A program made the position numbers and the translations under genes. Positions 1-64,000 of a stretch of 64,000 nucleotides of DNA are shown here, one piece after another. Position 1 is the first letter of the stretch; every line of letters begins with the position of its first letter. Source of the DNA: Lactobacillus sp. ESL0680 (lineage in GTDB: Bacteria > Bacillota > Bacilli > Lactobacillales > Lactobacillaceae); the NCBI RefSeq assembly GCF_029392855.1, contig NZ_CP113945.1, positions 868,001-932,000 on the forward strand, in the 5' to 3' direction. The notes beneath the pieces were generated by a model. It was not told the origin of the DNA, did no database searches, and saw nothing but the letters and a program-made list of their open reading frames with translations.

Positions 1-2001
1 GGCATCTAGCATTAGCCAACTAATATTGGCACTAAGTGGATCTTGTGGATTAGTCAAGGTAACAATGAACCCTTCCTGCTGCAAATTTGCTTGATCGTGC
101 AGCAGGTCAGACAGCTGGTAGCTCTTTTCAATGTAAAAGTCGAGCCGGTCAAGCTGCGCCGTAATCTCTCCTAAAAGCGCATCTTCATCATTGGTAGTGT
201 CGCCAGCTTCCTTATCCAGTTTAAACAAAATTTGGTTAAGTTCTTGGCGGACACTTTCCAGCCGCCGTTGAAATTCACTCAATCGCGCCCTAAAGTCTCC
301 TTTTTTGGGGAATAAGTCTGTCCCTTGAAAACTAAGGAGCAATTTTCCATTTGCCAGTAAGTTCTGATTCAGTGCCTGCTCTTTTTGCCCATACAACATT
401 TTCTGCAGACTATTCATCGCGTGAATTAAGTCGAGTAGTTCCGGATTTAACTTTTCTAGTAAAAAGTTAAGCTGTGAGTCATTACCGTATTGATTTAAAA
501 TGCTGTCATCAGCGTAATACAGTAAGTTGCGAATATGACTAAGCACACCCCAAAGTGATTCAAACTGAAATGAATCATTACGTGAAGTAATCACATTGTC
601 GACAAATCTGTGAGCCTCATCAACTACTAAGTAAGGGTTCTGCCCCCAGATTGAATCATTATAATGGTTAGCCAAGTAAGCGTGGTTAGTTACCAAGATA
701 TCGGCTTGTTCCTGGCGTTGTCTTGCCAAATTCCAAAAGTCAACGGCCGCAAAATTACTGCCCACACGAGCATCCCCAGGATGCGTCACTTCTGTAAATA
801 ATGGCGCACGATAATTGGTCAACTGTAACTCATCTAAGTCCCCTGTTTTGGTTTGTGTTAACCATACCAAAATCCGCATCTGCAAAATCAAGGTCGGCTT
901 GTTTTGCGTTCCCTGATAGAGACTTTGATAAAAGCCGTCGAGGTCAAGGTAGTGGCTGCTTGACTTAACCACTTCCGCAGTTAGGTCAAGCTTAGTAACT
1001 GCCAGCATTTGCGGAATTTCCTGACTGATAACCTGATTTTGCAACACCTTGGTCGGCGTTGCAATGACTAGCTTTCGGCTGGAATACAGCTGGTAGGCAT
1101 AAGCAAATAAGTAAGAAAAAGTTTTCCCAGTACCATTAGGGGCCTCAACCAGCATTGCGCGCTGCTTACCGTCGCGTAAAAAGCCATTAATCTGGTTAAT
1201 CAGGTCAACCTGCGGCTGGCGATAATTAATTTTGCCCTTAAATAACTTATGTTTAACTTCATTATTAATCGGAAACTTTGCCTTACTGCTTCGCGGATTA
1301 CTAGTAGGATTAACCTGCTGCTTCTGCAGAACAATATTGCGTACCTGCATGCGGTCTTTACTTAATGGTCGCTTTTGCTGGCGGGCATTTTCCGCAATTG
1401 TTGTAAAAATCCACGAAGTATCACGAATTAAGCCGTGAGCTAGTGAGCTCAAAGTGTTTAGTGTTGCTTGAGGCAGGGCTTCAAGCTCATGAATAATTTT
1501 AATCAATAATACCGCGGTCCCATAGGCATCAGAGTCAGCCTTGTGCGGATTTAAATGCTTGATATTTAATTGGGCTGTTAAGTCGCCAAGCTTATATGAT
1601 GGCAAGGTTGGAAAGGCAATCTTCGCTAATTCAACCGTGTCAATCGCCTTGTTGGGCAACTCATCAAAGCCATGACTGACTAGTTCATAATTTAAAAATG
1701 GCAAATCAAAATTAACATTATGCGCAACAAAAACCGTTCCCTTAAGGATTTCAATGATTTTAGGAGCGTAGTAAGTAAAGTCTTTCTGCTTTGCGACATC
1801 CTCATTATGAATATGGGTCAGATTTTGGACTGCCAAGGGAATTTCACGGTGTGGATTAATCATGAATGAATAAGTTTTAACAACCTGCAGATTTTTAATA
1901 ATTGCGCAGCCAAACTGAATAATATGATTATCGTCTTCACGCTGCGTCCCGGTTGTTTCCAAATCGACCACCGCAAAAGTATCTTTAGCAAATGATGTCA
2001 T
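1..2001 (-). CDS. dinG: DinG-type exonuclease/helicase, 3' end beyond window
   Basis: The 667 codons present read from an ATG at 2001 to the left edge without a stop, so the C-terminus is missing. The N-terminus is a DnaQ-like DEDD exonuclease domain with VVDLETTG at about residues 11-18 (D13 and E15 as metal ligands) and AHNVNFD near residue 95. A helicase-type core follows, with Walker A APNGTGKT (Lys near 293) and a DEAH box in VVDEAHR. This exonuclease plus DinG architecture is typical of Firmicutes, where the protein is a 3'-5' exonuclease rather than a proven helicase. A clean AGGAGG lies 8 nt before the ATG. The gene follows addA by 21 nt and is probably cotranscribed with it, which fits a DNA repair role. 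The family call is firm; helicase activity is not shown by sequence. Confidence 0.93.
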   Translation of the reverse strand, partial: MTSFAKDTFAVVDLETTGTQREDDNHIIQFGCAIIKNLQVVKTYSFMINPHREIPLAVQNLTHIHNEDVAKQKDFTYYAPKIIEILKGTVFVAHNVNFDLPFLNYELVSHGFDELPNKAIDTVELAKIAFPTLPSYKLGDLTAQLNIKHLNPHKADSDAYGTAVLLIKIIHELEALPQATLNTLSSLAHGLIRDTSWIFTTIAENARQQKRPLSKDRMQVRNIVLQKQQVNPTSNPRSSKAKFPINNEVKHKLFKGKINYRQPQVDLINQINGFLRDGKQRAMLVEAPNGTGKTFSYLFAYAYQLYSSRKLVIATPTKVLQNQVISQEIPQMLAVTKLDLTAEVVKSSSHYLDLDGFYQSLYQGTQNKPTLILQMRILVWLTQTKTGDLDELQLTNYRAPLFTEVTHPGDARVGSNFAAVDFWNLARQRQEQADILVTNHAYLANHYNDSIWGQNPYLVVDEAHRFVDNVITSRNDSFQFESLWGVLSHIRNLLYYADDSILNQYGNDSQLNFLLEKLNPELLDLIHAMNSLQKMLYGQKEQALNQNLLANGKLLLSFQGTDLFPKKGDFRARLSEFQRRLESVRQELNQILFKLDKEAGDTTNDEDALLGEITAQLDRLDFYIEKSYQLSDLLHDQANLQQEGFIVTLTNPQDPLSANISWLMLDA

Positions 2002-2022
2002 GTTCTGCCCTCCTGTTCTCTT

Positions 2023-5000
2023 CTATTTAACTTCTACTGCCCTTTTTGCGTCAAGCAGAATTAGATATTTGTGGGTTACTTTTTGGCTGGCAAAAGAATT
2101 AAGCGCCTGTTCGTATAGCCTGAGCTGTCCCGTGTATTTTTGCTTAATCTTAGCAATTGCCGCGTCCAGATTAGTCGGATCAACATGATCGGTCTTATAA
2201 TCGAACAGAATAATCCCGTCGTCAGCTTCAAAATAGCCGTCAATTGTTCCGTGTACCAGGATCTTGGCATCAGGATCACTAAATTGCTTAAACAGTGTTG
2301 TCGCCGCAATTAAGCTAGAAAAGTCGACTTCACGCTTTAACTTATCTGGCTTTTGCCAAAATTCACGAGCAAAATCGCTGTGAACAAACCAGTCAATCTC
2401 ATCTTTTTTAAGACTGGCAACAATTTGCGGATTTAGCTTCTTTTGCTTGACCAATTCTTGAATTTCGTTATCTAACTGGTCATCATCACCACTGCCGCGA
2501 TAATCATAATACTGCAAGACTAGGTGGGTTGCGGTACCGATTTCTGCACCCGTAAATTTTGATTCAAATAGAAAATTCGGCTTGGTGTCGATTGGCTGCA
2601 GATAGCGGTTGGTAGATGATAAAAGGTGGGCATTTTCCAGTTCGGTATCAATTGGGTCATTGAAGGCCTTCTTGATTTCGGAAACAGCCTGGTAGGCTGT
2701 CGTTTGACTAGCATCGCTAAATGGATAAACAAAGTCATATAACTTCTGAGCAGTCTGATTAAGCAAAGTTAAATCCTGCTTTTCTTGCTGTTGGGCTTTT
2801 TGAGCGGGTGCGGCTGTGACTTGTTCTTCGTCATACTTAATGATTAACAAGTCTTGACTTTGATCTAATTCACTCGTTACGTCACTGATCTTTTGAGTGG
2901 GATGTTCATCAAAACGAATTGCCGGCCCAATAAAATTCATTGGGCTTGTAGCCGTTAACTTATCGGCCAAAGCTAGCTGACCTTTACTATTCAGTTGAAG
3001 ATGCCAAGCCGCGACTTTTTTCGGGAAACTCGGAATATCCGCTACTAAAATGAGCTTCTGCTTGGCCCGCGTCAGGCCAACGTACAAAATTCGCGCTTCT
3101 TCTTCCAATAATTGCTGCTTTTGCTTAATATTATCAATCGACTTGACTAGTGAATCAGCCCGATAGTGTTTGCGCCGTAAAGTCAAGCCAACATTATCGG
3201 CGTTGATGATGTAATTACCACTTAAATCACGCATTTGAAAGCGATGCTGCAGGCCAACATAGAACACAATCGGAAATTCTAGTCCCTTGGAGCCATGAAC
3301 CGTCATTAGCCGAACGGCATCGCCAGCCTCTTTGGTTAACAGTGGCTGTGCTAGGTCTTTTTGGCTGCGGCGCATACGTTCAATAAAGTTAATGAACTGG
3401 TACAGCCCCTTGAAGCCGGCACTTTCATAAGAACTTGCTCGTTCATAGAGAGCTTCAAGATTAACCCGGCGCTGTTCACCGTTAGGCAGTCCAGTCATAA
3501 TTTCTAAAAGACTAGTCCGTTCGTAAATACTCCAGATTAATTCCGAAATTCGGTGATTAGTCGCAAACTGCCGTAAGTCATCTAATTGATTTAAGAAGGC
3601 TTTAATGCGACCGCTTAATTGGTCACCGACTACGACATAAGAGGTCAGTGCACTGTAAAAACTGGCATTTTTACTATGAATTCGAATTTTGGCAAGGTCG
3701 GGCTCTTTAAAGTTAAACAGCGGGGAACGCAAAACCGTGACTAGCGGGATGTCCTGATCCGGATTATCAATGATTTTTAAATAATTCATAATCACCGTTA
3801 ATTCCAGGGTCTGAAAGTAATTCTTGGCATCAGTCACAAATAATGGCAGCTGGTTCTTGGCAAACTCCTGCATAATTGTTAAGTTATCGCTGCGGCTTCG
3901 GGTTAAGATAGCAATATCACTATATTTAAAGGGCCGCTGATGTCCCAAATGAGCATCATAAACCATTAAATGTTCTTTCTTAAATTGCTGGATTCGGTTA
4001 ATGACCATCGTGATTTCGCTGGCATCAATATCCGGCTCAATTTCATCTTGATTTGTTTGCGTTTCTTTTTCATGATAAAGAATTTCACTAGCTGTTGGCA
4101 AATTAGACGGATAGTATTGCGCTCCAAATATTAGCTGACCTTCACGAGAATAATCAATTCCCCCAAAGTCAGTACTTAAAATGCTATCAAATACTTGGTT
4201 AACCAGCTTCACAACGGGCTTAGCAGACCGGAAATTGGCTGATAATAAGATTCGTTCCTGATTCTTATTATCAGCTTGTGCTGCGTCATGATATTTATGC
4301 AAAAACAGACTGGGCTCAGCTTGCCGAAAGCCATAAATCGACTGCTTAACATCTCCCACCATAAAGAGGTTGTTCTGCCCGTCCTTTTTCAATAATTGCA
4401 AGATTCGTTCTTGTAAGGCATTAATATCCTGATACTCATCGACCAGAATTTCCTTAAATTTATTGCGATAAAAGTCACGGGCCAACTGGGAGTTTGACGT
4501 GTCCTGACTAAGGATTTGGTAAGCTAATTGCTCCATATCACTATAGTCGAGCAGATTTTCAGCGCGCTTTAACTGGTTAAAACGGTCAATCAAAGCCAGT
4601 TCAGCCTTGGTAATTGCCGTCATAATTTGCTTGCCCTGCTTTAACAAGTCAAGCTGCTCTGGTTCATCTGTCACGTAAAAGGAAGTATACGTTGAAAAAA
4701 TCTGGTTTTTAGCTTCTTCTTTTAAAGTCTGACTTTCTTGATAAACGTCAAGCAGGTCCTCGTCCCATTTGCTGGATTTGCGGTAAGTTCCAGTGAAAAT
4801 GCAGCTGCGTAAATATGCACGTTGCGTTTCATAATCTTCATCTTCTGCCAAACTTTTACGATAATTTGCTAACGCCTGATGAAATTGGGTAAAGCTTGCC
4901 TGCACCTTACTTAATTCCTTAGTTTCAAGCTGACTGCTAGCCAGCAGCCGCTCAATTTTTTCATTAAGACTTGCAAAAGTATTCGCTAAGTACGGCTTAA

Positions 5001-5634
5001 TCTGTTCCTGCCATAGAGAAGACTTAATAATACTATCGCCGACTTCATATTGACGACTTAATTGCTTGAGCCAATCGCGATAATCGGGCTTGGCCATGGC
5101 AAAGTCATATAAGTCCAGCAGCAATCCTTGAGCAGAATCGGCATCCCGATCACCGGCAAAGTTATCATAAAAGGCAATGAAGTCATTATCCTTTGCCTCT
5201 AAAAATTCGGCTTCAATTTCGTGCAGTGCCCGCTCACGCAGCAGTGCCGCTTGCGTTTCATCTGTCAAGACACTGAAGCTGGGATCAATGTCAATTACAT
5301 AGTAAAAACGATGAATTACATCCAAACAAAAGGCGTCAATTGTTGAAATATTCGCCGTGTCAACTTGATTCAGCTGCTGGCGCAGGTAACGCTTATTTGC
5401 TGCCGATTCTAATTGCTGTTCCAATACCTGCTTAATCCGCGTCTTCATTTCTTGCGCGGCTGCCTTGGTAAAGGTCACAACTAATAGCTGGTCAACACCT
5501 GTGCCCGCTAAAATTTCCTGCATGACCCGTTCGACTAAGACCGTGGTCTTGCCGCTACCAGCTGATGCGGAGACCAAAATATCCTGCCCACGATCATTAA
5601 CCGCTTGTTGTTGCTCTTTAGTAAATTGGGGCAT
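2023..5634 (-). CDS. addA: ATP-dependent helicase/nuclease subunit A (AddA/RexA)
   Basis: This is the UvrD-like helicase and nuclease subunit of the AddAB (RexAB) complex, which resects double-strand ends to a Chi-type site for RecA. At 1203 aa it has the usual length. Walker A SASAGSGKT is at residues 22-30 (Lys29), the motif II sequence VDEYQDIN lies in the first third, and further SF1 motifs such as VMTVHGSKGLEFP-like and YVGLTRAKQ follow. The C-terminal PD-(D/E)XK nuclease domain is shown by GTIDGYFEADDG and LFDYKTD. The start ATG lies 3 nt after the addB stop, which indicates a coupled operon. In this family AddA supplies one nuclease and the active motor. Nothing looks damaged. Confidence 0.97.
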   Translation of the reverse strand: MPQFTKEQQQAVNDRGQDILVSASAGSGKTTVLVERVMQEILAGTGVDQLLVVTFTKAAAQEMKTRIKQVLEQQLESAANKRYLRQQLNQVDTANISTIDAFCLDVIHRFYYVIDIDPSFSVLTDETQAALLRERALHEIEAEFLEAKDNDFIAFYDNFAGDRDADSAQGLLLDLYDFAMAKPDYRDWLKQLSRQYEVGDSIIKSSLWQEQIKPYLANTFASLNEKIERLLASSQLETKELSKVQASFTQFHQALANYRKSLAEDEDYETQRAYLRSCIFTGTYRKSSKWDEDLLDVYQESQTLKEEAKNQIFSTYTSFYVTDEPEQLDLLKQGKQIMTAITKAELALIDRFNQLKRAENLLDYSDMEQLAYQILSQDTSNSQLARDFYRNKFKEILVDEYQDINALQERILQLLKKDGQNNLFMVGDVKQSIYGFRQAEPSLFLHKYHDAAQADNKNQERILLSANFRSAKPVVKLVNQVFDSILSTDFGGIDYSREGQLIFGAQYYPSNLPTASEILYHEKETQTNQDEIEPDIDASEITMVINRIQQFKKEHLMVYDAHLGHQRPFKYSDIAILTRSRSDNLTIMQEFAKNQLPLFVTDAKNYFQTLELTVIMNYLKIIDNPDQDIPLVTVLRSPLFNFKEPDLAKIRIHSKNASFYSALTSYVVVGDQLSGRIKAFLNQLDDLRQFATNHRISELIWSIYERTSLLEIMTGLPNGEQRRVNLEALYERASSYESAGFKGLYQFINFIERMRRSQKDLAQPLLTKEAGDAVRLMTVHGSKGLEFPIVFYVGLQHRFQMRDLSGNYIINADNVGLTLRRKHYRADSLVKSIDNIKQKQQLLEEEARILYVGLTRAKQKLILVADIPSFPKKVAAWHLQLNSKGQLALADKLTATSPMNFIGPAIRFDEHPTQKISDVTSELDQSQDLLIIKYDEEQVTAAPAQKAQQQEKQDLTLLNQTAQKLYDFVYPFSDASQTTAYQAVSEIKKAFNDPIDTELENAHLLSSTNRYLQPIDTKPNFLFESKFTGAEIGTATHLVLQYYDYRGSGDDDQLDNEIQELVKQKKLNPQIVASLKKDEIDWFVHSDFAREFWQKPDKLKREVDFSSLIAATTLFKQFSDPDAKILVHGTIDGYFEADDGIILFDYKTDHVDPTNLDAAIAKIKQKYTGQLRLYEQALNSFASQKVTHKYLILLDAKRAVEVK

Positions 5635-5637
5635 TAT

Positions 5638-8600
5638 TTAGTCACTCTCTCCTAATTTTTCTTTGATTTTCTTGAGCAGCTCTTTTTTGCTTAAATTACT
5701 GATTTGATGATATTTGTTTTCTTTAAGCATGGAGTCAAAAAAGAAGACATCACGATAGTCGGAATAAGTTAAGGCATTTTTGCTCTTACCATACTTATAA
5801 GGATTAAGCTTAACCTGCCCAGACAAAATCTGACTGGAAGCTTCCTTGATTAGGTCTTCGTCATACTTTAACAACAGGTTGATTTCATCTTCAGTAAAAT
5901 CATTCTTACTGCTGAAACTAAAGCCGCCCTTTGCCTTAGTCTTAACACCAGTATACAGCTCCGAAACTTGGCCTTTTTCTCCAAGCAACGGCTCTGCCTT
6001 TAATAGTAAGTCGGGGTCATTATTAATTAGTCCCGTGTATTTTAGCCGTGTCTGCCCATCAAGCGACGGCTGTTTAAGAAGCAAATCCGTACCGATTAAA
6101 TCTTTGCCGTTGAGCCGCTCAATCTGCCGGGTAACTGTTTGATAAAAGGCTCCGAGTAGCGATAAGGAATTGCTGCCGGTAAAAAAGTCTTGATTTTGTG
6201 CTAAGACATCAAGGTAGGACACCATTTGCAGAGAAATTCCGTTATAAAATAAACCAAGATTGAATTTTTTCGCCGATGACTTGTAGTCAATGACCTGAGC
6301 TAAGAATTCCTGCTGGTCAGAAATTTGAGCAAGGTCGACCCGATCCATCTTACCGCGCAAATTAACGTGGTGGTCTCCTGCTAAATTAGGAATGGCAAAG
6401 TTTAGTCCCTTAACTTGTTCGCCTAAACCAAAGCTTAATTCCGAATATTGCGCCCGCAAAGGAGTTTTTTGCAGTGAACGGTGCCAATTAGCGGCCACCT
6501 TAGTTGTTGTCTGGTCTAAACACCGGAACAGATACTTATTAAACGGATCATTCATCAACTGTTGGTATTTGGTCTCATCCTGCATCTTTGCTCGGGCTAC
6601 TTCAAGCAGTCTTTGCAAGGTTGTCTGGTCAATCTCAGCTAAGTCCAATTTATGCTGGTTTAATTCCTTAACTAAGCGGTCAAACGTTTCGTGGAAATAA
6701 TTCCCAGCTTGGATAACATCAAGTTCGTTTTCAAAGCGTTTGCGCAATCTTAAGCCATAATTCAAAAAGTATTCGTAGGAATTTTCGTAAAAGGTCTCTA
6801 GTTGTGAGACCGAAGAATTAAGGTTCTCACCGTATAACTTTTGCGCTAATTCTGGGCCAATGTCTTCCGGTTGATTATCGAATTGGCTGGATTCAAGCAC
6901 CATTGTTGTCTTTTGCGGCAAATATTTTTGTGTTAACGTCAGCAGCTTTTCGACATGAGGCTCTGGCTGATTTTGACTTAAATACGTCAGATAACCAAGG
7001 CTGGCCTCGGGATTAGTCAAAAATGACAACAAATTCTGTAATTTATCCGGCAGGTTATGTTGACTAAATTCGGGCGCACCAGCCTGTTTCAGCCGTTCAT
7101 AGTAAATTGACGGTTCTAATTCTTCGTTAGCCGCATTTAACACCGGATAAGAAAGGTAAACCTTATCTTGCGCTAAGGCAAGAGACAGACCAAATTGGTA
7201 ATTTTGGTCTAAATTGCTGAGCTCTTGGTGGTCTTCCAAATATGAATCCTCGCCAAATGCCTGGCTTAATTTGTCTAAGTTTTCCGTACTTAAAAAGCCC
7301 GGAATGTTTTGAATTGACGGCAAGTTATTACTGGTTGCCCCAATAATAAAGACCTGCTTGTAGCCGCTGGTTTGGATCATACCCATTTCGGACAAGTTAA
7401 CTGCATCTAAAGTCGAAGGAATTTGCGAAAAAGTTGCTTCCTTAAAACCATTGGTTAACACATAAAAAAAGCTGTCAATATCGAACTTATCAGGATTAAT
7501 TAACAGATAATCGTGAAGTAAATTAATCAATAGGTCCCATACCTGCTCAGGCTGCTGGGCTTGCTGCAATTCACCCTGTTCTTGGGCATCTTCACGCCAC
7601 TTTTCTAAGCGCTTGGGAACACCATTTTGCGTTAAAAAGTTAAAGAAGATGGTGACAGCCTTTTGACTGTCTGTTTCTTCTTTCATCTCGGCTAGTAAGT
7701 CAGAAATCCGACTGACAAAGTAATCTTTGAGCTTACTAATCTTAGCTACTTCATCTGGAATCTTGTCTAGTCTAATAACTTCGGCAGCTACATAATCAGT
7801 AAAGTCACGCCGCCACAAGTTATGGTTAATCCCGTGCGCCAAGACAAAGTTTTCTAGTTCATCGACGTCGTGAACATAGGCAGCTTCATCCTGATACCAA
7901 TCGGGAATTAACAAACGTGTTTTTAAAATCGCCAGTAAATTGCTGGTTTGCAGGGGGCGTTCAAGTAGTTGGGCAATATTTTCAATTAGCACTACTAAGG
8001 GATGATATTTCATCTCCTGCTGCAAGTCATTAAAAAACGGGATCTTATTTTGCCGCAAAATTGGTGTTAAGTAGGTCTCATATTCGTGCAGATTAGGTGT
8101 TAAGACCAAAAAATCACGGTAACGATACTTACTCAGAGCTACTTGCTGGTAAATTGTGCGTGCGACAAAATACGCTTCAGCGTAACGTGAATCAGCCCGC
8201 ACCAGCTGCACCTGCTGCAATTCTTCCGGCGGTGTAATTGTTCCCGTCCAATATTCGTTTAATAATTCGCGATTTGATGGTTTAGGTGCAATCGGCGTGG
8301 CAGTAACTTGATAATCTAAGTTATGGTCATCCAGATAATGTGTCAGTTGACTAATTGTTTTTTGAATGACGTAATCATAGTCGCCAGCCTCGGCATCGGG
8401 ATCAATTTGCCCTAATTTGGTCTTGAAGGCCAAGGTAACGCTACCGGCATGCATCATTAACAGCTTAATAGTTAAGCATTCTTGTAATGAAAAATGTGAA
8501 AAATCGCTAAAGTAAAAATCGGTTTTACCTAAGTCTTTCTTACTGGCCAAGATTTCGTTTAACTGCAATTGCACTTCATTTTTGGTTGAAAATTTGCCCG

Positions 8601-9114
8601 CGATTTCCGTGATAAAGGCATCATAAATCACACGTAAATCAGCAATCTTGTTCTTCGTTTCCAAATCTAAATTGCTGTCATCGAGTTCATCCAGATCAAT
8701 ATTACCAGCTCGCACCTGCAAAATGGTATCGTAAAGCTGCTTAACTAAACCGGAATTAACGCTGACGTTCTTAAATAAATACAGCTGGTCGCGCTTTTCT
8801 TCAATAATCTTCGCTAATAGCATTGCGGCAGCCGCATCGTCTAATTGCGTGGGTAATCCTTCCTCGGCATCCTTTAAAAAGTACCAGGCCAGTCGCGAAA
8901 ATGACAGAACCTGCAAATTCTTCACGGACTGTTCTACCTGCTTTTGACTCACAGCAAGCTTATTTATTGCCCTAATTTCTGTGGTAAACTTAATATGATT
9001 AGGTACAATAATAAAAGTTTCATGTTCTGGCTGCTTTTGATAATTTTCAATTGCTAGTTGCAGAATTTTTTCTTGCAAAGGATCTGTCTGCCGACCGACT
9101 AGAATCTTGATCAT
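5638..9114 (-). CDS. addB: ATP-dependent nuclease subunit B (AddB/RexB), cysteine-free form
   Basis: This 1158-aa protein is the second subunit of AddAB. The C-terminal nuclease motif is retained in [12 protein letters not shown] followed by the [11 protein letters not shown] helix. Two features of Bacillus AddB are absent. First, the N-terminal P-loop position reads [11 protein letters not shown] instead of a GxxGxGK[ST] loop. Second, the C-terminal iron-sulphur motif reads [14 protein letters not shown] at residues 1114-1127, with Leu1115, Ser1118 and Phe1124 at the spacing (+3, +6) where Bacillus has three cysteines. This matches the RexB style of lactic acid bacteria. The ATG is preceded by AAGGAGAAG. 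The gene is the first of addB-addA-dinG and diverges from mvk across 75 nt. Confidence 0.95.
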
Positions 9115-9189
9115 TTGTTCACTTCTCCTTAGCTATTATTTTAGCATAGGAGCCACAATTTTTTACTAACATTAAGGATCTTAAATAAA

Positions 9190-10098
9190 ATGAAATGTAG
9201 TTATTTAGCACATGGCAAAGTCATCTTAATTGGCGAACATGCGGTTGTTTATGGTTATGATGCGTTAGCTCTGCCGATTATGTCCCTGCAGATTAAGGCG
9301 ACCGTTGAACCTAGCTCGCAAATGTGGTTAGACACCACCCGTTACCACGGCCCTTTTTTTACCGCTCCAAATGAATACGACGGCTTAAAGTACGTTGTCA
9401 AAACAATGCAGGCTAAGGCTAACAGTAGCGAACTGCTTAAAATCACTTACACAGGAGAAATCCCGACTGAACGCGGCTTGGGTTCGAGTGCAACAGTTGC
9501 TTTGGCAACAACTAGAGCCTTAAACCAGTATTTTGCCTTAAACTTAGCAGAAGAGGAAATCATGGCAATTACCAATCATGCCGAAACCATTAATCATGGC
9601 AAAGCCTCTGGTCTTGATGCGGCAACCGTTAATTCAACTAGTTTGGTCTTTTTTAACCAAAAAATGGGCCCAAAAACTCTCAATGCACAATTGGGAGCAA
9701 CCCTGCTTATCATGGATACTGGCGAATTAGGCAGCACCAAAGAAGCTGTTAATCAGGTACATACCCAAATGGAGCAAGACTCCACTAAAAAGCAAATGAT
9801 TGCGCAATTGGGACAACTAGCCACGGCGACTAAGACGGCGTGGCTTAACCAGCAGCAAGTCGAAGTCGGGCACATTTTTAACCAGGCGCAAGCAATCTTG
9901 CAAGCCTTTGGCCTAGCAACCACTAAAATCAACCAATTACAAAAATTAGCCCTAGCTAACGGAGCGTTGGGCTTTAAGTTATCTGGCAGTGGTCTTGGCG
10001 GAATTGTCATTGCCCTGTGCCCTAATCGGGAAGCAGCAGAAAAAATCATTGCCGCAAGTCAAGCACTAATCGCAAATTCATGGATCGAGGAAATTTAA
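9190..10098 (+). CDS. mvk: mevalonate kinase
   Basis: Phosphorylates mevalonate with ATP to 5-phosphomevalonate in the cytosol. It is a GHMP kinase of 302 aa: the N-terminal substrate motif GKVILIGEHAVVYG is at residues 9-22, the phosphate-binding loop PTERGLGSSATVAL lies near 92-105, and the C-terminal GHMP motif KLSGSGLGGIVIAL is near 263-276. It is first in mvk-mvaD-pmk-fni, and its TAA overlaps the mvaD ATG by one base. The ribosome binding site is modest (AAGGA, 11 nt before the ATG). No obvious sigma-70 promoter stands out in the 75-nt gap shared with addB. Confidence 0.96.
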   Translation: MKCSYLAHGKVILIGEHAVVYGYDALALPIMSLQIKATVEPSSQMWLDTTRYHGPFFTAPNEYDGLKYVVKTMQAKANSSELLKITYTGEIPTERGLGSSATVALATTRALNQYFALNLAEEEIMAITNHAETINHGKASGLDAATVNSTSLVFFNQKMGPKTLNAQLGATLLIMDTGELGSTKEAVNQVHTQMEQDSTKKQMIAQLGQLATATKTAWLNQQQVEVGHIFNQAQAILQAFGLATTKINQLQKLALANGALGFKLSGSGLGGIVIALCPNREAAEKIIAASQALIANSWIEEI

Positions 10099-11060
10099 TG
10101 GCTAAAACAGTCCGCGCGCACACAAATATCGCATTAATTAAATATTGGGGCAAAGCTGACGACGAGCTGCGCCTGCCGCTTATGTCTAGCTTGTCAATGA
10201 CTTTGGATCAATTTTATACGGATACGAAAATCACAGCGAGTACAACTGGCGACCATTTTTTCTTAAATAATATTGAACAAACGGGAAAAAGTGCCCAGCG
10301 CGTTTTTGCTTATCTAAAAAAATTACAACAGCGTTTTAACGTCACAGGTGCATTGTCCGTTCATTCGACCAATCACGTGCCGACAGCTGCAGGACTAGCT
10401 TCATCTAGTTCGGCTTTTGCGGCCTTAGCCGGGGCTTTTTGCTCATATTATGAATTAGATGTTACACGTAAAGAACTTTCCTACTTAGCGCGACTTGGCT
10501 CGGGCTCTGCCTCCAGGTCAATTTATGGCGGGTTTGCGGTTTGGCAAAAAGGTACGGATGATGCCAGTTCTTATGCCTATGCTTTGGATGAAAAGCCGCA
10601 AATGGATCTGCACCTTTTGGCAATTGAGTTAAACCAGCAACCGAAAAAGTTATCATCAACTGGTGGGATGAAGCAAGCCCAATCCTCACCCTTTTTTGAA
10701 CCGTGGCTAACGCGTAATGAACAAGAAATGGCGGCAATGATTGCCGCGATCAAGGAAAATGATTTTACTAAATTAGGACAATTAGCTGAACTTAATGCTA
10801 GTGAGATGCATGCAATTAACCTGACTGCCCAACCTGGCTTTACTTACTTTGAGCCGGACACCATTCGTGCGATTAAATTAGTTGCGCAATTGCGGGCTCG
10901 TGGAATTGAATGTTACTACACGATCGATGCTGGGCCTAATGTTAAAGTTCTCTGCCAGTTAAGAAATGTAAAAGATGTGACCAATTCATTTGAGTCTGTA
11001 TTTAAGAATGCTAAGATAGTAAATGCAAGTTTTGGTCCAGGTATTTCATGCCTGGACTAA
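10098..11060 (+). CDS. mvaD: diphosphomevalonate decarboxylase
   Basis: Converts mevalonate 5-diphosphate to isopentenyl diphosphate with ATP. I place the start at the ATG at 10098 and not at 10080: GAGG lies 7 nt upstream, and the resulting MAKTVRAHTNIALIKYWGK is the canonical N-terminus of the family. That gives 320 aa. Motifs are IALIKYWGK, the GHMP loop TAAGLASSSSAFAAL near residue 95, and GSGSASRSIYGGFAVW. The catalytic Asp is in TIDAGPNVKV near the C-terminus. Translation is probably coupled to mvk through the TAATG overlap. Confidence 0.96.
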   Translation: MAKTVRAHTNIALIKYWGKADDELRLPLMSSLSMTLDQFYTDTKITASTTGDHFFLNNIEQTGKSAQRVFAYLKKLQQRFNVTGALSVHSTNHVPTAAGLASSSSAFAALAGAFCSYYELDVTRKELSYLARLGSGSASRSIYGGFAVWQKGTDDASSYAYALDEKPQMDLHLLAIELNQQPKKLSSTGGMKQAQSSPFFEPWLTRNEQEMAAMIAAIKENDFTKLGQLAELNASEMHAINLTAQPGFTYFEPDTIRAIKLVAQLRARGIECYYTIDAGPNVKVLCQLRNVKDVTNSFESVFKNAKIVNASFGPGISCLD

Positions 11061-11094
11061 TTAATGTAATTTAATTGATTAGGAGATTAATTAA

Positions 11095-12177
11095 TTGATC
11101 ACAGAGCAAGCACCCGGGAAATTATATATTGCTGGTGAATATGCCGTCTTAGAACAAGATTGCCCGGCAATCTTAGTTGCGGTTAACCAGTTTATTCGGG
11201 TTTCAATTACTAAAAGTAAATCAACAACGGGCTTAATCCATTCTAAGCAATATTCACAGGATTCGATTCACTGGGTACGTAAAGGTACCAAAATGGTAAT
11301 TGATAACCGTGATAATCCCTTTGAATATATCCTAGCAGCAATTTCATATACGGAACGTTATTGTATTGAACAAAACGTTACCATGGAAGTCTATGACTTG
11401 TACGTTAATTCAGATTTAGATTCAGCTGATGGCAAAAAGTATGGTTTGGGCTCCAGTGCGGCGGTAACAGTCGCAACTGTTAAGGCGATTCTGCACTTTT
11501 ATAATGTACCTTTTAGCAATGAATTAGTTTATAAATTGTCCGCCATCTCTCACTATTCAGTTCAGGGTAATGGGTCTGCTGGTGATATTGCTGCCAGTGT
11601 TTATGGCGGCTGGCTGGCTTACCAAACCTTTGATAAGTCGTGGCTGACTAGTGAATTAACCAGCAAGACATTATCAGAAATCGTTAACGAGGCGTGGCCG
11701 GGATTGAAAATCCAATTATTAACGCCACCGGAAGGGATGCACCTAATGATTGGCTGGAGCCAAAAGCCGGCTTCGACATCACGGCTAGTTGATGAAACTA
11801 ACGCGAATCGTGCTGCTTTAAATGGTAAATATCAAGAATTTTTGCGGGCATCACGCGAATGTGTGTTAAAAATGATTACCGGATTTGAACAAAAAAATAT
11901 TGAATTGATTAAAAAACAAATCCGGGTCAATCGTGGTTTATTGCAGCATTTTGCCCAAATTAACCAAATTGCAATTGAAATTCCGCGCCTGTCTAAGTTA
12001 ATCAATATTGCAGAGAGCTTTGGCGGTGCAGCTAAGACTTCTGGCGCTGGTAACGGTGACTGCGGCATTGTAATTGCAGACGGAGCAACCAATGTCGCTG
12101 CCTTAGAAAGTCAGTGGCAGGAAAACGGAATTCAACCCCTCAACTTTCACGTGCACCAAGTTAAACTTGCCCAATAG
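11095..12177 (+). CDS. pmk: phosphomevalonate kinase
   Basis: Phosphorylates 5-phosphomevalonate to the diphosphate, the step between mvk and mvaD. It is a GHMP kinase of 360 aa with APGKLYIAGEYAVLE at residues 6-20, KYGLGSSAAVTVATVKA in the middle, and KTSGAGNGDCGIVIAD near the C-terminus. The start is a TTG at 11095, supported by AGGAG at 11081-11085; no ATG lies in frame nearby upstream. It follows mvaD by 34 nt and precedes fni by 8 nt, so all four mevalonate genes form one transcription unit. Confidence 0.95.
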   Translation: MITEQAPGKLYIAGEYAVLEQDCPAILVAVNQFIRVSITKSKSTTGLIHSKQYSQDSIHWVRKGTKMVIDNRDNPFEYILAAISYTERYCIEQNVTMEVYDLYVNSDLDSADGKKYGLGSSAAVTVATVKAILHFYNVPFSNELVYKLSAISHYSVQGNGSAGDIAASVYGGWLAYQTFDKSWLTSELTSKTLSEIVNEAWPGLKIQLLTPPEGMHLMIGWSQKPASTSRLVDETNANRAALNGKYQEFLRASRECVLKMITGFEQKNIELIKKQIRVNRGLLQHFAQINQIAIEIPRLSKLINIAESFGGAAKTSGAGNGDCGIVIADGATNVAALESQWQENGIQPLNFHVHQVKLAQ

Positions 12178-12185
12178 GAGAAAAA

Positions 12186-13202
12186 ATGTCAATCAGATCT
12201 AAACGTAAAGAAGAACATTTAGTTTTAGCACAAACTTTTTTTCAATCCGAAAAAGCCAATAGTTTTGACCAGCTGCATTTATTGCGGCCGGCATTACCTG
12301 AAACCAAAGTTGACTTAGCTGCAATTAAAACAACAATGTTTGGTAAAGAAATCAATGCTCCCTTCTTCATTAACGCAATGACTGGTGGTTCACCTAAGTC
12401 ACTGACAATTAATAAAGAACTCGGCAAGATTGCTAATCAAACTAAGATGGGGCTGGCTTTAGGTTCTGCTAGTATCTTAGTCAAAGAGCACGCACAGCTT
12501 GATAGTTTTTTGGTTGCCCGTGAGGCCAATCCTGATGGCGTGATTATTGCTAATGTCAATGCTAAGACGGCTCCAAAAGATGCACAAAAAATCGTTGACG
12601 AATTGCAAGCTGATGCTTTGCAAATCCATTTAAATACGGTTCAGGAAATCGCCATGCCTGAAGGTGAACGTGACTTTCACTGGTTAGATAATCTTAAAAA
12701 TCTGCGCCAAGAAATTACCGTTCCAATTATTATTAAAGAAGTTGGCTTCGGCCTTGACCAAGCAACCATTCGGTTATTGAAAAATGAAGGCTTTGAATGG
12801 TTTGACGTTGCCGGCAGCGGCGGCACCAATTTTGCCCAAATTGAAAATGCTCGTAACCAGAATGACCTCTCTTATTTAGAAGATTTAGGTTTGCCAACAG
12901 TTATCGCGGCAATGATGGCTCAAAAAGAAGAAGTTAACCTAATTGTTTCTGGTGGTGTCCGCAATCCTCTCGATGTATTCAAGGGATTATGCCTAGGCGG
13001 TCAATATGTCGGTATTTCTAATGTCTTTTTACAAGCAATGGAACAAAATTCACCGGAATTTTTGTTGCAAATGATTCAGAATTGGCAGCATGAATTAGCT
13101 GGTCTATTAGCAATTTATGGTCAAAAAGATTTGACTAACTTAACAAGTATTAAGCAATATTTTGACCTGCCCTTGCAAGACTTGATTATGCAGTTAAGTT
13201 AA
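12186..13202 (+). CDS. fni: type II isopentenyl-diphosphate delta-isomerase (FMN-dependent)
   Basis: Interconverts IPP and DMAPP using reduced FMN and NAD(P)H. The 338-aa TIM-barrel protein begins SIRSKRKEEHL, the substrate-binding N-terminus of IDI-2, and shows INAMTGGS, VAGSGGTNFAQIEN and SGGVRNPLDVFKG, the flavin phosphate-binding stretches. The glutamine of LQIHLN and the glutamate of MPEGERDF are at the usual metal and catalytic positions. AGGAG lies directly upstream of the ATG. It is last in the mevalonate operon and is followed by a hairpin terminator. Confidence 0.96.
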   Translation: MSIRSKRKEEHLVLAQTFFQSEKANSFDQLHLLRPALPETKVDLAAIKTTMFGKEINAPFFINAMTGGSPKSLTINKELGKIANQTKMGLALGSASILVKEHAQLDSFLVAREANPDGVIIANVNAKTAPKDAQKIVDELQADALQIHLNTVQEIAMPEGERDFHWLDNLKNLRQEITVPIIIKEVGFGLDQATIRLLKNEGFEWFDVAGSGGTNFAQIENARNQNDLSYLEDLGLPTVIAAMMAQKEEVNLIVSGGVRNPLDVFKGLCLGGQYVGISNVFLQAMEQNSPEFLLQMIQNWQHELAGLLAIYGQKDLTNLTSIKQYFDLPLQDLIMQLS

Positions 13203-13242
13203 ATACTTTACATAATCAAAATTATGACAGATTATTAAATTT

Positions 13243-13283
13243 AGGACTAGCTTCCAATATTTTATTGAAGGCTAGTCCTTTTT
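13243..13283 (+). terminator. terminator of the mevalonate operon
   Basis: AGGACTAGC at 13243-13251 pairs perfectly with GCTAGTCCT at 13271-13279 and is followed by a T-run. It lies 40 nt past the fni stop. Confidence 0.85.
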
Positions 13284-13301
13284 AGATTAGTAATTGGGCA
13301 T

Positions 13302-13335
13302 AAAAAAGAAGTTCTAAATTAGAACTTCTTTTTTT
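13302..13335 (-). terminator. terminator of the dehydrogenase/flavin reductase operon
   Basis: AAAAAAGAAGTTCT, then AAATT, then AGAACTTCTTTTTT form a perfect stem with A/T flanks on both sides. It directly abuts the stop of the 605-aa reductase. It can act in both directions. Confidence 0.85.
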
Positions 13336-15153
13336 CTATTTAGCTTTATTTAGTGCATCTTTGACGGCGTCTTTTAAACCGCGGCTTGTATTAGAGGCAC
13401 CCGAAACTGCATCAACATCCACAGAATTTTCTTGAACCATTTTTTGTGGTAATTCTTTGATTGCCTTTAAGCCGTAATCATCGGATTCTGCTTGTTTCAA
13501 AACTTCAACATTCTTTAAATTCTTTTCCTTGTCGACAGTCACTCTGACAACAATCTCGTCCCCCATACCTTGTATGGATTTGCCAATATATTGGTTAGGT
13601 CCTGTTGGGTAATCTTCCTTTTTTATATCAGAAATTAATGATTTAGGTGTTCGTGGCTTATTTAATTTATCAGCAACACAAATTCCATCACAATTACCAT
13701 TATCATCCTTGGGATGAGCCGCATTTTGACCTGCAATTTTGCCAAAGATCAAGCAGTCACCAAGGTCAGAACCACCTTGGTATAAGTTAGACATGTTGCT
13801 GCCTAATTCACCTGCACCATATAAATGTGGAATTGGCTTATGTTCAGGATCAAGAATTTCTGCTCGCGCATTTCTTCTTGGACCAGCTTCTGACCAGCCA
13901 ATTGTTTGAACAAGTGGCACTGCATAATATGGACCTGTCTTATCAAATGCAGTCAAGGTTTCTGGGGCGCGATGGAAAGCATAATCATATTGCTTTTCCG
14001 CAAATAGATTAAACTCATCAATTGTCTGCTGTAATTTTTCAAAAGTTACCCCCATTTTATCTGCCAATTCAGAGACAGTATCACCTTTCACAACTGAATT
14101 AAGCGCCTTATTATCAGGGAATGTATCAATCTTGCTAATCTGGTCATATTGCTTTTGGTCAAAGACAAAGTATGGGTGAATTGGATTCAACGGCTTATAC
14201 CATGACCCATGGTTTTCAATATAACCTTCACGTGCTGCTTGATCTTCTTTAAAGTAACGCGTACCATCATCACCCACAGTAAAGATACTACCAGTAAAGA
14301 AAATTGGGTTGCCCATGTAAAATGGTGCACGTTTCATACCTAGTTCGTAAAATGCAAATGATTGTTGCATTCCTCCACCGGCATACATTGACATATGCCA
14401 CATATCTGCTCCAACTTCGTGGGCGAGGTCAATTCCCTTACCTTTGTTATACAGTGTTCCCAAAGGAACTAGTTTATTCGAGCCGATATAATCTTGAATC
14501 TTTTGCGGATTATTTTCGATCCCACCTGTTGCCAATACAACACCATTTTTAGCATAAATGTTTAGCAAAACATGATCGCGCTCAATTTGCGCACCAACTA
14601 CTTTTTTATTTGGCAATTGCAATAAGTGCTTCACAGGTGACGAATACCATACGTCAATCTGATCGCTGCGATCTAAAACATTTTGTCTTAAAGCATTCCA
14701 TAATGAAGCATTAAAAATCCCCGGCTTCAAGGTAATCATGTCATAGCTCTTAGCACCCGGAAGATCAGGATGATCCGCAATTACAGCATCTTCAGGAAGT
14801 CCTAAAATCGTCTTATAACTAACGGGATTAGCAACACCCAAATATTTTTGGAAATATTCTTTCATGTGAGTAATTCCATGCACAACTGTATTTTCAATTT
14901 CGGGATCAATTTCAAAGTGTTGTGCTAAATGCTCATAATAATTACGATAATCAGCTTCATTGCTGCTATAACCAACTAGTTCAGCTGCATATCTAGTATT
15001 GCCGCCTTCATGACCTTCTGGAGCTGAATCAACAATTAAAACCTTTGCACCACTATCTGCAGCAAACCGAGCAGCAGTCGCACCGGCACCACCAAAGCCT
15101 AAAACAACTACATCATAGCTGGCATCGTAATATGTATTTTTATTTACAATCAT
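13336..15153 (-). CDS. FAD-dependent reductase with C-terminal FMN-binding domain
   Basis: A 605-aa flavoprotein of the fumarate reductase/succinate dehydrogenase A superfamily, without a signal peptide. The Rossmann motif VVVLGFGGAGATAA is at residues 15-28. The acidic FAD-ribose position is followed by GHEGGNTRYAAEL, and GAGELGSNMSNLYQGGSDLG caps the FAD domain. Residues about 510-605 form an FMN_bind domain ending in DAVSGASNTS, where Ser587 is the expected ApbE flavinylation residue. The NR-LGG arginine that binds the substrate carboxylate in fumarate reductases is absent (NLYQGGSD), so I do not call it fumarate reductase. A cysteine pair in NCDGICVAD is unusual. It is third in the operon, 22 nt after the 550-aa paralogue. 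The substrate is unknown; an enoate or hydroxycinnamate-like acceptor is inference. Confidence 0.85.
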   Translation of the reverse strand: MIVNKNTYYDASYDVVVLGFGGAGATAARFAADSGAKVLIVDSAPEGHEGGNTRYAAELVGYSSNEADYRNYYEHLAQHFEIDPEIENTVVHGITHMKEYFQKYLGVANPVSYKTILGLPEDAVIADHPDLPGAKSYDMITLKPGIFNASLWNALRQNVLDRSDQIDVWYSSPVKHLLQLPNKKVVGAQIERDHVLLNIYAKNGVVLATGGIENNPQKIQDYIGSNKLVPLGTLYNKGKGIDLAHEVGADMWHMSMYAGGGMQQSFAFYELGMKRAPFYMGNPIFFTGSIFTVGDDGTRYFKEDQAAREGYIENHGSWYKPLNPIHPYFVFDQKQYDQISKIDTFPDNKALNSVVKGDTVSELADKMGVTFEKLQQTIDEFNLFAEKQYDYAFHRAPETLTAFDKTGPYYAVPLVQTIGWSEAGPRRNARAEILDPEHKPIPHLYGAGELGSNMSNLYQGGSDLGDCLIFGKIAGQNAAHPKDDNGNCDGICVADKLNKPRTPKSLISDIKKEDYPTGPNQYIGKSIQGMGDEIVVRVTVDKEKNLKNVEVLKQAESDDYGLKAIKELPQKMVQENSVDVDAVSGASNTSRGLKDAVKDALNKAK

Positions 15154-15175
15154 TATTTTTTACCTCAATTACTTA

Positions 15176-16828
15176 TTAAAGTGCCGTATTTTTAGCATAA
15201 CTTGCCGCATTATTACCAGCAATTCTGCCGAACACAGTACAAGTAGTAAGCATTGTTCCCGTTGAAGGATAAGTATGAACAAAAATTTGTCCAGTAGCAG
15301 ATTCACCAGCTGCATAAACTCCAGCAATTGGCTTATTAGAAACATCCAATACTTGAGCATTTGTATTAATCTTTAGACCGCCAAACCCAGCAACAGTTGT
15401 TGGGTAGCCTTCGATTACGTAATATGGTCCTTCTTGGGCAATCGGCTTAATATCATCTCTACCAAAATCCGAATCTTCTTTACCAGCAAAGGAATTATAG
15501 CGAGAGACTGTCTCTTTAATCACTTGCTTATCACAACCAACTACTTGAGCAACATCGTCCAGTGAAGTACATTTTTTTGCTTCCGGCAAGTTAGCAGCTA
15601 CCTTATAGGATTCATTATCTTTATCAAATATCCAGAAAAACCTGTTGCCATCAGATTTAAGAGCATCATTATACATTAAAGAATAATGTTGTCCTTCTTT
15701 AGTGAAACGCTTGCCCAAATTATTTACTGCTAATGTTCTGCCTAAGACAACTAATGAATTAGCTGCACCACCAACTGATAGATAATTAGCAGTCATGATT
15801 CCCATTACACCGTCTTTAAATTCTGAAGCAGCGTGTAAATTTTCGGTAAGCTTAAGATAATCAGCATCATTGTATGGTGTTGACATTGAACGAGTACCCT
15901 TAGCACTTGGTGCATATTTATCACGAGTTTTTCTCGAACCATCAAAACCGCCAACTGCAATTACTACAGACTTGCATGTAATATTATAATCATCATATTT
16001 ACCTACAGTAACTACACCTGTGATTTGTTGATTGTCAGTTTTAATTTCTTCAGAACTTTGATCGTATAAGACAGGTATCTGCAATTCTTCGATGCGTTTA
16101 AGAAGTGGTGCCATAATTGCTACAGGTCCTAGCTTAAAATTGATATGTGTCCGTGGCTTCTTAGAAATTCCTAGCGGCATTGCTGAAAATTCCACACCAT
16201 ATTTATCAGCATAATAATCAACCGCAGCTCCTGAATTATCAGCTATTGTTTTAACTAAATCATGATCGATTTCGCCACCATCTTTTTGCGCGAAGTCCTC
16301 ATAAAACTGCAGTAAATTTTCAGGATCATTATCTTGTTCCTTATTAAATTTACTACCAGTAGCGTACATGAAGCCGCCTGAAACAACGGAATTACCGCCC
16401 AAGCGTCCCGTCTTTTCAATTAAAACAACATCTGCTCCCTTTTCTTTAGCTGTGATGGCCGCATTTAATCCTGCCAGTCCTGAACCCAAAACGACTACAT
16501 CTGTATTAATTTCATGTTCTTTCTTAGTGATTTTTTCTGGAGTAGAATAATCAGTTGTTTCTGCTCCGGCATCAGTTAAAGCAGCTCTAGTCGCATTTAA
16601 AATACCGTTTGAAGTAAAAGTTGCACCAGTTATTGCATCAACTGCAGTTGACTGATTAGCAACAATTTTTTCAGGAATTAATTTTAGCGCATTATCTGAA
16701 AGCAGTGCTGTTTCTTGATGATCAGTCACTTTGATTGCTGATATTTGGCTATTCTTTACAGAAACTGTTACTTCGATATTAGCATTATGCCCCTGGGCAC
16801 TTCCTTGATATGTTCCGTCTTTGATCAT
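15176..16828 (-). CDS. FAD-dependent reductase with N-terminal FMN-binding domain
   Basis: A 550-aa cytosolic flavoprotein related to the next gene but with the reverse domain order. An FMN_bind domain at residues 1-85 carries DAITGATFTS, with Thr70 as the expected covalent FMN site. A fumarate-reductase-like FAD domain follows, with VVVLGSGLAGLNAA at residues 111-124 and GGNSVVSGGFMYATG. The C-terminal FAD cap reads YAAGESATGQIFVHTYPSTG where true fumarate reductases have HGxNRLGGN, so the carboxylate-binding Arg is missing. NADH:acceptor reductases of this layout (for example hydroxycinnamate or urocanate reductases) use diverse unsaturated acids. It follows the alcohol dehydrogenase by 15 nt. 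Family assignment is firm; the substrate is not known. Confidence 0.87.
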   Translation of the reverse strand: MIKDGTYQGSAQGHNANIEVTVSVKNSQISAIKVTDHQETALLSDNALKLIPEKIVANQSTAVDAITGATFTSNGILNATRAALTDAGAETTDYSTPEKITKKEHEINTDVVVLGSGLAGLNAAITAKEKGADVVLIEKTGRLGGNSVVSGGFMYATGSKFNKEQDNDPENLLQFYEDFAQKDGGEIDHDLVKTIADNSGAAVDYYADKYGVEFSAMPLGISKKPRTHINFKLGPVAIMAPLLKRIEELQIPVLYDQSSEEIKTDNQQITGVVTVGKYDDYNITCKSVVIAVGGFDGSRKTRDKYAPSAKGTRSMSTPYNDADYLKLTENLHAASEFKDGVMGIMTANYLSVGGAANSLVVLGRTLAVNNLGKRFTKEGQHYSLMYNDALKSDGNRFFWIFDKDNESYKVAANLPEAKKCTSLDDVAQVVGCDKQVIKETVSRYNSFAGKEDSDFGRDDIKPIAQEGPYYVIEGYPTTVAGFGGLKINTNAQVLDVSNKPIAGVYAAGESATGQIFVHTYPSTGTMLTTCTVFGRIAGNNAASYAKNTAL

Positions 16829-16843
16829 TATAATCTCCTGTTT

Positions 16844-17965
16844 CTATGCTTGATATTGGTCATCAAAAACAATAATTGGTTTAATTGTAGTACCTGCAAC
16901 TGAATCTTTAATTGCTTGGTTAATTTCTTCTGGCTTATAAAACTTAACAATCTTATCAATTGGAAATTTACCTGAACGGTACAAATCAATCATTTCCGGA
17001 ATAAATTCTTGCGGGACAGAGTCTCCCTCAATAACACCGGTAATGCTCTTTGAAAACGATAGAATATCAATCATTGGACTAAGTTCTTTAATTGTCTTGG
17101 TTCCCATTGCCACCACTGCAAATTGTCCCTTAATTGTTAAAGCGGTCAAGCCTGCCTTCATAACATCAGGTTCACCAGTGGTATCAATTACATAATTCAA
17201 TCCTTCAGAGCCAACTATTTTTTGAATTTCTTCAATCATATTCTCTTTAGTATTGTTGATTGTCTCTGTTGCACCAAATTCCTTAGCCATTTCTAAGCGC
17301 ATGTCGTTCTTGTCAATTGCAATTACGTGCTTACAATTAGAAACAGCCGCACCCATTACGGCTGATAATCCTACTGAGCCTGTCCCTAGTACTGCTAAGT
17401 TAGAACCAACTTCTGGCTTTAAGGAATTCAATACTGTTCCCGCACCAGTCATATAGCCACAACCGAGAGGGCCAGCAATTCTTAAGTCCAAGTCATCGGG
17501 AACTTTAACTAAATTGTTAACGTTAGCTACTATATGATCGCCAAATGAGGATTGACCAAAGAAATTACCAATATCCTGCCCATCCTGCTTGTGTAAACGA
17601 TAGGTGCCATCGCCCATTGCACCACCACTAGTGTTAAGCTTGTTAAAGTTAACACATGATCCGGGCAAGCCACTACGGCAAAACTTACATGTACCGTCTG
17701 ATGCAAAGCCGACCGCAACATGATCGCCCTTCTTAAAAGCGGTCACATTAGGTCCTACTTTTTCAACAATTCCCGCACCTTCATGTCCCAAAATCACTGG
17801 TAATTGGATTGGAAAGCCACCATCTTGAAATTCAATATCACTATGACAAATTCCTGATGCAACGGTCTTAATTAAGACTTCATTACTCTTGGGATCATCT
17901 AAAACAACATTTTCTAAATCTAAATCTTTTGTTTGCTCATTTAAAACAGCCGCTTTAATTTGCAT
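16844..17965 (-). CDS. zinc-dependent alcohol dehydrogenase (MDR family)
   Basis: An NAD-dependent medium-chain dehydrogenase of 373 aa. I use the ATG at 17965 (GAGG 8 nt upstream), which gives the standard MQIKAAVLNE start, rather than 16 extra upstream codons. Catalytic zinc ligands are Cys40 (GICHSD), His61-Glu62 (LGHEGAG) and Cys169 (PLGCGYMTG). The Rossmann motif VLGTGSVG spans residues 192-199, and Asp218 (IAIDKN) predicts NAD over NADP. In the structural zinc loop only Cys93, Cys96 and Cys104 are present; Asp90 takes the place of the first cysteine. It resembles aryl-alcohol dehydrogenases. It leads the operon with the two flavin reductases, suggesting oxidation or reduction of one shared class of compound. 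Confidence 0.9.
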   Translation of the reverse strand: MQIKAAVLNEQTKDLDLENVVLDDPKSNEVLIKTVASGICHSDIEFQDGGFPIQLPVILGHEGAGIVEKVGPNVTAFKKGDHVAVGFASDGTCKFCRSGLPGSCVNFNKLNTSGGAMGDGTYRLHKQDGQDIGNFFGQSSFGDHIVANVNNLVKVPDDLDLRIAGPLGCGYMTGAGTVLNSLKPEVGSNLAVLGTGSVGLSAVMGAAVSNCKHVIAIDKNDMRLEMAKEFGATETINNTKENMIEEIQKIVGSEGLNYVIDTTGEPDVMKAGLTALTIKGQFAVVAMGTKTIKELSPMIDILSFSKSITGVIEGDSVPQEFIPEMIDLYRSGKFPIDKIVKFYKPEEINQAIKDSVAGTTIKPIIVFDDQYQA

Positions 17966-18012
17966 AATACATGCCTCTTCTAAACTAAAACTATATTTAA
18001 TAAGTATTAACA

Positions 18013-18041
18013 AGTTTACTTTATCACATAAGCGCTTACAA
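18013..18041 (-). promoter_or_regulatory. promoter of the dehydrogenase/reductase operon with cre-like site
   Basis: On the minus strand TTGTAA (18041-18036), a 17-nt spacer and TAAACT (18018-18013) make a good sigma-70 promoter 48 nt before the adh ATG. The palindrome TGTAAGCGCTTATG at 18040-18027 overlaps the -35. It matches the CcpA cre pattern except for the last two bases. This implies catabolite control, but no binding data exist here. Confidence 0.62.
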
Positions 18042-18160
18042 TTGAATAAGATTTTACATAAAATTAATTTTTATCGAAATATTTTTTTATTTAGCACAAT
18101 AAAACAGGCATTTTTTCAATGTCTGTTAAGTGTAATGCAAATGACCTAAATTATGACATT

Positions 18161-18193
18161 AAAAAAGAACAAGCATATTTGCTTGTTCTTTTT
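18161..18193 (-). terminator. terminator after the nitroreductase gene
   Basis: AAAAAAGAACAAGC, ATATTT, GCTTGTTCTTTTT: a perfect stem with a T-run, immediately after the stop of the minus-strand nitroreductase. It separates that unit from the adh promoter. Confidence 0.88.
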
Positions 18194-18931
18194 CTATTTC
18201 AATTCAAAACCTTGTTTTTGCAAAAATGCCCCCACATCAGGCCTTCTTACCTCGCTAAAGAAATCAATATTCTTCTGCAGCCAGTCGGTTTGCTGCTGGT
18301 TACTATTCCGAGCAGCATAATATTCAGCAGTCACCTGCTGATAATTACTTAAATCAGTGAACTTTGTTTTGTCGTAGATATTTTGGGCAACTTTTTGCTC
18401 GAGTGCCATTCGCGGCTTGACCTCATTCTTCTTAGTCGGAACGCCGATTGTCATCCCTAAAATAGGCACAGTAAACTCTGGTAATTCTAGGATTTCACTG
18501 ACTTGTTCCAAATCATTCCGAATCCCCCCGATATAACAAATTCCCAAATCAAGTCCTTCAGCTGCAACTGCCATATTCTGTGCTGCAATCGTTGCATCAA
18601 CTACACTGACTAACAGTGCTTCCATATTTTTAATGCCTGCCAGTGATAGCTTGGCTTGTTCTAAAAGACACTTTTGCCGGTACAAATCCGCAACGAAAAC
18701 GTAAAAGGCACCACTGTGCACCACATATTCTGGACAATTGGCAATTTCACCTAATCGTTGGCGTTTTTGCTCGTCCGTAATTTCAATGATTGAAAATGCC
18801 TGGACAAAATTCGACGATGATGCACTATTAGCAGCCTTGAGTAGCTCTTGTTTAGTTGCAGCTGGCAAAGCTTCATCGACAAATGAACGGACGGATACAT
18901 GTTGTGTCATTTTTTGAATAAAATCATTCAC
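18194..18931 (-). CDS. NfsA-like FMN nitroreductase
   Basis: A 245-aa protein of the nitroreductase superfamily, NADPH-dependent NfsA/FRP type. The N-terminal SVRSFVDEALPAATKQEL carries the FMN-phosphate Arg-Ser-Phe, SASSSNFVQAFS contacts flavin, and AAEGLDLGICYIGGIRND with LPILG-like VPILGMTIGVP forms the C-terminal flavin site. Such enzymes reduce nitroaromatics, quinones or azo dyes with two electrons; the physiological substrate is unknown. It is the last gene of a minus-strand run that starts at 22828 and ends at a strong hairpin. A 29-nt gap separates it from the HAD gene upstream. Confidence 0.9.
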   Translation of the reverse strand: MNDFIQKMTQHVSVRSFVDEALPAATKQELLKAANSASSSNFVQAFSIIEITDEQKRQRLGEIANCPEYVVHSGAFYVFVADLYRQKCLLEQAKLSLAGIKNMEALLVSVVDATIAAQNMAVAAEGLDLGICYIGGIRNDLEQVSEILELPEFTVPILGMTIGVPTKKNEVKPRMALEQKVAQNIYDKTKFTDLSNYQQVTAEYYAARNSNQQQTDWLQKNIDFFSEVRRPDVGAFLQKQGFELK

Positions 18932-18960
18932 TATTCTTAATTCCTTCTTAAAATGTTAAG

Positions 18961-19737
18961 TTAATTCAATAGGTGCCAAATTTCTTTTTGGACAGCACTG
19001 TCATTACTGGAACCAATAATTCGGTCTGCGGCACTTTTAGCACTTGGCAAAGCTGTGCCAGTCGCGTAACCACGACCAACATATTTAAGCATGCCAACAT
19101 CGTTGCCACTGTCACCAAACGCAATCATCTCACGCGGATTAATCCCGAGTTTCTTACTTAAATACTGTAAGCCGACAGCTTTATTCATACCTTTAGTTGA
19201 CATGTCAATCGAACCGGCAGAACCGGAAACAAAGCCCAGATTAGGATAATTGCGTTTCAGTTCGGCTAACATTTGTGGCATTTTGGCTTCAGCGACATCA
19301 AAAGTAACTTTAAAGACCTGATCGTCTAAGTGCTCAAAGTCTTTTACTAGGGTAATTTTGTGATAGTACTTGCGCAATTCTTCAATCGATTCAGGATCTA
19401 GTACGTATGCACTGAGCAATCCAGAAACAACGGCTTTTTCTTTATATTGGTGCGTAATCTGCAAAATTGTCCGCAAATCACTATCAGATAAGCTATCGGT
19501 ATGAATTACTTGCTTACCTTTAGCAACCAGTGCCCCATTTTCAGCGACAAAATAAATTTGATTCGCTACTTCAGGAAAGCGAGTTACTAGATTTTCATAC
19601 TGATTACCACTCGCAACTACAAATTTAATATCACGTTCCTGCATAATCTTAAATTCGCGCAAAAACAGGTCGACGTCATAGGTCTTGGCATCAGTCAGCC
19701 AAGTACCATCCATATCTGTTGCAATTAACTTAATCAT
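18961..19737 (-). CDS. Cof-type HAD family hydrolase
   Basis: A 258-aa phosphatase of the haloacid dehalogenase superfamily, class IIB. The nucleophile motif is IATDMDGTWL at residues 5-14 (Asp8 nucleophile, Asp10 acid/base). The C2 cap lies in the middle, and the late motif MIAFGDSGNDVGMLKYVGRGYATG carries the Mg2+-binding aspartates. Members dephosphorylate sugar phosphates, FMN or pyridoxal phosphate; the sequence does not show which. It sits 5 nt downstream of the rRNA methylase and is probably cotranscribed. Confidence 0.92.
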   Translation of the reverse strand: MIKLIATDMDGTWLTDAKTYDVDLFLREFKIMQERDIKFVVASGNQYENLVTRFPEVANQIYFVAENGALVAKGKQVIHTDSLSDSDLRTILQITHQYKEKAVVSGLLSAYVLDPESIEELRKYYHKITLVKDFEHLDDQVFKVTFDVAEAKMPQMLAELKRNYPNLGFVSGSAGSIDMSTKGMNKAVGLQYLSKKLGINPREMIAFGDSGNDVGMLKYVGRGYATGTALPSAKSAADRIIGSSNDSAVQKEIWHLLN

Positions 19738-19742
19738 TTTAA

Positions 19743-21128
19743 TTAACCTTTCTTGAGTGTTCGTAAACCCTTAGGATAAAAATTCTTGAGGACACCGTTG
19801 CCGGTAACCTTGCCAAAACTAAAAATTAACTGGTGCGCGCTAACCAAGACAAAGCCGCGTAAGTCCGTTTTTACCCGCACTGTTTCGCCGTGTAAATAAG
19901 CTACATAGTCATCGTCATTTAAATCAACTATCCGTTCCTGCTTAACTTGGCTTAGTGCCATTGCTAATTGGTGTCCCGGCTCAAAACGGTTCTTCTTTAA
20001 TACGCCTAATTCAAGTCCATTATTAATTATCTTGAGGTGCAGGTTAGAAGTTTTGAGTGCAGGAATAAAAACATGATCTTGGCTAACGCGCACTTCCTCA
20101 CGCCAGTTTAATAATGCTTGTGGCAAATCAAATTCAGCCAAAACTGAAGCTGCTAGTTCAGTCTGTTCTTTTGTTAAAAGTAATTTCGAGCGGTGCTTTT
20201 TATGCTTTTTTTCTTTAACTGGACGCTGTTCAATACTACCAGGTAATTTTAGCTTGGCTGCAAACTGCCCTTCACCTAAATCGTCCTGCGGCCAAAAGCG
20301 AAGGGTCTCCTTCAAGGCTGGCTGATTATCGCCCCATTCAGGTCGACCGTGACTTATCTTAGCAGAATGTAAATTCGTCGCCTCTACGGAAAAGCCAAAT
20401 TCTGTCATTAACCAGCTGACAATCTGTTCATCTTCTTCTGGAGCGTAGGTACAAGTCGAATAAACTAACTCCCCACCCGGCTTAAGCATCTTAACGGCTT
20501 GGGTCAAAATTTCTTGTTGGCGCTTTTGACAAACCAGCACATAATCCTGTGACCAATAATTAACCGCATCCGGATTCTTACGAAACATGCCTTCGCCGCT
20601 GCACGGGGCATCAACTAAGATTTTGTCAAAAAACTGCGGGAATTGTGGTGCCAAATCTGCTGGATCCTCACTGGTAATTAAGCAATTGGTGATACCCCAG
20701 CGCTCAATATTTTCCCGCAAAATCTTAGCCCGCGTCGCTGAAATTTCGTTAGCAACTAATAAACCTGAGCCGGCCAACTGCTCCCCTAAAGCAGTGCTTT
20801 TTCCACCTGGAGCAGCACATAGGTCGAGCACCTTGTCGCCTGGCTTAACTGCCATGAGACTAGCTGGGAACATTGCTGACGGATCCTGCGAGTATACCGT
20901 GCCGCTGACCCACTCTGGATCATTGCCGGCAACTTGGCCATAATAAGCATTCTCAATCTCAGGCACGGGCTCTTCACAATTATATGAAACTTTTTGCGAA
21001 AACTTCAGTGGGTTAAGGCGAAAGGCCTTCTTACTTGGCTGTGCCATTGCTTCAAACATGATGGCTGCTTGCTCTTTGCCAAGTAACTTTTGATATTTAA
21101 GTGTAAATTCTGCGGGTAAGTTAAGCAC
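19743..21128 (-). CDS. rsmF: RsmF-like 16S rRNA m5C methyltransferase
   Basis: A SAM-dependent RNA cytosine-C5 methyltransferase of the RsmB/RsmF (NOL1/NOP2/Sun) family. I start it at GTG 21128 (461 aa), with AAGGA 8 nt upstream, because the protein then begins LNLPAEFTLKYQKLLG like its relatives; the longer frame from 21188 adds an unrelated hydrophobic run. The SAM motif is VLDLCAAPGGKST. Motif IV DAPCSGEGMFRKNPDA and motif VI YSTCTYAPEED carry the two catalytic cysteines. A C-terminal RNA-binding domain follows. Its start overlaps the end of the upstream membrane-protein gene by 8 nt. The RsmF versus other m5C target assignment is from family resemblance. Confidence 0.9.
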   Translation of the reverse strand: MLNLPAEFTLKYQKLLGKEQAAIMFEAMAQPSKKAFRLNPLKFSQKVSYNCEEPVPEIENAYYGQVAGNDPEWVSGTVYSQDPSAMFPASLMAVKPGDKVLDLCAAPGGKSTALGEQLAGSGLLVANEISATRAKILRENIERWGITNCLITSEDPADLAPQFPQFFDKILVDAPCSGEGMFRKNPDAVNYWSQDYVLVCQKRQQEILTQAVKMLKPGGELVYSTCTYAPEEDEQIVSWLMTEFGFSVEATNLHSAKISHGRPEWGDNQPALKETLRFWPQDDLGEGQFAAKLKLPGSIEQRPVKEKKHKKHRSKLLLTKEQTELAASVLAEFDLPQALLNWREEVRVSQDHVFIPALKTSNLHLKIINNGLELGVLKKNRFEPGHQLAMALSQVKQERIVDLNDDDYVAYLHGETVRVKTDLRGFVLVSAHQLIFSFGKVTGNGVLKNFYPKGLRTLKKG

Positions 21129-22086
21129 GACGCCGTTCCTTTCGTGATAGGTAAAAAATATTAAGAATATAAGCCCAAATGATGACAAACCAGCTGAGTG
21201 CTAGTAGCCATAACAGATGATCGGGTTTAGAATAAAATGCTCGCCAACATAAAAAGAAGTAGGCACCTACGGTGGCTAATAATTCAGTTAAAATTAGTCT
21301 GATACCGCGGTTAATCAGCCAATTACGTAATAAATTACCGGTAAGGCTCGTCTGTTTGACTGTTTGCCAATCAATTAAGGCAAGCAGCAGATTACAAATC
21401 GCCGCAATCAAACCGAAAAGAGCAATCAGTAAAATCTCCCGAATAACTGAAAAACGGTGGATTTGATGTCTTTTTACAAATAATGGCGTTCTGACCTTGC
21501 CGCCATAATGTGCCGCAATTTTATGAATAACCTTATCTGAAGCGTCAATAATAATTTGGTAATTGTTTAGCTTAAATTGGCCTGTTGGCTGCTTAGGACC
21601 AGTCGACAAGTAATAGCCGTCTTGTTTCATTTGGCGATAGTGCTTGAACGTTCCAATTACCGAATAGTACCTATGGTGCAGGACAACATACTGGTTGCCT
21701 TGTGTTTTTAACGTTTTAACCTTGGCATTTAGTCCCAGCACGGCAAAAGAAACTTGCCCCTTAAAGTCATCCGCTGAAAAGTAGCGCCCTGATTCAGTTG
21801 GCAAACTGATAATCGTGTGGTTAGCCCAAATTAACGTCTGGTGATCTTTATCTTGATGATCAAGATGCACCTGAATTTTGTTCTTGGGGTATTTTTTAGT
21901 TAAGTATCGTAAAAAAGTGCTGACTTTTTGCTGGCTATTAATATCAATGTAGCGCGTACTATTGCTTAAGCCATAGGCTTCCAGCAACTGGTTGGCCTCA
22001 CGTGACTGTACGTTAGATAGCATGCTGCCAATTCCTAACAGTGCCAAGAAAAAAACTATAATTAATCCGAATTTTTTAAATTTCAT
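21121..22086 (-). CDS. MacB/FtsX-like membrane protein of unknown function
   Basis: A 321-aa protein with one N-terminal membrane segment (about residues 7-24), an extracellular domain of about 180 residues, and three C-terminal segments (about 215-240, 260-280, 288-308). This is the topology of FtsX/MacB-type ABC permeases. The extracellular part contains SGRYFSADDFKGQVSFAVLG and YYSVIGTFKH, which resemble the MacB periplasmic-core pattern GRxFxxxD...VLG...VIG. No ATPase gene is adjacent. The gene overlaps both neighbours (11 nt with the upstream gene, 8 nt with rsmF), so it is in an operon of otherwise cytosolic enzymes. The family link is my inference from pattern only. Confidence 0.6.
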   Translation of the reverse strand: MKFKKFGLIIVFFLALLGIGSMLSNVQSREANQLLEAYGLSNSTRYIDINSQQKVSTFLRYLTKKYPKNKIQVHLDHQDKDHQTLIWANHTIISLPTESGRYFSADDFKGQVSFAVLGLNAKVKTLKTQGNQYVVLHHRYYSVIGTFKHYRQMKQDGYYLSTGPKQPTGQFKLNNYQIIIDASDKVIHKIAAHYGGKVRTPLFVKRHQIHRFSVIREILLIALFGLIAAICNLLLALIDWQTVKQTSLTGNLLRNWLINRGIRLILTELLATVGAYFFLCWRAFYSKPDHLLWLLALSWFVIIWAYILNIFYLSRKERRRA

Positions 22087-22828
22087 GTTCTATCTCAAAT
22101 ATTTGTTCATTAATAAAGTCGTAACTTTGAAACGATTGGTTAATCTTTCTCAGTTGTGGTGAATGGTGCAGGTTCATTGTTTGCCAAAAAGCAGGCGAAT
22201 TAGTTGCACCGTTTTTTTCGCCGACAAAGAGAAGGTGGCTCTTAGGATTATACTTTTTCCATGCTGCAACTGCCAATAAGTCACTCTCAGTAAAGTTAGG
22301 TGCCCATGAGCAAATAACCAAATCAACATTTGCAAACTGCTTGATTGCTTGTGCTGCATCTAAGTCTACTACATCAAAGGCTGGTTTACTTCCCGTTGCC
22401 GAAGTCTTAGACCATTCTAAAGAATCAGTCGCAATTGTCTTGATTTGCACCTCGGCCAAAGCCTTTGACCAGTATGCGTTACCTGCCATAATTTCTAGTG
22501 CAGTTGTCACATGCAATTGTTCTTTAATTAAGCGCGCCGTTGTTAGATTGGGCAATGACCAGAGACCATACCTAATTGATAAAAATTGCCGCAAGCTGTT
22601 CAGTAATTGGTTTAATACTTTGAGATTTGCGTCCTGCTCCTGCCCCACTTGCTGCAAAACTGCTTCAACTTCATCGGGCAACAAGCCTAATTTGGCAGGA
22701 GCCGTTTCTAACACTTGGTGCTGGTCTAACTTATTGATAATTTGGTTAATTTCTGCAACCTGCTGATTGACTGCTGGATGCTTAATTTGCCTGTTTAATT
22801 GGTTAATTTTGTCTAAAAAATTTGTCAT
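22076..22828 (-). CDS. SAM methyltransferase-like protein
   Basis: A 250-aa protein. Residues 1-85 look like an amphipathic helical region rich in Gln, Leu and Ile. The second half has a Rossmann-like pattern: TALEIMAGNAYWSKAL would be motif I, IKTIATDSLEW the acidic motif II, and VDLVICSWAPNF motif IV. Motif I keeps E-x-x-x-G but lacks the usual GxGxG, so catalysis is uncertain. Lactobacilli often carry such SAM-MTase-like proteins without known substrate. It is the first gene of the minus-strand run and diverges from lepB across 82 nt. It overlaps the membrane-protein gene by 11 nt. Confidence 0.6.
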   Translation of the reverse strand: MTNFLDKINQLNRQIKHPAVNQQVAEINQIINKLDQHQVLETAPAKLGLLPDEVEAVLQQVGQEQDANLKVLNQLLNSLRQFLSIRYGLWSLPNLTTARLIKEQLHVTTALEIMAGNAYWSKALAEVQIKTIATDSLEWSKTSATGSKPAFDVVDLDAAQAIKQFANVDLVICSWAPNFTESDLLAVAAWKKYNPKSHLLFVGEKNGATNSPAFWQTMNLHHSPQLRKINQSFQSYDFINEQIFEIEHEI

Positions 22829-22876
22829 ACTTCAATCCCTCTATTGATTTTACCATTCAAACAGACAGATTTCAGT

Positions 22877-22905
22877 TATAATAAAAGATAATAAACAAAG
22901 GAGAA
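22877..22905 (+). promoter_or_regulatory. -10 element and ribosome binding site of lepB
   Basis: A perfect TATAAT at 22877-22882 lies about 28 nt before the AAAGGAG ribosome binding site of lepB. No convincing -35 is visible at 16-18 nt. Confidence 0.55.
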
Positions 22906-22910
22906 GTTTT

Positions 22911-23483
22911 ATGGCAAAAAAAGGAAATAAACAAAACGAAGAAGAAAGTTTAGGGAAATTTATCCTTGACGTTGTAGTAATGATGGTTGTCATTTTAGGT
23001 ATCTTTTGGCTGGTCTTCACCTATGCTCTGTCAAACGATAGTGTATCTGGTCCGTCAATGCAGCCAACGTTTGAAAATAATGACCGTTTGATATCTGTGC
23101 GGCACTTTGAACCTAAGCGCAATGATGTTGTTGTTTTAAAAGCACCTAAAGCCGCACAAGATGTCCCGGGCGCTCTTTACATCAAACGGGTTATTGGTCT
23201 ACCTGGTGATAAATTAGTTTCCAAAAATGACAAAATGTACATCAATGGCAAGTTATTTAAAGAACCATATTTAGATAATAGTCTTAAAAAGGCTGACAAC
23301 GACGCCGGACAAACCTACACAAACAATTTCACTTATACAGTTCCTAAGGGTTACTACTGGGTCATGGGCGATCACCGCGACATTTCCAAAGATTCACACA
23401 TCTTTGGTCCTGTTAAAAGAAGTGCCCTGGTTAGCAAAGTTGTCTTTCGTTACTGGCCATTTAACAAAATTCAAGGATTTTAA
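22911..23483 (+). CDS. lepB: signal peptidase I
   Basis: Removes signal peptides from secreted proteins at the outer face of the membrane. The 190-aa protein has a charged N-terminus, one membrane segment at about residues 17-38, then box B SGPSMQPTF with catalytic Ser49, box D YIKRVIGLPGD with catalytic Lys92, and box E GDHRDISKDSH. This is the single-span Gram-positive type. The usual box E N-S-x-D is S-K-D here, which is a tolerated variant. AAAGGAG precedes the ATG. It stands alone, followed by the 63-aa gene under its own promoter. Confidence 0.95.
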   Translation: MAKKGNKQNEEESLGKFILDVVVMMVVILGIFWLVFTYALSNDSVSGPSMQPTFENNDRLISVRHFEPKRNDVVVLKAPKAAQDVPGALYIKRVIGLPGDKLVSKNDKMYINGKLFKEPYLDNSLKKADNDAGQTYTNNFTYTVPKGYYWVMGDHRDISKDSHIFGPVKRSALVSKVVFRYWPFNKIQGF

Positions 23484-23495
23484 TATAGTTTCTCT

Positions 23496-23523
23496 TTGAA
23501 TTTAACGGATTTTTCGTTAAAAT
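23496..23523 (+). promoter_or_regulatory. promoter of the 63-aa gene
   Basis: TTGAAT (23496-23501), a 16-nt spacer and TAAAAT (23518-23523). A strong AAAGGAGG follows just before the ATG at 23546. Confidence 0.65.
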
Positions 23524-23545
23524 GAAATTGTAAAGGAGGATAATT

Positions 23546-23737
23546 ATGAATCATCAATTAGAAGAACTATCCGATGCGATTATTGATTATCAAGTACAAC
23601 ATCACGTCACGGATACTGATTTAGCTTTTGCCAGCCACTTATCAGTTGAAAAAATTCATGCAATGAAAACTGGCGAGGGTGAATTCACTCCTGAAGAAAT
23701 TAATCAGCTTTACGATTACATGGCAGCTAGCCATTAA
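23546..23737 (+). CDS. small HTH-like protein, 63 aa
   Basis: A 63-residue acidic, helical protein with an ideal AAAGGAGG site and its own promoter and terminator, so it is almost certainly expressed. TDLAFASHLSVEKIHAMKTG followed by FTPEEINQLYDYM resembles a stripped-down Cro/CI-type helix-turn-helix (helix, turn, recognition helix, then a short helix), but it has few basic residues. I do not recognise a characterised family; similar short proteins are common in lactobacilli. It could be a small regulator or a protein partner. Confidence 0.75.
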   Translation: MNHQLEELSDAIIDYQVQHHVTDTDLAFASHLSVEKIHAMKTGEGEFTPEEINQLYDYMAASH

Positions 23738-23749
23738 GTCTAACTTAAT

Positions 23750-23784
23750 AAAAGACCTTCAAGTTAATCCTTGAAGGTCTTTTA
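23750..23784. terminator. bidirectional terminator
   Basis: AAAGACCTTCAAG at 23751-23763 pairs with CTTGAAGGTCTTT at 23770-23782, with A- and T-runs on both sides. It ends the 63-aa gene on plus and could end the minus-strand small-peptide transcript described next. Confidence 0.88.
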
Positions 23785-23818
23785 TTGCGCTAAACGTGTT
23801 TTACAGTCAGTCATGTTC

Positions 23819-23896
23819 CTATCTAATCCAACTTATGACATTGCAAATTATGGATACAACAGAAACGATTAAAAATGTTTCCTCAGATTTTTTCAT
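23819..23896 (-). CDS. putative 25-aa hydrophobic membrane peptide
   Basis: A 25-codon frame with a near-ideal AAGGAG 7-8 nt before its ATG. The peptide starts MKKSEET and continues with FLIVSVVSIICNVISWIR, a single predicted membrane helix flanked by charges at both ends. The size, helix and strong translation signal are those of type I toxins or small membrane regulators, but no named family fits. Its IVSxVSxxxNxI pattern recurs in the interrupted frame at 23976-24101. The terminator at 23750-23784 follows 35 nt downstream. It is too short to be certain without expression data. Confidence 0.5.
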   Translation of the reverse strand: MKKSEETFLIVSVVSIICNVISWIR

Positions 23897-23924
23897 TTGA
23901 AAACTCCTTGAGTTTTGCTATACT
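23897..23924 (+). promoter_or_regulatory. rightward promoter of an antisense RNA
   Basis: TTGAAA (23897-23902), a 16-nt spacer and TATACT (23919-23924) form a near-consensus sigma-70 promoter. It starts right next to the ATG of the minus-strand 25-aa peptide. No plus-strand gene follows until far beyond, so it would make a non-coding RNA. Confidence 0.6.
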
Positions 23925-23930
23925 TAAGAC

Positions 23931-24076
23931 AAAGGGACAAGCATTAGCCCGTCCCCTTGTCGGTTATTTAACGGTTCAATGAATAAATAGCCGAATCAAG
24001 TTAACAAGATTAGAAACAAAGCTTACAATGATGCTTAACTTTTTGAAAGTAAACTAGTTGAGAGCTTTTTTCTTTT
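23931..24076 (+). ncRNA. candidate antisense small RNA, about 145 nt
   Basis: Its predicted start is 7 nt after the TATACT at 23919-23924. The 5' end falls in an imperfect hairpin (23928-23961; arms GACAAAGGGAC and GTCCCCTTGTC with one mismatch). The 3' end is a 7-bp stem (24034-24040 with 24056-24062) followed by T6 and T4 runs to 24076. It has only a 9-codon frame without a ribosome binding site. It is complementary to the minus-strand transcript that carries the small peptides. The T-run doubles as lysine codons on the other strand, so the terminator could be coincidental. Confidence 0.4.
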
Positions 24077-24101
24077 GCTTGCGGTACTCTTTTCGAGTCA
24101 T
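23976..24101 (-). pseudogene. small reading frame interrupted by TAG, paralogous hydrophobic segment
   Basis: From an ATG at 24101 the frame reads a very basic 15-aa peptide (MTRKEYRKQKKKALN) and then TAG at 24056-24054. Staying in the same frame past TAG gives FTFKKLSIIVSFVSNLVNL and RLFIH, then TGA at 23978-23976. The hydrophobic part shares IVSxVSxxxNxI with the 25-aa peptide downstream. It may be a nonsense-mutated small membrane peptide, a short basic leader peptide that is real as it stands, or chance. GGGAAG lies about 10 nt before the ATG. Confidence 0.4.
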
Positions 24102-24123
24102 GGAATTCACTTCCCGCTTATAA

Positions 24124-24157
24124 ATTGTTAGCTATTTCAGCTAACAATCATATTATA
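24124..24157 (-). promoter_or_regulatory. leftward promoter and 5' stem-loop of the small-peptide transcript
   Basis: A perfect minus-strand TATAAT at 24157-24152 would start transcription near 24146. That is the edge of a perfect 10-bp hairpin, ATTGTTAGCT / AGCTAACAAT (24124-24148, 5-nt loop). A 5'-terminal stem is typical of stable, translationally controlled type I toxin messages. The -35 is weak. Confidence 0.45.
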
Positions 24158-24216
24158 CATATTCAAATATATAATAAAAGATGCTTTTGCAATTTTTTGA
24201 AAATAAAATTACATGC

Positions 24217-24252
24217 AAAAAGTGCTCCTAATTGTGTTAGGAGCACTTTTTT
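24217..24252 (-). terminator. terminator of the permease array operon
   Basis: AAAAAGTGCTCCTAA, TTGTG, TTAGGAGCACTTTTTT: a perfect 15-bp stem just after the end of the last, broken permease copy. Confidence 0.88.
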
Positions 24253-24256
24253 AATA

Positions 24257-25098
24257 TCAATTATTAGCTTTTGCTTCAACAACTTTATTAATTAAGTAAA
24301 GATTAATTGCTAGAAGCAGGATACCTATTAGCAGTAAAAAGCTAACTGTACTATGCACACTAGTCAAATATTGACCAGCAATAAAATTTAGCGGGTAATT
24401 CAATGCTTTGGGCAAAAAATTTAGCGTTGTCAGCAGTGGCCGATAAATGCCAGATAAAAATAACAGCCAGAGTAGCATTAATATTACGCCATTGGACTTG
24501 CCATTAAAAGCCGCGCTAATAATTTGCCAGCAGAAACAAATTAAATTAATTTAATTACCAAAAGACTAACAATCACCAGCAATAGAACTAGTCCAATTAG
24601 TTCAACAAGTCTAGTAGCAGCATCTCCATTCCAGCTAATAATTTGGCTGGCTTGACGAAATTCTTGCAAAAAGTCATTATGAAAACTGCTGCTGGTCATA
24701 AAAGAAAGACCAAAAATACAAATTAAACCAAGTAATTGCAAAACTGCCAGATAAATCATGCTAACGAGTGCACTTAGTAGATTAACTAAATAAAAATTAG
24801 TGTCACTAACAGGAATTAACCGCCAAGTTTGGCTAGTACAATTCTGCTGCATTTGAAAGATAATTATTGTGGCCAAAATTAACTGGCACAAAAAACTCAA
24901 AGCAATCGTAAAAATCCCCCACTGTGGTAAAAAGTCAGTCATCGCTAAATGGTAAAAATAAACCTGCATTCCATTATGGCTAAACCAATTGCCAACAGCA
25001 ATTACCAATGCTGCCAATAACTGAATTCCAAATAGTAAGTAGATTGATTTTCTCTTTTGCTTGAGTATTACATCAAATAACTTAGTACAATTAGTCAT
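24257..25098 (-). pseudogene. fourth ABC-permease paralogue, frameshifted
   Basis: Two frames together cover one copy of the permease family. 25098-24541 encodes 185 aa with the family N-terminus (FDVILKQKRKS), five hydrophobic segments and the signature SQTWRLIPVSDTNFYL, then stops at a TAA in the AT-rich ATTAAATTAATTTAATT. The remainder continues in another frame (LICFCWQIISAAF and onward, ATG at 24478) and ends NLYLINKVVEAKANN, the conserved family C-terminus. One frameshift near 24541-24560 explains both pieces. The intact copies are 272-276 aa. I see no reason to treat the 73-aa piece as a separate gene. Confidence 0.82.
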
Positions 25099-25125
25099 TT
25101 TTACGCCTTCTTGCTACTGCAGCAA

Positions 25126-25944
25126 CTATTTATTAGCCTTTGCCTCAAATGTTTTATTGATTAAGAACAGATCGATTGCCCCAACAAATAAATTAAAGAT
25201 TACCAAGGCAGTAATTCCGCCTAGTAATTGAAGCTTTGCGGCACCCAGAAACATTAATTGGAACGGCAATTTTAAAATTGGTAAAACAATATTAGCAGCA
25301 CCAACACTCAGCCAGTAAACTAACAAAAAGATAATGAACCTAGTAACCTTTAATCCTAATTTTCCTGAAAAGTTTGGCAAAAAGTCAACAATCGTCTGAC
25401 TGCTGAAATTTAAAAAGCTAACGGTAAGGTAAACAGCTAAAGTTATTAAAAGTAATACCACTACAATTTGGCACCACTTGAACCAGCCAATCTTCGCCAT
25501 ATCATTAAAGAAATCCATTACCATTGACCACTGCCCGCTAATTGAATAGTGCAATAGCATCGGCCCAATTCCGCAAAGAAACTCTAGCAGGACTAAAATC
25601 ACAAATGAAACAAGTGAACTGGTAATGTTGCTCAAATAAATGGTATTTTCGGTAGCTGGAACCAGCCGCCAAGTTTGACTATGGTTGATTTTTTCTACGT
25701 CAGAGATAGTCGCAAAGAGGCTGCCCAAGACGGCTATGAACCCAGTCCACGTAACAATCCTTGCTAAATTTAACAAAAAGCTGCGAATCATATTCATATA
25801 AGGATTACCTGGCGTTGCAATTGCCTTAAAAGTCATTACTCCCGCCAAAATCATGGCAGCAACTAATTGGATGGCAATGACTTGCAACAACTTTTTGCTC
25901 TTATTTTTAAATAATTCTCCAAATAACTGTCTGAAACTTATCAT
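25126..25944 (-). CDS. ABC-2-like membrane protein, paralogue 3
   Basis: A 272-aa integral membrane protein with about six hydrophobic segments. The cytosolic N-terminus is FRQLFGELFKNKSKK. The array signature is SQTWRLVPATENTIYL after the second segment pair; SFLNFSSQTIVDFLP follows the fifth segment and the end is LINKTFEAKANK. It belongs to a set of four tandem paralogues beside a single ABC ATPase, so it is most likely a permease subunit. The substrate is unknown; peptide antibiotic or lipid export is only a guess from YtrA-type regulation. The gap to paralogue 2 is 20 nt. Confidence 0.78.
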   Translation of the reverse strand: MISFRQLFGELFKNKSKKLLQVIAIQLVAAMILAGVMTFKAIATPGNPYMNMIRSFLLNLARIVTWTGFIAVLGSLFATISDVEKINHSQTWRLVPATENTIYLSNITSSLVSFVILVLLEFLCGIGPMLLHYSISGQWSMVMDFFNDMAKIGWFKWCQIVVVLLLITLAVYLTVSFLNFSSQTIVDFLPNFSGKLGLKVTRFIIFLLVYWLSVGAANIVLPILKLPFQLMFLGAAKLQLLGGITALVIFNLFVGAIDLFLINKTFEAKANK

Positions 25945-25964
25945 TGCAGTGCCTCCTACTTCAG

Positions 25965-26786
25965 TTACTTATTCTGTTCGGCCTCGAAAAACTTGTTAAT
26001 TAAAAGCATATTGGCCAACAATAATCCAATATCAATTACCAAAAAGAGAAAAATAATTCCGTTTAAAGTAATATTAATATCACCAAATAAAAAGTTTGTC
26101 GGTGATAAGATTACGTTGCTAAATAATTCAAAAATCTTCTCTAATAACTTAGCGATAACAATAATCAATACTAGTCTAAGTATGGTAACTGCGGCTTTGC
26201 TTGACATTCCAGGTAAATAATCAACGATTGCACGAGTAGAAAAATTCAAGAAGCTAACAATTAGATATGTAAACAGACTAATCAGAATAGTTAAACAGAT
26301 AACCTGTAATACGTTGCCGAAAGCTACATTATAGTTAGCACCAGAAAAGCCATTCATCAAGCCTTTAAAGGCATCATTAAGATTTTCATTAAACAGCACA
26401 AAACTAATCCCAGTTAAAATCGCAATAATTATATTTTGAATAATCAGCAGATAAATAACCGAAATAAATGAACTTAACGTGTTATCCAGATAAAACATTT
26501 CATCACTTATTGGTGCTAAACGCCAAGTTTGACTGCGATTAACGTGCTCATTTTTATAACAAGTAACAACCAAATAAATTGGCAAGGCAATAATGCTAGT
26601 TACTGCAAATAAGAAAGTGAACATTGGCAGCACCATTTTCCAATATTCAGCCTCATACCTGCCTTCTGCCACAAAACTAATGATTGTTATCGCTAACGCA
26701 GAAATCAACTGAATAATAACTACTGCATTAGCATTGCGATTCTTTTGCTTAAATAATTCTTTAAATAGATGATTAAAAACTGTCAT
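25965..26786 (-). CDS. ABC-2-like membrane protein, paralogue 2
   Basis: A 273-aa protein with the same layout as its neighbours: FNHLFKELFKQKNRN at the start, SQTWRLAPISDEMFYLDN in the cytosolic loop, SFLNFSTRAIVDYLPG after the fifth segment and LINKFFEAEQNK at the end. It is closer in these motifs to paralogue 1 than to paralogues 3 and 4 (both 1 and 2 have LAP[IM]SD). It lies 12 nt after paralogue 1. Tandem duplication is the simplest origin; function is inferred from the ATPase next door. Confidence 0.78.
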   Translation of the reverse strand: MTVFNHLFKELFKQKNRNANAVVIIQLISALAITIISFVAEGRYEAEYWKMVLPMFTFLFAVTSIIALPIYLVVTCYKNEHVNRSQTWRLAPISDEMFYLDNTLSSFISVIYLLIIQNIIIAILTGISFVLFNENLNDAFKGLMNGFSGANYNVAFGNVLQVICLTILISLFTYLIVSFLNFSTRAIVDYLPGMSSKAAVTILRLVLIIVIAKLLEKIFELFSNVILSPTNFLFGDINITLNGIIFLFLVIDIGLLLANMLLINKFFEAEQNK

Positions 26787-26798
26787 TTTTCTGCTGCT

Positions 26799-27629
26799 CT
26801 ACTTATTTTGCTTTGCTTCAAAGAACTTACTAATTAAAAACATGTTAACGGCTGCTAAAACTACATCGATGATGGTGAATAATCCTACTGCTGGCCAAAG
26901 TTCTAACTCTTTTTCACCGAGTAAATAGCTTAACGGCGAAGCCACAATCGGCTTAACAAATAGGTAAACTCTGGTTAACAGCCACATAATCGCAATAATC
27001 AAAATTAAGCGAATGATTGTAACGATAAATTTACTTGAAACTGCCGGCAAAAAATCGACAATTGCCTGACTAGTAAAGTTTAAAAAGCTGATAACTAAGT
27101 AAACTAATAATCCAAGCAAAATTGCAATCAAGACAATACCAAGTAGGTCAGTAAGCGTTGCCCGACTTTGATTACCTTTTCTGATTGCCGCAAGCATTTC
27201 ATCCCAGCCATTCTTAGTCTGCTTATTGAATAAGTAACTGAGCCCAAATAGGAATATTGAGCCAAGTGTCTGCAATAAAGCCAAGTAGATAAAGTTAACA
27301 AATGAACTTAACATGTTATCCAAATAAATGTTGTCGTCACTCATTGGAGCTAAGCGCCAAGTCTGACTATGATTAATCCGCTCATTCTGCAAGCTGGTTA
27401 CAATTAAGTAAATTGGCAAAAACAAAAAGCTAAATAGGAAAAAGATCACAAATAAAAATGTTAAAAAGCCATTTTCTTTTTGCAAAACGAATTTCATTTC
27501 GCCGGTACTTTCGAAATAATTAAAAATAGTAGTGACTAAGGCAGATACAAACTGCAACATAATCATTAAGTGGGCTTTCTTAGACTTTTGCTTGAATAAT
27601 TCGGTAAATAAACGTTCAAAAACAGCCAT
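26799..27629 (-). CDS. ABC-2-like membrane protein, paralogue 1
   Basis: A 276-aa membrane protein directly coupled to the ATPase: its ATG shares one base with the ATPase stop (TAATG). It has FERLFTELFKQKSKK at the start, SQTWRLAPMSDDNIYLDN, SFLNFTSQAIVDFLPA, and LISKFFEAKQNK at the end, with about six membrane segments. Because of the translational coupling, this is the copy most likely to be the primary partner of the ATPase. The substrate is unknown. Confidence 0.8.
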   Translation of the reverse strand: MAVFERLFTELFKQKSKKAHLMIMLQFVSALVTTIFNYFESTGEMKFVLQKENGFLTFLFVIFFLFSFLFLPIYLIVTSLQNERINHSQTWRLAPMSDDNIYLDNMLSSFVNFIYLALLQTLGSIFLFGLSYLFNKQTKNGWDEMLAAIRKGNQSRATLTDLLGIVLIAILLGLLVYLVISFLNFTSQAIVDFLPAVSSKFIVTIIRLILIIAIMWLLTRVYLFVKPIVASPLSYLLGEKELELWPAVGLFTIIDVVLAAVNMFLISKFFEAKQNK

Positions 27630-28336
27630 TAATCTTCCTCTTCTCCATCGTAAAGGCCTTCATAATACTGCTCGATACTCTCATGATTATTACGAATTTC
27701 ATCAGCTGATTTGTGAGCAAAAATAGTTTGGTCCTTGATAACGACTACTTCATCAAGCAGCGATGCAATTTCATTAACAAAATGGTCGGAAATCAAGATT
27801 GTTGCGTCGTCATTCTTCCAAAGAATAATCGAATTAATAATCTTTTTACGCGCCATTGCATCAATCCCACCAAATGGCTCATCAAGCAAATATAAGTCAG
27901 CCTTACGAGCAAAAGTCAGGGCAATTACCAGTTTTTCGCGCATTCCCCGTGACAACTGACTCAAGCGCATCTCAGGGTCAAGCTTCATGAACTTACGCAA
28001 TTGCTCAAATTCGTCCTTGTCAAAATCTTGGTAGACAACTTCGTAAAAGTCAACGACCGCCTTAATTTTGGTTGAATCACTGAAGCCCGTTAAACCATCA
28101 GTAAATGATAAATGTGCTTTTTTCTCGGCGTCCTTGTCAAAGCCATCAATTTTCACACTGCCACGGTAATTTTTGGCCATGCCACTGATAATCCGCATCA
28201 GCGTAGTTTTACCAGCACCGTTTTCCCCAAGAAGAGCAACGATTTTACCGGGTTGCAAAGTTAAATTGACATCTTTTAAAATCAATTTTTGATTCTTCTT
28301 ATAAGTTACATCCTTGATTTCAAGTACATTTTTCAT
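27629..28336 (-). CDS. ABC transporter ATPase (YtrB-like)
   Basis: A 235-aa ATP-binding subunit with Walker A GENGAGKTT at residues 37-45, signature LSRGMREKL, Walker B LYLLDEPFGGID and switch histidine in ISDHFV. The length and the D-loop/ID(A) pattern match export-type or YtrB/BcrA-like ATPases. It follows the GntR regulator by 11 nt and precedes the four membrane paralogues. A GntR-ATPase-permease order is characteristic of Ytr-type operons induced by cell-wall-active antibiotics; that use here is inference. Confidence 0.92.
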   Translation of the reverse strand: MKNVLEIKDVTYKKNQKLILKDVNLTLQPGKIVALLGENGAGKTTLMRIISGMAKNYRGSVKIDGFDKDAEKKAHLSFTDGLTGFSDSTKIKAVVDFYEVVYQDFDKDEFEQLRKFMKLDPEMRLSQLSRGMREKLVIALTFARKADLYLLDEPFGGIDAMARKKIINSIILWKNDDATILISDHFVNEIASLLDEVVVIKDQTIFAHKSADEIRNNHESIEQYYEGLYDGEEED

Positions 28337-28347
28337 TACAAAACTCC

Positions 28348-28722
28348 TTACTTCAAATAATTAGCTAGAATTGAACTAAGTTGATCGTTGGTTACTCCTA
28401 AAGCATTCATACTCTGAACAAACTTGTCCAACTCATTATTAATTAAATTTTGCTTAGTTTGCGTCAGTAAAGCGGTATCTTCTGTCACAAAATTACCTTC
28501 ACCACGCTTGGTATATAGAATTCCTTCATCATTCATCTGTTGCAGAGCACGCTGCACCGTATTAACATTAACCGTTAATTGCAATGCCAAGTTCCGAACT
28601 GACGGGATCTTTTCTCCGGCTTGCAGTTTACCTACGGCAATTTCTCGGTAAAGATATTGCTTGATCTGCAGATAAATAGGAATATTATCTTTAAATTCCA
28701 AAAGGTCACCTTCCATTTTCAC
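28348..28722 (-). CDS. GntR-family regulator, YtrA type
   Basis: A short (124 aa) GntR protein: winged helix in the first 75 residues (IPIYLQIKQYLYREIAVG, IPSVRNLALQL, VNTVQRALQQMNDEGILYT) and a small helical dimerisation tail, as in YtrA. The start is ambiguous. GTG 28722 (used here), ATG 28716 and TTG 28701 are in frame; the TTG has GGAAGGTG just upstream and would give the common LEFKDN start. It is first in the ABC operon and almost surely represses it through the palindrome in its own promoter. Confidence 0.88.
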   Translation of the reverse strand: MKMEGDLLEFKDNIPIYLQIKQYLYREIAVGKLQAGEKIPSVRNLALQLTVNVNTVQRALQQMNDEGILYTKRGEGNFVTEDTALLTQTKQNLINNELDKFVQSMNALGVTNDQLSSILANYLK

Positions 28723-28740
28723 TGTACTATTTTCCTAGCA

Positions 28741-28776
28741 CACCTATATAGTAAACTATTTTAGGTGTGAGTGCAA
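28741..28776 (-). promoter_or_regulatory. promoter and probable YtrA-type operator
   Basis: On minus, TTGCAC (28776-28771), a 17-nt spacer and TACTAT (28753-28748) drive the ABC operon. The near-palindrome CACCTATATAGT-AA-ACTATTTTAGGTG (28741-28767) covers the -10 and spacer, as expected for an autorepressor site. Confidence 0.68.
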
Positions 28777-28833
28777 TCTTTTTAAGTTACTTCCCATGTT
28801 TCACGAAAATGTTTTTGTGCTTTTGTGCAAATT

Positions 28834-28879
28834 AAAAAGTCCATTAAAGTTGTTATATCAGCTTAAAAATGGGCTTTTT
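28834..28879. terminator. imperfect hairpin in the 28777-29010 gap
   Basis: AAAAAGTCCATT and AATGGGCTTTTT pair with one mismatch and are flanked by A/T runs. It may terminate pepT (minus) about 130 nt downstream of its stop. The rest of this AT-rich gap shows nothing I can support. Confidence 0.45.
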
Positions 28880-29010
28880 AAAATTATTAAGTTATTTGTG
28901 CATAACTTTTTTAAATTAAGCAAAAAGCTATTTTACTTAGAAACACAAGACTTTATTGTCCTCAAATAATTTTAATAAAATACTGAATTATTATGAATTT
29001 TGTTCCACTA

Positions 29011-30249
29011 CTAATGGTTAGCGGCATTCAATTCTGCCATCTTAACCATTACGTCAACAGCCTTATACATTGATTCCAAAACGGCATATTCATAACGGCC
29101 GTGCATGTTTTCTTCACCGGCAAAAAGATTAGGGCATGGCAAACCCATATAAGTTAATTGCGAGCCGTCTGTACCCCCACGAACAGGATCTTCATCAATT
29201 GTAAGTCCTTCTGCCTTGTAAGCTTCACGGGCCAAATTAACAATATCCATGTGTTTAGCCAGTTCATCGGCCATGTTATAATATTGATCCCACATCTTGA
29301 GCTTAATCCGCTCAGCGCCAAATTCATCGTTCATCTTAGCGACAATTGACTTAACCAAATCCTTGCGCTTTTCAAGACCATCACGCTCAAAGTCACGGAT
29401 AATATAATCCAAATGAGCATTATCAACAGTACCCGTAAAGTTCATTAAATGATAAAACCCTTGCTTACCATCTGTTTCTTCTGGTACTTCATCTTGTGGC
29501 AATTGATTTTGGAAATTAATTCCAACTTGAACAGCGTTAATCATTTGTCCTTTGGCAACAGCTGGGTGCACATTAACTCCTTGAATATCAAGGCTAAATT
29601 GAGCTGCAGAAAAAGTTCCCCAGTCGAGCTTGCCGGGAGCTTCACCGTCGACAGTAAAGGCAAAATCAGCACCAAATTCAGGAACATCAAAGTGTTCGGC
29701 TCCCGTACCGATTTCTTCATCAGGCGTAAAGGCAAGCCGAATCTTGCCGTGCTTAATTTCCGGATGAGCAAGCAAATATTCCGCAAAAGTCACTAATTCA
29801 GAGACACCACACTTATCATCACCGCCAAGCAACGTATCACCGGAAGCAGTAATAATTGTTTGTCCTTGATAATTTTTTAAATGCGGAAAAACTTCTGGGT
29901 CCAAATAAAATTCGGAGTCACCCAATTGAATTTTGGAATGACCATCATAATTTTCATGGATTTGCGGCTTGACGTTTTCCGAATTAAAGTCTGCGGTATC
30001 ACTGTGAGCCAAAAAGCCCATGACAGGTACATCCTTAGTAATATTAGCTGGAATTTCAGCGATTACACAGCCAGACTTTTGGTTATAATGAACGTCACTT
30101 AATCCCAATTCCTGCAGGTCCTTCATAATTACCTGCTTTTGAAAATCTTCTTCTCTTTTCGTTGATGGAAAACGAGTTGAATGCTCATCAGAGCGTGAAT
30201 TAACCTGTACATACTTTAAAAATCGTGGTAACAAATTTGGATATTCCAT
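29011..30249 (-). CDS. pepT: peptidase T (tripeptidase)
   Basis: A zinc aminopeptidase of the M20B family that releases the N-terminal residue of tripeptides in the cytosol. At 412 aa it has the standard length. Metal and catalytic residues are His82 and Asp84 (GFLAHSDTAD), Asp144 (LLGGDDKCGV), Glu178-Glu179 (FTPDEEIGTG), and a late His in ENMHGRYEY. GGTDGSQLTYMGLPCPN is the lid motif. In an amino-acid-auxotrophic lactobacillus it feeds on peptide uptake. It follows the Nif3-like gene by 9 nt, so it may share the trmK transcript. Confidence 0.95.
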   Translation of the reverse strand: MEYPNLLPRFLKYVQVNSRSDEHSTRFPSTKREEDFQKQVIMKDLQELGLSDVHYNQKSGCVIAEIPANITKDVPVMGFLAHSDTADFNSENVKPQIHENYDGHSKIQLGDSEFYLDPEVFPHLKNYQGQTIITASGDTLLGGDDKCGVSELVTFAEYLLAHPEIKHGKIRLAFTPDEEIGTGAEHFDVPEFGADFAFTVDGEAPGKLDWGTFSAAQFSLDIQGVNVHPAVAKGQMINAVQVGINFQNQLPQDEVPEETDGKQGFYHLMNFTGTVDNAHLDYIIRDFERDGLEKRKDLVKSIVAKMNDEFGAERIKLKMWDQYYNMADELAKHMDIVNLAREAYKAEGLTIDEDPVRGGTDGSQLTYMGLPCPNLFAGEENMHGRYEYAVLESMYKAVDVMVKMAELNAANH

Positions 30250-30258
30250 TTTTACTCC

Positions 30259-31056
30259 TTAAATTAAATCTTGAAACGGATTAGTAGAAACCTGAGAAAC
30301 GGCAACTTGTACTTGCCAATTTAGCTCAGTATTCCATTTTTGCAGCAAGTCAAAGACCCGATACTTAAATAATTTTTCAGTATAATGCCCCGGATCAACT
30401 ACCGTTAACCCTGCAGAAATCATATCGTGGCCAGTATGATAATAAACGTCGCCTGTAATAAAGGCATCTAGCCCTTCATCAACTGCTTGGTGCCAGTATT
30501 TACCGCCATCACCACAAATAAAGCCAACTGTAGAAATCAGCTGCTGGTTATCAGCAGTAATTAGCCGTGCCATTTTGATATTCATTTTTTGCTTGACATA
30601 ATAAGCAAAATTATAAGCAGTCATTGCTTGCGGCAGTTTGCCTTTGCGGCCAATGGCAATCCCATCATCGTCCAAGCAGAACGGTTCAACATCAGTTAAT
30701 CCCAGTTCTGCTGCCTGCCAATCACTGGAACCATTTTGCGCCTTATCAGAATTAGTATGAATTGAATAAACAGTAATGCCATGTGCAATAATCTGACCGT
30801 ACATGGCATTTTGTGGATCCGCAAAGTCTAAATTCCGTGCTGGGTGAAACATTAACGGATGGTGGCTAATAATCAAATTAGCTCCTTGATTAATTGCCTC
30901 AGTAACAACTTGCGGCCGCACGTCAAGTGTAGTCAGTACCTTGGTAACTGGTTGCTCGAGCGAGCCAATCTGTAGTCCGACTGGGTCACCCTGACTAGCA
31001 ATTTCTTCGGGAAAGTCTTGCCGCAAACGAGCAACAATATCTTTAACTTTGGTCAT
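30259..31056 (-). CDS. Nif3-like dinuclear metal-centre protein
   Basis: A 265-aa protein of the Nif3/YqfO family (hexameric, two metals per subunit). Metal-binding motifs are ISHHPLMFHPAR, YSIHTNSDKAQNG and DVYYHTGHD, with VDPGHYTEK near the end. It is the short form, without the middle PII-like insertion seen in Bacillus YqfO. Its biochemical role is not settled; a type 2 GTP cyclohydrolase annotation is often attached but is weakly founded. It overlaps trmK by 14 nt, a widely conserved pairing. Confidence 0.92.
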   Translation of the reverse strand: MTKVKDIVARLRQDFPEEIASQGDPVGLQIGSLEQPVTKVLTTLDVRPQVVTEAINQGANLIISHHPLMFHPARNLDFADPQNAMYGQIIAHGITVYSIHTNSDKAQNGSSDWQAAELGLTDVEPFCLDDDGIAIGRKGKLPQAMTAYNFAYYVKQKMNIKMARLITADNQQLISTVGFICGDGGKYWHQAVDEGLDAFITGDVYYHTGHDMISAGLTVVDPGHYTEKLFKYRVFDLLQKWNTELNWQVQVAVSQVSTNPFQDLI

Positions 31057-31738
31057 TTAGTTCCTCCTCAATCATTGTAATTTCTTGTTCAATTTGTTTA
31101 ATATGCTCTGTATCCTTGTTTTTTGCCTTGTTTAAATTGACTAATAGCTTTTGATGATAAGCAAGTTGCCCCTGCCATTTTTGGTAAAAAACAGGGTTCT
31201 TGGTTTGTAAAATTAAGGGGCCGAAGAAAATTTCCGCCTTGCTCAACTTAACTGGTGTTTCTACCTGAATGGCCTTAATGAGTTCATAAGTATGACCAGC
31301 TTCTTCAATCAAGTCTTCTGCCACAACTTGATAATTATGGTCTACGAGCCACTTACGCACGCCAGGCTCACCAACATTAGGCTCAAGCACCAGCGTTTTA
31401 AATTGAAAGTCATTCTGCCAAGCAGCAGTCAAAATCTCTACCATTAACTTGCCGCCCATGCCTGCAATTACAACTGTATCAATCTTATCTTCATGCGTAA
31501 TAGTCACTAGACCAGCGCCCAAACGGACGTCAATTTGCTTTTCAAGGCCAGCCTGAGCAATGTCATCTCGAGCATTATCCAGTGGCCCTTGAGCAATATC
31601 ACTAGCAATTGCGTAATCAATTTTGCCAGATTGGACTAATGCAATCGGCAAGTACGCGTGGTCGGTGCCAATGTCAGCTACCCGCGCTCCCCGATCGACC
31701 ATTTGCGCTAAAGTATTTAACCGTAAATTCATTTTCAT
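31043..31738 (-). CDS. trmK: tRNA (adenine(22)-N1)-methyltransferase
   Basis: Methylates A22 of bacterial tRNAs using SAM. The 231-aa protein begins LRLNTLAQMV, with motif I VADIGTDHAYLPIALV, the acidic residue in IASDIAQGPLDNA, motif IV VVIAGMGGKLMVEIL and LEPNVGEPGVRKWL. The C-terminal part is a coiled helical tail (about residues 185-231). In many Firmicutes trmK lies immediately downstream of rpoD; here a convergent plus-strand Nudix gene separates them, so trmK must have its own promoter in 31739-31925. Confidence 0.94.
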   Translation of the reverse strand: MKMNLRLNTLAQMVDRGARVADIGTDHAYLPIALVQSGKIDYAIASDIAQGPLDNARDDIAQAGLEKQIDVRLGAGLVTITHEDKIDTVVIAGMGGKLMVEILTAAWQNDFQFKTLVLEPNVGEPGVRKWLVDHNYQVVAEDLIEEAGHTYELIKAIQVETPVKLSKAEIFFGPLILQTKNPVFYQKWQGQLAYHQKLLVNLNKAKNKDTEHIKQIEQEITMIEEELNDQS

Positions 31739-31925
31739 TCCTCTGCTCTCTAGGTATCACTCAAATTTTAACATAATAAAATTATTAGTTGGAGCCAGTA
31801 AAATAAAAATTACCGACTATTTATTATTTTGGTCTAATAATGGCCCAAGAGCCGATTTTTATGGAGGCTAGTTAAGTGGTAAGATTGTAGAGAAATTCAA
31901 ATTAAAATCAGGATTAGGAGTAATT

Positions 31926-32366
31926 ATGGATCGAACCGAACGTGTTACGTTAACCAATATGTGTATGATAACTAAAGACGACAAGATTTTAGTCTTAAAC
32001 CGCAATGACCCCACGTGGCCTGGGCTAACCTTCCCTGGCGGTCACGTGGAGGCACACGAATCATTCCACGATTCAGTTGTCCGTGAAGTTAAAGAAGAAA
32101 CAAACTTAACAATTACTAAGCCGCGTTTAGCTGGAATTAAGCAATTTTATGATGATAATAGTGACCGCTACATTGTATTGTTTTATATCGCCAATAATTT
32201 TACTGGTAATGTTAAAGCTTCAAACGAAGGTGCTCTAACTTGGATGACCAAGGATGAATTAATGAGCCACCAACTTGCCTACAACTTTGATCGGGATTTA
32301 CAAGTTTACTTTAATGAGCAAACTTATGAGCACTTGCTCGACGGTGACCGTGACGAATTATTTTAA
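31926..32366 (+). CDS. Nudix hydrolase (MutT/8-oxo-dGTPase-like)
   Basis: A 146-aa Nudix protein with the complete box GGHVEAHESFHDSVVREVKEE (residues about 38-58). The N-terminal half (VTLTNMCMITKDDKILVLNR) and the later IKQFYDDNSDRYIVLFYIA resemble MutT-type enzymes that sanitise 8-oxo-dGTP or related nucleotides. AGGAG precedes the ATG. It is a single plus-strand gene inserted between trmK and rpoD, ending at a bidirectional terminator shared with rpoD. Confidence 0.88.
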   Translation: MDRTERVTLTNMCMITKDDKILVLNRNDPTWPGLTFPGGHVEAHESFHDSVVREVKEETNLTITKPRLAGIKQFYDDNSDRYIVLFYIANNFTGNVKASNEGALTWMTKDELMSHQLAYNFDRDLQVYFNEQTYEHLLDGDRDELF

Positions 32367-32368
32367 AC

Positions 32369-32413
32369 CAAAAAGGATGATGATATCGTATTGATATTCA
32401 TCATCCTTTTTTA
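32369..32413. terminator. bidirectional terminator between Nudix gene and rpoD
   Basis: AAAAAGGATGATGATATC, GTATT, GATATTCATCATCCTTTTTT: a long stem with A/T flanks, between convergent genes. Confidence 0.9.
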
Positions 32414-33535
32414 TTAATCTAAAAAGTCACGTAATTGGTTAGAACGGCTAGGATGACGCAACTTGCGCAAAGCCTTAGCCTCAATCTGACGAATCCGTTC
32501 ACGGGTAACGCCAAAGACTTTGCCAACTTCCTCAAGTGTGCGTGTCCGGCCATCATCAAGACCAAACCGCAACCGCAAAACATTTTCTTCACGGTCAGTC
32601 AAGGTATCAAGGACTTCTTCCAATTGCTCTTTGAGCATTTCGTAAGAAGCATGTTGTTCAGGACTAGTGGCATCCTTATCCTTGATGAAGTCACCTAAGT
32701 GTGAATCGTCTTCTTCACCAATCGGTGTTTCAAGAGATACCGGCTCCTGTGCAATCTTCAAGATATCGCGCACCTTACTTGTTGGCATGTCCATTTCGGC
32801 ACCAATTTCTTCAGGTACTGGTTCACGACCCAAGTCTTGCAATAATTGCCGCTGAATCCGAATCAATTTGTTAATGGTTTCAACCATGTGAACTGGGATT
32901 CTGATTGTCCGTGCTTGATCGGCAATCGCACGCGTAATTGCTTGTCTAATCCACCAAGTTGCATAGGTTGAAAACTTAAATCCAAGGCTATAATCGAATT
33001 TGTCAACAGCCTTCATTAAGCCCATGTTACCTTCTTGAATTAAATCAAGAAACGACATTCCTCGGCCGACATAACGTTTAGCAATGGAAACAACTAACCG
33101 CAAGTTAGCTTCTGCTAATTCTTGCTTAGCTTCTTCGTCGCCCTTTTCAATTCTCTTAGCCAAAGAAATTTCTTGGTCAGCATTAAGAAGTGGTACCCGA
33201 CCAATTTCTTTCAGATACATCCGAACCGGGTCGTTCATGCGCACACTTGATGGTGCAGACATGTCTTTCAATTCAGCCTTTTCAACATCTTTTTGCTTTT
33301 TCAAGGCTAATTTTGAAGGTTCGCCCTTTTCATCAACGATACTGATACCGTTGTCCTCGAACTCTTGTACCAATTGATCGACTGCCTTACCCTGCAGTTT
33401 ATACGGCTTAATTAACTGCTTAGTAAATTCTTCTTCGGTAATTGCCTTGTCTTTTTTAACTTCTTTGACAATTTTTTTAACTACCTTGTCTAATGATAGT
33501 TCTTCTTCTTGGTTAGTGTTTTTCTTTTCTACCAC
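32414..33535 (-). CDS. rpoD: housekeeping sigma factor RpoD/SigA
   Basis: The primary sigma-70 factor, 373 aa. Region 1.2-2 starts at [16 protein letters not shown]; region 2.3-2.4 is [17 protein letters not shown], which melts and reads the -10; region 3 follows; region 4.2 [21 protein letters not shown] reads the -35. The N-terminal extension of about 85 acidic and lysine-rich residues is region 1.1, short as in Gram-positives. Its ATG overlaps the dnaG stop by one base, the classical dnaG-rpoD macromolecular synthesis operon, here without rpsU adjoining. Confidence 0.97.
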
Positions 33536-35349
33536 TAAAAGGCCCCCCTTTGACCCTGAATCCTCTTTAACTGCAAAATTTTCTGAGTAATGGCAATAAT
33601 TTCATTTGTGTCTGTTTTGCGTTTGGCATCCTGCAACTGATTTTCTAAATCTTTCAGTTGGGCATTAATTTTACGCATCTCAAGTGCAGCCATCTGCTCT
33701 TCAAGCTCGCGGTCAGAAAAATCCTGGGGCATATCTGTCATTTCAGTACTTACTATTATACCTTGAAGTTCGTCAGGAATAAAATCTAAGAAACTATTTA
33801 TTGTTGGATTTTCATGTTCTTCACTAAATTTTAACCATAATTCAGCCAAATCTGCATATTTTTCATCTGGAAATAAAAAATTATTTTCAAGTAAAAAATC
33901 ACGAGCATGTTCTGAATGCATAAATAAATACAATAATCTGGTTTGAATCGGATCAATTTTGGTAGTTTGTTCGGCTTCAATAATTGGTGTCGAGTCATCC
34001 TCCAAAATAGGACCAACTGGACCACCACTATTTTTATGTCGTTGGGCTGCATTATTAATCCGGCGCTGCCTTAGCAGGTTGACCTTAAGTGAATCCTTAG
34101 AGACATTCTGCGCCTGCGCAATCCGCTCCAAATATAGGTCTTGCTCAACAGGATTAGACAGTTCAGCAATTTCCTTGACGGCATCGTTAAGATAAGCGAT
34201 TTTTTCGCGGTCATTAGCCAAATTATACTTTTGTGCTAAGCGTTTTAAGAAAAAGTCAGTCGGCGTTAATGCACCCTTAATTTCATCGCGATATTTAGCA
34301 GCACCGTATTTTTTAACATATTCATCGGGATCCAATTTTTCTGGTAAAACGACAATCCCAATATTAAACCCGCCAGCCTTATCGAACATTTTAGCAGCTC
34401 GCTCTTCGGCATGAACACCAGGATCATCCCCATCATAATTGATGACAATATTTTTTGTAATTCGCCGCAGCATATAGACCTGCTGGTCCGTCAGACTTGT
34501 TCCCATTGAGGCAATGCCAGACTTAATGCCCGCCTTGTATGCCGCAATTACATCCATGTAGCCTTCATATAAGACTAAATGACCTTCTTCACGAGCTGCT
34601 TTTTTAGCTTCCGCAAAGTGAAACAATAACTTAGATTTGGTGAAAATTGGCGTCTCTGGACTATTAATATATTTCGCTTCTGTCTTATCCGTCGACAAAC
34701 GTCTGCCGGAAAAGCCAATAACGTAATCACTCTCGTTACTTAGCGGAAACATCAACCGATCACGAAAACGGTCAAAGAGCTCACCATCTTGGGTTTGTAC
34801 AAACAAACCACTAGCGGCCAACTCATCATTTGAATAACCATGTCCTCTTAGGTACGTTAACAATAAATTGTTTTGCTTTGGCGCGTAACCAATCTTGAAG
34901 TGAGCAATAATTTCATCGTCAAGTTCTCGCGATTGCGCATATTCTAGCCCCCGCTTACCAGCGTTAGTTGAAGTCAACACCCGCTGATAAAAGTCGCAAG
35001 CATCTTGGTGCATTTTAATTAGTGGGTTACTAGTTTGACTGCTTTGTCCTGTTTCACCAATATCAATATGGGCAAAATCAGCAACCTTGCGCACACTTTC
35101 GGGAAAAGTTAAATTATCCTTCTCCATCAAGAACTTAAAGACATTGCCACCCTTGCCGCAGCCAAAACATTTAAAAAACTGCTTCTCTTCATTAACGGTA
35201 AACGATGGCGTTTTTTCTTCATGAAAAGGGCAAAGACCAATATAGTCTTTGCCTTTCTTTTCAAGTGAGACATACTGGCTGATTACATTGACAATGTTAA
35301 CATTATTGCGCACCTTGGCAATTGTTTCTTCTGGAATCAAACCAGCCAT
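33535..35349 (-). CDS. dnaG: DNA primase
   Basis: Makes RNA primers for replication. The 604-aa protein has the CHC2 zinc ribbon (Cys40, His43, Cys61, Cys64), the RNA polymerase core with VIGFSGRRL, the TOPRIM domain with [15 protein letters not shown] and NYDGDDPG, and a C-terminal helicase-binding domain of about 150 residues. The start ATG gives [10 protein letters not shown], the usual N-terminus. It lies between glyS (24 nt upstream) and rpoD (one-base overlap), in a glyQS-dnaG-rpoD run. Confidence 0.97.
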
Positions 35350-35373
35350 TCATATCACCTATTCCTGATTAAC

Positions 35374-37440
35374 TTATTTAATAACTAATTTACTTAAATC
35401 CCCTAAACGCTCAGCCAAATCGCCAACTGCACTTAATTGTGCTAGTCGGTTGTTCTTAACAGCTTCGTCCTTAGCCATAATCATGTTAGTGTCAAAGTAA
35501 CGGTCAATAACCGGTTGTAATTTAACGAAACCATTATAGAGTTCGGTTAAATCAGTCAACTCTTGTAAGTTTTGAACACCAGCATAAAGTTCAGTTTCAG
35601 TTGCATCGTCAAATAAGTCTGGATTAATCGCAATCTGTCCCTTAAACTTAGCTTTCTTCAGAATATTATTGATTCTTGTCAAACTTTCAACAACCGGCTT
35701 AAATTGCTCGTCATCATGGTGTGACTGCAGAACTGTTGCGGCAGTTAAAATCTGAATTGGGTCTTGTTGACTGGAAGCAAGAACTGCATCAATAATATCG
35801 TACTTAAACTTATTCTTTTGCAAGTATTGGTTAATCCGATCACGAATGAAGGAAGCAATCTCTTCATCTTGACTCTCTGATTTTGGCATTTTGGCAGCCG
35901 TTTTACCGTCAAGCAAGCTGACAATTTGTGGTAAGACCTGGTTAAATGGCAATGACCACTCTTGGTTAAGCAAAATGCGGACAATTCCATAAGCATACCG
36001 CCGCAAAGCATACGGATCATTAGATGAAGTTGGAATCATACCAGCAGCAAAGAAAGTAATGATGGTATCAAGCTTATCAGCAACTGATAATAATGCACCA
36101 ACAGTTGTTTGCGGCAGTTGGCCTTCAGCTGATAATGGCATGTAGTGTTCCTTAATAGCAACAGCAACATCTTCATTTTCGCCAGCAAGGCGAGCATAAT
36201 GCATCCCCATTATTCCTTGTAATTCCGCAAATTCACCAACCATTTGCGTAACCAAATCGAATTTGTATAATTCACTGGCACGATCAAAGTCAGTTACTGT
36301 TTGCTTATCCAAGTTCCATTTTTCAGCTAAAAAGTCACCAATAATTCGAACCCGTTGCGTCTTTTCGGCCATCGAACCAATCTTATCGTGGAAGGAGACA
36401 TTGTTTAATCTTTGAACAAAATGACTTAACGGATACTTGCGATCCTCATCATAGAAGAATTGAGCATCATCAAGCCGGGCAACTAATACCTTTTCGTTAC
36501 CGGAAATAACATTATCCAGGTAGTCTTTATTACCATTACGAACAGCAATAAAGTGGTTAATCAATTGACCTTGCTTGTCGTAAACTTCAAAGTAACGTTG
36601 GTTATCCTTCATTGAAGTAATTAAAACTTCTTGAGGCATTTCTAAGTACTTTTCGTCAAAAGTACCAGCAAAGACCGTTGGATATTCAACCAAATTAGTA
36701 ACTTCTTCAAGTAAGTTCTTATCCAGTTTAATCTGCCAGTCGTTCTTTTCAACCAAATCATTCATCTGTTGAACGATCATTTCTTTACGTTCGTCAGCGT
36801 CAACAATTACGAATTGATCCTTTAGTGCTTCTTCATAATCATCTGCACTAGCCAAAACAACAGAATCGCCTAAGAAACGGTGACCTTCAGTCTTACGACC
36901 AGCAGTAATATCTAAAATTTTAACGGGAATAACGTCACTACCGAATAATGAAACGAGCCAGTGAATTGGCCGTACAAATTCGAAGTCATGAGAGTCCCAG
37001 CGCATCTTAGTTGGGAACGTCATTGACTTAATAATGTCGCTCATTCCCAGCAAAATATCACTTGCTTGTTTACCTTCTTGCTTGACATGAACATAAGCAT
37101 ATTTGGTACCTTTGAGTTCTTCAAAGTAAATATCGTCAGTTGTCATGCCTTGACCGCGGGCAAAGCCTTGAGCTGCCTTAGTCCAGTTGCCGTCAGCATC
37201 CTGAGCAATCTTCTTAGCTGGCCCCTTTTTAATTTCGTCAATATCAACTTGCTTTTCAGCTAATTCTTCTACAACAATCGTCAATCTGCGCGGTGTTGAA
37301 TAAGTCTTGATATTTTTGAACTTTAAGCCGTTTTCTTTTAAAAATTTGCTGGTTCTGTCAGCTAGTTGCTTCACACTTTTTGAAACAACGTGTGCTGGCA
37401 TTTCTTCAATTCCAATTTCAAACAAATAGTTTTTAGTCAT
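35374..37440 (-). CDS. glyS: glycyl-tRNA synthetase beta subunit
   Basis: The beta chain of the alpha2beta2 bacterial GlyRS. I start it at ATG 37440 (688 aa; [16 protein letters not shown]), which overlaps the glyQ end by 8 nt, and not 30 nt further upstream inside glyQ. The N-terminal B3/B4-like region ([26 protein letters not shown]), the HD-like middle domain (YARLAGE) and a C-terminal anticodon-binding helical domain ([10 protein letters not shown]) are recognisable. It depends on the glycine T-box ahead of glyQ for expression. Confidence 0.97.
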
Positions 37441-38350
37441 TTTCAAGCCCCGCCTTCTTGTCTTCTGCATTTTTTAATAATGGAAAGCCGCGCTTTTCAC
37501 GTTCTTGAACAAAGCAAACAGCTACTTCATGGGCTAAATTACGGATTCGCGCCAAATAACCTGCACGTTCAGTAACCGAAACGGCACCGCGCGCATCAAG
37601 CAAGTTAAAGGTATGCGAACACTTCAAAATGTAATCATAAGCAGGTTGAACTAAGTTTTGACTTAACAAGCGTTTTGCCGTTTTTTCGTAAACATCGAAG
37701 GATTTTAACAAATTCTCTTGGTTTGATTCTTCAAAGGCATACTTAGAATGTTCATATTCTGCTTCTTTAAAGATGTCACGATAAAGTACGCCATTGCCCC
37801 ATTCGAGGTCAAAAACGGAATTAACGTCTTGAATATAAGAAGCAAGTCGTTCAACCCCATAAGTAATTTCACTCATAGTTGGCTTAACGTCAAGTTCACC
37901 GACAGTTTGGAAGTAAGTAAATTGACTAACTTCCATCCCGTCAAGCCAAACTTCCCAACCAACACCGGCACAACCCATTGATGGGTTCTCCCAGTTATCT
38001 TCAACGAAGCGAATATCGTGTTCTAAGGGATTAATGCCTAATACCTTCAAGCTATCCAGATAGTATTGTTGGATATTTTCCGGAGCTGGCTTAATTACTG
38101 CTTGGAATTGATGGTGTTGGAACAATCGGTTAGGGTTATCACCATAACGGCCATCTGCTGGTCGTCTTGATGGTTCAACATAACATGCTGCCCATGGCTC
38201 AGGACCTACTGCTCGTAAAAAAGTATATGGGCTCATTGTTCCGGCCCCTTTTTCAACATCGTATGACGGCATAATCATACAACCCTTGGAAGACCAAAAT
38301 TCTTCCAATTTAAAAATCATTTCTTGAATTGTTAATTTTTTCTTTGCCAT
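37433..38350 (-). CDS. glyQ: glycyl-tRNA synthetase alpha subunit
   Basis: The catalytic class II alpha chain of GlyRS. The ATG at 38350 has GGGAGGAATTAAT before it, and the protein then begins [19 protein letters not shown], so six extra upstream codons are rejected. That gives 305 aa. Motifs are [30 protein letters not shown] (motif 2 region) and [17 protein letters not shown]. Its leader carries a T-box that ends at a terminator 20 nt before the ribosome binding site. Confidence 0.97.
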
Positions 38351-38370
38351 ATTAATTCCTCCCTGCATGA

Positions 38371-38563
38371 GGCCATAAAAAAAGCCTATGCAAAACTTGC
38401 ATAGGGACGAGATTTAATCGCGGTTCCACCCTAATTCAGAGAATATCTTCTCTGCTCTTAATTGAATTGGCTAGAGGTGCCTGTTTCCCAGATGTCCTTG
38501 CACTACCGACACTCGCTTGGCTGGTACTTTTTAAAATCCTCATTATTACCAAAGTACATTGGT
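38371..38563 (-). promoter_or_regulatory. glycine T-box riboswitch before glyQS
   Basis: The minus strand has the T-box consensus AGGGTGGAACCGCG (38433-38420), preceded by a long stem I region, and a terminator CCTATGCAA-GTTTT-GCATAGG plus T7 (38406-38377). GGC at 38481-38479, in a stem I internal loop, is the likely glycine specifier. Uncharged tRNA-Gly binding would favour the antiterminator and raise glyQS, and possibly dnaG-rpoD. Confidence 0.93.
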
Positions 38564-38591
38564 ATTTTACCATAATCACGGATGTAAACAA
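38564..38591 (-). promoter_or_regulatory. promoter of the glycine T-box leader
   Basis: TTGTTT (38591-38586), a 16-nt spacer and TAAAAT (38569-38564) on minus, immediately ahead of the T-box stem I. Part of it lies just past the recO stop. Confidence 0.6.
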
Positions 38592-38600
38592 AAGATTTAA

Positions 38601-39353
38601 TCAAAATAATTTTAATTCATCTAAGAACTTCTTCGTCTTTAGATTTAGATCAACAGTTTCTTGATAAATGCGGTCAATGGCTTTGCGAGTTGCTCTTTTA
38701 GTTGCATCATTAACTGCAATTGATCCTAAGCGTTCAATCGGCAGTAAGCCAATTGTTCGTAAAACTGCTGTTTCTTTCGGCTCTAAATGCATACGACTGG
38801 TTTCTTGATAAAAATGGTCACTGCAAATAATGCCGCCGCGCTTAATTGAATAATCAAAAACGCCGCGCTTTTTGCCGCAAATAACGCAACTACGTAATTC
38901 TGGGGCAACCCCATAAGCGTCCAAAAGCTGCATTTGACAAATTTGCGTAATCATTTCTGGATCAATACCAGCGTTAATCTTCTGCAAGGCAAATTCGGTC
39001 AATGAATAATACTTACCAAGAGGCTGATATTCCACAAAAGCATGGTCAACCAAGTCTAAAATAAAAGAAGCATAAGCATTCTTGGTTAAATCGTTAAATA
39101 ACCCATCAAATTGCTTTACTTCTTTATAAGTGCGCAAATTACTTAAGCCTTGGCCACTCGTATAAATAATATACGTTCCGTAAGAAAAATTGAGTAGGGC
39201 TGCCCCTAATTTTGATTTAGGTCGCAATGCTCCACGAGCAATCATCGTAATAATGCCATTTTCTTTGGTAATGATCTTGGCTAGTAAATCTGCTTCTTTA
39301 AATTTTTGGCGCTTAAAAATAATGCCTTGAACTTCTTTAAGTTCACGTGTCAT
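38601..39353 (-). CDS. recO: DNA repair protein RecO
   Basis: A RecA-loading mediator that binds single-stranded DNA and RecR. The 250-aa protein has the N-terminal OB fold ([21 protein letters not shown]), the helical middle, and a zinc-finger remnant with [14 protein letters not shown] and ICSDH: Cys, Cys and Cys are present, and His replaces the last position. Its ATG follows the era stop with no gap (39354/39353), which suggests coupling. It ends 10 nt before the promoter of the glyQ T-box leader. Confidence 0.94.
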
Positions 39354-40262
39354 TTATGAGAGTGCCTTCTTGTCATAACCGATTTGCTTCAAAAAGCTTG
39401 GGTCAGACCGCCAATTACGTTGCACTTTAACCCATAAATGTAAATTAACCTTTTCACCGAGCAAATTTTCGATTTGACGGCGGGAATTAATACCAATTTG
39501 CTTGAGCATTTTACCGCCCTTGCCAATAATAATTCCCTTTTGCCCATCTTTTTCAACATAAATCGTTGCTTCGATTTGCAATTTGCCCTTCTCGTGCTGG
39601 TTCATCCGTTCAACCCAAACGGCTGCAGCGTGCGGTACTTCTTCAGCGGTTAACTTCAGAATTTGTTCACGCACTAATTCTGCAACCATAAAGTATTCGG
39701 GACGATCAGTAATCTGTTCAGGATCATAATAATCGGGACCTTCAGGTAAATATTGGTGTAAAGTAGCAATCAAGTCGGTAATACCAACTCCTTGAGTTGC
39801 GGAAATTGGTAAAAATTCCTTGAACAAATCAAGTTTGCGATAAGAATCAATAATTGGCAGTAAGTTATTCGGATTAACTTGGTCGACCTTGTTGATTACC
39901 AAAAAGACAGGTACCTTAACTTGTTTTAACAAGTCGATGATATATTCGTCACCCTTACCCATTTTTTCGGGTTCAACCATAAATAATACTAGGTCAACAT
40001 CGTTTAAACTAGAAACGCTGGCTTTATCCATGTAATCATCCAGTTTAAGATGCGGCTTAAAGATCCCTGGTGTATCAACAAAGACAACTTGCATGTCATC
40101 TGTTGTATAAATACCAGAAATCTTATCCCGGGTAGTCTGCGGCTTATTAGAAGTAATTGCCACCTTTTGACCAACCAAATTATTCATTAAAGTTGATTTA
40201 CCAACGTTTGGTCGCCCGACTAATGCAACAAAACCAGATTTATTTTTCTTATTTTCAGTCAT
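39354..40262 (-). CDS. era: GTPase Era
   Basis: A 302-aa GTPase that binds 16S rRNA and aids 30S maturation. G1 GRPNVGKS at residues 16-23, G2 region TTRDK, G3 DTPGIF, G4 NKVD and G5 SATQG are all intact. The C-terminal KH domain shows [13 protein letters not shown]. Its start overlaps the ybeY stop by one base. There is no diacylglycerol kinase or cytidine deaminase gene between ybeY and era, which many Firmicutes have there. Confidence 0.97.
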
Positions 40263-40786
40263 TATTTTCCTCTGCCTTCATCTAATTGGTCAGGATACAG
40301 TGGTAAGCCGTATTCTTCAAGTACTTTGCCTTGGATACCAAACATTTCTTTTGCTTCATCAAGCTCAATATGGTCGTAACCATTAAGATGCAAAAAGCCG
40401 TGAACTAAGGTATAACCAAATTCACGGTCCCAGCCCGTTCCGTATTCCTTACTGTGACGTTTAATCACGCTCGGACACATAAACAAGTCGCCGATATCTT
40501 CTTGAAAGTCTGGATCTGCAGTAAAAGCTGCAAGATTTAGATCATCTTCACCATCTTCAATTGCAAACGAAATAACATCAGTTGGTCGATCTTTTTCACG
40601 ATATTGCTTGTTAATTGCATGACTACGTTCTTCATCAACAAAATTGATACTCATTGCCAAGTTATTTTCTTTAGCAATTGCCTTTTTGGCAAGTAACAAC
40701 AACTTCGCAATCCAATCCTGCCAATCACGATCAGCATTTTCTAAAAAGCCAACCTCATCATTATAGGTAATTTCAATCGACGTCAT
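40262..40786 (-). CDS. ybeY: endoribonuclease YbeY
   Basis: A zinc metalloprotein of 174 aa for 16S rRNA 3'-end maturation and ribosome quality control. The zinc motif H-x3-H-x5-H is in [13 protein letters not shown], with the conserved Arg-Asp switch RPTDVISFA upstream. It overlaps both phoH and era by one base, so phoH-ybeY-era-recO is a tightly coupled operon. Confidence 0.96.
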
Positions 40787-41742
40787 TAATGTCTTTCGTC
40801 CTCTTTCTCATAAGCATTAATAATTTTAGCAACCACTGGGTGACGAACGACATCATTAGCGGTAAAGCGAATAAATTTGATTTGGTCAATATCTTTTAAA
40901 ATTCGTTGAGCGTCAATCAGTCCACTGCGCTGGCGACCCGGTAAGTCAACCTGCGTCATATCCCCATTGACAATCATCTTTGAATTAAAGCCTAACCGTG
41001 TCAAAAACATCTTCATCTGCGCATCGGTTGTATTTTGGGCTTCATCCAAAATGACAAAGGCATCATCAAGTGTTCTCCCCCGCATATATGCCAGGGGAGC
41101 AACTTCAATTACGCCCCGTTCCATCAACCGATCAGTTGTATTAGTCCCCAAAATTGCATAGAGCGAATCATAAATTGGCCGTAAATACGGATCAACTTTT
41201 TCCTTTAAATCTCCCGGTAAAAATCCTAAAGATTCGCCAGCTTCAACAGCTGGTCTAGTCAGAACAATTCGCGAAACCTCACCCTTTTTAAAGGCTGCAA
41301 TGGCACAAACGACAGCCAAAAATGTTTTACCGGTACCGGCAGGTCCGATTCCAAATACAACATCACTTTTTTTAATGACTTCAACATAGCGTTTTTGTCC
41401 CATATTTTTAACTCTAATCGGTTTACCTTTAGCATCCCGAATTAAAATCTCTTTATATAGGTCAGCAAAATACTCTGTTGTCCCCTTATCTGCCATTTTC
41501 ATTGCGCTGACAACATCAGGCGCGCCGATGTTAACACCAGTGCTCACAACATTGTCCAAAGCCTTCAGGACTGCGATTACTTTACGCGTGTTTTCAACGT
41601 CACCGTCAACAACAATTTGGTTGCCGGTATCAGTTACGCTTAGATCGTAACCTTCAGCTAACAAGTTAAGATTACCATCATTAATTCCAACTAATTTTTG
41701 GATATTCTCTGGATTTTTAGGAATAAAATTGGTTCGAGCCAA
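40786..41742 (-). CDS. phoH: PhoH-like ATPase
   Basis: A 318-aa P-loop ATPase of the PhoH/YlaK family. Walker A GIGPAGTGKT ends at residue 140 and Walker B is VILDEAQN. A KH-like N-terminal region of about 110 residues precedes it. The family is linked to RNA metabolism by its fixed neighbourhood with ybeY, but the activity is not firmly known. It begins 21 nt after yqeY. Confidence 0.95.
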   Translation of the reverse strand: MARTNFIPKNPENIQKLVGINDGNLNLLAEGYDLSVTDTGNQIVVDGDVENTRKVIAVLKALDNVVSTGVNIGAPDVVSAMKMADKGTTEYFADLYKEILIRDAKGKPIRVKNMGQKRYVEVIKKSDVVFGIGPAGTGKTFLAVVCAIAAFKKGEVSRIVLTRPAVEAGESLGFLPGDLKEKVDPYLRPIYDSLYAILGTNTTDRLMERGVIEVAPLAYMRGRTLDDAFVILDEAQNTTDAQMKMFLTRLGFNSKMIVNGDMTQVDLPGRQRSGLIDAQRILKDIDQIKFIRFTANDVVRHPVVAKIINAYEKEDERH

Positions 41743-41763
41743 AAACTTCGCTCCTTTTCTTGC

Positions 41764-42207
41764 TTAATTTAGATGATTACGCACTGCGCTGGAAGCTGCT
41801 TTACCATCAGCCTTGCCCTTGATCTTAGGCATCAAAGCCTTCATCACTTTACCAAAATCAGACTTACCTTTGGCGTCAACTTCGGCAATTGTCTCAGTGA
41901 CAATTTGCTCTAACTCATCTTGGGACAATTGCTTCGGCATGTAACTTTCCACAACTGCCAATTCCTGTTTAGTTTCATCAGCTAAATCAGTTCTAGCAGC
42001 CTTAGTAAATTCTTCAATTGATTCTTCGCGTTGCTTCTTTTCCCGATTCAAAACGGTCAATTCCTCGTCTGAACTAAGTTCATGACCTGCCTTGATTTTT
42101 TCATTCATCAGGGCTGATTTAATCATCCGCACTGTATTCAATTTAACTTTATCGCGTGCTTTCATGGCTTCCTTCATGTCAGCCATAATTTGTTCTGATA
42201 AACTCAC
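41764..42207 (-). CDS. yqeY: GatB/YqeY domain protein
   Basis: A 147-aa helical protein homologous to the C-terminal tRNA-binding domain of GatB. The N-terminus (SLSEQIMADMKEAMKARDKVKLN) and the late MKALMPKIKGKADGKAASSAVRNHL are diagnostic. Its role is not clearly established; a tRNA-related function is inferred. It sits between rpsU (133 nt upstream, with a terminator) and phoH, the normal order in Firmicutes. Confidence 0.93.
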   Translation of the reverse strand: MSLSEQIMADMKEAMKARDKVKLNTVRMIKSALMNEKIKAGHELSSDEELTVLNREKKQREESIEEFTKAARTDLADETKQELAVVESYMPKQLSQDELEQIVTETIAEVDAKGKSDFGKVMKALMPKIKGKADGKAASSAVRNHLN

Positions 42208-42295
42208 AAGTACTCCTTCTTTCTAAATATAGAATCTAATTAAATTATAGCAAATCTAGTCCGTGGTAGAAAACAATTAATCAAATTTATCTGCA

Positions 42296-42332
42296 AAAAA
42301 AACGGCTCCTATCAACAGATAGAAGTCGCTTC
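42296..42332 (-). terminator. terminator after rpsU
   Basis: On minus, CGACTTCTATC, TGTT, GATAGGAGCCG with one mismatch, then T8. It lies 9 nt after the rpsU stop and would limit readthrough into yqeY. Confidence 0.8.
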
Positions 42333-42340
42333 TTTATATA

Positions 42341-42517
42341 TTAATAATGTCTACGTTTCCGTGCTGCTTCAGATTTAAGCTTTCTACGTACACTAGGTTT
42401 TTCGTAGAATTCGCGTTTGCGGTATTCTTGCAAGGTACCACTTCTTGAAACGGAACGTTTGAAACGACGAAGAGCATCATCAATAGACTCGTTTTCGTGA
42501 ACGACTGTCTTGGCCAT
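42341..42517 (-). CDS. rpsU: 30S ribosomal protein S21
   Basis: A 58-aa, strongly basic protein: [21 protein letters not shown] and then [17 protein letters not shown] at the end. I use the ATG at 42517, which has GGAAGGAGGGATCACAC in front; a longer frame from 42559 is not the product. S21 takes part in initiation on the 30S subunit. It is the first gene of the rpsU-yqeY-phoH region. Confidence 0.97.
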
Positions 42518-42673
42518 GTGTGATCCCTCCTTCCATTTCTTGACGTTACCGTCATACATTTATTTAAATTATATCAAACCTCACGCAAGGGTCAATACAT
42601 ACATGCAATATTTTTAAAAAAGTTTTTTGGCAGTATTATTTTAACTAAATCTGTTAAAAAACTTTTAAAAATG

Positions 42674-42699
42674 TATAATTAATTAAAAAGGAGTTAATA
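42674..42699 (+). promoter_or_regulatory. -10 and ribosome binding site of the PEP synthase/PPDK regulator
   Basis: A perfect TATAAT (42674-42679) and AAGGAG just before the ATG at 42700. The AT-rich upstream sequence gives no clear -35. Confidence 0.55.
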
Positions 42700-43530
42700 A
42701 TGAGCGAAGAAACACTTAAAAAAGAAGTTAACATCATAATTATTTCTGATTCTGCTGGTGATACTGCTTTTAACAATGCCATTGCCGCGGCCGCACAATT
42801 CCCTGATGCGCAAGTTAATTATCGGCGTTATCCATTTATTACCGATAATAACAAACTTGATGCTGTGTTTGATGAAATTGAACAATATCCCAATATAATT
42901 ATTATTTATAGTCTGGTTAAAGATGAAATGCAAATTCCAGTAATCAGATTTGTCCGTGAACATAAGGTTCAGAGTGTCGATATTTTGTCCCCTGCCCTAG
43001 AGGCTTTGCAAAAGGTGACGGGCAAGAGACCATTAGAAAAAATCGGTGCCCAACACAAAATGAACCAGCATTACTTTGACCGGATTTCAGCGATGGAATT
43101 TGCGGTTATGTATGATGATGGTAAAGACCCCAAAGGCTTTTTGGAAGCTGACGTGGTTTTATTAGGGGTTTCGCGAACTTCTAAAACACCATTATCCTTA
43201 TTCTTAGCCAATAAGAACCTAAAGGTTGCTAACCTGCCGCTTGTACCCGATACACACATTCCAAAAGAAATTTATAAAATTAATCCGAAAAAGATTATCG
43301 GCTTAACCAATGACCTCTCAGTGCTAAACGAAATTAGACGGGAAAGAATGATCTCTTATGGCTTGAGTCCAGATACAACGTATTCGAATACCGATTCAAT
43401 TAAGGCTGAACTTGATTCCGCGCAAAAGCTTTATGATAAGCTCGGATGTTACGTTATCAATGTTGCTCACCGTTCAATTGAAGAAACTGCGGCTTTAATT
43501 ATGGATCACTTAGGGGTTGAGCAGCTATAA
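42700..43530 (+). CDS. pyruvate, phosphate dikinase / PEP synthase regulatory protein
   Basis: A DUF299-family bifunctional kinase/pyrophosphorylase (YqfL-like), 276 aa, which phosphorylates or dephosphorylates a threonine in PPDK or PEP synthase. The N-terminus NIIIISDSAGDTAFN, the P-loop-like GVSRTSKTP at residues 156-164, and TYSNTDSIKAELD near the end are diagnostic. No PPDK or PEP synthase gene lies in this window, so the target is unknown. In many Firmicutes the gene sits next to the rpsU/yqeY block, as it does here. Confidence 0.93.
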   Translation: MSEETLKKEVNIIIISDSAGDTAFNNAIAAAAQFPDAQVNYRRYPFITDNNKLDAVFDEIEQYPNIIIIYSLVKDEMQIPVIRFVREHKVQSVDILSPALEALQKVTGKRPLEKIGAQHKMNQHYFDRISAMEFAVMYDDGKDPKGFLEADVVLLGVSRTSKTPLSLFLANKNLKVANLPLVPDTHIPKEIYKINPKKIIGLTNDLSVLNEIRRERMISYGLSPDTTYSNTDSIKAELDSAQKLYDKLGCYVINVAHRSIEETAALIMDHLGVEQL

Positions 43531-43588
43531 TTAATAAGTAAGTACTTAATTTATGCTTTAAGCTAAAAATATTTGGAGATAACTGATT

Positions 43589-44116
43589 ATGAACAAACAA
43601 GAAGATACTGCAATCTTTGCCGGCGGCTGCTTTTGGTGCATGGTTAAGCCCTTTGACAGTTTACCCGGCGTTGAAAAAGTAGTTTCTGGTTACACTGGCG
43701 GGCATGTTGCTAATCCAACATACGAGCAAGTTTGTGCCGGAACTACTGGTCACACCGAAGCCGTTAAAATAACTTTTAATCCAGAACTAATGCCGTATGA
43801 AAAATTACTGCAATATTACTGGCAGGTAACTGACCCGACCGATGCTTCAGGCCAATTTCAAGATCGTGGAGATAATTACAGACCCGTGATCTTTTATAAT
43901 TCTCCTGAACAAAAGGCTGCTGCTGAAAAGTCAAAGGCAGAATTAGCAAACAGTGGTAAATTTGATAAACCAATTGTTACCCAGATTGAACCTGCTGTTC
44001 CTTTTTATGATGCTGAAGATTATCATCAGGATTTCTATAAGAAGGACCCACTGAGATATTCTTTAGAAGAATCCGGCGGCCGCGATAACTTTATTAAAGA
44101 ACACTGGTCTAAATAA
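43589..44116 (+). CDS. msrA: peptide methionine sulfoxide reductase MsrA
   Basis: Reduces the S-epimer of methionine sulfoxide. The 175-aa protein has the catalytic GGCFWC motif (Cys14) right at the N-terminus, then [26 protein letters not shown], and [14 protein letters not shown]. Cys51 could serve in recycling. It is unfused; msrB is a separate minus-strand gene 1.2 kb away. GGAG lies 8 nt before the ATG. Confidence 0.96.
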
Positions 44117-44250
44117 AGTTACAGTTAAACACTTAATAGTGAATTGATGCTATTATGTAGATGTGGACGTTGATATTGAGGTATATGATATACTAAAATA
44201 ACAATAATTATACTATCTAGAGATTTAATTTTACTTTGTTAAGCGTCCAT

Positions 44251-44281
44251 AAAAGCCATCAGATTAACTGATGGCTTTTTC
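44251..44281 (+). terminator. terminator after msrA
   Basis: AAAAGCCATCAG, ATTAA, CTGATGGCTTTTT in the 324-nt gap 44117-44440. Upstream in the same gap TGGACG (44164-44169) and CGTCCA (44244-44249) form a distant inverted repeat of unknown meaning. Confidence 0.85.
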
Positions 44282-44338
44282 AATGCTTTTAAAAACAATA
44301 ATTTTTAATATTAATACAAAGGCAAAAAAGAAAAATAA

Positions 44339-44405
44339 TGCTACAATGGAAAACGAATTGCGTAAGTTTTCAGGATGATTGGGAGATAATTATCGCAACC
44401 ATCCT
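44339..44405 (+). promoter_or_regulatory. extended -10 promoter and leader hairpin before the YitT-family gene
   Basis: TGCTACAAT at 44339-44347 is an extended -10. The leader then has an imperfect dyad, AGGATG-x-TTG at 44372-44381 with CAA-x-CATCCT at 44396-44405, 20 nt before the AAGGAG site. It lacks a T-run, so it is not a simple terminator. Confidence 0.45.
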
Positions 44406-44440
44406 AATTTCTTTATTTATAAGGAGCTATTACTAACCAT

Positions 44441-45319
44441 ATGGATCAATTGGATAAGTTTAATAGGCGCTACAATTTACTTTCCAAAATTTCGGCGTCA
44501 TTCTTTTACTCGCTGGCAGTTGCCGTTGCGTTGAATTTCTTCTGGACACCAGGCCACATGTACTCATCTGGAATAACTGGCTTTGCCCAACTGATTAACA
44601 CATTGAGTGAGCGCTTTTTACCGTTTACATTAACAACTTCTGTCATGTATTTTGCGCTTAACGTCCCGTTGTTCTTACTAGGTTGGTTTAAGATTGGGCA
44701 TAAGTTTACCTACTTTACCATAATTACGGTTGTCTTAGGCACAATCATGATGCACGTAGTTAACCCAGTCAATATGCATGTCGATCCGTTAGTTTGTGCT
44801 ATCTTTGGCGGCATGATAAATGGCTTAGGAACTGGCTTTGCTCTTAAAAACGGGATTTCAACTGGTGGACTTGATATTATCGGGATTGTCATTAGGAAAA
44901 AAACGGGCGCCAGCTACGGCAAAGTCAATATTATGATTAACTTGATAATCATTGCTGCTGCCGGATTTGCCTTCGGCTGGAACCGTGCACTTTATTCTGC
45001 CTTAACTATCTTTATTAATGGCCGAGTAATTGATGCGGTTTATACGCAGCACCAAAAGCTGCAGGTTACGATTGTAACTGAACATGCCCAAACAATTATT
45101 GATGGCATTCAAGACAAGATGCATCGCGGAATTACCATTTATCACGATGTCGAAGGTGCATACAGTCATGATGAAAAGACCGTTTTAGTCACAGTTATTG
45201 ACCGTTATGACATGTATGATATTTTACAAATTATTAAAAAGAGTGATCCTTATGCCTTTATGAGTGTCAGTGAAGTTGAGCACGTTTATGGGCGGTTTAG
45301 GGAACAAGAAATTGTTTAA
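44441..45319 (+). CDS. YitT-family membrane protein
   Basis: A 292-aa protein with a YitT_membrane (DUF161-like) N-terminal region of five to six membrane segments (SSGITGFAQL, NVPLFLLGW, GLGTGFALKNGISTGGLDII) and a cytosolic C-terminal DUF2179 domain of about 80 residues (HRGITIYHDVEGAY, KTVLVTVIDRYDMYDI). The family is widespread and largely uncharacterised; transport is often assumed but not shown. It is a single-gene unit between two terminators, with a structured leader. Confidence 0.9.
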   Translation: MDQLDKFNRRYNLLSKISASFFYSLAVAVALNFFWTPGHMYSSGITGFAQLINTLSERFLPFTLTTSVMYFALNVPLFLLGWFKIGHKFTYFTIITVVLGTIMMHVVNPVNMHVDPLVCAIFGGMINGLGTGFALKNGISTGGLDIIGIVIRKKTGASYGKVNIMINLIIIAAAGFAFGWNRALYSALTIFINGRVIDAVYTQHQKLQVTIVTEHAQTIIDGIQDKMHRGITIYHDVEGAYSHDEKTVLVTVIDRYDMYDILQIIKKSDPYAFMSVSEVEHVYGRFREQEIV

Positions 45320-45322
45320 ACT

Positions 45323-45356
45323 AAAAGAGTGTTAGAAACTTTCTAACACTCTTTTT
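45323..45356. terminator. bidirectional terminator between YitT-family gene and msrB
   Basis: AAAAGAGTGTTAGAAA, CTTTCTAACACTCTTTTT: a long perfect stem with A/T flanks between convergent genes. Confidence 0.9.
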
Positions 45357-45368
45357 CATATCCTAAAA

Positions 45369-45800
45369 TTAAGCAAATAATTTTCGATATTCGCCATACC
45401 CTGCTTGCTCGAGCTCGTCATAAGGAATGAACTTTAATGCCGAAGAATTAATGCAGTACCTTAATCCGCCCTTGTCACTTGGTCCATCAGTAAAAACATG
45501 TCCCAAATGTGAGTCAGCATCCGGACTTTTTACCTCTGTTCGCTCCATATTATGTGATTGATCGCGATGATAAGTTAGTTTTTTAATTGGCTTAGTGAAA
45601 CTAGGCCAACCGCAGCCAGCATCATACTTGTCTTCGCTGGAAAATAACGGCTCCCCCGACACAATATCTACATAAATTCCGCGCTGATAAAAGTCGTCAT
45701 ACTTGCCGCTAAAGGGATAATCAGTTGCCGCATTTTGCGTTGATGCATACTGGTCTTGTGTCAATTCTTTTAATCGTGCTTCTTTTTTTGCTTGATCCAT
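45369..45800 (-). CDS. msrB: peptide methionine sulfoxide reductase MsrB
   Basis: Reduces the R-epimer of methionine sulfoxide. The 143-aa protein has catalytic Cys116 in [14 protein letters not shown] and Cys63 in DAGCGWPSF as the usual resolving position. [11 protein letters not shown] is the substrate motif. The two CxxC pairs that bind zinc in many MsrB proteins are absent, so this is the zinc-free form. It points toward the YitT-family gene and away from the aminotransferase. Confidence 0.96.
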
Positions 45801-45952
45801 AAAAATACACCATCTTTCTCCCTAACTATAACAAAAATTTGATTATTGGGTTACATTTAAAGACTTATTAAATTTTTTGATTTATAATTCCACTATTGCC
45901 GTATGGTTTATAATTAAAAGGTAAAATAATTAACAGAAAGGATTTTTTAATT

Positions 45953-47140
45953 ATGCCGCATCTAGCAAAAAGTTTGTCTAGAACTATCAATACCAAAATC
46001 GCGCAATTATCTGATTCAGAGATAACTACGTTTAATAACCAAACATCCAAAATCCCTGGGATTATTAAGTTAACAATCGGTGAACCTGATGTTAATACCC
46101 CTGAGCACGTTAAACGAGCCGCGATTACCGCTATTGAGAACGATGATTCTCATTATGCTCCAGAAGCTGGTAAGCCGGAATTATTAAGTGCGATTAGTGA
46201 CTATTTAAATGATAGTTTAGGTGTTTTTTTTGATCCTGACACTGAAATTTGTGCAACTGTTGGTGCAACTGAAGCGTTAAATGTTGCTTTCATGACCCTG
46301 CTTAATCCTGGTGACAAAATTTTAGTACCTACTCCAGTTTGGGGTGTCTACTTTGGCATTATCGAAATGACCGGTGCGATCCCAGTAGAAGTTGATACTT
46401 CCCAAGACGATTTTCTCTTAACTGCAGATCATCTAAAAGAAGTATTGGCAAATGAAGGAAAAGGCGCAAAGGCTGTTGTTTTAACAGATCCGTCTAACCC
46501 TACTGGTCGGGTTTATAGTAAAGAAGACCTGCTGGAGTTAGCCCAAGTTATTACAGATAACAACCTCTTTGCCATCACTGACGAAATATACGCTGAATTA
46601 ATTTATAACAACAAAAAGCACTATTCATTAACTCAGATTATCCCTGAACGGACATTGCTCTTATCTGGTCTATCCAAGAGCTTTGCGATGACTGGGTGGC
46701 GCCTTGGTTATATTGCTGGGCCTAAAGAAATCATGAAGTCGGTCATTAAAGTTAACTCATTTTTAATTACTGCTGTTACTGATAACGTGCAGGCAGCCGC
46801 AACTGAAGCTCTAGTTAATGGTGCCGCCGACTACCCGATTGCCCGCACTACTTATCAAAGCCGTCTAGAAATTATCGAAACGGGTTTACGCAAATGCGGC
46901 TTTAGTATGGCCACTCCTGAAGGTGCGTTTTACATTTTCGCTAAAATTCCTACTAAATTTGGACAAGATGATGTTAAATTTGCGACCGATTTAGCTAATA
47001 AAGCAAAAGTTGCACTAATGCCCGGCAGTTACTTTGGTCAAGGTGGTCAAGGCTACGTACGTTTATCTTACGCCGCTTCAACAGAAGACTTAAAAGAAGC
47101 TGTCCGCCGGATTACCGACTACGTTAATAACGACTTATAA
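45953..47140 (+). CDS. class I aminotransferase (aspartate/aromatic type)
   Basis: A PLP-dependent fold type I aminotransferase of 395 aa. Landmarks are IGEPDVNTPEHV near the N-terminus, YAPEAGKPELL, Asp210 (FAITDEIYAEL) to the pyridine nitrogen, and Lys242 (LLLSGLSKSFAMTGWRLGY) forming the Schiff base, with Arg250 on the phosphate. Members named AraT, PatA or AspC look alike at this level, so the amino-acid specificity is open. In lactobacilli such enzymes act in flavour-related amino-acid catabolism or diaminopimelate synthesis. Confidence 0.9.
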   Translation: MPHLAKSLSRTINTKIAQLSDSEITTFNNQTSKIPGIIKLTIGEPDVNTPEHVKRAAITAIENDDSHYAPEAGKPELLSAISDYLNDSLGVFFDPDTEICATVGATEALNVAFMTLLNPGDKILVPTPVWGVYFGIIEMTGAIPVEVDTSQDDFLLTADHLKEVLANEGKGAKAVVLTDPSNPTGRVYSKEDLLELAQVITDNNLFAITDEIYAELIYNNKKHYSLTQIIPERTLLLSGLSKSFAMTGWRLGYIAGPKEIMKSVIKVNSFLITAVTDNVQAAATEALVNGAADYPIARTTYQSRLEIIETGLRKCGFSMATPEGAFYIFAKIPTKFGQDDVKFATDLANKAKVALMPGSYFGQGGQGYVRLSYAASTEDLKEAVRRITDYVNNDL

Positions 47141-47240
47141 TCAGTAAGCAAAGTAGACGTAATTCCGCGTACTTTATAGTAAAATTAAATAGATAAACGA
47201 TTTATCAAAATAGAAAACAGTTAAACGAAGGGATTTTATT

Positions 47241-47732
47241 ATGAAAATTACAAGATTAAATGAGCCTCTATATACTAACGGTGAACCACCAAAGGTTGGC
47301 GACAAGTTGCCAGATTTTACTGTTGTTAGAGCTGACGGCAGTAAAGCTACTAAGGCTGACTTATTATCTAAGCCAACTTTGATTAGTGTTGTTCCTGACC
47401 TTAACACTAGTGTCTGCAGCATTTCAACTAAACGTTTCAACAACGAAGTTGATAAATTTGACGGCATTAACTTCTACACTATTTCTACTAACACTCTCGA
47501 TGACCAAAAGAATTGGTGTGCTGCTGAAGGCGTTAAAAATATGGAAATTTTATCAGATGAAAACCACAACTTCGGTGAAGAAATGGGTCTTTACCTTGAA
47601 AGCGGCGTAGATTCAAGAAGTGTTTGGATTATTTCTGCTGAAGGCAAAGTTTTGTACCAAGAATTGGTTTACGAAATGACCGATGAACCAGATTACGATG
47701 CTGCATTAACATTTTTAAGCAACTTAAAATAA
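47241..47732 (+). CDS. tpx: thiol peroxidase (Tpx)
   Basis: A 163-aa atypical 2-Cys peroxiredoxin that reduces hydroperoxides with thioredoxin. The peroxidatic Cys59 is in VVPDLNTSVCSISTKRF and the resolving Cys93 in NWCAAEG, at the standard Tpx spacing. The N-terminal PPKVGDKLPDFTVV is typical. It is monocistronic, with GAAGGGA before the ATG and a strong terminator after the stop. With MsrA and MsrB it suggests an oxidative-stress theme for this section. Confidence 0.95.
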   Translation: MKITRLNEPLYTNGEPPKVGDKLPDFTVVRADGSKATKADLLSKPTLISVVPDLNTSVCSISTKRFNNEVDKFDGINFYTISTNTLDDQKNWCAAEGVKNMEILSDENHNFGEEMGLYLESGVDSRSVWIISAEGKVLYQELVYEMTDEPDYDAALTFLSNLK

Positions 47733-47747
47733 TTAAGTGTTAATATC

Positions 47748-47781
47748 AAAAAAAGATAACCAGTAATGGTTATCTTTTTTT
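47748..47781. terminator. bidirectional terminator between tpx and Nudix gene
   Basis: AAAAAAAGATAACCA, GTAA, TGGTTATCTTTTTT between convergent genes. Confidence 0.88.
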
Positions 47782-48280
47782 AATATACAGATTTAGTTAA
47801 TACTGGCCATGTCGCAAAAGTTTGGTCGGCCGGATTAAATTGATAATTATTCTGAATAAACTCTTTGGCTTTTAGAACTAAGAGTGACGAATTATCCCAA
47901 GTAAGCTGCGCCAATGACATAGCAGTAGCCCCAAGAGAATCCTGTCCGGCAAATTGGTTAACTGTTTCCTGTAATTCTCCCTGCCACTTCTTAACTTGGT
48001 AAAAGACGCAGAGATGTTGATTGTAATGCCAATTTTGATAATCCCAAGGATAACGAAAAGAAGTAATTCCTAATTGAACTGCTTCAAGAGTAGTTAGTCC
48101 TGTTTCTTCTTGAATTTCACGTCCAATTGCATCTGTGAGCTTTTCGCCATCCTCAAGGCTGCCTCCTGGCAGATCATAACGATTAGTATAGGGTCCGCCA
48201 TGTTTTTTGATAACAATTAACTTTTCTTGTTGCTGCATAATGCCGTACACACCAAATGCGCGATGATACTTATCAGGCAT
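47780..48280 (-). CDS. Nudix hydrolase
   Basis: A 166-aa Nudix protein whose start I place at ATG 48280 (AGGAGG 9 nt upstream), ten codons inside the longest frame. The box reads GGSLEDGEKLTDAIGREIQEE, complete, and DLP before it and FRYPWDYQNWHYNQHLCVFYQ after it are aromatic-rich. It belongs to the ADP-ribose/diphosphate-type group rather than the plus-strand MutT-like gene near 32 kb, but the substrate cannot be read from sequence. Transcribed alone on minus. Confidence 0.87.
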   Translation of the reverse strand: MPDKYHRAFGVYGIMQQQEKLIVIKKHGGPYTNRYDLPGGSLEDGEKLTDAIGREIQEETGLTTLEAVQLGITSFRYPWDYQNWHYNQHLCVFYQVKKWQGELQETVNQFAGQDSLGATAMSLAQLTWDNSSLLVLKAKEFIQNNYQFNPADQTFATWPVLTKSVY

Positions 48281-48311
48281 TTTAAGAACCTCCTTACTTA
48301 TAATTTTCAAT

Positions 48312-48350
48312 AAAAAAACGATGTGAATTTATTCTATCACATCGTTTTTT
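48312..48350 (-). terminator. terminator of the hisS-aspS operon
   Basis: AAAAAACGATGTGA, ATTTATTCTA, TCACATCGTTTTTT, 14 nt after the aspS stop. Confidence 0.9.
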
Positions 48351-48363
48351 GCTGGTTTATTTA

Positions 48364-50217
48364 TTATTCATCCCAAGTTGCGTTTTGATCCGCATCTTTT
48401 TGAGCTTCTTCTTCTAAGCGTGCTTCTGTTTGCGCAACACTTTCTTGATATTGTTCTTCAACTTCAATGCCCAAGTCAGTTAATTGTTGCTCGGCAACTG
48501 GGGCTGGAGCGTGCATCATTGGCTCTGAAGCACTGGCATTCTTTGGAAAGGCCAAGACATCACGGATATTATCCTTCTCTGCCAACAACATGGCAAAACG
48601 ATCAAGTCCGATCGCTAACCCAGCGTGTGGCGGGAAGCCCATGTCAAGAGCATCAAGTAGGTAACCAAATTGTTCATATGCGCGTTTCTTAGTAAAGCCA
48701 AGTGCCTTAAGCATTTTTTCTTGGATTGAACGCTTGTGGATTCTGATTGAACCTCCACCAAGTTCATCCCCATTCATGACAATGTCATAACTGCGAGCAT
48801 GAGCCTTGTGTGGATCAGTATCAAGCAGCTTAATTCCTTCATCATCAGGCATTGTGAATGGGTGGTGGGCAGCAATCCAGCGGCCAAAGCCTTCATCGTA
48901 TTCAAATAATGGCCAGTCAACAACCCAGACAAAGTCAAAGACATGCTTAGGGATAATGTCGGTTTCTTTAGCAAATTCACGTCGTAAATGATCTAAGGAA
49001 TCACAACAAACTTTCCATTTGTCAGCAACAAAGACAATTAACTCGCCGCCCTCAAGACCAAATTCCTTGATTAAAGCTGCCTGATTGTCATCTGTTAAGA
49101 AGCGGCTAACAGGACCAGAAAATTCGCCATCCTCAAACTTAACCCAAGCCAAGCCTTTAGCATGGTAACGTTTGATGTAGTCTTGCTTTTTCTCAATTTG
49201 CTTACGTGAATATGCCTTAGCACCATTCTTAACGGCAATTCCCTTAACAAAACCACCATCTTGAATTGCATTTGCAAAGACCTTAAAGTCACTATCGGCA
49301 AAAATATCGTTTAAATTATGAATTAACATATCAAAACGTGTATCAGGCTTGTCTGTACCGTAATTATTCATTGAGTCAGTCCAAGAAATCCGAGCAATTG
49401 GTGTCTTTAGGTCAATACCCATAACGTCCTTCATGATTTTCTTGAGCAGGCCTTCAGTATAATCTTGCACTTGTTGTTCATCAGTGAATGAAGTTTCCAT
49501 ATCAATTTGAGTAAACTCAGGTTGACGATCGCCTCGCAAGTCTTCATCACGGAAACATCTTGCAAGTTGGTAGTACTTATCAAAGCCTGCACCCATTAAT
49601 AATTGCTTAAACAATTGTGGTGATTGTGGCAAAGCGTAAAAACTTCCGGGATAAATTCTTGATGGTACAAGGTAATCACGGGCACCTTCTGGAGAAGACT
49701 TTCCTAAAATAGGCGTTTCAATGTTAATAAAGCCATTTTCATCAAAGTATTCGTGAGTTGCACGCAAAATCTTTGACCGTAAAATAATTGCTTGTTGCAA
49801 ATTTGGCCGACGCAAGTCAAGGTAGCGGTACTTTAATCTAGTTTGTTCGCCGACCTCAATGTCATTTTTAATTTCAAAAGGTGGAGTCTGAGACTTATTT
49901 AAAATCTTAATTGCAGAAGCTTCAATTTCAACTTCCCCAGTTTTCATTTCTGGATTGACGCTTGAACGCTTAACAACTTGTCCCTTAACTTGAACAACAT
50001 ACTCACTCCCAAGTGATTCAGCTGTTGCCATCAATTCTTCCCCAGAATCGTGGTTGACAACGACTTGCACTAATCCTTCACGGTCACGCAAATCAATAAA
50101 CAATAAATTCCCTAAATTGCGGACACGTTGCACCCAACCATACAAATTAACTTCTTGGTCAAGATATGCAGTAGTGATATTGCCGCAGTAGTCTGTTCTT
50201 TTTTCCATTTGTTCCAT
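48364..50217 (-). CDS. aspS: aspartyl-tRNA synthetase
   Basis: A 617-aa class IIb synthetase. The N-terminal OB-fold anticodon domain ([22 protein letters not shown]) is followed by motif 2 [18 protein letters not shown], the bacterial GAD insertion, and motif 3 [13 protein letters not shown]. The C-terminus has an acidic extension rich in Glu, Gln and Asp of about 35 residues. AAAGGA lies before the ATG. Two bases separate it from hisS, so both share the T-box leader. Whether it also charges tRNA-Asn cannot be told here. Confidence 0.97.
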
Positions 50218-50219
50218 AA

Positions 50220-51506
50220 TTAATCCTTTAATTGTTCCATAACTGTTTTCATGTCGTCAACGTCTTCAAGCTGCAAGTCGATTGTTTTACCATCAGCTAG
50301 TCGTTTAACGTTTAGAGTGCCGTTAGCCAATTCCTTGGCACCAAGAGTAATCACGAACTTAGCGTGAACACGATCGGCCTTCTTAAATTGCGCCTTAAGC
50401 TTCTTTTGGTCAACATCATACTGCGCTCTAAAGCCTTGCTTACGTAATGAGCGGGCGATTTCAACGGCTTTGATTCCAGTTCCTTCACCAATATTAGTAA
50501 TGAAGAAGTCAATTCCTTGATCGGCAAATAAAGTTGGATTTTGTTTTTGCAAAACAAGCATTAGTCGTTCTTCACCAATCCCAAAACCAACGGCTGGTGT
50601 CTCTGGGCCATCAAACTCTTGTACTAAATGATCGTAACGACCACCACCCAAAATGGTAGTTGCTGATTCCCACAAACTCTTATCTTCAACCATAAATTCG
50701 AAAATAATTCCGGTGTAGTAGTCAAGTCCGCGAACTAAATCATTATCAATAACGTATTTAATCTCTAATTGATCGAGGATGCCAGTAATCTCATCAAAGT
50801 TAGCCTTAGAATCTGCATCCAAGTAATCAATAATCTTAGGTGCATCTGGCAAAAATTGCTTATCCTGCTCATCTTTAGAATCCAAAATTCTGAGTGGGTT
50901 CTTTTCCAAGCGACGCTTAGAATCATCAGACAACTTGTCTTTTAGCGGTGTGAAGTAATTGACCAAGGCATCATGATAATCTTGGCGCACTTGCGCGTTG
51001 CCTAAGGTATTAATATGCAATTCGTAATTCTGTACACCAAGTTTGGCAAGTAAGTCATGAGCTAAGACAATCGTTTCAACATCTGCTAGCGGATTGCTGG
51101 AGCCAAAACTCTCAACCCCAATTTGGTGGAACTCACGTTGACGGCCTGCTTGCGGGCGCTCATAACGAAAAGTTGATTCGATATAGTAAACGTTAAATGG
51201 CTTGACTACTTCTGGAGCATACATTTTGTCTTCAACATAAGCCCGAACGACACCAGCTGTTCCTTCTGGACGCAAGGCAATATGCCGACCACCCTTATCG
51301 TTAAAGTCGTACATTTCCTTTTCAACGACGTCAGAAGTTTCACCACTTGAACGTGAGAAGACCTCATAATTTTCAAAACTTGGTGTTCTAATTTCTCGAT
51401 AATTGGCTTGCTTAAAGAAGTCACGGACAGTTTGTTCGACCTTTTCCCATGAACCAGATTGTTCAGGTAAAATATCGACTGTTCCTTTTGGTTTTTGAAC
51501 TCTCAT
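50220..51506 (-). CDS. hisS: histidyl-tRNA synthetase
   Basis: A 428-aa class II synthetase starting [16 protein letters not shown]. The histidine motifs are [13 protein letters not shown] and GGGRYDHLV. Motif 2 is [18 protein letters not shown] and the anticodon-binding domain covers about the last 95 residues. It is first in hisS-aspS, the usual Firmicutes pair, behind a T-box whose terminator ends about 20 nt before the ATG. Confidence 0.97.
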
Positions 51507-51526
51507 TTAATCATCCTTTTAAATAT

Positions 51527-51727
51527 AAAAAAGCGTCCTTGAAAAAATCAAGGGCGCTAAATTTCGCACGGTACCACCTTTTGCCTGCTGCGAATAACGC
51601 TCGCGACGCGCATATTATCTGCTAAAGGGGTCACAGTCAGCTTTCTATCCGCCTTTCACACCAATCAAGCGGTCTCTGTCATAGAAATTGCTAATCTTCA
51701 ATCTTTGTCATTGATAATTCTTGTTTT
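51527..51727 (-). promoter_or_regulatory. T-box riboswitch before hisS-aspS
   Basis: The minus strand carries the T-box AAGGTGGTACCGTGCG (51580-51565) and the terminator GCGCCCTTGA-TTTTT-TCAAGGACGC plus T6 (51557-51527). The stem I apical region is CCGCTTGATTGGTGTGAAAGG. On its 3' side the sequence CTGACTGTGACC offers GAC (Asp) but no CAC or CAT, so the leader probably senses tRNA-Asp although hisS comes first. I read the specifier by eye only. Confidence 0.9.
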
Positions 51728-51756
51728 AGCTTATAGTTTTAAGGGTCAAAAGTCAA
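51728..51756 (-). promoter_or_regulatory. promoter of the hisS-aspS T-box leader
   Basis: TTGACT (51756-51751), 17 nt, TAAGCT (51733-51728) on minus, immediately before the leader. Confidence 0.65.
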
Positions 51757-51782
51757 CCTAGAATGCAAAATTCTGCTGTTTT

Positions 51783-52220
51783 TTATAAATCCAGCACAAT
51801 CGTAAACGGGCCATCGTTTTCAAGATCAACCTTCATGTCAGCGCCAAATTCGCCAGTTTCGACATGCAATCCAGCATTAACTAATTCTTGATTAAAATCT
51901 TCCCATAATTCCTTTGACTTAGGTGGTCTCATAGCCTCAATAAAACTAGGGCGATTGCCCTTCTTGGTATCAGCCAGCAATGTAAATTGACTGACACTCA
52001 AAATTTCACCGCCAACATCCTTGATTGCTAAGTTAGTCTTGCCGTCTTCATCTTCAAAAATCCGCATTTTGGCTATTTTAGCTGCCGCTTTTTGAACAAC
52101 TGCGAGGTCATCGCCTTCTTTAATCCCAACCAAGAGAAGCAGACCGCGTTTAATCTGACCAACAGTCTCACCGTCAATGTTTACTTGGGCATGGTTAACC
52201 CGTTGAATTACTACCCGCAT
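51783..52220 (-). CDS. dtd: D-aminoacyl-tRNA deacylase
   Basis: A 145-aa proofreading enzyme that removes D-amino acids (and glycine from tRNA-Ala). The catalytic cross-subunit motifs are [15 protein letters not shown] and the C-terminal [11 protein letters not shown], the GP-containing loop. Its ATG abuts the stop of rel with no gap, a conserved rel-dtd pair. It ends about 27 nt before the promoter of hisS. Confidence 0.96.
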
Positions 52221-54470
52221 TTAATTATCTGCCCTTCGTGTTTCATAGATGTCCGGGACATCACGTAATTTGCTCAAGATTTTGTCCAGTTGGGCGGCAT
52301 TTTTAACTGCCACTGTAGCATAAATGTGGGCAATATTATTTTCGTTTACTTTACCCGACAAATTATTAATATTCGTCGTAACAGTATTTAATTTGGTAAT
52401 CACATCGCTTAACAGACGTTCACGATTATAGCCAAAGACTTCAATGTCAGCATTAAAGGTTTGTTTAGAACCATCAGCACTATCGTCAACATTTTCCCAT
52501 TGCACATCAATTAGTCGTCCTTGACTAGCTGCATCATTGGTAATATTGCGGCAATCTGCACGGTGAATTGTTACACCACGTCCCTTAGTGACATAACCAA
52601 CTATCTTATCACCAGGAACTGGATTACAACACTTGGCCAAATGCAGCATTAAATCACTAATGCCTTGGATCATCACACCATTCTTGTGCTTAATCTTCAT
52701 TGGTGAACCAGCTGATTTGTTAGGCTGAGTTGATGAAGCGGCTTTTTGCCCCGAATTTAGGATCTCTTCTTCAAGCTGCTTTTGCCGTTTTTCTTCTTCT
52801 TGGCGCCGCAAGTCTTGGGTAAGTCGATTAACAACACTGATCGCAGAAAGATCACCAAAGCCGACAGAAGCAAACATTTCATCAGCAGTATGGTAATTAA
52901 ACTGATCGAGAACTTTTTCAAGGTGATCCTTGTCCATAAATTCTTTGGGAGCTAAGTCTTGTTCGCGCAGCTGATCGGCAACCATTTGTTCACCCTGCTC
53001 AATGCTTTTTTCTCGATCTAAATTACGGAAATAGCGGCGAATTTTATTTCGTGCCCGCGAAGTCTTAACAATATCCATCCAGTCACGTGACGGTGTCGCA
53101 TTTGACTGGGTCATAATATCAATTACATCGCCGTTTTTCAGTTTGTAATCAAGGGGCACTAATTTGCCGTTAACCTTGGCACCAACGGCATGACTGCCAA
53201 CCTGCGTGTGAATTTGATAGGCAAAGTCAAGTGTCACCGCACCTTTAGGCAACTCGTAAACTTCGCCCTTAGGTGTGAAAACATAAACGCGGTCAGAAAA
53301 GATTTCACTTTTGACACTCTTCATAAATTCGCCGGCATCTTGAGTCTCATCTTTTAATTCTAAGATTTCACGAACCATGTCCAATTTCTCATTTGAACTG
53401 GTTTCTTCAACACCAGTGAAGTTTCCTTGCTTATATGCCCAGTGAGCAGCAACCCCGTATTCAGCAACTTCATGCATTTGTTCAGTTCTAATCTGAATTT
53501 CTAATGGGCGACCGCCGGGACCAATAATTGTTGTATGCAGCGATTGATAACCGTTAACCTTCGGAACAGCAATATAATCCTTAAAGCGGCCAGGCATTGG
53601 CTTCCACTTAGTATGAACTGCACCTAAAACGGCATAACAATCTTTAACAGTCTCAACAATTACCCGAACAGCAGACAAATCGTAAATTTCATCGAAGTCC
53701 TTGTGCTTATCGATCATCTTTTTATAAATAGAATAAATATGCTTCGGCCGACCATAAATTTCGTATTTAATCCCTAAACTGTCAAGACTATTTTCAAGTG
53801 TATCAATCGCATCCTGGATGTATTTTTCACGCTGACTGCGCTTCAAGCTCATCATATTGACAATTTGATAATAAGCTTCGGGATTTAGATAATGAAAACT
53901 CATGTCTTCTAATTCCCACTTAATCGTCCCGATACCTAAACGATCTGCCAGTGGTGCATAAATGTCCATTGTCTCTGAAGAAATTCGCCGCTGCTTATCT
54001 GGGCGCAAATGCTGCAGAGTGTGCATGTTATGTAGTCTGTCAGCTAACTTAACCATAATGACACGAATATCTTTGGCCATTGCAATTAACATTTTACGGT
54101 GATTTTCAGCCAAAAACTCTTGGTGTGACTTATATTCATATTTGTTAAGTTTGGTCACACCATCAACAATAAAGGCAACATCCTTGCCAAATTTTTCCTT
54201 GATATCATCGTTAGTGACAGGCGTATCTTCAACAGTATCATGTAAAAAGCCGGCAGCAACTGTATCTGGATCAAGACCTAAGTTTGCTAAAGTTCCAGCT
54301 ACTTGAGTTGGATGAACAATATAAGGCTGTCCTGAAGCGCGCTTTTGCTCCTTATGTGCATTATTCGCAAATTCATAAGCTTCTTCGACAAAGGCAATTT
54401 GCTTGTCATTCATATATTTTTTACAGGCTGCTATTACCTGATCGTGCGTCATTTCAATGTATTTCGACAT
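52221..54470 (-). CDS. relA: bifunctional (p)ppGpp synthetase/hydrolase Rel
   Basis: The stringent-response enzyme. The start at ATG 54470 (AAAGGG 8 nt upstream) gives MSKYIEMTHDQVIA and 749 aa; GTG 54479 and ATG 54476 are alternatives. In order: the HD hydrolase domain with intact HDTVED near residue 80, the synthetase domain with RFKDYIAVPK and YQSLHTTI, TGS (VYVFTPKGEVYELPKG), a helical/zinc-finger region with CCNPVPGD, and ACT at about 680-749. The intact HD and RFKD motif support both activities. It is cotranscribed with dtd. Confidence 0.96.
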   Translation of the reverse strand: MSKYIEMTHDQVIAACKKYMNDKQIAFVEEAYEFANNAHKEQKRASGQPYIVHPTQVAGTLANLGLDPDTVAAGFLHDTVEDTPVTNDDIKEKFGKDVAFIVDGVTKLNKYEYKSHQEFLAENHRKMLIAMAKDIRVIMVKLADRLHNMHTLQHLRPDKQRRISSETMDIYAPLADRLGIGTIKWELEDMSFHYLNPEAYYQIVNMMSLKRSQREKYIQDAIDTLENSLDSLGIKYEIYGRPKHIYSIYKKMIDKHKDFDEIYDLSAVRVIVETVKDCYAVLGAVHTKWKPMPGRFKDYIAVPKVNGYQSLHTTIIGPGGRPLEIQIRTEQMHEVAEYGVAAHWAYKQGNFTGVEETSSNEKLDMVREILELKDETQDAGEFMKSVKSEIFSDRVYVFTPKGEVYELPKGAVTLDFAYQIHTQVGSHAVGAKVNGKLVPLDYKLKNGDVIDIMTQSNATPSRDWMDIVKTSRARNKIRRYFRNLDREKSIEQGEQMVADQLREQDLAPKEFMDKDHLEKVLDQFNYHTADEMFASVGFGDLSAISVVNRLTQDLRRQEEEKRQKQLEEEILNSGQKAASSTQPNKSAGSPMKIKHKNGVMIQGISDLMLHLAKCCNPVPGDKIVGYVTKGRGVTIHRADCRNITNDAASQGRLIDVQWENVDDSADGSKQTFNADIEVFGYNRERLLSDVITKLNTVTTNINNLSGKVNENNIAHIYATVAVKNAAQLDKILSKLRDVPDIYETRRADN

Positions 54471-54484
54471 TTGCATCACCCTTT

Positions 54485-54916
54485 CTAGTTATAGATCTGT
54501 TTATCCATTAAACCAAAAATTTCAAAAATGAAATAAATTATGCCAAACAGCAAATTGTATTTAGCAAATTTAATTATCATTGCCAAACAAAAGAGCACTG
54601 GTAATATCAGTAGCCAGTATTTCGGCAATTTAAGGGTAATTATCAATCGGCCAACATGGTAGCTGATAATACTGTTAACAATGATAAATAATAATCCTAC
54701 CCGCAAAACAATCGGTACACCAAATAGACTACAGCCAAACGGTAAAATCGCCACTAATAGACTCCACCAAATGATTGGCATTGCTTGCAATTGATTTAAT
54801 TTATGAATTGGGGGGATTGCCAGAATTTTTTGTTTAAATTGTTTGAGTTTAATAATCAATCTATTTTCCTTACTTAATTTATCATTATAGTCTTTTTTAT
54901 TGTTCTTTGCGTTCAA
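54485..54916 (-). CDS. hypothetical membrane protein
   Basis: A 143-aa frame with a basic N-terminus and three to four hydrophobic segments (about residues 48-65, 68-88, 98-115 and 120-136). I do not recognise a family. Its proposed start is TTG at 54916 with only a weak ribosome binding site, and it would overlap the prmA 3' end by 20 nt; a start further inside is possible. It fills the gap between prmA and rel on the same strand, which argues it is real, but it could be variable or minor. Confidence 0.5.
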   Translation of the reverse strand: MNAKNNKKDYNDKLSKENRLIIKLKQFKQKILAIPPIHKLNQLQAMPIIWWSLLVAILPFGCSLFGVPIVLRVGLLFIIVNSIISYHVGRLIITLKLPKYWLLILPVLFCLAMIIKFAKYNLLFGIIYFIFEIFGLMDKQIYN

Positions 54917-55841
54917 TTATTAGTCCCACCCAACGATCTTGACGCATTGTCAATGTAATCTTAAAGTTATATTGATCTAAAGCTGCCTTGATTTTATCCA
55001 ATTGCAGATAATCAATTCCTGAAAAAATAACTTGGCCGCCTTCATTTAAGTGGTCATTCAATTGTGGAATTAAATCCAGGAGAATTTCTGCTAAAATATT
55101 GGCTACAATAATATCAAATTTACCAGTAATCCCTTGTAACAGGCTAGCTTTTTCTACATTAATATTAGTTAAATTATTTAAGGCAATATTTTCACCAGCA
55201 GCTGTAACAGCTTCATCCGAAATATCGGTTGCCAGAACATTTTGAGCACCAAGAAGCGCTGTGGCAATAGCTAAAATACCGGAGCCTGTTCCAACATCAG
55301 CCACGCTTTTAGGTGTCGTCATTGCCCGTTCTAAGCCCATCATTGCCAGCTGGGTCGTTTTGTGATTGCCTGTCCCAAAGGCTAAACCTGGATCAAGCTT
55401 AATCAACTGTTGATCCTTAAAGGCAGGTTCATAGTCTTCCCACTCAGGTACAATCGCCAAATGCCGTGAAAAATCAATCACATGGTAGAATTTTTGCCAA
55501 GCAGTATTCCAATCTTGATCTTCAATATAAGATGTTGTAATTTGCCCCGAGCCAATAGCTAGCCCATAACCTTTTAGTTCAGCAAGCTTGTCATGATATT
55601 TTTGGACTAATTCTTTTGCATCTGCTTCTTCATCAAAATAGGCAAAAAATTGCATGTCTTCAGGTAAATCTTTAATTTCATCCAAATTGACAATCGTTGA
55701 ATCATGTTCCCAACCGGCATGTTCAAAGTCGGTTCGTTTTCTAGTTTCAGTTCCTAGCGCACCCAATATATCCTGACTATAAACGCTAAGTGCGTCTTCT
55801 ACTTCATGACTGGTTTCAATTTTAATAATTAATAATTTCAT
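54897..55841 (-). CDS. prmA: ribosomal protein L11 methyltransferase
   Basis: A 314-aa SAM-dependent enzyme that trimethylates L11. The N-terminal substrate-binding domain (DWNTAWQKFYHVIDFS) is followed by DPGLAFGTGNHKTTQLAM, motif I VADVGTGSGILAIATALLG, the acidic ATDISDEAV, and motif IV IIVANILAEILLDLIP. All are standard. It points toward rel, with the small membrane frame between them. Confidence 0.96.
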   Translation of the reverse strand: MKLLIIKIETSHEVEDALSVYSQDILGALGTETRKRTDFEHAGWEHDSTIVNLDEIKDLPEDMQFFAYFDEEADAKELVQKYHDKLAELKGYGLAIGSGQITTSYIEDQDWNTAWQKFYHVIDFSRHLAIVPEWEDYEPAFKDQQLIKLDPGLAFGTGNHKTTQLAMMGLERAMTTPKSVADVGTGSGILAIATALLGAQNVLATDISDEAVTAAGENIALNNLTNINVEKASLLQGITGKFDIIVANILAEILLDLIPQLNDHLNEGGQVIFSGIDYLQLDKIKAALDQYNFKITLTMRQDRWVGLIIERKEQ

Positions 55842-55903
55842 TTTAACTTAAACTCCCTTTTTATTTTTATCCGCGCAATGCTATCATAAAAAAGGTGATA
55901 ATT

Positions 55904-56404
55904 ATGGCAAAGAAAAAAAATAAACTTGAAAAAACATTAGTTGAAAAAATTTTAGAACGGAATAAAATTCCGTACGAACAAACCCAATTTGCAACCCACG
56001 AAGATTCTGGTGGTGTTGCACAAATGGATACTTCTATTTTAAACGAGAATGAACATTTGGTCTACAAAACCTTAGTTTGCACGGGTAATAAAACTGGCCC
56101 ACTTGTTGGCGTTATTCCGGTAACCGAACATTTAAGCATGAAAAAGCTCGCTAAAAATTCTGGTAATAAAAAATGCGAAATGTTGCCGCTTAAAGACCTA
56201 GAAAAGACAACCGGCTATGTTCATGGTGCCAATACGCCGATTGGTATCTATTTTAAGCATCATTTTCCGATTTATCTAGATAGCGGCATGAATAATGAAG
56301 AAAAAGTTGGTGTTTCCAGCGGTAAAGTTGGCCGCAGTGTTTTCCTAAGTCCCGATGATCTGCAACAAGTCACTAACGGCGTGTTCTGCGATTTATTAGA
56401 GTAG
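55904..56404 (+). CDS. ybaK: Cys-tRNA(Pro)/Cys-tRNA(Cys) deacylase YbaK
   Basis: A trans-editing enzyme of the YbaK/EbsC family, 166 aa from ATG 55904 (AAAGGTG 6 nt upstream). It hydrolyses Cys mischarged on tRNA-Pro. The catalytic Lys is in VYKTLVCTGNKTGPLVGVIP, and VHGANTPIGIYFKHHFPIYLD is the distinctive late motif. It is divergent from prmA with its own short promoter region. Confidence 0.93.
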   Translation: MAKKKNKLEKTLVEKILERNKIPYEQTQFATHEDSGGVAQMDTSILNENEHLVYKTLVCTGNKTGPLVGVIPVTEHLSMKKLAKNSGNKKCEMLPLKDLEKTTGYVHGANTPIGIYFKHHFPIYLDSGMNNEEKVGVSSGKVGRSVFLSPDDLQQVTNGVFCDLLE

Positions 56405-56513
56405 TAAATTTAACAAACAAATAAAATATTTTCCGTATAGAGTAAAACAATCAGGCAAAATTCTTCATTTGTAATATAATATAAATTAACAAAAACAGAT
56501 AAGGAATAAAAAC

Positions 56514-57461
56514 ATGACATTATTAACAGATGAACAGCTTGCAAATATTGCACACGATTATTTTTTAAGTAAATTAAATATCGCTGACATTTCCAAAAAG
56601 TATGACCTTTCGCGTTACTTGATTACCAAGGCGTTAGAAGAAGCCGAAGAAAAAGGAATTGTCAAAATTAGCATTTATCAAAGTCCCAAACGAGCTGAAA
56701 AACTAGAGCGTAAATTGCAGCGACTCTTTAATCTAAAAGAAGTATACATTTTAGAAGACTTAGAAACTAAGAATCAAGATAACGAGATGATTGTTAATTA
56801 CGCTGCTAAGCAAATTCAAAATTATACTAAATCAGCTCACGTAGTTGGCCTAACTTGGGGAACTTTAATTCGCGATATTATTAATAACTTTCCTGAGACT
56901 GAACGTGAGGATTTAACTTTTGTACAACTAGTTGGTCAAGCAGTTAATGCAAGCAAACGCAAAAACCAGCTAGTACAACAGGCAGCTGATAAATTTGGCG
57001 CCAACTGTCTAACTTTTCCAGCTCCACTTTACACGATTAATCCTGACTTTGTAAAAGACATTATGAAAGAGCCGTTCTTTGAATATATTAAAACTTTTTA
57101 TCCAAGAATAGATCTAGTTTTTGCAAGTATTGGGACCGCACAATCGTTAGAATCCGGACAATTTTTCATGGATTATTACGCAGATAAGATATTTAGCCAC
57201 ATTGACCGCAGTAAAGTTGCCGGCATGATTTTTGGGCGACCGTATGACATTGATGGTAACTTCTTTAAGCCGATTGAAACACACATTTGTGGCATTAGTT
57301 TTGCAGAAATTATGCAGATTCCTAATCGCTTTGTGATTGTCAAGAATCGTTTTAAAGAAGATGCCCTCCTAGGTGCATTAAGAAGCGGGATAGTTACCCA
57401 CTTAATTACAACCAGTGGTATTGCAGAACGAGTAATCCGCAAGAATATTGAGTTTAGTTAA
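56514..57461 (+). CDS. citI: SorC-family regulator, probable CitI of the citrate cluster
   Basis: A 315-aa regulator with an N-terminal HTH (about residues 10-45; LNIADISKKYDLSRYLITKALEE) and a sugar-binding SorC/DeoR-type effector domain (VVGLTWGTLIRDI, VFASIGTAQSLESG, ICGISFAEIMQIPNRFVIV). This resembles CitI, the citrate-responsive activator of citrate lyase genes in lactic acid bacteria. Its 3' end overlaps the convergent citX by 8 nt, which supports the link. A TATAAT at 56475-56480 and AAGGA before the ATG are its expression signals. The symbol is by context and family, not proven. Confidence 0.75.
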   Translation: MTLLTDEQLANIAHDYFLSKLNIADISKKYDLSRYLITKALEEAEEKGIVKISIYQSPKRAEKLERKLQRLFNLKEVYILEDLETKNQDNEMIVNYAAKQIQNYTKSAHVVGLTWGTLIRDIINNFPETEREDLTFVQLVGQAVNASKRKNQLVQQAADKFGANCLTFPAPLYTINPDFVKDIMKEPFFEYIKTFYPRIDLVFASIGTAQSLESGQFFMDYYADKIFSHIDRSKVAGMIFGRPYDIDGNFFKPIETHICGISFAEIMQIPNRFVIVKNRFKEDALLGALRSGIVTHLITTSGIAERVIRKNIEFS

Positions 57462-57993
57462 ACTCTTCCTCATATATTTTACTAATATAATCCTGTAATT
57501 CTGCAACCTGATGCCGACGTGAACGGGCACATTCTTTAGCTGGTCGCTCACATAAAAAGCAGTGTCGTCTGGGGCATCCTAACTTTGATCGTGACAAGGC
57601 TGCTGGTTGCTCTTTAACTAGCACATCAGCATCAAACAGACGTCCTAATTTGTTTTTATCTTCAAATTCAATTGCGACTTCTTTTACAGACTTAGCAGCA
57701 TCATTTAATAGGTAAAAATTTTCACAACCGCTTGACCTGTCCCAGCCATTTACCAAGAAATACTTGAGTCCTTGAGCGGTCAAATCTTGCTCTAAAGCTG
57801 CACATCCTTTGGCAAATAATTTTTGTAAATAATGATTATTTTTAATTGGCCCCGGGATATTTAGCTTTACATCTAGCAGTGTACCTTGCGGATTTTGACT
57901 AAAAATCTCTGCTTGCAATGCTGCACGCTGATCTTTAGCAGCCAATACATCGGGAATACTTTGCGGTTCACCCGTTAAAAAAATTGATTGCAT
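57454..57993 (-). CDS. citX: holo-citrate lyase synthase (phosphoribosyl-dephospho-CoA transferase)
   Basis: Attaches the 2'-(5''-triphosphoribosyl)-3'-dephospho-CoA group to the acyl carrier CitD. The 179-aa protein has NGWDRSSGCENFYLLND and GRLFDADVL, both diagnostic, and a Cys/Arg-rich end (RSKLGCPRRHCFLCERPAKE). It lies 87 nt after citF, past a strong hairpin, with AAAAGGGAG of its own. CitG, which makes the cofactor precursor, is not in this window. Confidence 0.92.
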   Translation of the reverse strand: MQSIFLTGEPQSIPDVLAAKDQRAALQAEIFSQNPQGTLLDVKLNIPGPIKNNHYLQKLFAKGCAALEQDLTAQGLKYFLVNGWDRSSGCENFYLLNDAAKSVKEVAIEFEDKNKLGRLFDADVLVKEQPAALSRSKLGCPRRHCFLCERPAKECARSRRHQVAELQDYISKIYEEEFN

Positions 57994-58025
57994 TATTATA
58001 AACTCCCTTTTATCATTATTATAAC

Positions 58026-58068
58026 TAAAAAGCGTGGAAACGAGCTATTACTTATTTCCACGCTTTTA
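58026..58068 (-). terminator. terminator between citF and citX
   Basis: AAAAAGCGTGGAAA, 14-nt loop, TTTCCACGCTTTT on the genomic plus strand; in the minus-strand message the stem is followed by T5. It would cut citX expression to readthrough or to a separate promoter (TATAAT appears right after it on minus). Confidence 0.85.
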
Positions 58069-58080
58069 ATTTATAATTTT

Positions 58081-59619
58081 TTAGTCTTTAACTTGCTTGA
58101 TAGTATCAATAATTGAACCATCACGATATTCAACTAAAGCAACTGTTCGATCAGTATATTCAAGTGGCTTTGGTACACCAACTTGCTTTTCAGCCATCTT
58201 TTGCAAATCTTTAATATCAAGAATTTGCAAACCAGGAACCTTACTAAACGCAGCGATTAAATCTTGCCGCTTAGGATTAATGGCAATCCCGCGTTCAGTT
58301 ACTAGTACGTCGATAGAGTCACCTGGTGTAACCACTGTTTCAACAGATGGCACAACTGTTGCGTTACGTCCACGAACAAGTGGCGCGGTAATAATTGTCA
58401 TTTTGGCATTGGCTGCATCTTGGTGACCACCAATCGCACCTCTAATAACACCATCTGAACCAGTCATTACGTTAACGTTGAAGTCAGTATCAATTTGAAG
58501 AGCCGATAAAATTGCAACGTCCAAATTATTAACAACTGCACCCTTATTATGTGGGTCAGCGTACCAAGAAGCATCAATTTCTTGTTGGTCCTTATTTTGA
58601 GCCATTGAAGCTGCGGCACCTTTATCAAAGTCCTGAACATCCATGATCTTCTTGACTAATCCTTCTTCAAGAAGATCAGTTGTTGGCTTAGTAATACCAC
58701 CCAAAGCAAATGAAGCTGTAATACCATCATCAAGCATTGATTGCCGTAAATAACGTGTTACAGCTAATGCGGCACCACCTGAACCAGTTTGGAATGAAAA
58801 GCCTTGCTTATAATATGGTGAGTTAGTGATTACTTGGTTAACCATTTGCGCAATCTTTAATTCTTTTGGATCTTTAGTAAAGCGGGTTGCCCCTGAACCA
58901 ATCTTATCTGGATCACCAATCTTGTCAACTTTAACGACATAATCAACTTGATCCTGTTTAATTGAAGCTGGTGTATTTGGATAATCAACAATGTTGTCAG
59001 TCAACAACACAACTTTATCAGCGTATTGCGCATCAATTAAGGCATAGCCAAGTGAACCAAAGACAGCATCACCATCTTGACCATTGGCGTTACCGGCTGG
59101 ATCTGAAACTGGAACACCTAGGAAAGCAACATCAATTTTAATGTCGCCCTCTTCAATTGCCCGAGCACGATTACCATGTGAACGGAAAATAACTGGATTT
59201 TTGAGGCCACCATGAGAAATAAAGTCACCTAGTGATCCACGCATTCCTGAAGAAACAATATTGGTGATAACGCCCTTTTTAATTGCTTCAATTACTTTAT
59301 CATTCATCACGCCAGTAAGAGAAGATGGTGCCAAAGTTAAATCTTTATAACCCATTTCGATAATCTTATCCATTACTTTATTAAAAGCAAAGTCACCATT
59401 TCTGAAGTGGTGGTGGAAAGAAATTGTCATGCCATCTTTAAGATTATTCTTAATAACATCTTCAAGTGAGTCGACAACTTTATCTTCGCCTGCAGTAACC
59501 CGAACTTTAGGTGCAACTCTTTGAACTTCTGGATTACCGATAGTAGCTGATTCAAATGGCTTTAAATTCATCTTTGACATTAACTCATCTGGTAATTTAC
59601 GGTTAACTTTATTCTCCAA
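58081..59619 (-). CDS. citF: citrate lyase alpha subunit (citrate:acetyl-ACP transferase)
   Basis: Exchanges acetyl for citryl on the acyl carrier of citrate lyase. The start at TTG 59619 (GAGGAGG 9-10 nt upstream) gives [13 protein letters not shown] and 512 aa; upstream in-frame ATGs lie inside citE. The CoA-transferase-like motifs are [38 protein letters not shown] and [13 protein letters not shown]. It overlaps citE by 11 nt, so the subunits are coupled. Confidence 0.95.
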
Positions 59620-60523
59620 TGTAATTACCCTCCTCATCAATTAAGTTCGAAGCTTTGGCAGTTTCAATAACGCGGTTTGCCTTGGCAACAACTGGCTTAT
59701 CAACCATCTTACCGTTCATTGAAATAACACCTGAACCCTTGGCTTTAGCTTCTTTAATCGCATTTTGAACGTTTTTGGCGTTTTCGATTTCTTCTTTAGA
59801 TGGGTTGAACACTTCGTTAACCATTGGAATTTGCCGTGGGTTAACTAGCGACTTACCATCGTAACCAAGTTCATAGATATATCTTGTCTCGCGATAAAAG
59901 CCCTCAGTATCCTTCATATTTGAAAAGACCGTGTCAAAAGCATAAACGTCAGCTGCCCGAGCTGATTGTAAAACCATATTCCGAGCAAATTCAAGTTCGC
60001 GGCCATCTGGATAACGGTGAGTATGCATATCAGCAGTATAGTCTTCACCAGAAACAGCAAGTCCCATCATTAATGGTGTTGATGTTGCAATAGTTGGCGT
60101 ATTTAAAACACCCTTGGCACTTTCAATTGCTGCCATAACACCAATTGAACCTTTTTCAACACCGTATTCCTCTTCAGCCTTTTCCATATCCTTAACTAAT
60201 TTTTGGATCATTTCAGCTGATTCTGTCTTTGGCAAACGGATAACATCAACGCCGGCTTTAACCATTGCTTTAACGTCTTCGTCGTAAAATGGTGTATCTT
60301 GACCATTAATACGCACAACAATTTCAGCACCGCCAAAATCAACGTGCTTAATTGCATTATAAACAAGCATTCTAGCAGCATCTTTTTCAGTTAAAGAAAC
60401 CGCATCTTCCAAATCAAGCATAATTGAGTCGGCACCGTAAATCCCAGCATCTTTAACCATTGCTGGGTTATTGCCAGGTACAAACATCATCGTCCGACGT
60501 AAACGATTTTTTACGTAAGTCAT
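59609..60523 (-). CDS. citE: citrate lyase beta subunit (citryl-ACP lyase)
   Basis: Splits citryl-ACP to acetyl-ACP and oxaloacetate with Mg2+. The 304-aa TIM-barrel of the HpcH/HpaI aldolase family shows [44 protein letters not shown] and the metal-binding Glu in [10 protein letters not shown] followed by [11 protein letters not shown]. Its ATG directly follows the citD TAA (60524/60523). Confidence 0.96.
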
Positions 60524-60820
60524 TTATTGCAATACCTCCAATTCTGGTTTATCAGTAGTTTCAGTAGCTCTTTGTGCTGCTGCTAAAGTACGTGCAGCAA
60601 TAACACAATCAAGCGCACCCTTATCAGTTGCTTTGACCTTGGCATTATTAATGCCAAATTTGTTCAAGGTATCTGTGATTACCTTTTTAATTTGATCGCC
60701 GTATGCCTTGATTACTTCTGAATCTAAGTCAATTTGGATACCATCATTGCCTTTAGAAATCATAATTTGGATATCTGAGGATTCTAAAGTTCCTGCGACA
60801 CCAATTGTTTTAATTTCCAT
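60524..60820 (-). CDS. citD: citrate lyase gamma subunit (acyl carrier protein)
   Basis: The 98-aa acyl carrier of the complex. Ser14 in VAGTLESSD is the attachment site for the phosphoribosyl-dephospho-CoA group, the same position as in the Klebsiella protein. VIAARTLAAAQRATE near the C-terminus is typical. It overlaps citC by 11 nt and adjoins citE. Confidence 0.96.
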   Translation of the reverse strand: MEIKTIGVAGTLESSDIQIMISKGNDGIQIDLDSEVIKAYGDQIKKVITDTLNKFGINNAKVKATDKGALDCVIAARTLAAAQRATETTDKPELEVLQ

Positions 60821-61865
60821 TAATATTCATTCCTTTCTGAATTCTAGTTTGTAAAATTTTTTGATTACTTTTAATAAAGTTCATTGTCGAAAGTGGGACA
60901 AGTGACTTAATTGCTTCTAAGTCTCCTGCTTTAATCAGCCGTCTTACTTGAGTCGCCGTGATTACTTGATTATTATTGCTAAACCGTGGCACAACTTTGA
61001 CGTCAATCTGGGGACTGAGTTCGTTAATTAAACTCTCATTGTAGAAATTAGTTGTATGTGAGAAAGGTTCCGTCCCCAAATACCGCCTGTCGATTGCCAA
61101 CTTAGGTGAAATAATATTTTTGAAAACACGTGCATCAATTGTAGTCTGAGTCTTAATTAAATCATCCGGTGTTTTTAAGAAGTATGCCGGAAAAGTCGCT
61201 TTGGAAACCAAATAGTCACCGCCACTGACAACAAGGACATTTTTTAAATCAGCTGTGCCATCCTTGACTAATTGCATTCGCTCACTAGTTTTAAATAAAG
61301 AAGCATCTGTTGCGACAACAAAAACATAGACTAAATCGTTTTCTTGACTAGCCAATTGGACAAGCTGTCGGTGACCCAAAGTGAACGGATTGGAATTCAT
61401 GACAATCGCTGCTACTTTTTTAGAACTTTGATTTGGAATTTGCGGAATTGCTGCTAAGAAATCATCTACATCTGGCGTACCGTTCTCTAAAAAAGCAGCT
61501 TGTCCAGTATGCGCCAATTCCGTAAAGCCAAGATGCTGAAAACTAGTTGAGTATTGGGTCTTAGTAAAGACAAAATTATGAAAAATCTTACGGTTAAACT
61601 GGTATTGTTGTAAAGCCGTCACTATCTGATTAAAACGGCTGCCGGGAGTTGCGTCTTGATTACAAACGCCAATGTATTTTAAGACATTGCCAGCAACACT
61701 ACCCGTTCCCACTAACTGACCTTCGTCATCAACAATACCTAAAGTATGGTCAATGGTATTAACTTCGCGAGCACTAAAATTGCTTAGACCTAGTTTTAGT
61801 AATAATTGCTCCCATTTGGTCCGTACTGCTTGATCGCTTAAATAAAGATCTACTATTTGGTCCAT
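60810..61865 (-). CDS. citC: citrate lyase ligase (acetate:SH-acyl-carrier ligase)
   Basis: Activates the lyase by acetylating the thiol of CitD with ATP and acetate. The 351-aa protein has an N-terminal GNAT-like half (VDDEGQLVGTGSVAGNVLKYIGV) and a nucleotidyltransferase half with IVMNSNPFTLGHRQLV (HxGH-like) and ISPKLAIDRRYLGTEPFS. It overlaps the alpha/beta hydrolase gene by 13 nt and citD by 11 nt. Confidence 0.95.
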   Translation of the reverse strand: MDQIVDLYLSDQAVRTKWEQLLLKLGLSNFSAREVNTIDHTLGIVDDEGQLVGTGSVAGNVLKYIGVCNQDATPGSRFNQIVTALQQYQFNRKIFHNFVFTKTQYSTSFQHLGFTELAHTGQAAFLENGTPDVDDFLAAIPQIPNQSSKKVAAIVMNSNPFTLGHRQLVQLASQENDLVYVFVVATDASLFKTSERMQLVKDGTADLKNVLVVSGGDYLVSKATFPAYFLKTPDDLIKTQTTIDARVFKNIISPKLAIDRRYLGTEPFSHTTNFYNESLINELSPQIDVKVVPRFSNNNQVITATQVRRLIKAGDLEAIKSLVPLSTMNFIKSNQKILQTRIQKGMNINGN

Positions 61866-62650
61866 TGGGCAGCTTCCTTTAAAAAATCACTAATTTCATG
61901 ATACATGGCACGTGGCTGTTCAGCTTGAATTAGATGGCCGCAATTGTCGATAATCTTAACCTGAATCTTAGGATTCAAATTTTGCATGGCAAATGCAAAA
62001 TGATAATCGAAAAACGGTGAATTTTTCCCAGCTAGAACAAGCATTGGTACCGGCATCTCCATTATCACGTCGCGCCAGTCTTGCTCTGCGTGATCGATTA
62101 GGCAAAGATAATTATCTTCAGCAAGATAAGGATGCTCTTCAGCTTCTTTTTTAGCATTTGCAAACATTTCATCGTTAATGTGAGCATAAAAAGCATTGCC
62201 AAAGTCTACTTTTAAATATTCGGGGTAATTATCCCACGTTAATTCCTTAAAGCCATACTGCCAAGTTTGGTCACGAATCATTTTGGGTGGTTGGTCCAAA
62301 TCAATGATTGCTCGTAACCTTTCACTACCATATAAAGAAATATATGACCATAGAGTAGCTGCTCCCATTGAATTGCCAATGCCAATTACATCATGTAAAT
62401 CAAGCTTTTGCAGTAATTCTGCCAAGTCTTGAGCGTGTCGGCTAATTCTCTGTCCCTGATAGGTCCTTTGCGACAGACCTTGATTGCGAGGATCTAAAAT
62501 AATGAAACGAAAATCATTTTTAAATAACTGCATGACATCAAGCCACATCTGACTCGACCCGCCAATGCCGGGGATAGCAACAATTGCAGGTTTAGCTTCA
62601 CCTGTATCGTAATAATGCAATTGGATACCATCGTTAGTGGTAAAATCCAT
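61853..62650 (-). CDS. alpha/beta hydrolase in the citrate cluster
   Basis: A 265-aa cytosolic alpha/beta-hydrolase. The oxyanion region is AIPGIGGSSQMW, the nucleophile elbow GNSMGA, a helix cap occupies about residues 120-190, and the catalytic His is in DNCGHLIQAEQP; an Asp in LVLAGKNSPFFDYH may be the acid. It is closest in look to small esterases/lipases of the BioH or MhpC type. It overlaps citC by 13 nt and follows the transporter by 12 nt, so it is part of the operon, but no known citrate-lyase step needs it. The substrate is unknown. Confidence 0.82.
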   Translation of the reverse strand: MDFTTNDGIQLHYYDTGEAKPAIVAIPGIGGSSQMWLDVMQLFKNDFRFIILDPRNQGLSQRTYQGQRISRHAQDLAELLQKLDLHDVIGIGNSMGAATLWSYISLYGSERLRAIIDLDQPPKMIRDQTWQYGFKELTWDNYPEYLKVDFGNAFYAHINDEMFANAKKEAEEHPYLAEDNYLCLIDHAEQDWRDVIMEMPVPMLVLAGKNSPFFDYHFAFAMQNLNPKIQVKIIDNCGHLIQAEQPRAMYHEISDFLKEAAQWTK

Positions 62651-62662
62651 TGTTGTTACTCC

Positions 62663-64000
62663 TTACCACATACCAATGACTTTCATCCATAATGTTCCAA
62701 TAACACCGAAGATTAGCAGATAAATAATTCCTAACAGGAAGTTCATCTTCCACCATTCACCTTGCTTGACGTAACCTGTCGTAGCTAAAATCGATGCGGG
62801 TCCGTTAGCATAGTGAGTTGTTGAAGCATTGATTGCACCAGTGAATGCAAGAAGCATTGCAGCTAACTTAAGTGGCGCACCAGTTGCAACGGCAACTGAT
62901 AGGAATGGTAAGTAAAGTGCTGTTATATGAGCTGTACCACTGGCAAAGAAGTAGTGAGTATAGAACATCAAGATAACTAAGATTAACAGTACGATTTGCC
63001 AACTAACACCGTGCAAACTTGTTTGAATTGTCTTGGAGAACCAATCAATGAAGCCAAAGGAAATCAGTTTACCAGCCATAAAGACTAAGATTGACAGCCA
63101 AATCAGGATATTCCAAGCACCAGTTTGCTTTAAGGCGTCGTTCATTGTTAGAACACCAGTTAATAGAAGCAGACCAACAGCTAAGAACGCAACAAAAGTA
63201 GAATCTAATTGTGGAATTTTAATAATTCCAGATAAAACCCAAAGAATGATTGCAATCAAGAAGACACCAGCCATGATTTTTTCAGGTTTTGAGACTGGTC
63301 CCATTTCTGTTAACCGGTCATCAGCCCATTTTTTAGCATTCGGTGTTTCTTTAATCTCTGGTGGGAAGATTTTATAAATAACAATTGGCACAACGATCGT
63401 GGCAACAATTACTGGAACTAATGCAGCGATAAACCAACTAATCCAGCTCATGTTATAACCCTTTTGGGCAGCCATTTGCGAAGCAACCAAGTTTGGTGCC
63501 GCACCAGTAATAAACAATGCCGTTGAGATTGTGTTAGCATGAAAGGCCATAAAGTCTAAATATGCACCAATCTTCTTTCGTGAAGGATCGTTTGGTTTTG
63601 AGCCGTAACTTTCTGAAATTGATTGGGTAACTGGCCAAACTACACCACCAGTACGGGCACTGTTAGAAGGAATTAAAGCTCCTAAAATCAGTTCCAAACC
63701 GGTAATTGCGTAACCAATTCCGATTGACTTTTTACCAAAACGCCGGATCATCCAGTAAGCAATCCGATTACCTAAACCAGTCTTACTAATGCCGTAGGCC
63801 ATAATGAAAGCCATCGCAATTAGCCATGCAGCTGAATTACTGAATGCACTCAAGATACCCTTGGTAACAACGCCTGTTTTGGGATCAACAACATCGCCAA
63901 TTGGGGCAAGTCCAACCAAAACAGTTACAATCAGACCAATTAAAGTTGTTCCCCCAATTGGCAGCGGCTTAGTGATACAACCAACAATTGTCGCAACAAA
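62663..64000 (-). CDS. DASS-family anion transporter (CitT-like), 5' end beyond window
   Basis: The 445 residues present continue to the right edge with no start; the frame there reads TKPLPIGGTTLIGLIVTVLVG, as in the N-terminal region of CitT-type proteins. Family motifs are IPSNSARTGGVVWPVTQSI (the SNT substrate motif), its mirror INASTTHYANGPASI, and FASGTAHITALYLPF. About ten membrane segments are visible. DASS members exchange citrate, tartrate or malate for succinate, or use sodium. Position at the head of citCDEFX supports citrate or a related tricarboxylate/dicarboxylate uptake. It is partial; the cit promoter lies outside. Confidence 0.9.
   Translation of the reverse strand, partial: FVATIVGCITKPLPIGGTTLIGLIVTVLVGLAPIGDVVDPKTGVVTKGILSAFSNSAAWLIAMAFIMAYGISKTGLGNRIAYWMIRRFGKKSIGIGYAITGLELILGALIPSNSARTGGVVWPVTQSISESYGSKPNDPSRKKIGAYLDFMAFHANTISTALFITGAAPNLVASQMAAQKGYNMSWISWFIAALVPVIVATIVVPIVIYKIFPPEIKETPNAKKWADDRLTEMGPVSKPEKIMAGVFLIAIILWVLSGIIKIPQLDSTFVAFLAVGLLLLTGVLTMNDALKQTGAWNILIWLSILVFMAGKLISFGFIDWFSKTIQTSLHGVSWQIVLLILVILMFYTHYFFASGTAHITALYLPFLSVAVATGAPLKLAAMLLAFTGAINASTTHYANGPASILATTGYVKQGEWWKMNFLLGIIYLLIFGVIGTLWMKVIGMW

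Follow-up and report, generated by a model that had tools for sequence, protein, structure and literature searches.

The gap between convergent genes examined here lies in a 64,000-nucleotide stretch of DNA (the window; G000:C1:868001-932000 of a 1.71 Mb genome in one contig) and holds one copy of an approximately 400-bp two-peptide cassette, which occurs in seven copies in five of 75 Lactobacillus genomes. The cassette runs in the order promoter, 5' hairpin, first peptide frame (P1), 15-bp hairpin, nested antisense promoter and second peptide frame (P2). We favor, with moderate confidence, the reading that it is a type I toxin-antitoxin-like unit with the layout of yonT-yoyJ/SR6, whose transcription and toxicity we presume from sequence; the window copy suggests loss of the main toxin. 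The original observation of this gap is largely sound, and its prediction of a type I toxin-antitoxin-like locus probably names the correct kind of system as far as the family goes, the layout being backed by the seven copies, covariation in the hairpin, an antisense -10 element kept in all seven and the same motif at 23 of 30 Hol_Tox loci. At the family level the sequences place a small hydrophobic peptide opposite an antisense RNA gene, the arrangement by which type I systems are recognized; in the window the main toxin frame, P1, is interrupted by a stop.

Distribution of the cassette in Lactobacillus

A search of Lactobacillus genomes, which the original prediction had named as its check, recovered the same arrangement in the copies W (window), G000b, G010a, G010b, G015, G051 and G055, where G000 is the window's own genome and G000b a second copy in it at C1:663183-663468. 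The nearest named carriers are Lactobacillus sp. ESL0701 (G055) and Lactobacillus sp. ESL0679 (G010), strains presumably of bee origin. When 100 relatives were searched at the DNA level, 35 had a match at E <= 0.01, for the most part pieces of 20-60 bases, and the long matches fell in G055, G051, G010 (two places), G015 and the second place in the window's own genome.

A covariance model of the hairpin-promoter core was built from the seven copies, whose 66.7-100.9 bits are matches by construction; it gave some match at E <= 0.5 in 45 of the 75 genus genomes and no further convincing copy among them, the next best scoring 39.6 bits. Ten lower-scoring core alignments were inspected, and in seven, five of them identical, the antisense -10 columns were wholly or partly gapped; we read these as terminators followed by a ribosome-binding site. 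Another of the ten, L087, carries TTATAACA at the antisense -10 columns. The P1 profile, built from four copies, detected the window P1, despite its interruption, at E 1.2e-9, found G015 in fragments at E 0.06-0.08, missed the G051 remnant, and gave some match at E <= 0.1 in 16 of the 75 genomes. Among the 397 family and 395 order genomes sampled it was convincing only in G000, and four other matches in these samples (E 0.0015-0.0019) were not accepted as members. Matches to the P2 profile at E <= 0.01 occurred in 8/75 genomes; those in four of the eight, weak and inside longer frames, were not counted. The viral contigs, plasmids and phages searched yielded no cassette copy, an Rfam scan of the window found nothing at the gathering threshold, and literature judged by title or abstract start held no description of this cassette.

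Promoters, hairpins and peptide frames

The presumed promoter of the sense (toxin) mRNA has its -10 box, TATAAT, at 24152-24157 on the minus strand, as originally predicted, with no good -35; among the six copies that keep the leader the box reads TATAAT in four, CATAAT in one and TATGAT in one. The predicted 5' hairpin is likewise present in the leader at 24124-24148 (minus strand). It folds with z-scores of -3.9 to -5.5 in four of the six copies and more weakly in G000b (-2.4) and G015 (-1.1), and by eye the stems vary in sequence among copies yet keep their pairing. The terminator that had been placed at 23750 exists as a palindrome near 23751-23787; it is a bidirectional terminator of the flanking convergent genes, outside the cassette, and a similar one stands (by eye) at the cassette-free site of G015. 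Within 22800-25200 the window alone has 11 promoter-like sites, compared with 9.6 +/- 3.3 in shuffles, and one terminator-like site, compared with 1.4 +/- 1.3; the leftward promoter is missing from the list of promoter-like sites in this interval. The signals of the locus do not beat chance in single-sequence statistics, and it is the comparison among copies that shows them to be real.

P1 begins at ATG 24101 on the minus strand and is cut at codon 16 by an in-frame TAG (24056-24054), the next stop being TGA at 23978-23976 (frame 23976-24101). The original description of two mini-frames with hydrophobic segments needs correction for this first frame, whose hydrophobic half, past the TAG, has no start of its own that we could see. 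The G051 remnant carries a TAG at the aligned position. P1 is open in G055 (41 aa), G010a (45), G010b (47) and G000b (47), and shorter in G015 (27 aa), on a common plan in which MTR..YR.A and lysines form a cationic N-terminus and a hydrophobic stretch forms the C-terminus. Over 41 ungapped codons, P1 dN/dS was 0.23-0.43 in eight of ten pairs, values that overlap with the antisense RNA could distort, and dS was not computable in the other two. Pfam and NCBIfam scans of P1 and P2 returned only matches far below the curated cut-offs, a PHROGs scan returned nothing, and a comparison of P1 with 5.8 billion proteins gave no candidate sharing three words, the query being too short to be informative. 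By their sequences, P1 and P2 match none of the families described.

Between the two frames lies the 15-bp middle hairpin (23928-23961, minus strand), which may form the 3' end or a stability element of the P1 mRNA. In the seven-copy alignment (A4) 95.1% of its cells are paired, and six pairs have changed on both sides, a count reached by 14 of 500 shuffles; the 12 cells with both-side changes exceed the shuffled mean of 4.0 (0/500), and the covariation score is 0.479 compared with 0.302 in shuffles (0/500) and at most 0.206 in slid controls. Further pair types were no more numerous than in shuffles (427/500). The hairpin is stabler as sense RNA in all seven copies, with a margin of 0.6 kcal/mol in G051 and of 7.7-10.2 kcal/mol in the other six.

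The opposing promoter, predicted as TTGAAA-16-TATACT, is present at 23897-23924 on the plus strand, with a TG ahead of its -10 (TGCTATACT), and overlaps the ribosome-binding region of P2. The extended -10, TGnTATAmT, is kept in 7/7 copies, with a -35 ranging from TTGAAA-like to TTTAAA-like at a spacing of 16-17. A start inferred from the -10 would give an antisense RNA at 23931-24071 (plus strand) that ends at T6 (24066-24071) inside P1, so that the predicted length becomes about 141 nt in place of about 145. A run of T5-6 stands at position 132-141 of the predicted RNA in six of the seven copies and at position 88 in G015. The antisense terminator region folds with z <= -3 in four copies (G051, G010a, G010b and G000b), and with -1.4 in G055, -1.5 in G015 and 0.4 in the window. 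It is stabler on the antisense strand in only three of the seven (G055, G010a and G010b), and z-scores of -3.4 to -4.5 occur on its sense strand too, in G051, G010b and G000b, which counts against strand-specific selection there.

P2 (23819-23896, minus strand) encodes MKKSEETFLIVSVVSIICNVISWIR, 25 aa with one hydrophobic segment, behind the Shine-Dalgarno sequence AAGGAG at 23904-23909. Across copies it has 25-35 aa, with MKK followed by a hydrophobic stretch, and is open in W, G000b, G010a, G010b and G015; the G055 frame reads 21 codons before an in-frame TGA, and G051 has lost P2. The other part of the proposed check was conservation of the peptides and of synonymous sites. In its favor are the P1 ratios given above and the two prophage copies, G000b and G010b, whose P2 genes differ by two synonymous and no nonsynonymous codon changes; two other P2 pairs have dN/dS of 0.60 and 0.21, and a third has no computable dS. 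Against it, P2 of W and G055 (aligned with one gap) differ by 1-3 synonymous and six nonsynonymous codon changes, a comparison that does not speak for constraint on P2 there.

Genomic context and mosaic structure

The gap is bordered on one side by a plus-strand gene pair, encoding a protein that by eye resembles a signal peptidase and a 63-aa protein with no Pfam match, and on the other by a row of minus-strand membrane genes, the nearest with a sub-threshold ABC-2 match; both sides converge on the gap. The membrane gene adjoining the gap (24257-25098, minus strand) is in two frames of 185 and 73 aa in the window, compared with one 278-aa frame in G055 (L112:7078-7914). By eye, the window locus of G015 has the same convergent pair together with a terminator, and no cassette. 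Among the seven loci inspected, the corresponding place has another neighbor in G010, G051 and G033 and other sequence in G107 and G105.

Prophage tail operons carry G000b and G010b, in each case between a DUF2577 gene and the gene for the contractile-tail sheath initiator. In five other prophages (G051, G033, the second of G010, G015 and G013) these two genes adjoin without a cassette, in a comparison for which 7 of 17 matches were inspected. G010a and G051 share a third location. The cassette is a discrete unit, gained or lost among sites and partly prophage-borne. The sheath-initiator gene beside G000b (L107:10562-11010, about 663.6 kb on G000:C1) is split in two frames next to an open P1 and P2, and the G000 prophage may be decaying around its cassette. 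In the region L110:5892-9173, the G015 cassette lies near a 549-aa frame that looks by eye like a transposase, as well as frames with sub-threshold CcdA and HicB-like Pfam matches.

The copies are also mosaic internally. At the same locus, W and G055 are identical in the hairpin (36/36) and the antisense promoter (29/29), and in P1 codons 16-41 W matches G055 at only 36 of 81 positions and G051 at 69 of 81. The simplest reading of these sequences would be that P1 segments, together with the antisense RNA on their other strand, have been swapped between units.

Comparison with known type I systems

Like the cassette, the yonT-yoyJ/SR6 locus of the SPbeta prophage of Bacillus subtilis has two peptide genes and a nested antisense RNA, co-transcription of the peptide genes being presumed here. 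According to two reports (PMC5848175, PMC6562991), this prophage-borne locus encodes a small membrane toxin and then a second one, and SR6 has an extended -10 promoter and overlaps the 3' end of the first message. SR6 also covers the yoyJ ribosome-binding site, whereas the cassette antisense RNA, with its predicted start at 23931, does not reach the P2 Shine-Dalgarno; YoyJ is given as 83 aa with two transmembrane segments, compared with 25-35 aa for P2, and the likeness drawn here is one of layout. TxpA/RatA, BsrG/SR4 and BsrE/SR5 likewise combine a small membrane toxin with an antisense RNA that overlaps the 3' end of the toxin mRNA. P1 differs from TxpA, BsrG, BsrE and Hol_Tox in that its charges are N-terminal and theirs C-terminal, and in that a second peptide, P2, follows it.

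The model PF16935 (Hol_Tox), which we take to cover TxpA and BsrE, matches in B. subtilis as a control and gave no match at E <= 1 to three P1 and three P2 peptides; none of the cassette loci of G000, G010, G055, G015 and G051 is among the Hol_Tox matches listed. What Hol_Tox loci have in common with the cassette is an antisense promoter motif behind the toxin, a likeness confined to the motif: the reverse complement of TGnTATAmT lies within 160 nt after the toxin stop in 23 of the 30 Lactobacillus Hol_Tox loci returned, many of which are close orthologs and not independent, compared with 4 of 480 background windows (Fisher p 8e-30). Hol_Tox exceeds the cut-off in 52 of the 75 genus genomes, with five matches at E <= 0.01 in the window genome itself. 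At G015:C1:1571045-1574495, five Hol_Tox frames are listed in about 3.5 kb.

Fst and Lpt (pAD1 par; L. rhamnosus Lpt) are described as small hydrophobic toxins under antisense control in lactic acid bacteria; the cassette differs in that its antisense promoter is nested between two peptide genes. In Fst and Ldr loci, direct repeats are common to both RNAs. Neither family matched P1 or P2 at E <= 1 in Pfam or NCBIfam, libraries that we take to hold Fst and Ldr models, and the empty NCBIfam result is in line with the earlier statement that neither family fits.

Proposed mechanism and alternative explanations

In the mechanism that we propose, the leftward promoter would produce an mRNA encoding P1, a small cationic and hydrophobic membrane peptide acting as the toxin, and read-through would yield P2, a second small membrane peptide. 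The nested opposite promoter would give an antisense RNA of about 141 nt that pairs with the 3' part of the P1 message, including the middle hairpin and the C-terminal codons. Because this RNA stops short of the P1 Shine-Dalgarno, it would most likely act by forming a duplex that undergoes RNase III-type decay, the route taken in txpA/RatA and yonT/SR6.

The setting of the cassette also allows it to be seen as a phage-derived accessory (moron) unit, whose peptides would serve, for example, in superinfection exclusion or membrane modulation without poisoning the cell, and whose antisense RNA would tune their level. The position inside the tail operon of G000 and G010, the phrog_2277 gene that follows two of the units and the lack of a match to known toxin families are all in keeping with this; layout, size, charge and antisense promoter nonetheless resemble type I toxin-antitoxin loci, including Hol_Tox loci of the same genus, and we regard the accessory role as unlikely. 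Less likely still, and in our view improbable, is a leader-peptide or attenuation device, in which P1 and the middle hairpin would control read-through into P2 and the next gene (xkdS-like or phrog_2277) and the antisense promoter would be incidental. Such a device would account for a hairpin between P1 and P2 that is selected on the sense strand, for a P2 that abuts or overlaps the next gene in G010a (by eye also in G015, G000b and G010b) and for the unclear strand-specificity of the antisense terminator region. It does not account for an antisense extended -10 kept in every copy, and in W and G055 no same-strand gene follows P2 closely before the terminator.

For the window copy alone there is close to an even chance that it is a dead remnant of a real family, a reading that overlaps with the toxin-antitoxin interpretation since it concerns this copy only. 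The TAG at codon 16, aligned with that of the G051 remnant, and the weak antisense terminator (z 0.4) speak for it, and because of these two features the main toxin of W has probably degenerated. On the other side, its P2 is intact, as are the hairpin and the antisense promoter, the latter two without a difference from G055.

For the toxin-antitoxin interpretation, the comparison points to the open copies as test objects in place of the damaged window copy, and the series of cassettes would let one test how an antisense RNA goes on matching a toxin whose sequence is changing. Annotation readily overlooks toxin genes this small, and a cassette that sets a toxin against an antitoxin on the opposite strand, has a second peptide and a phage-type gene behind it and recurs in lactobacilli would add an RNA-controlled system to Lactobacillaceae.

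phrog_2277 and a possible wider class

P2 runs into a phrog_2277 gene in G010a (E 4e-20) and in G015 (E 1.7e-5; gene frameshifted), and phrog_2277 is found in 159 of 397 Lactobacillaceae genomes, spread over 26 of 40 genera. A first set covered loci of the genus: a strongly hydrophobic frame ends at or near the start of 6/27 phrog_2277 genes, and a strict antisense -10 lies within 500 nt upstream of 6/28, G010a being included in both counts. A second set (n=89) combined 29 of the 30 returned family loci with 60 listed matches chosen down the list; here 44 of the 89 phrog_2277 genes have an abutting small hydrophobic frame, a raw count that may include chance frames. An antisense extended -10 at -260 to -60, by a loose definition chosen after seeing examples, accompanies 34 of the 44 genes with such a frame compared with 14 of the 45 others (p 1.7e-5). 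Under the strict definition the counts are 9/44 and 2/45 (p 0.027), which is weak evidence.

By script, a P1 candidate with a good ribosome-binding site together with a P2 candidate was found in 16 of the 60 matches chosen from the list. A further comparison took 17 units selected because a P1 candidate was seen (L319, a near-copy of L306, was omitted). In 14 of them the hairpin between P1 and P2 is stabler on the sense strand by more than 0.5 kcal/mol, and in ten it is followed within 45 nt by a loose antisense -10. The look-alike P1 and P2 peptides of other genera gave nothing above the Pfam and NCBIfam cut-offs, and hhalign of window P1 and P2 against the peptides of the wider cassettes returned probabilities of 52.6 and 29.4 over 12 and 5 columns. 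Homology is not supported by these alignments, and we therefore claim only a shared layout and treat the wider class as an architectural hypothesis. Tentatively, and with some doubt, W may be a decayed member of a Lactobacillaceae-wide, unannotated two-peptide type I class, composed of a promoter, a fast-changing cationic and hydrophobic P1, a sense hairpin, a nested antisense promoter with an extended -10, the second membrane peptide P2 and often phrog_2277. In this class P1 would be exchanged between units along with its own antisense RNA; as the two lie on the same DNA, toxin and antitoxin would always change hands together.

Inspected by eye, the wider cassettes often have promoters whose -35 and -10 enclose a palindrome, such as ACTATATATAGT and ACACGTTATAGCGTGT, and loci with such a palindrome promoter upstream of phrog_2277 are L175, L176, L178, L182, L191, L234, L239, L246, L249 and L259; the palindrome suggests a repressor. 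At L263, L267, L299, L305, L308 and L312, units of otherwise similar build have, by eye, a second type of P1 in place of the helix-like one, with a lysine-rich start followed by residues that alternate between polar and hydrophobic.
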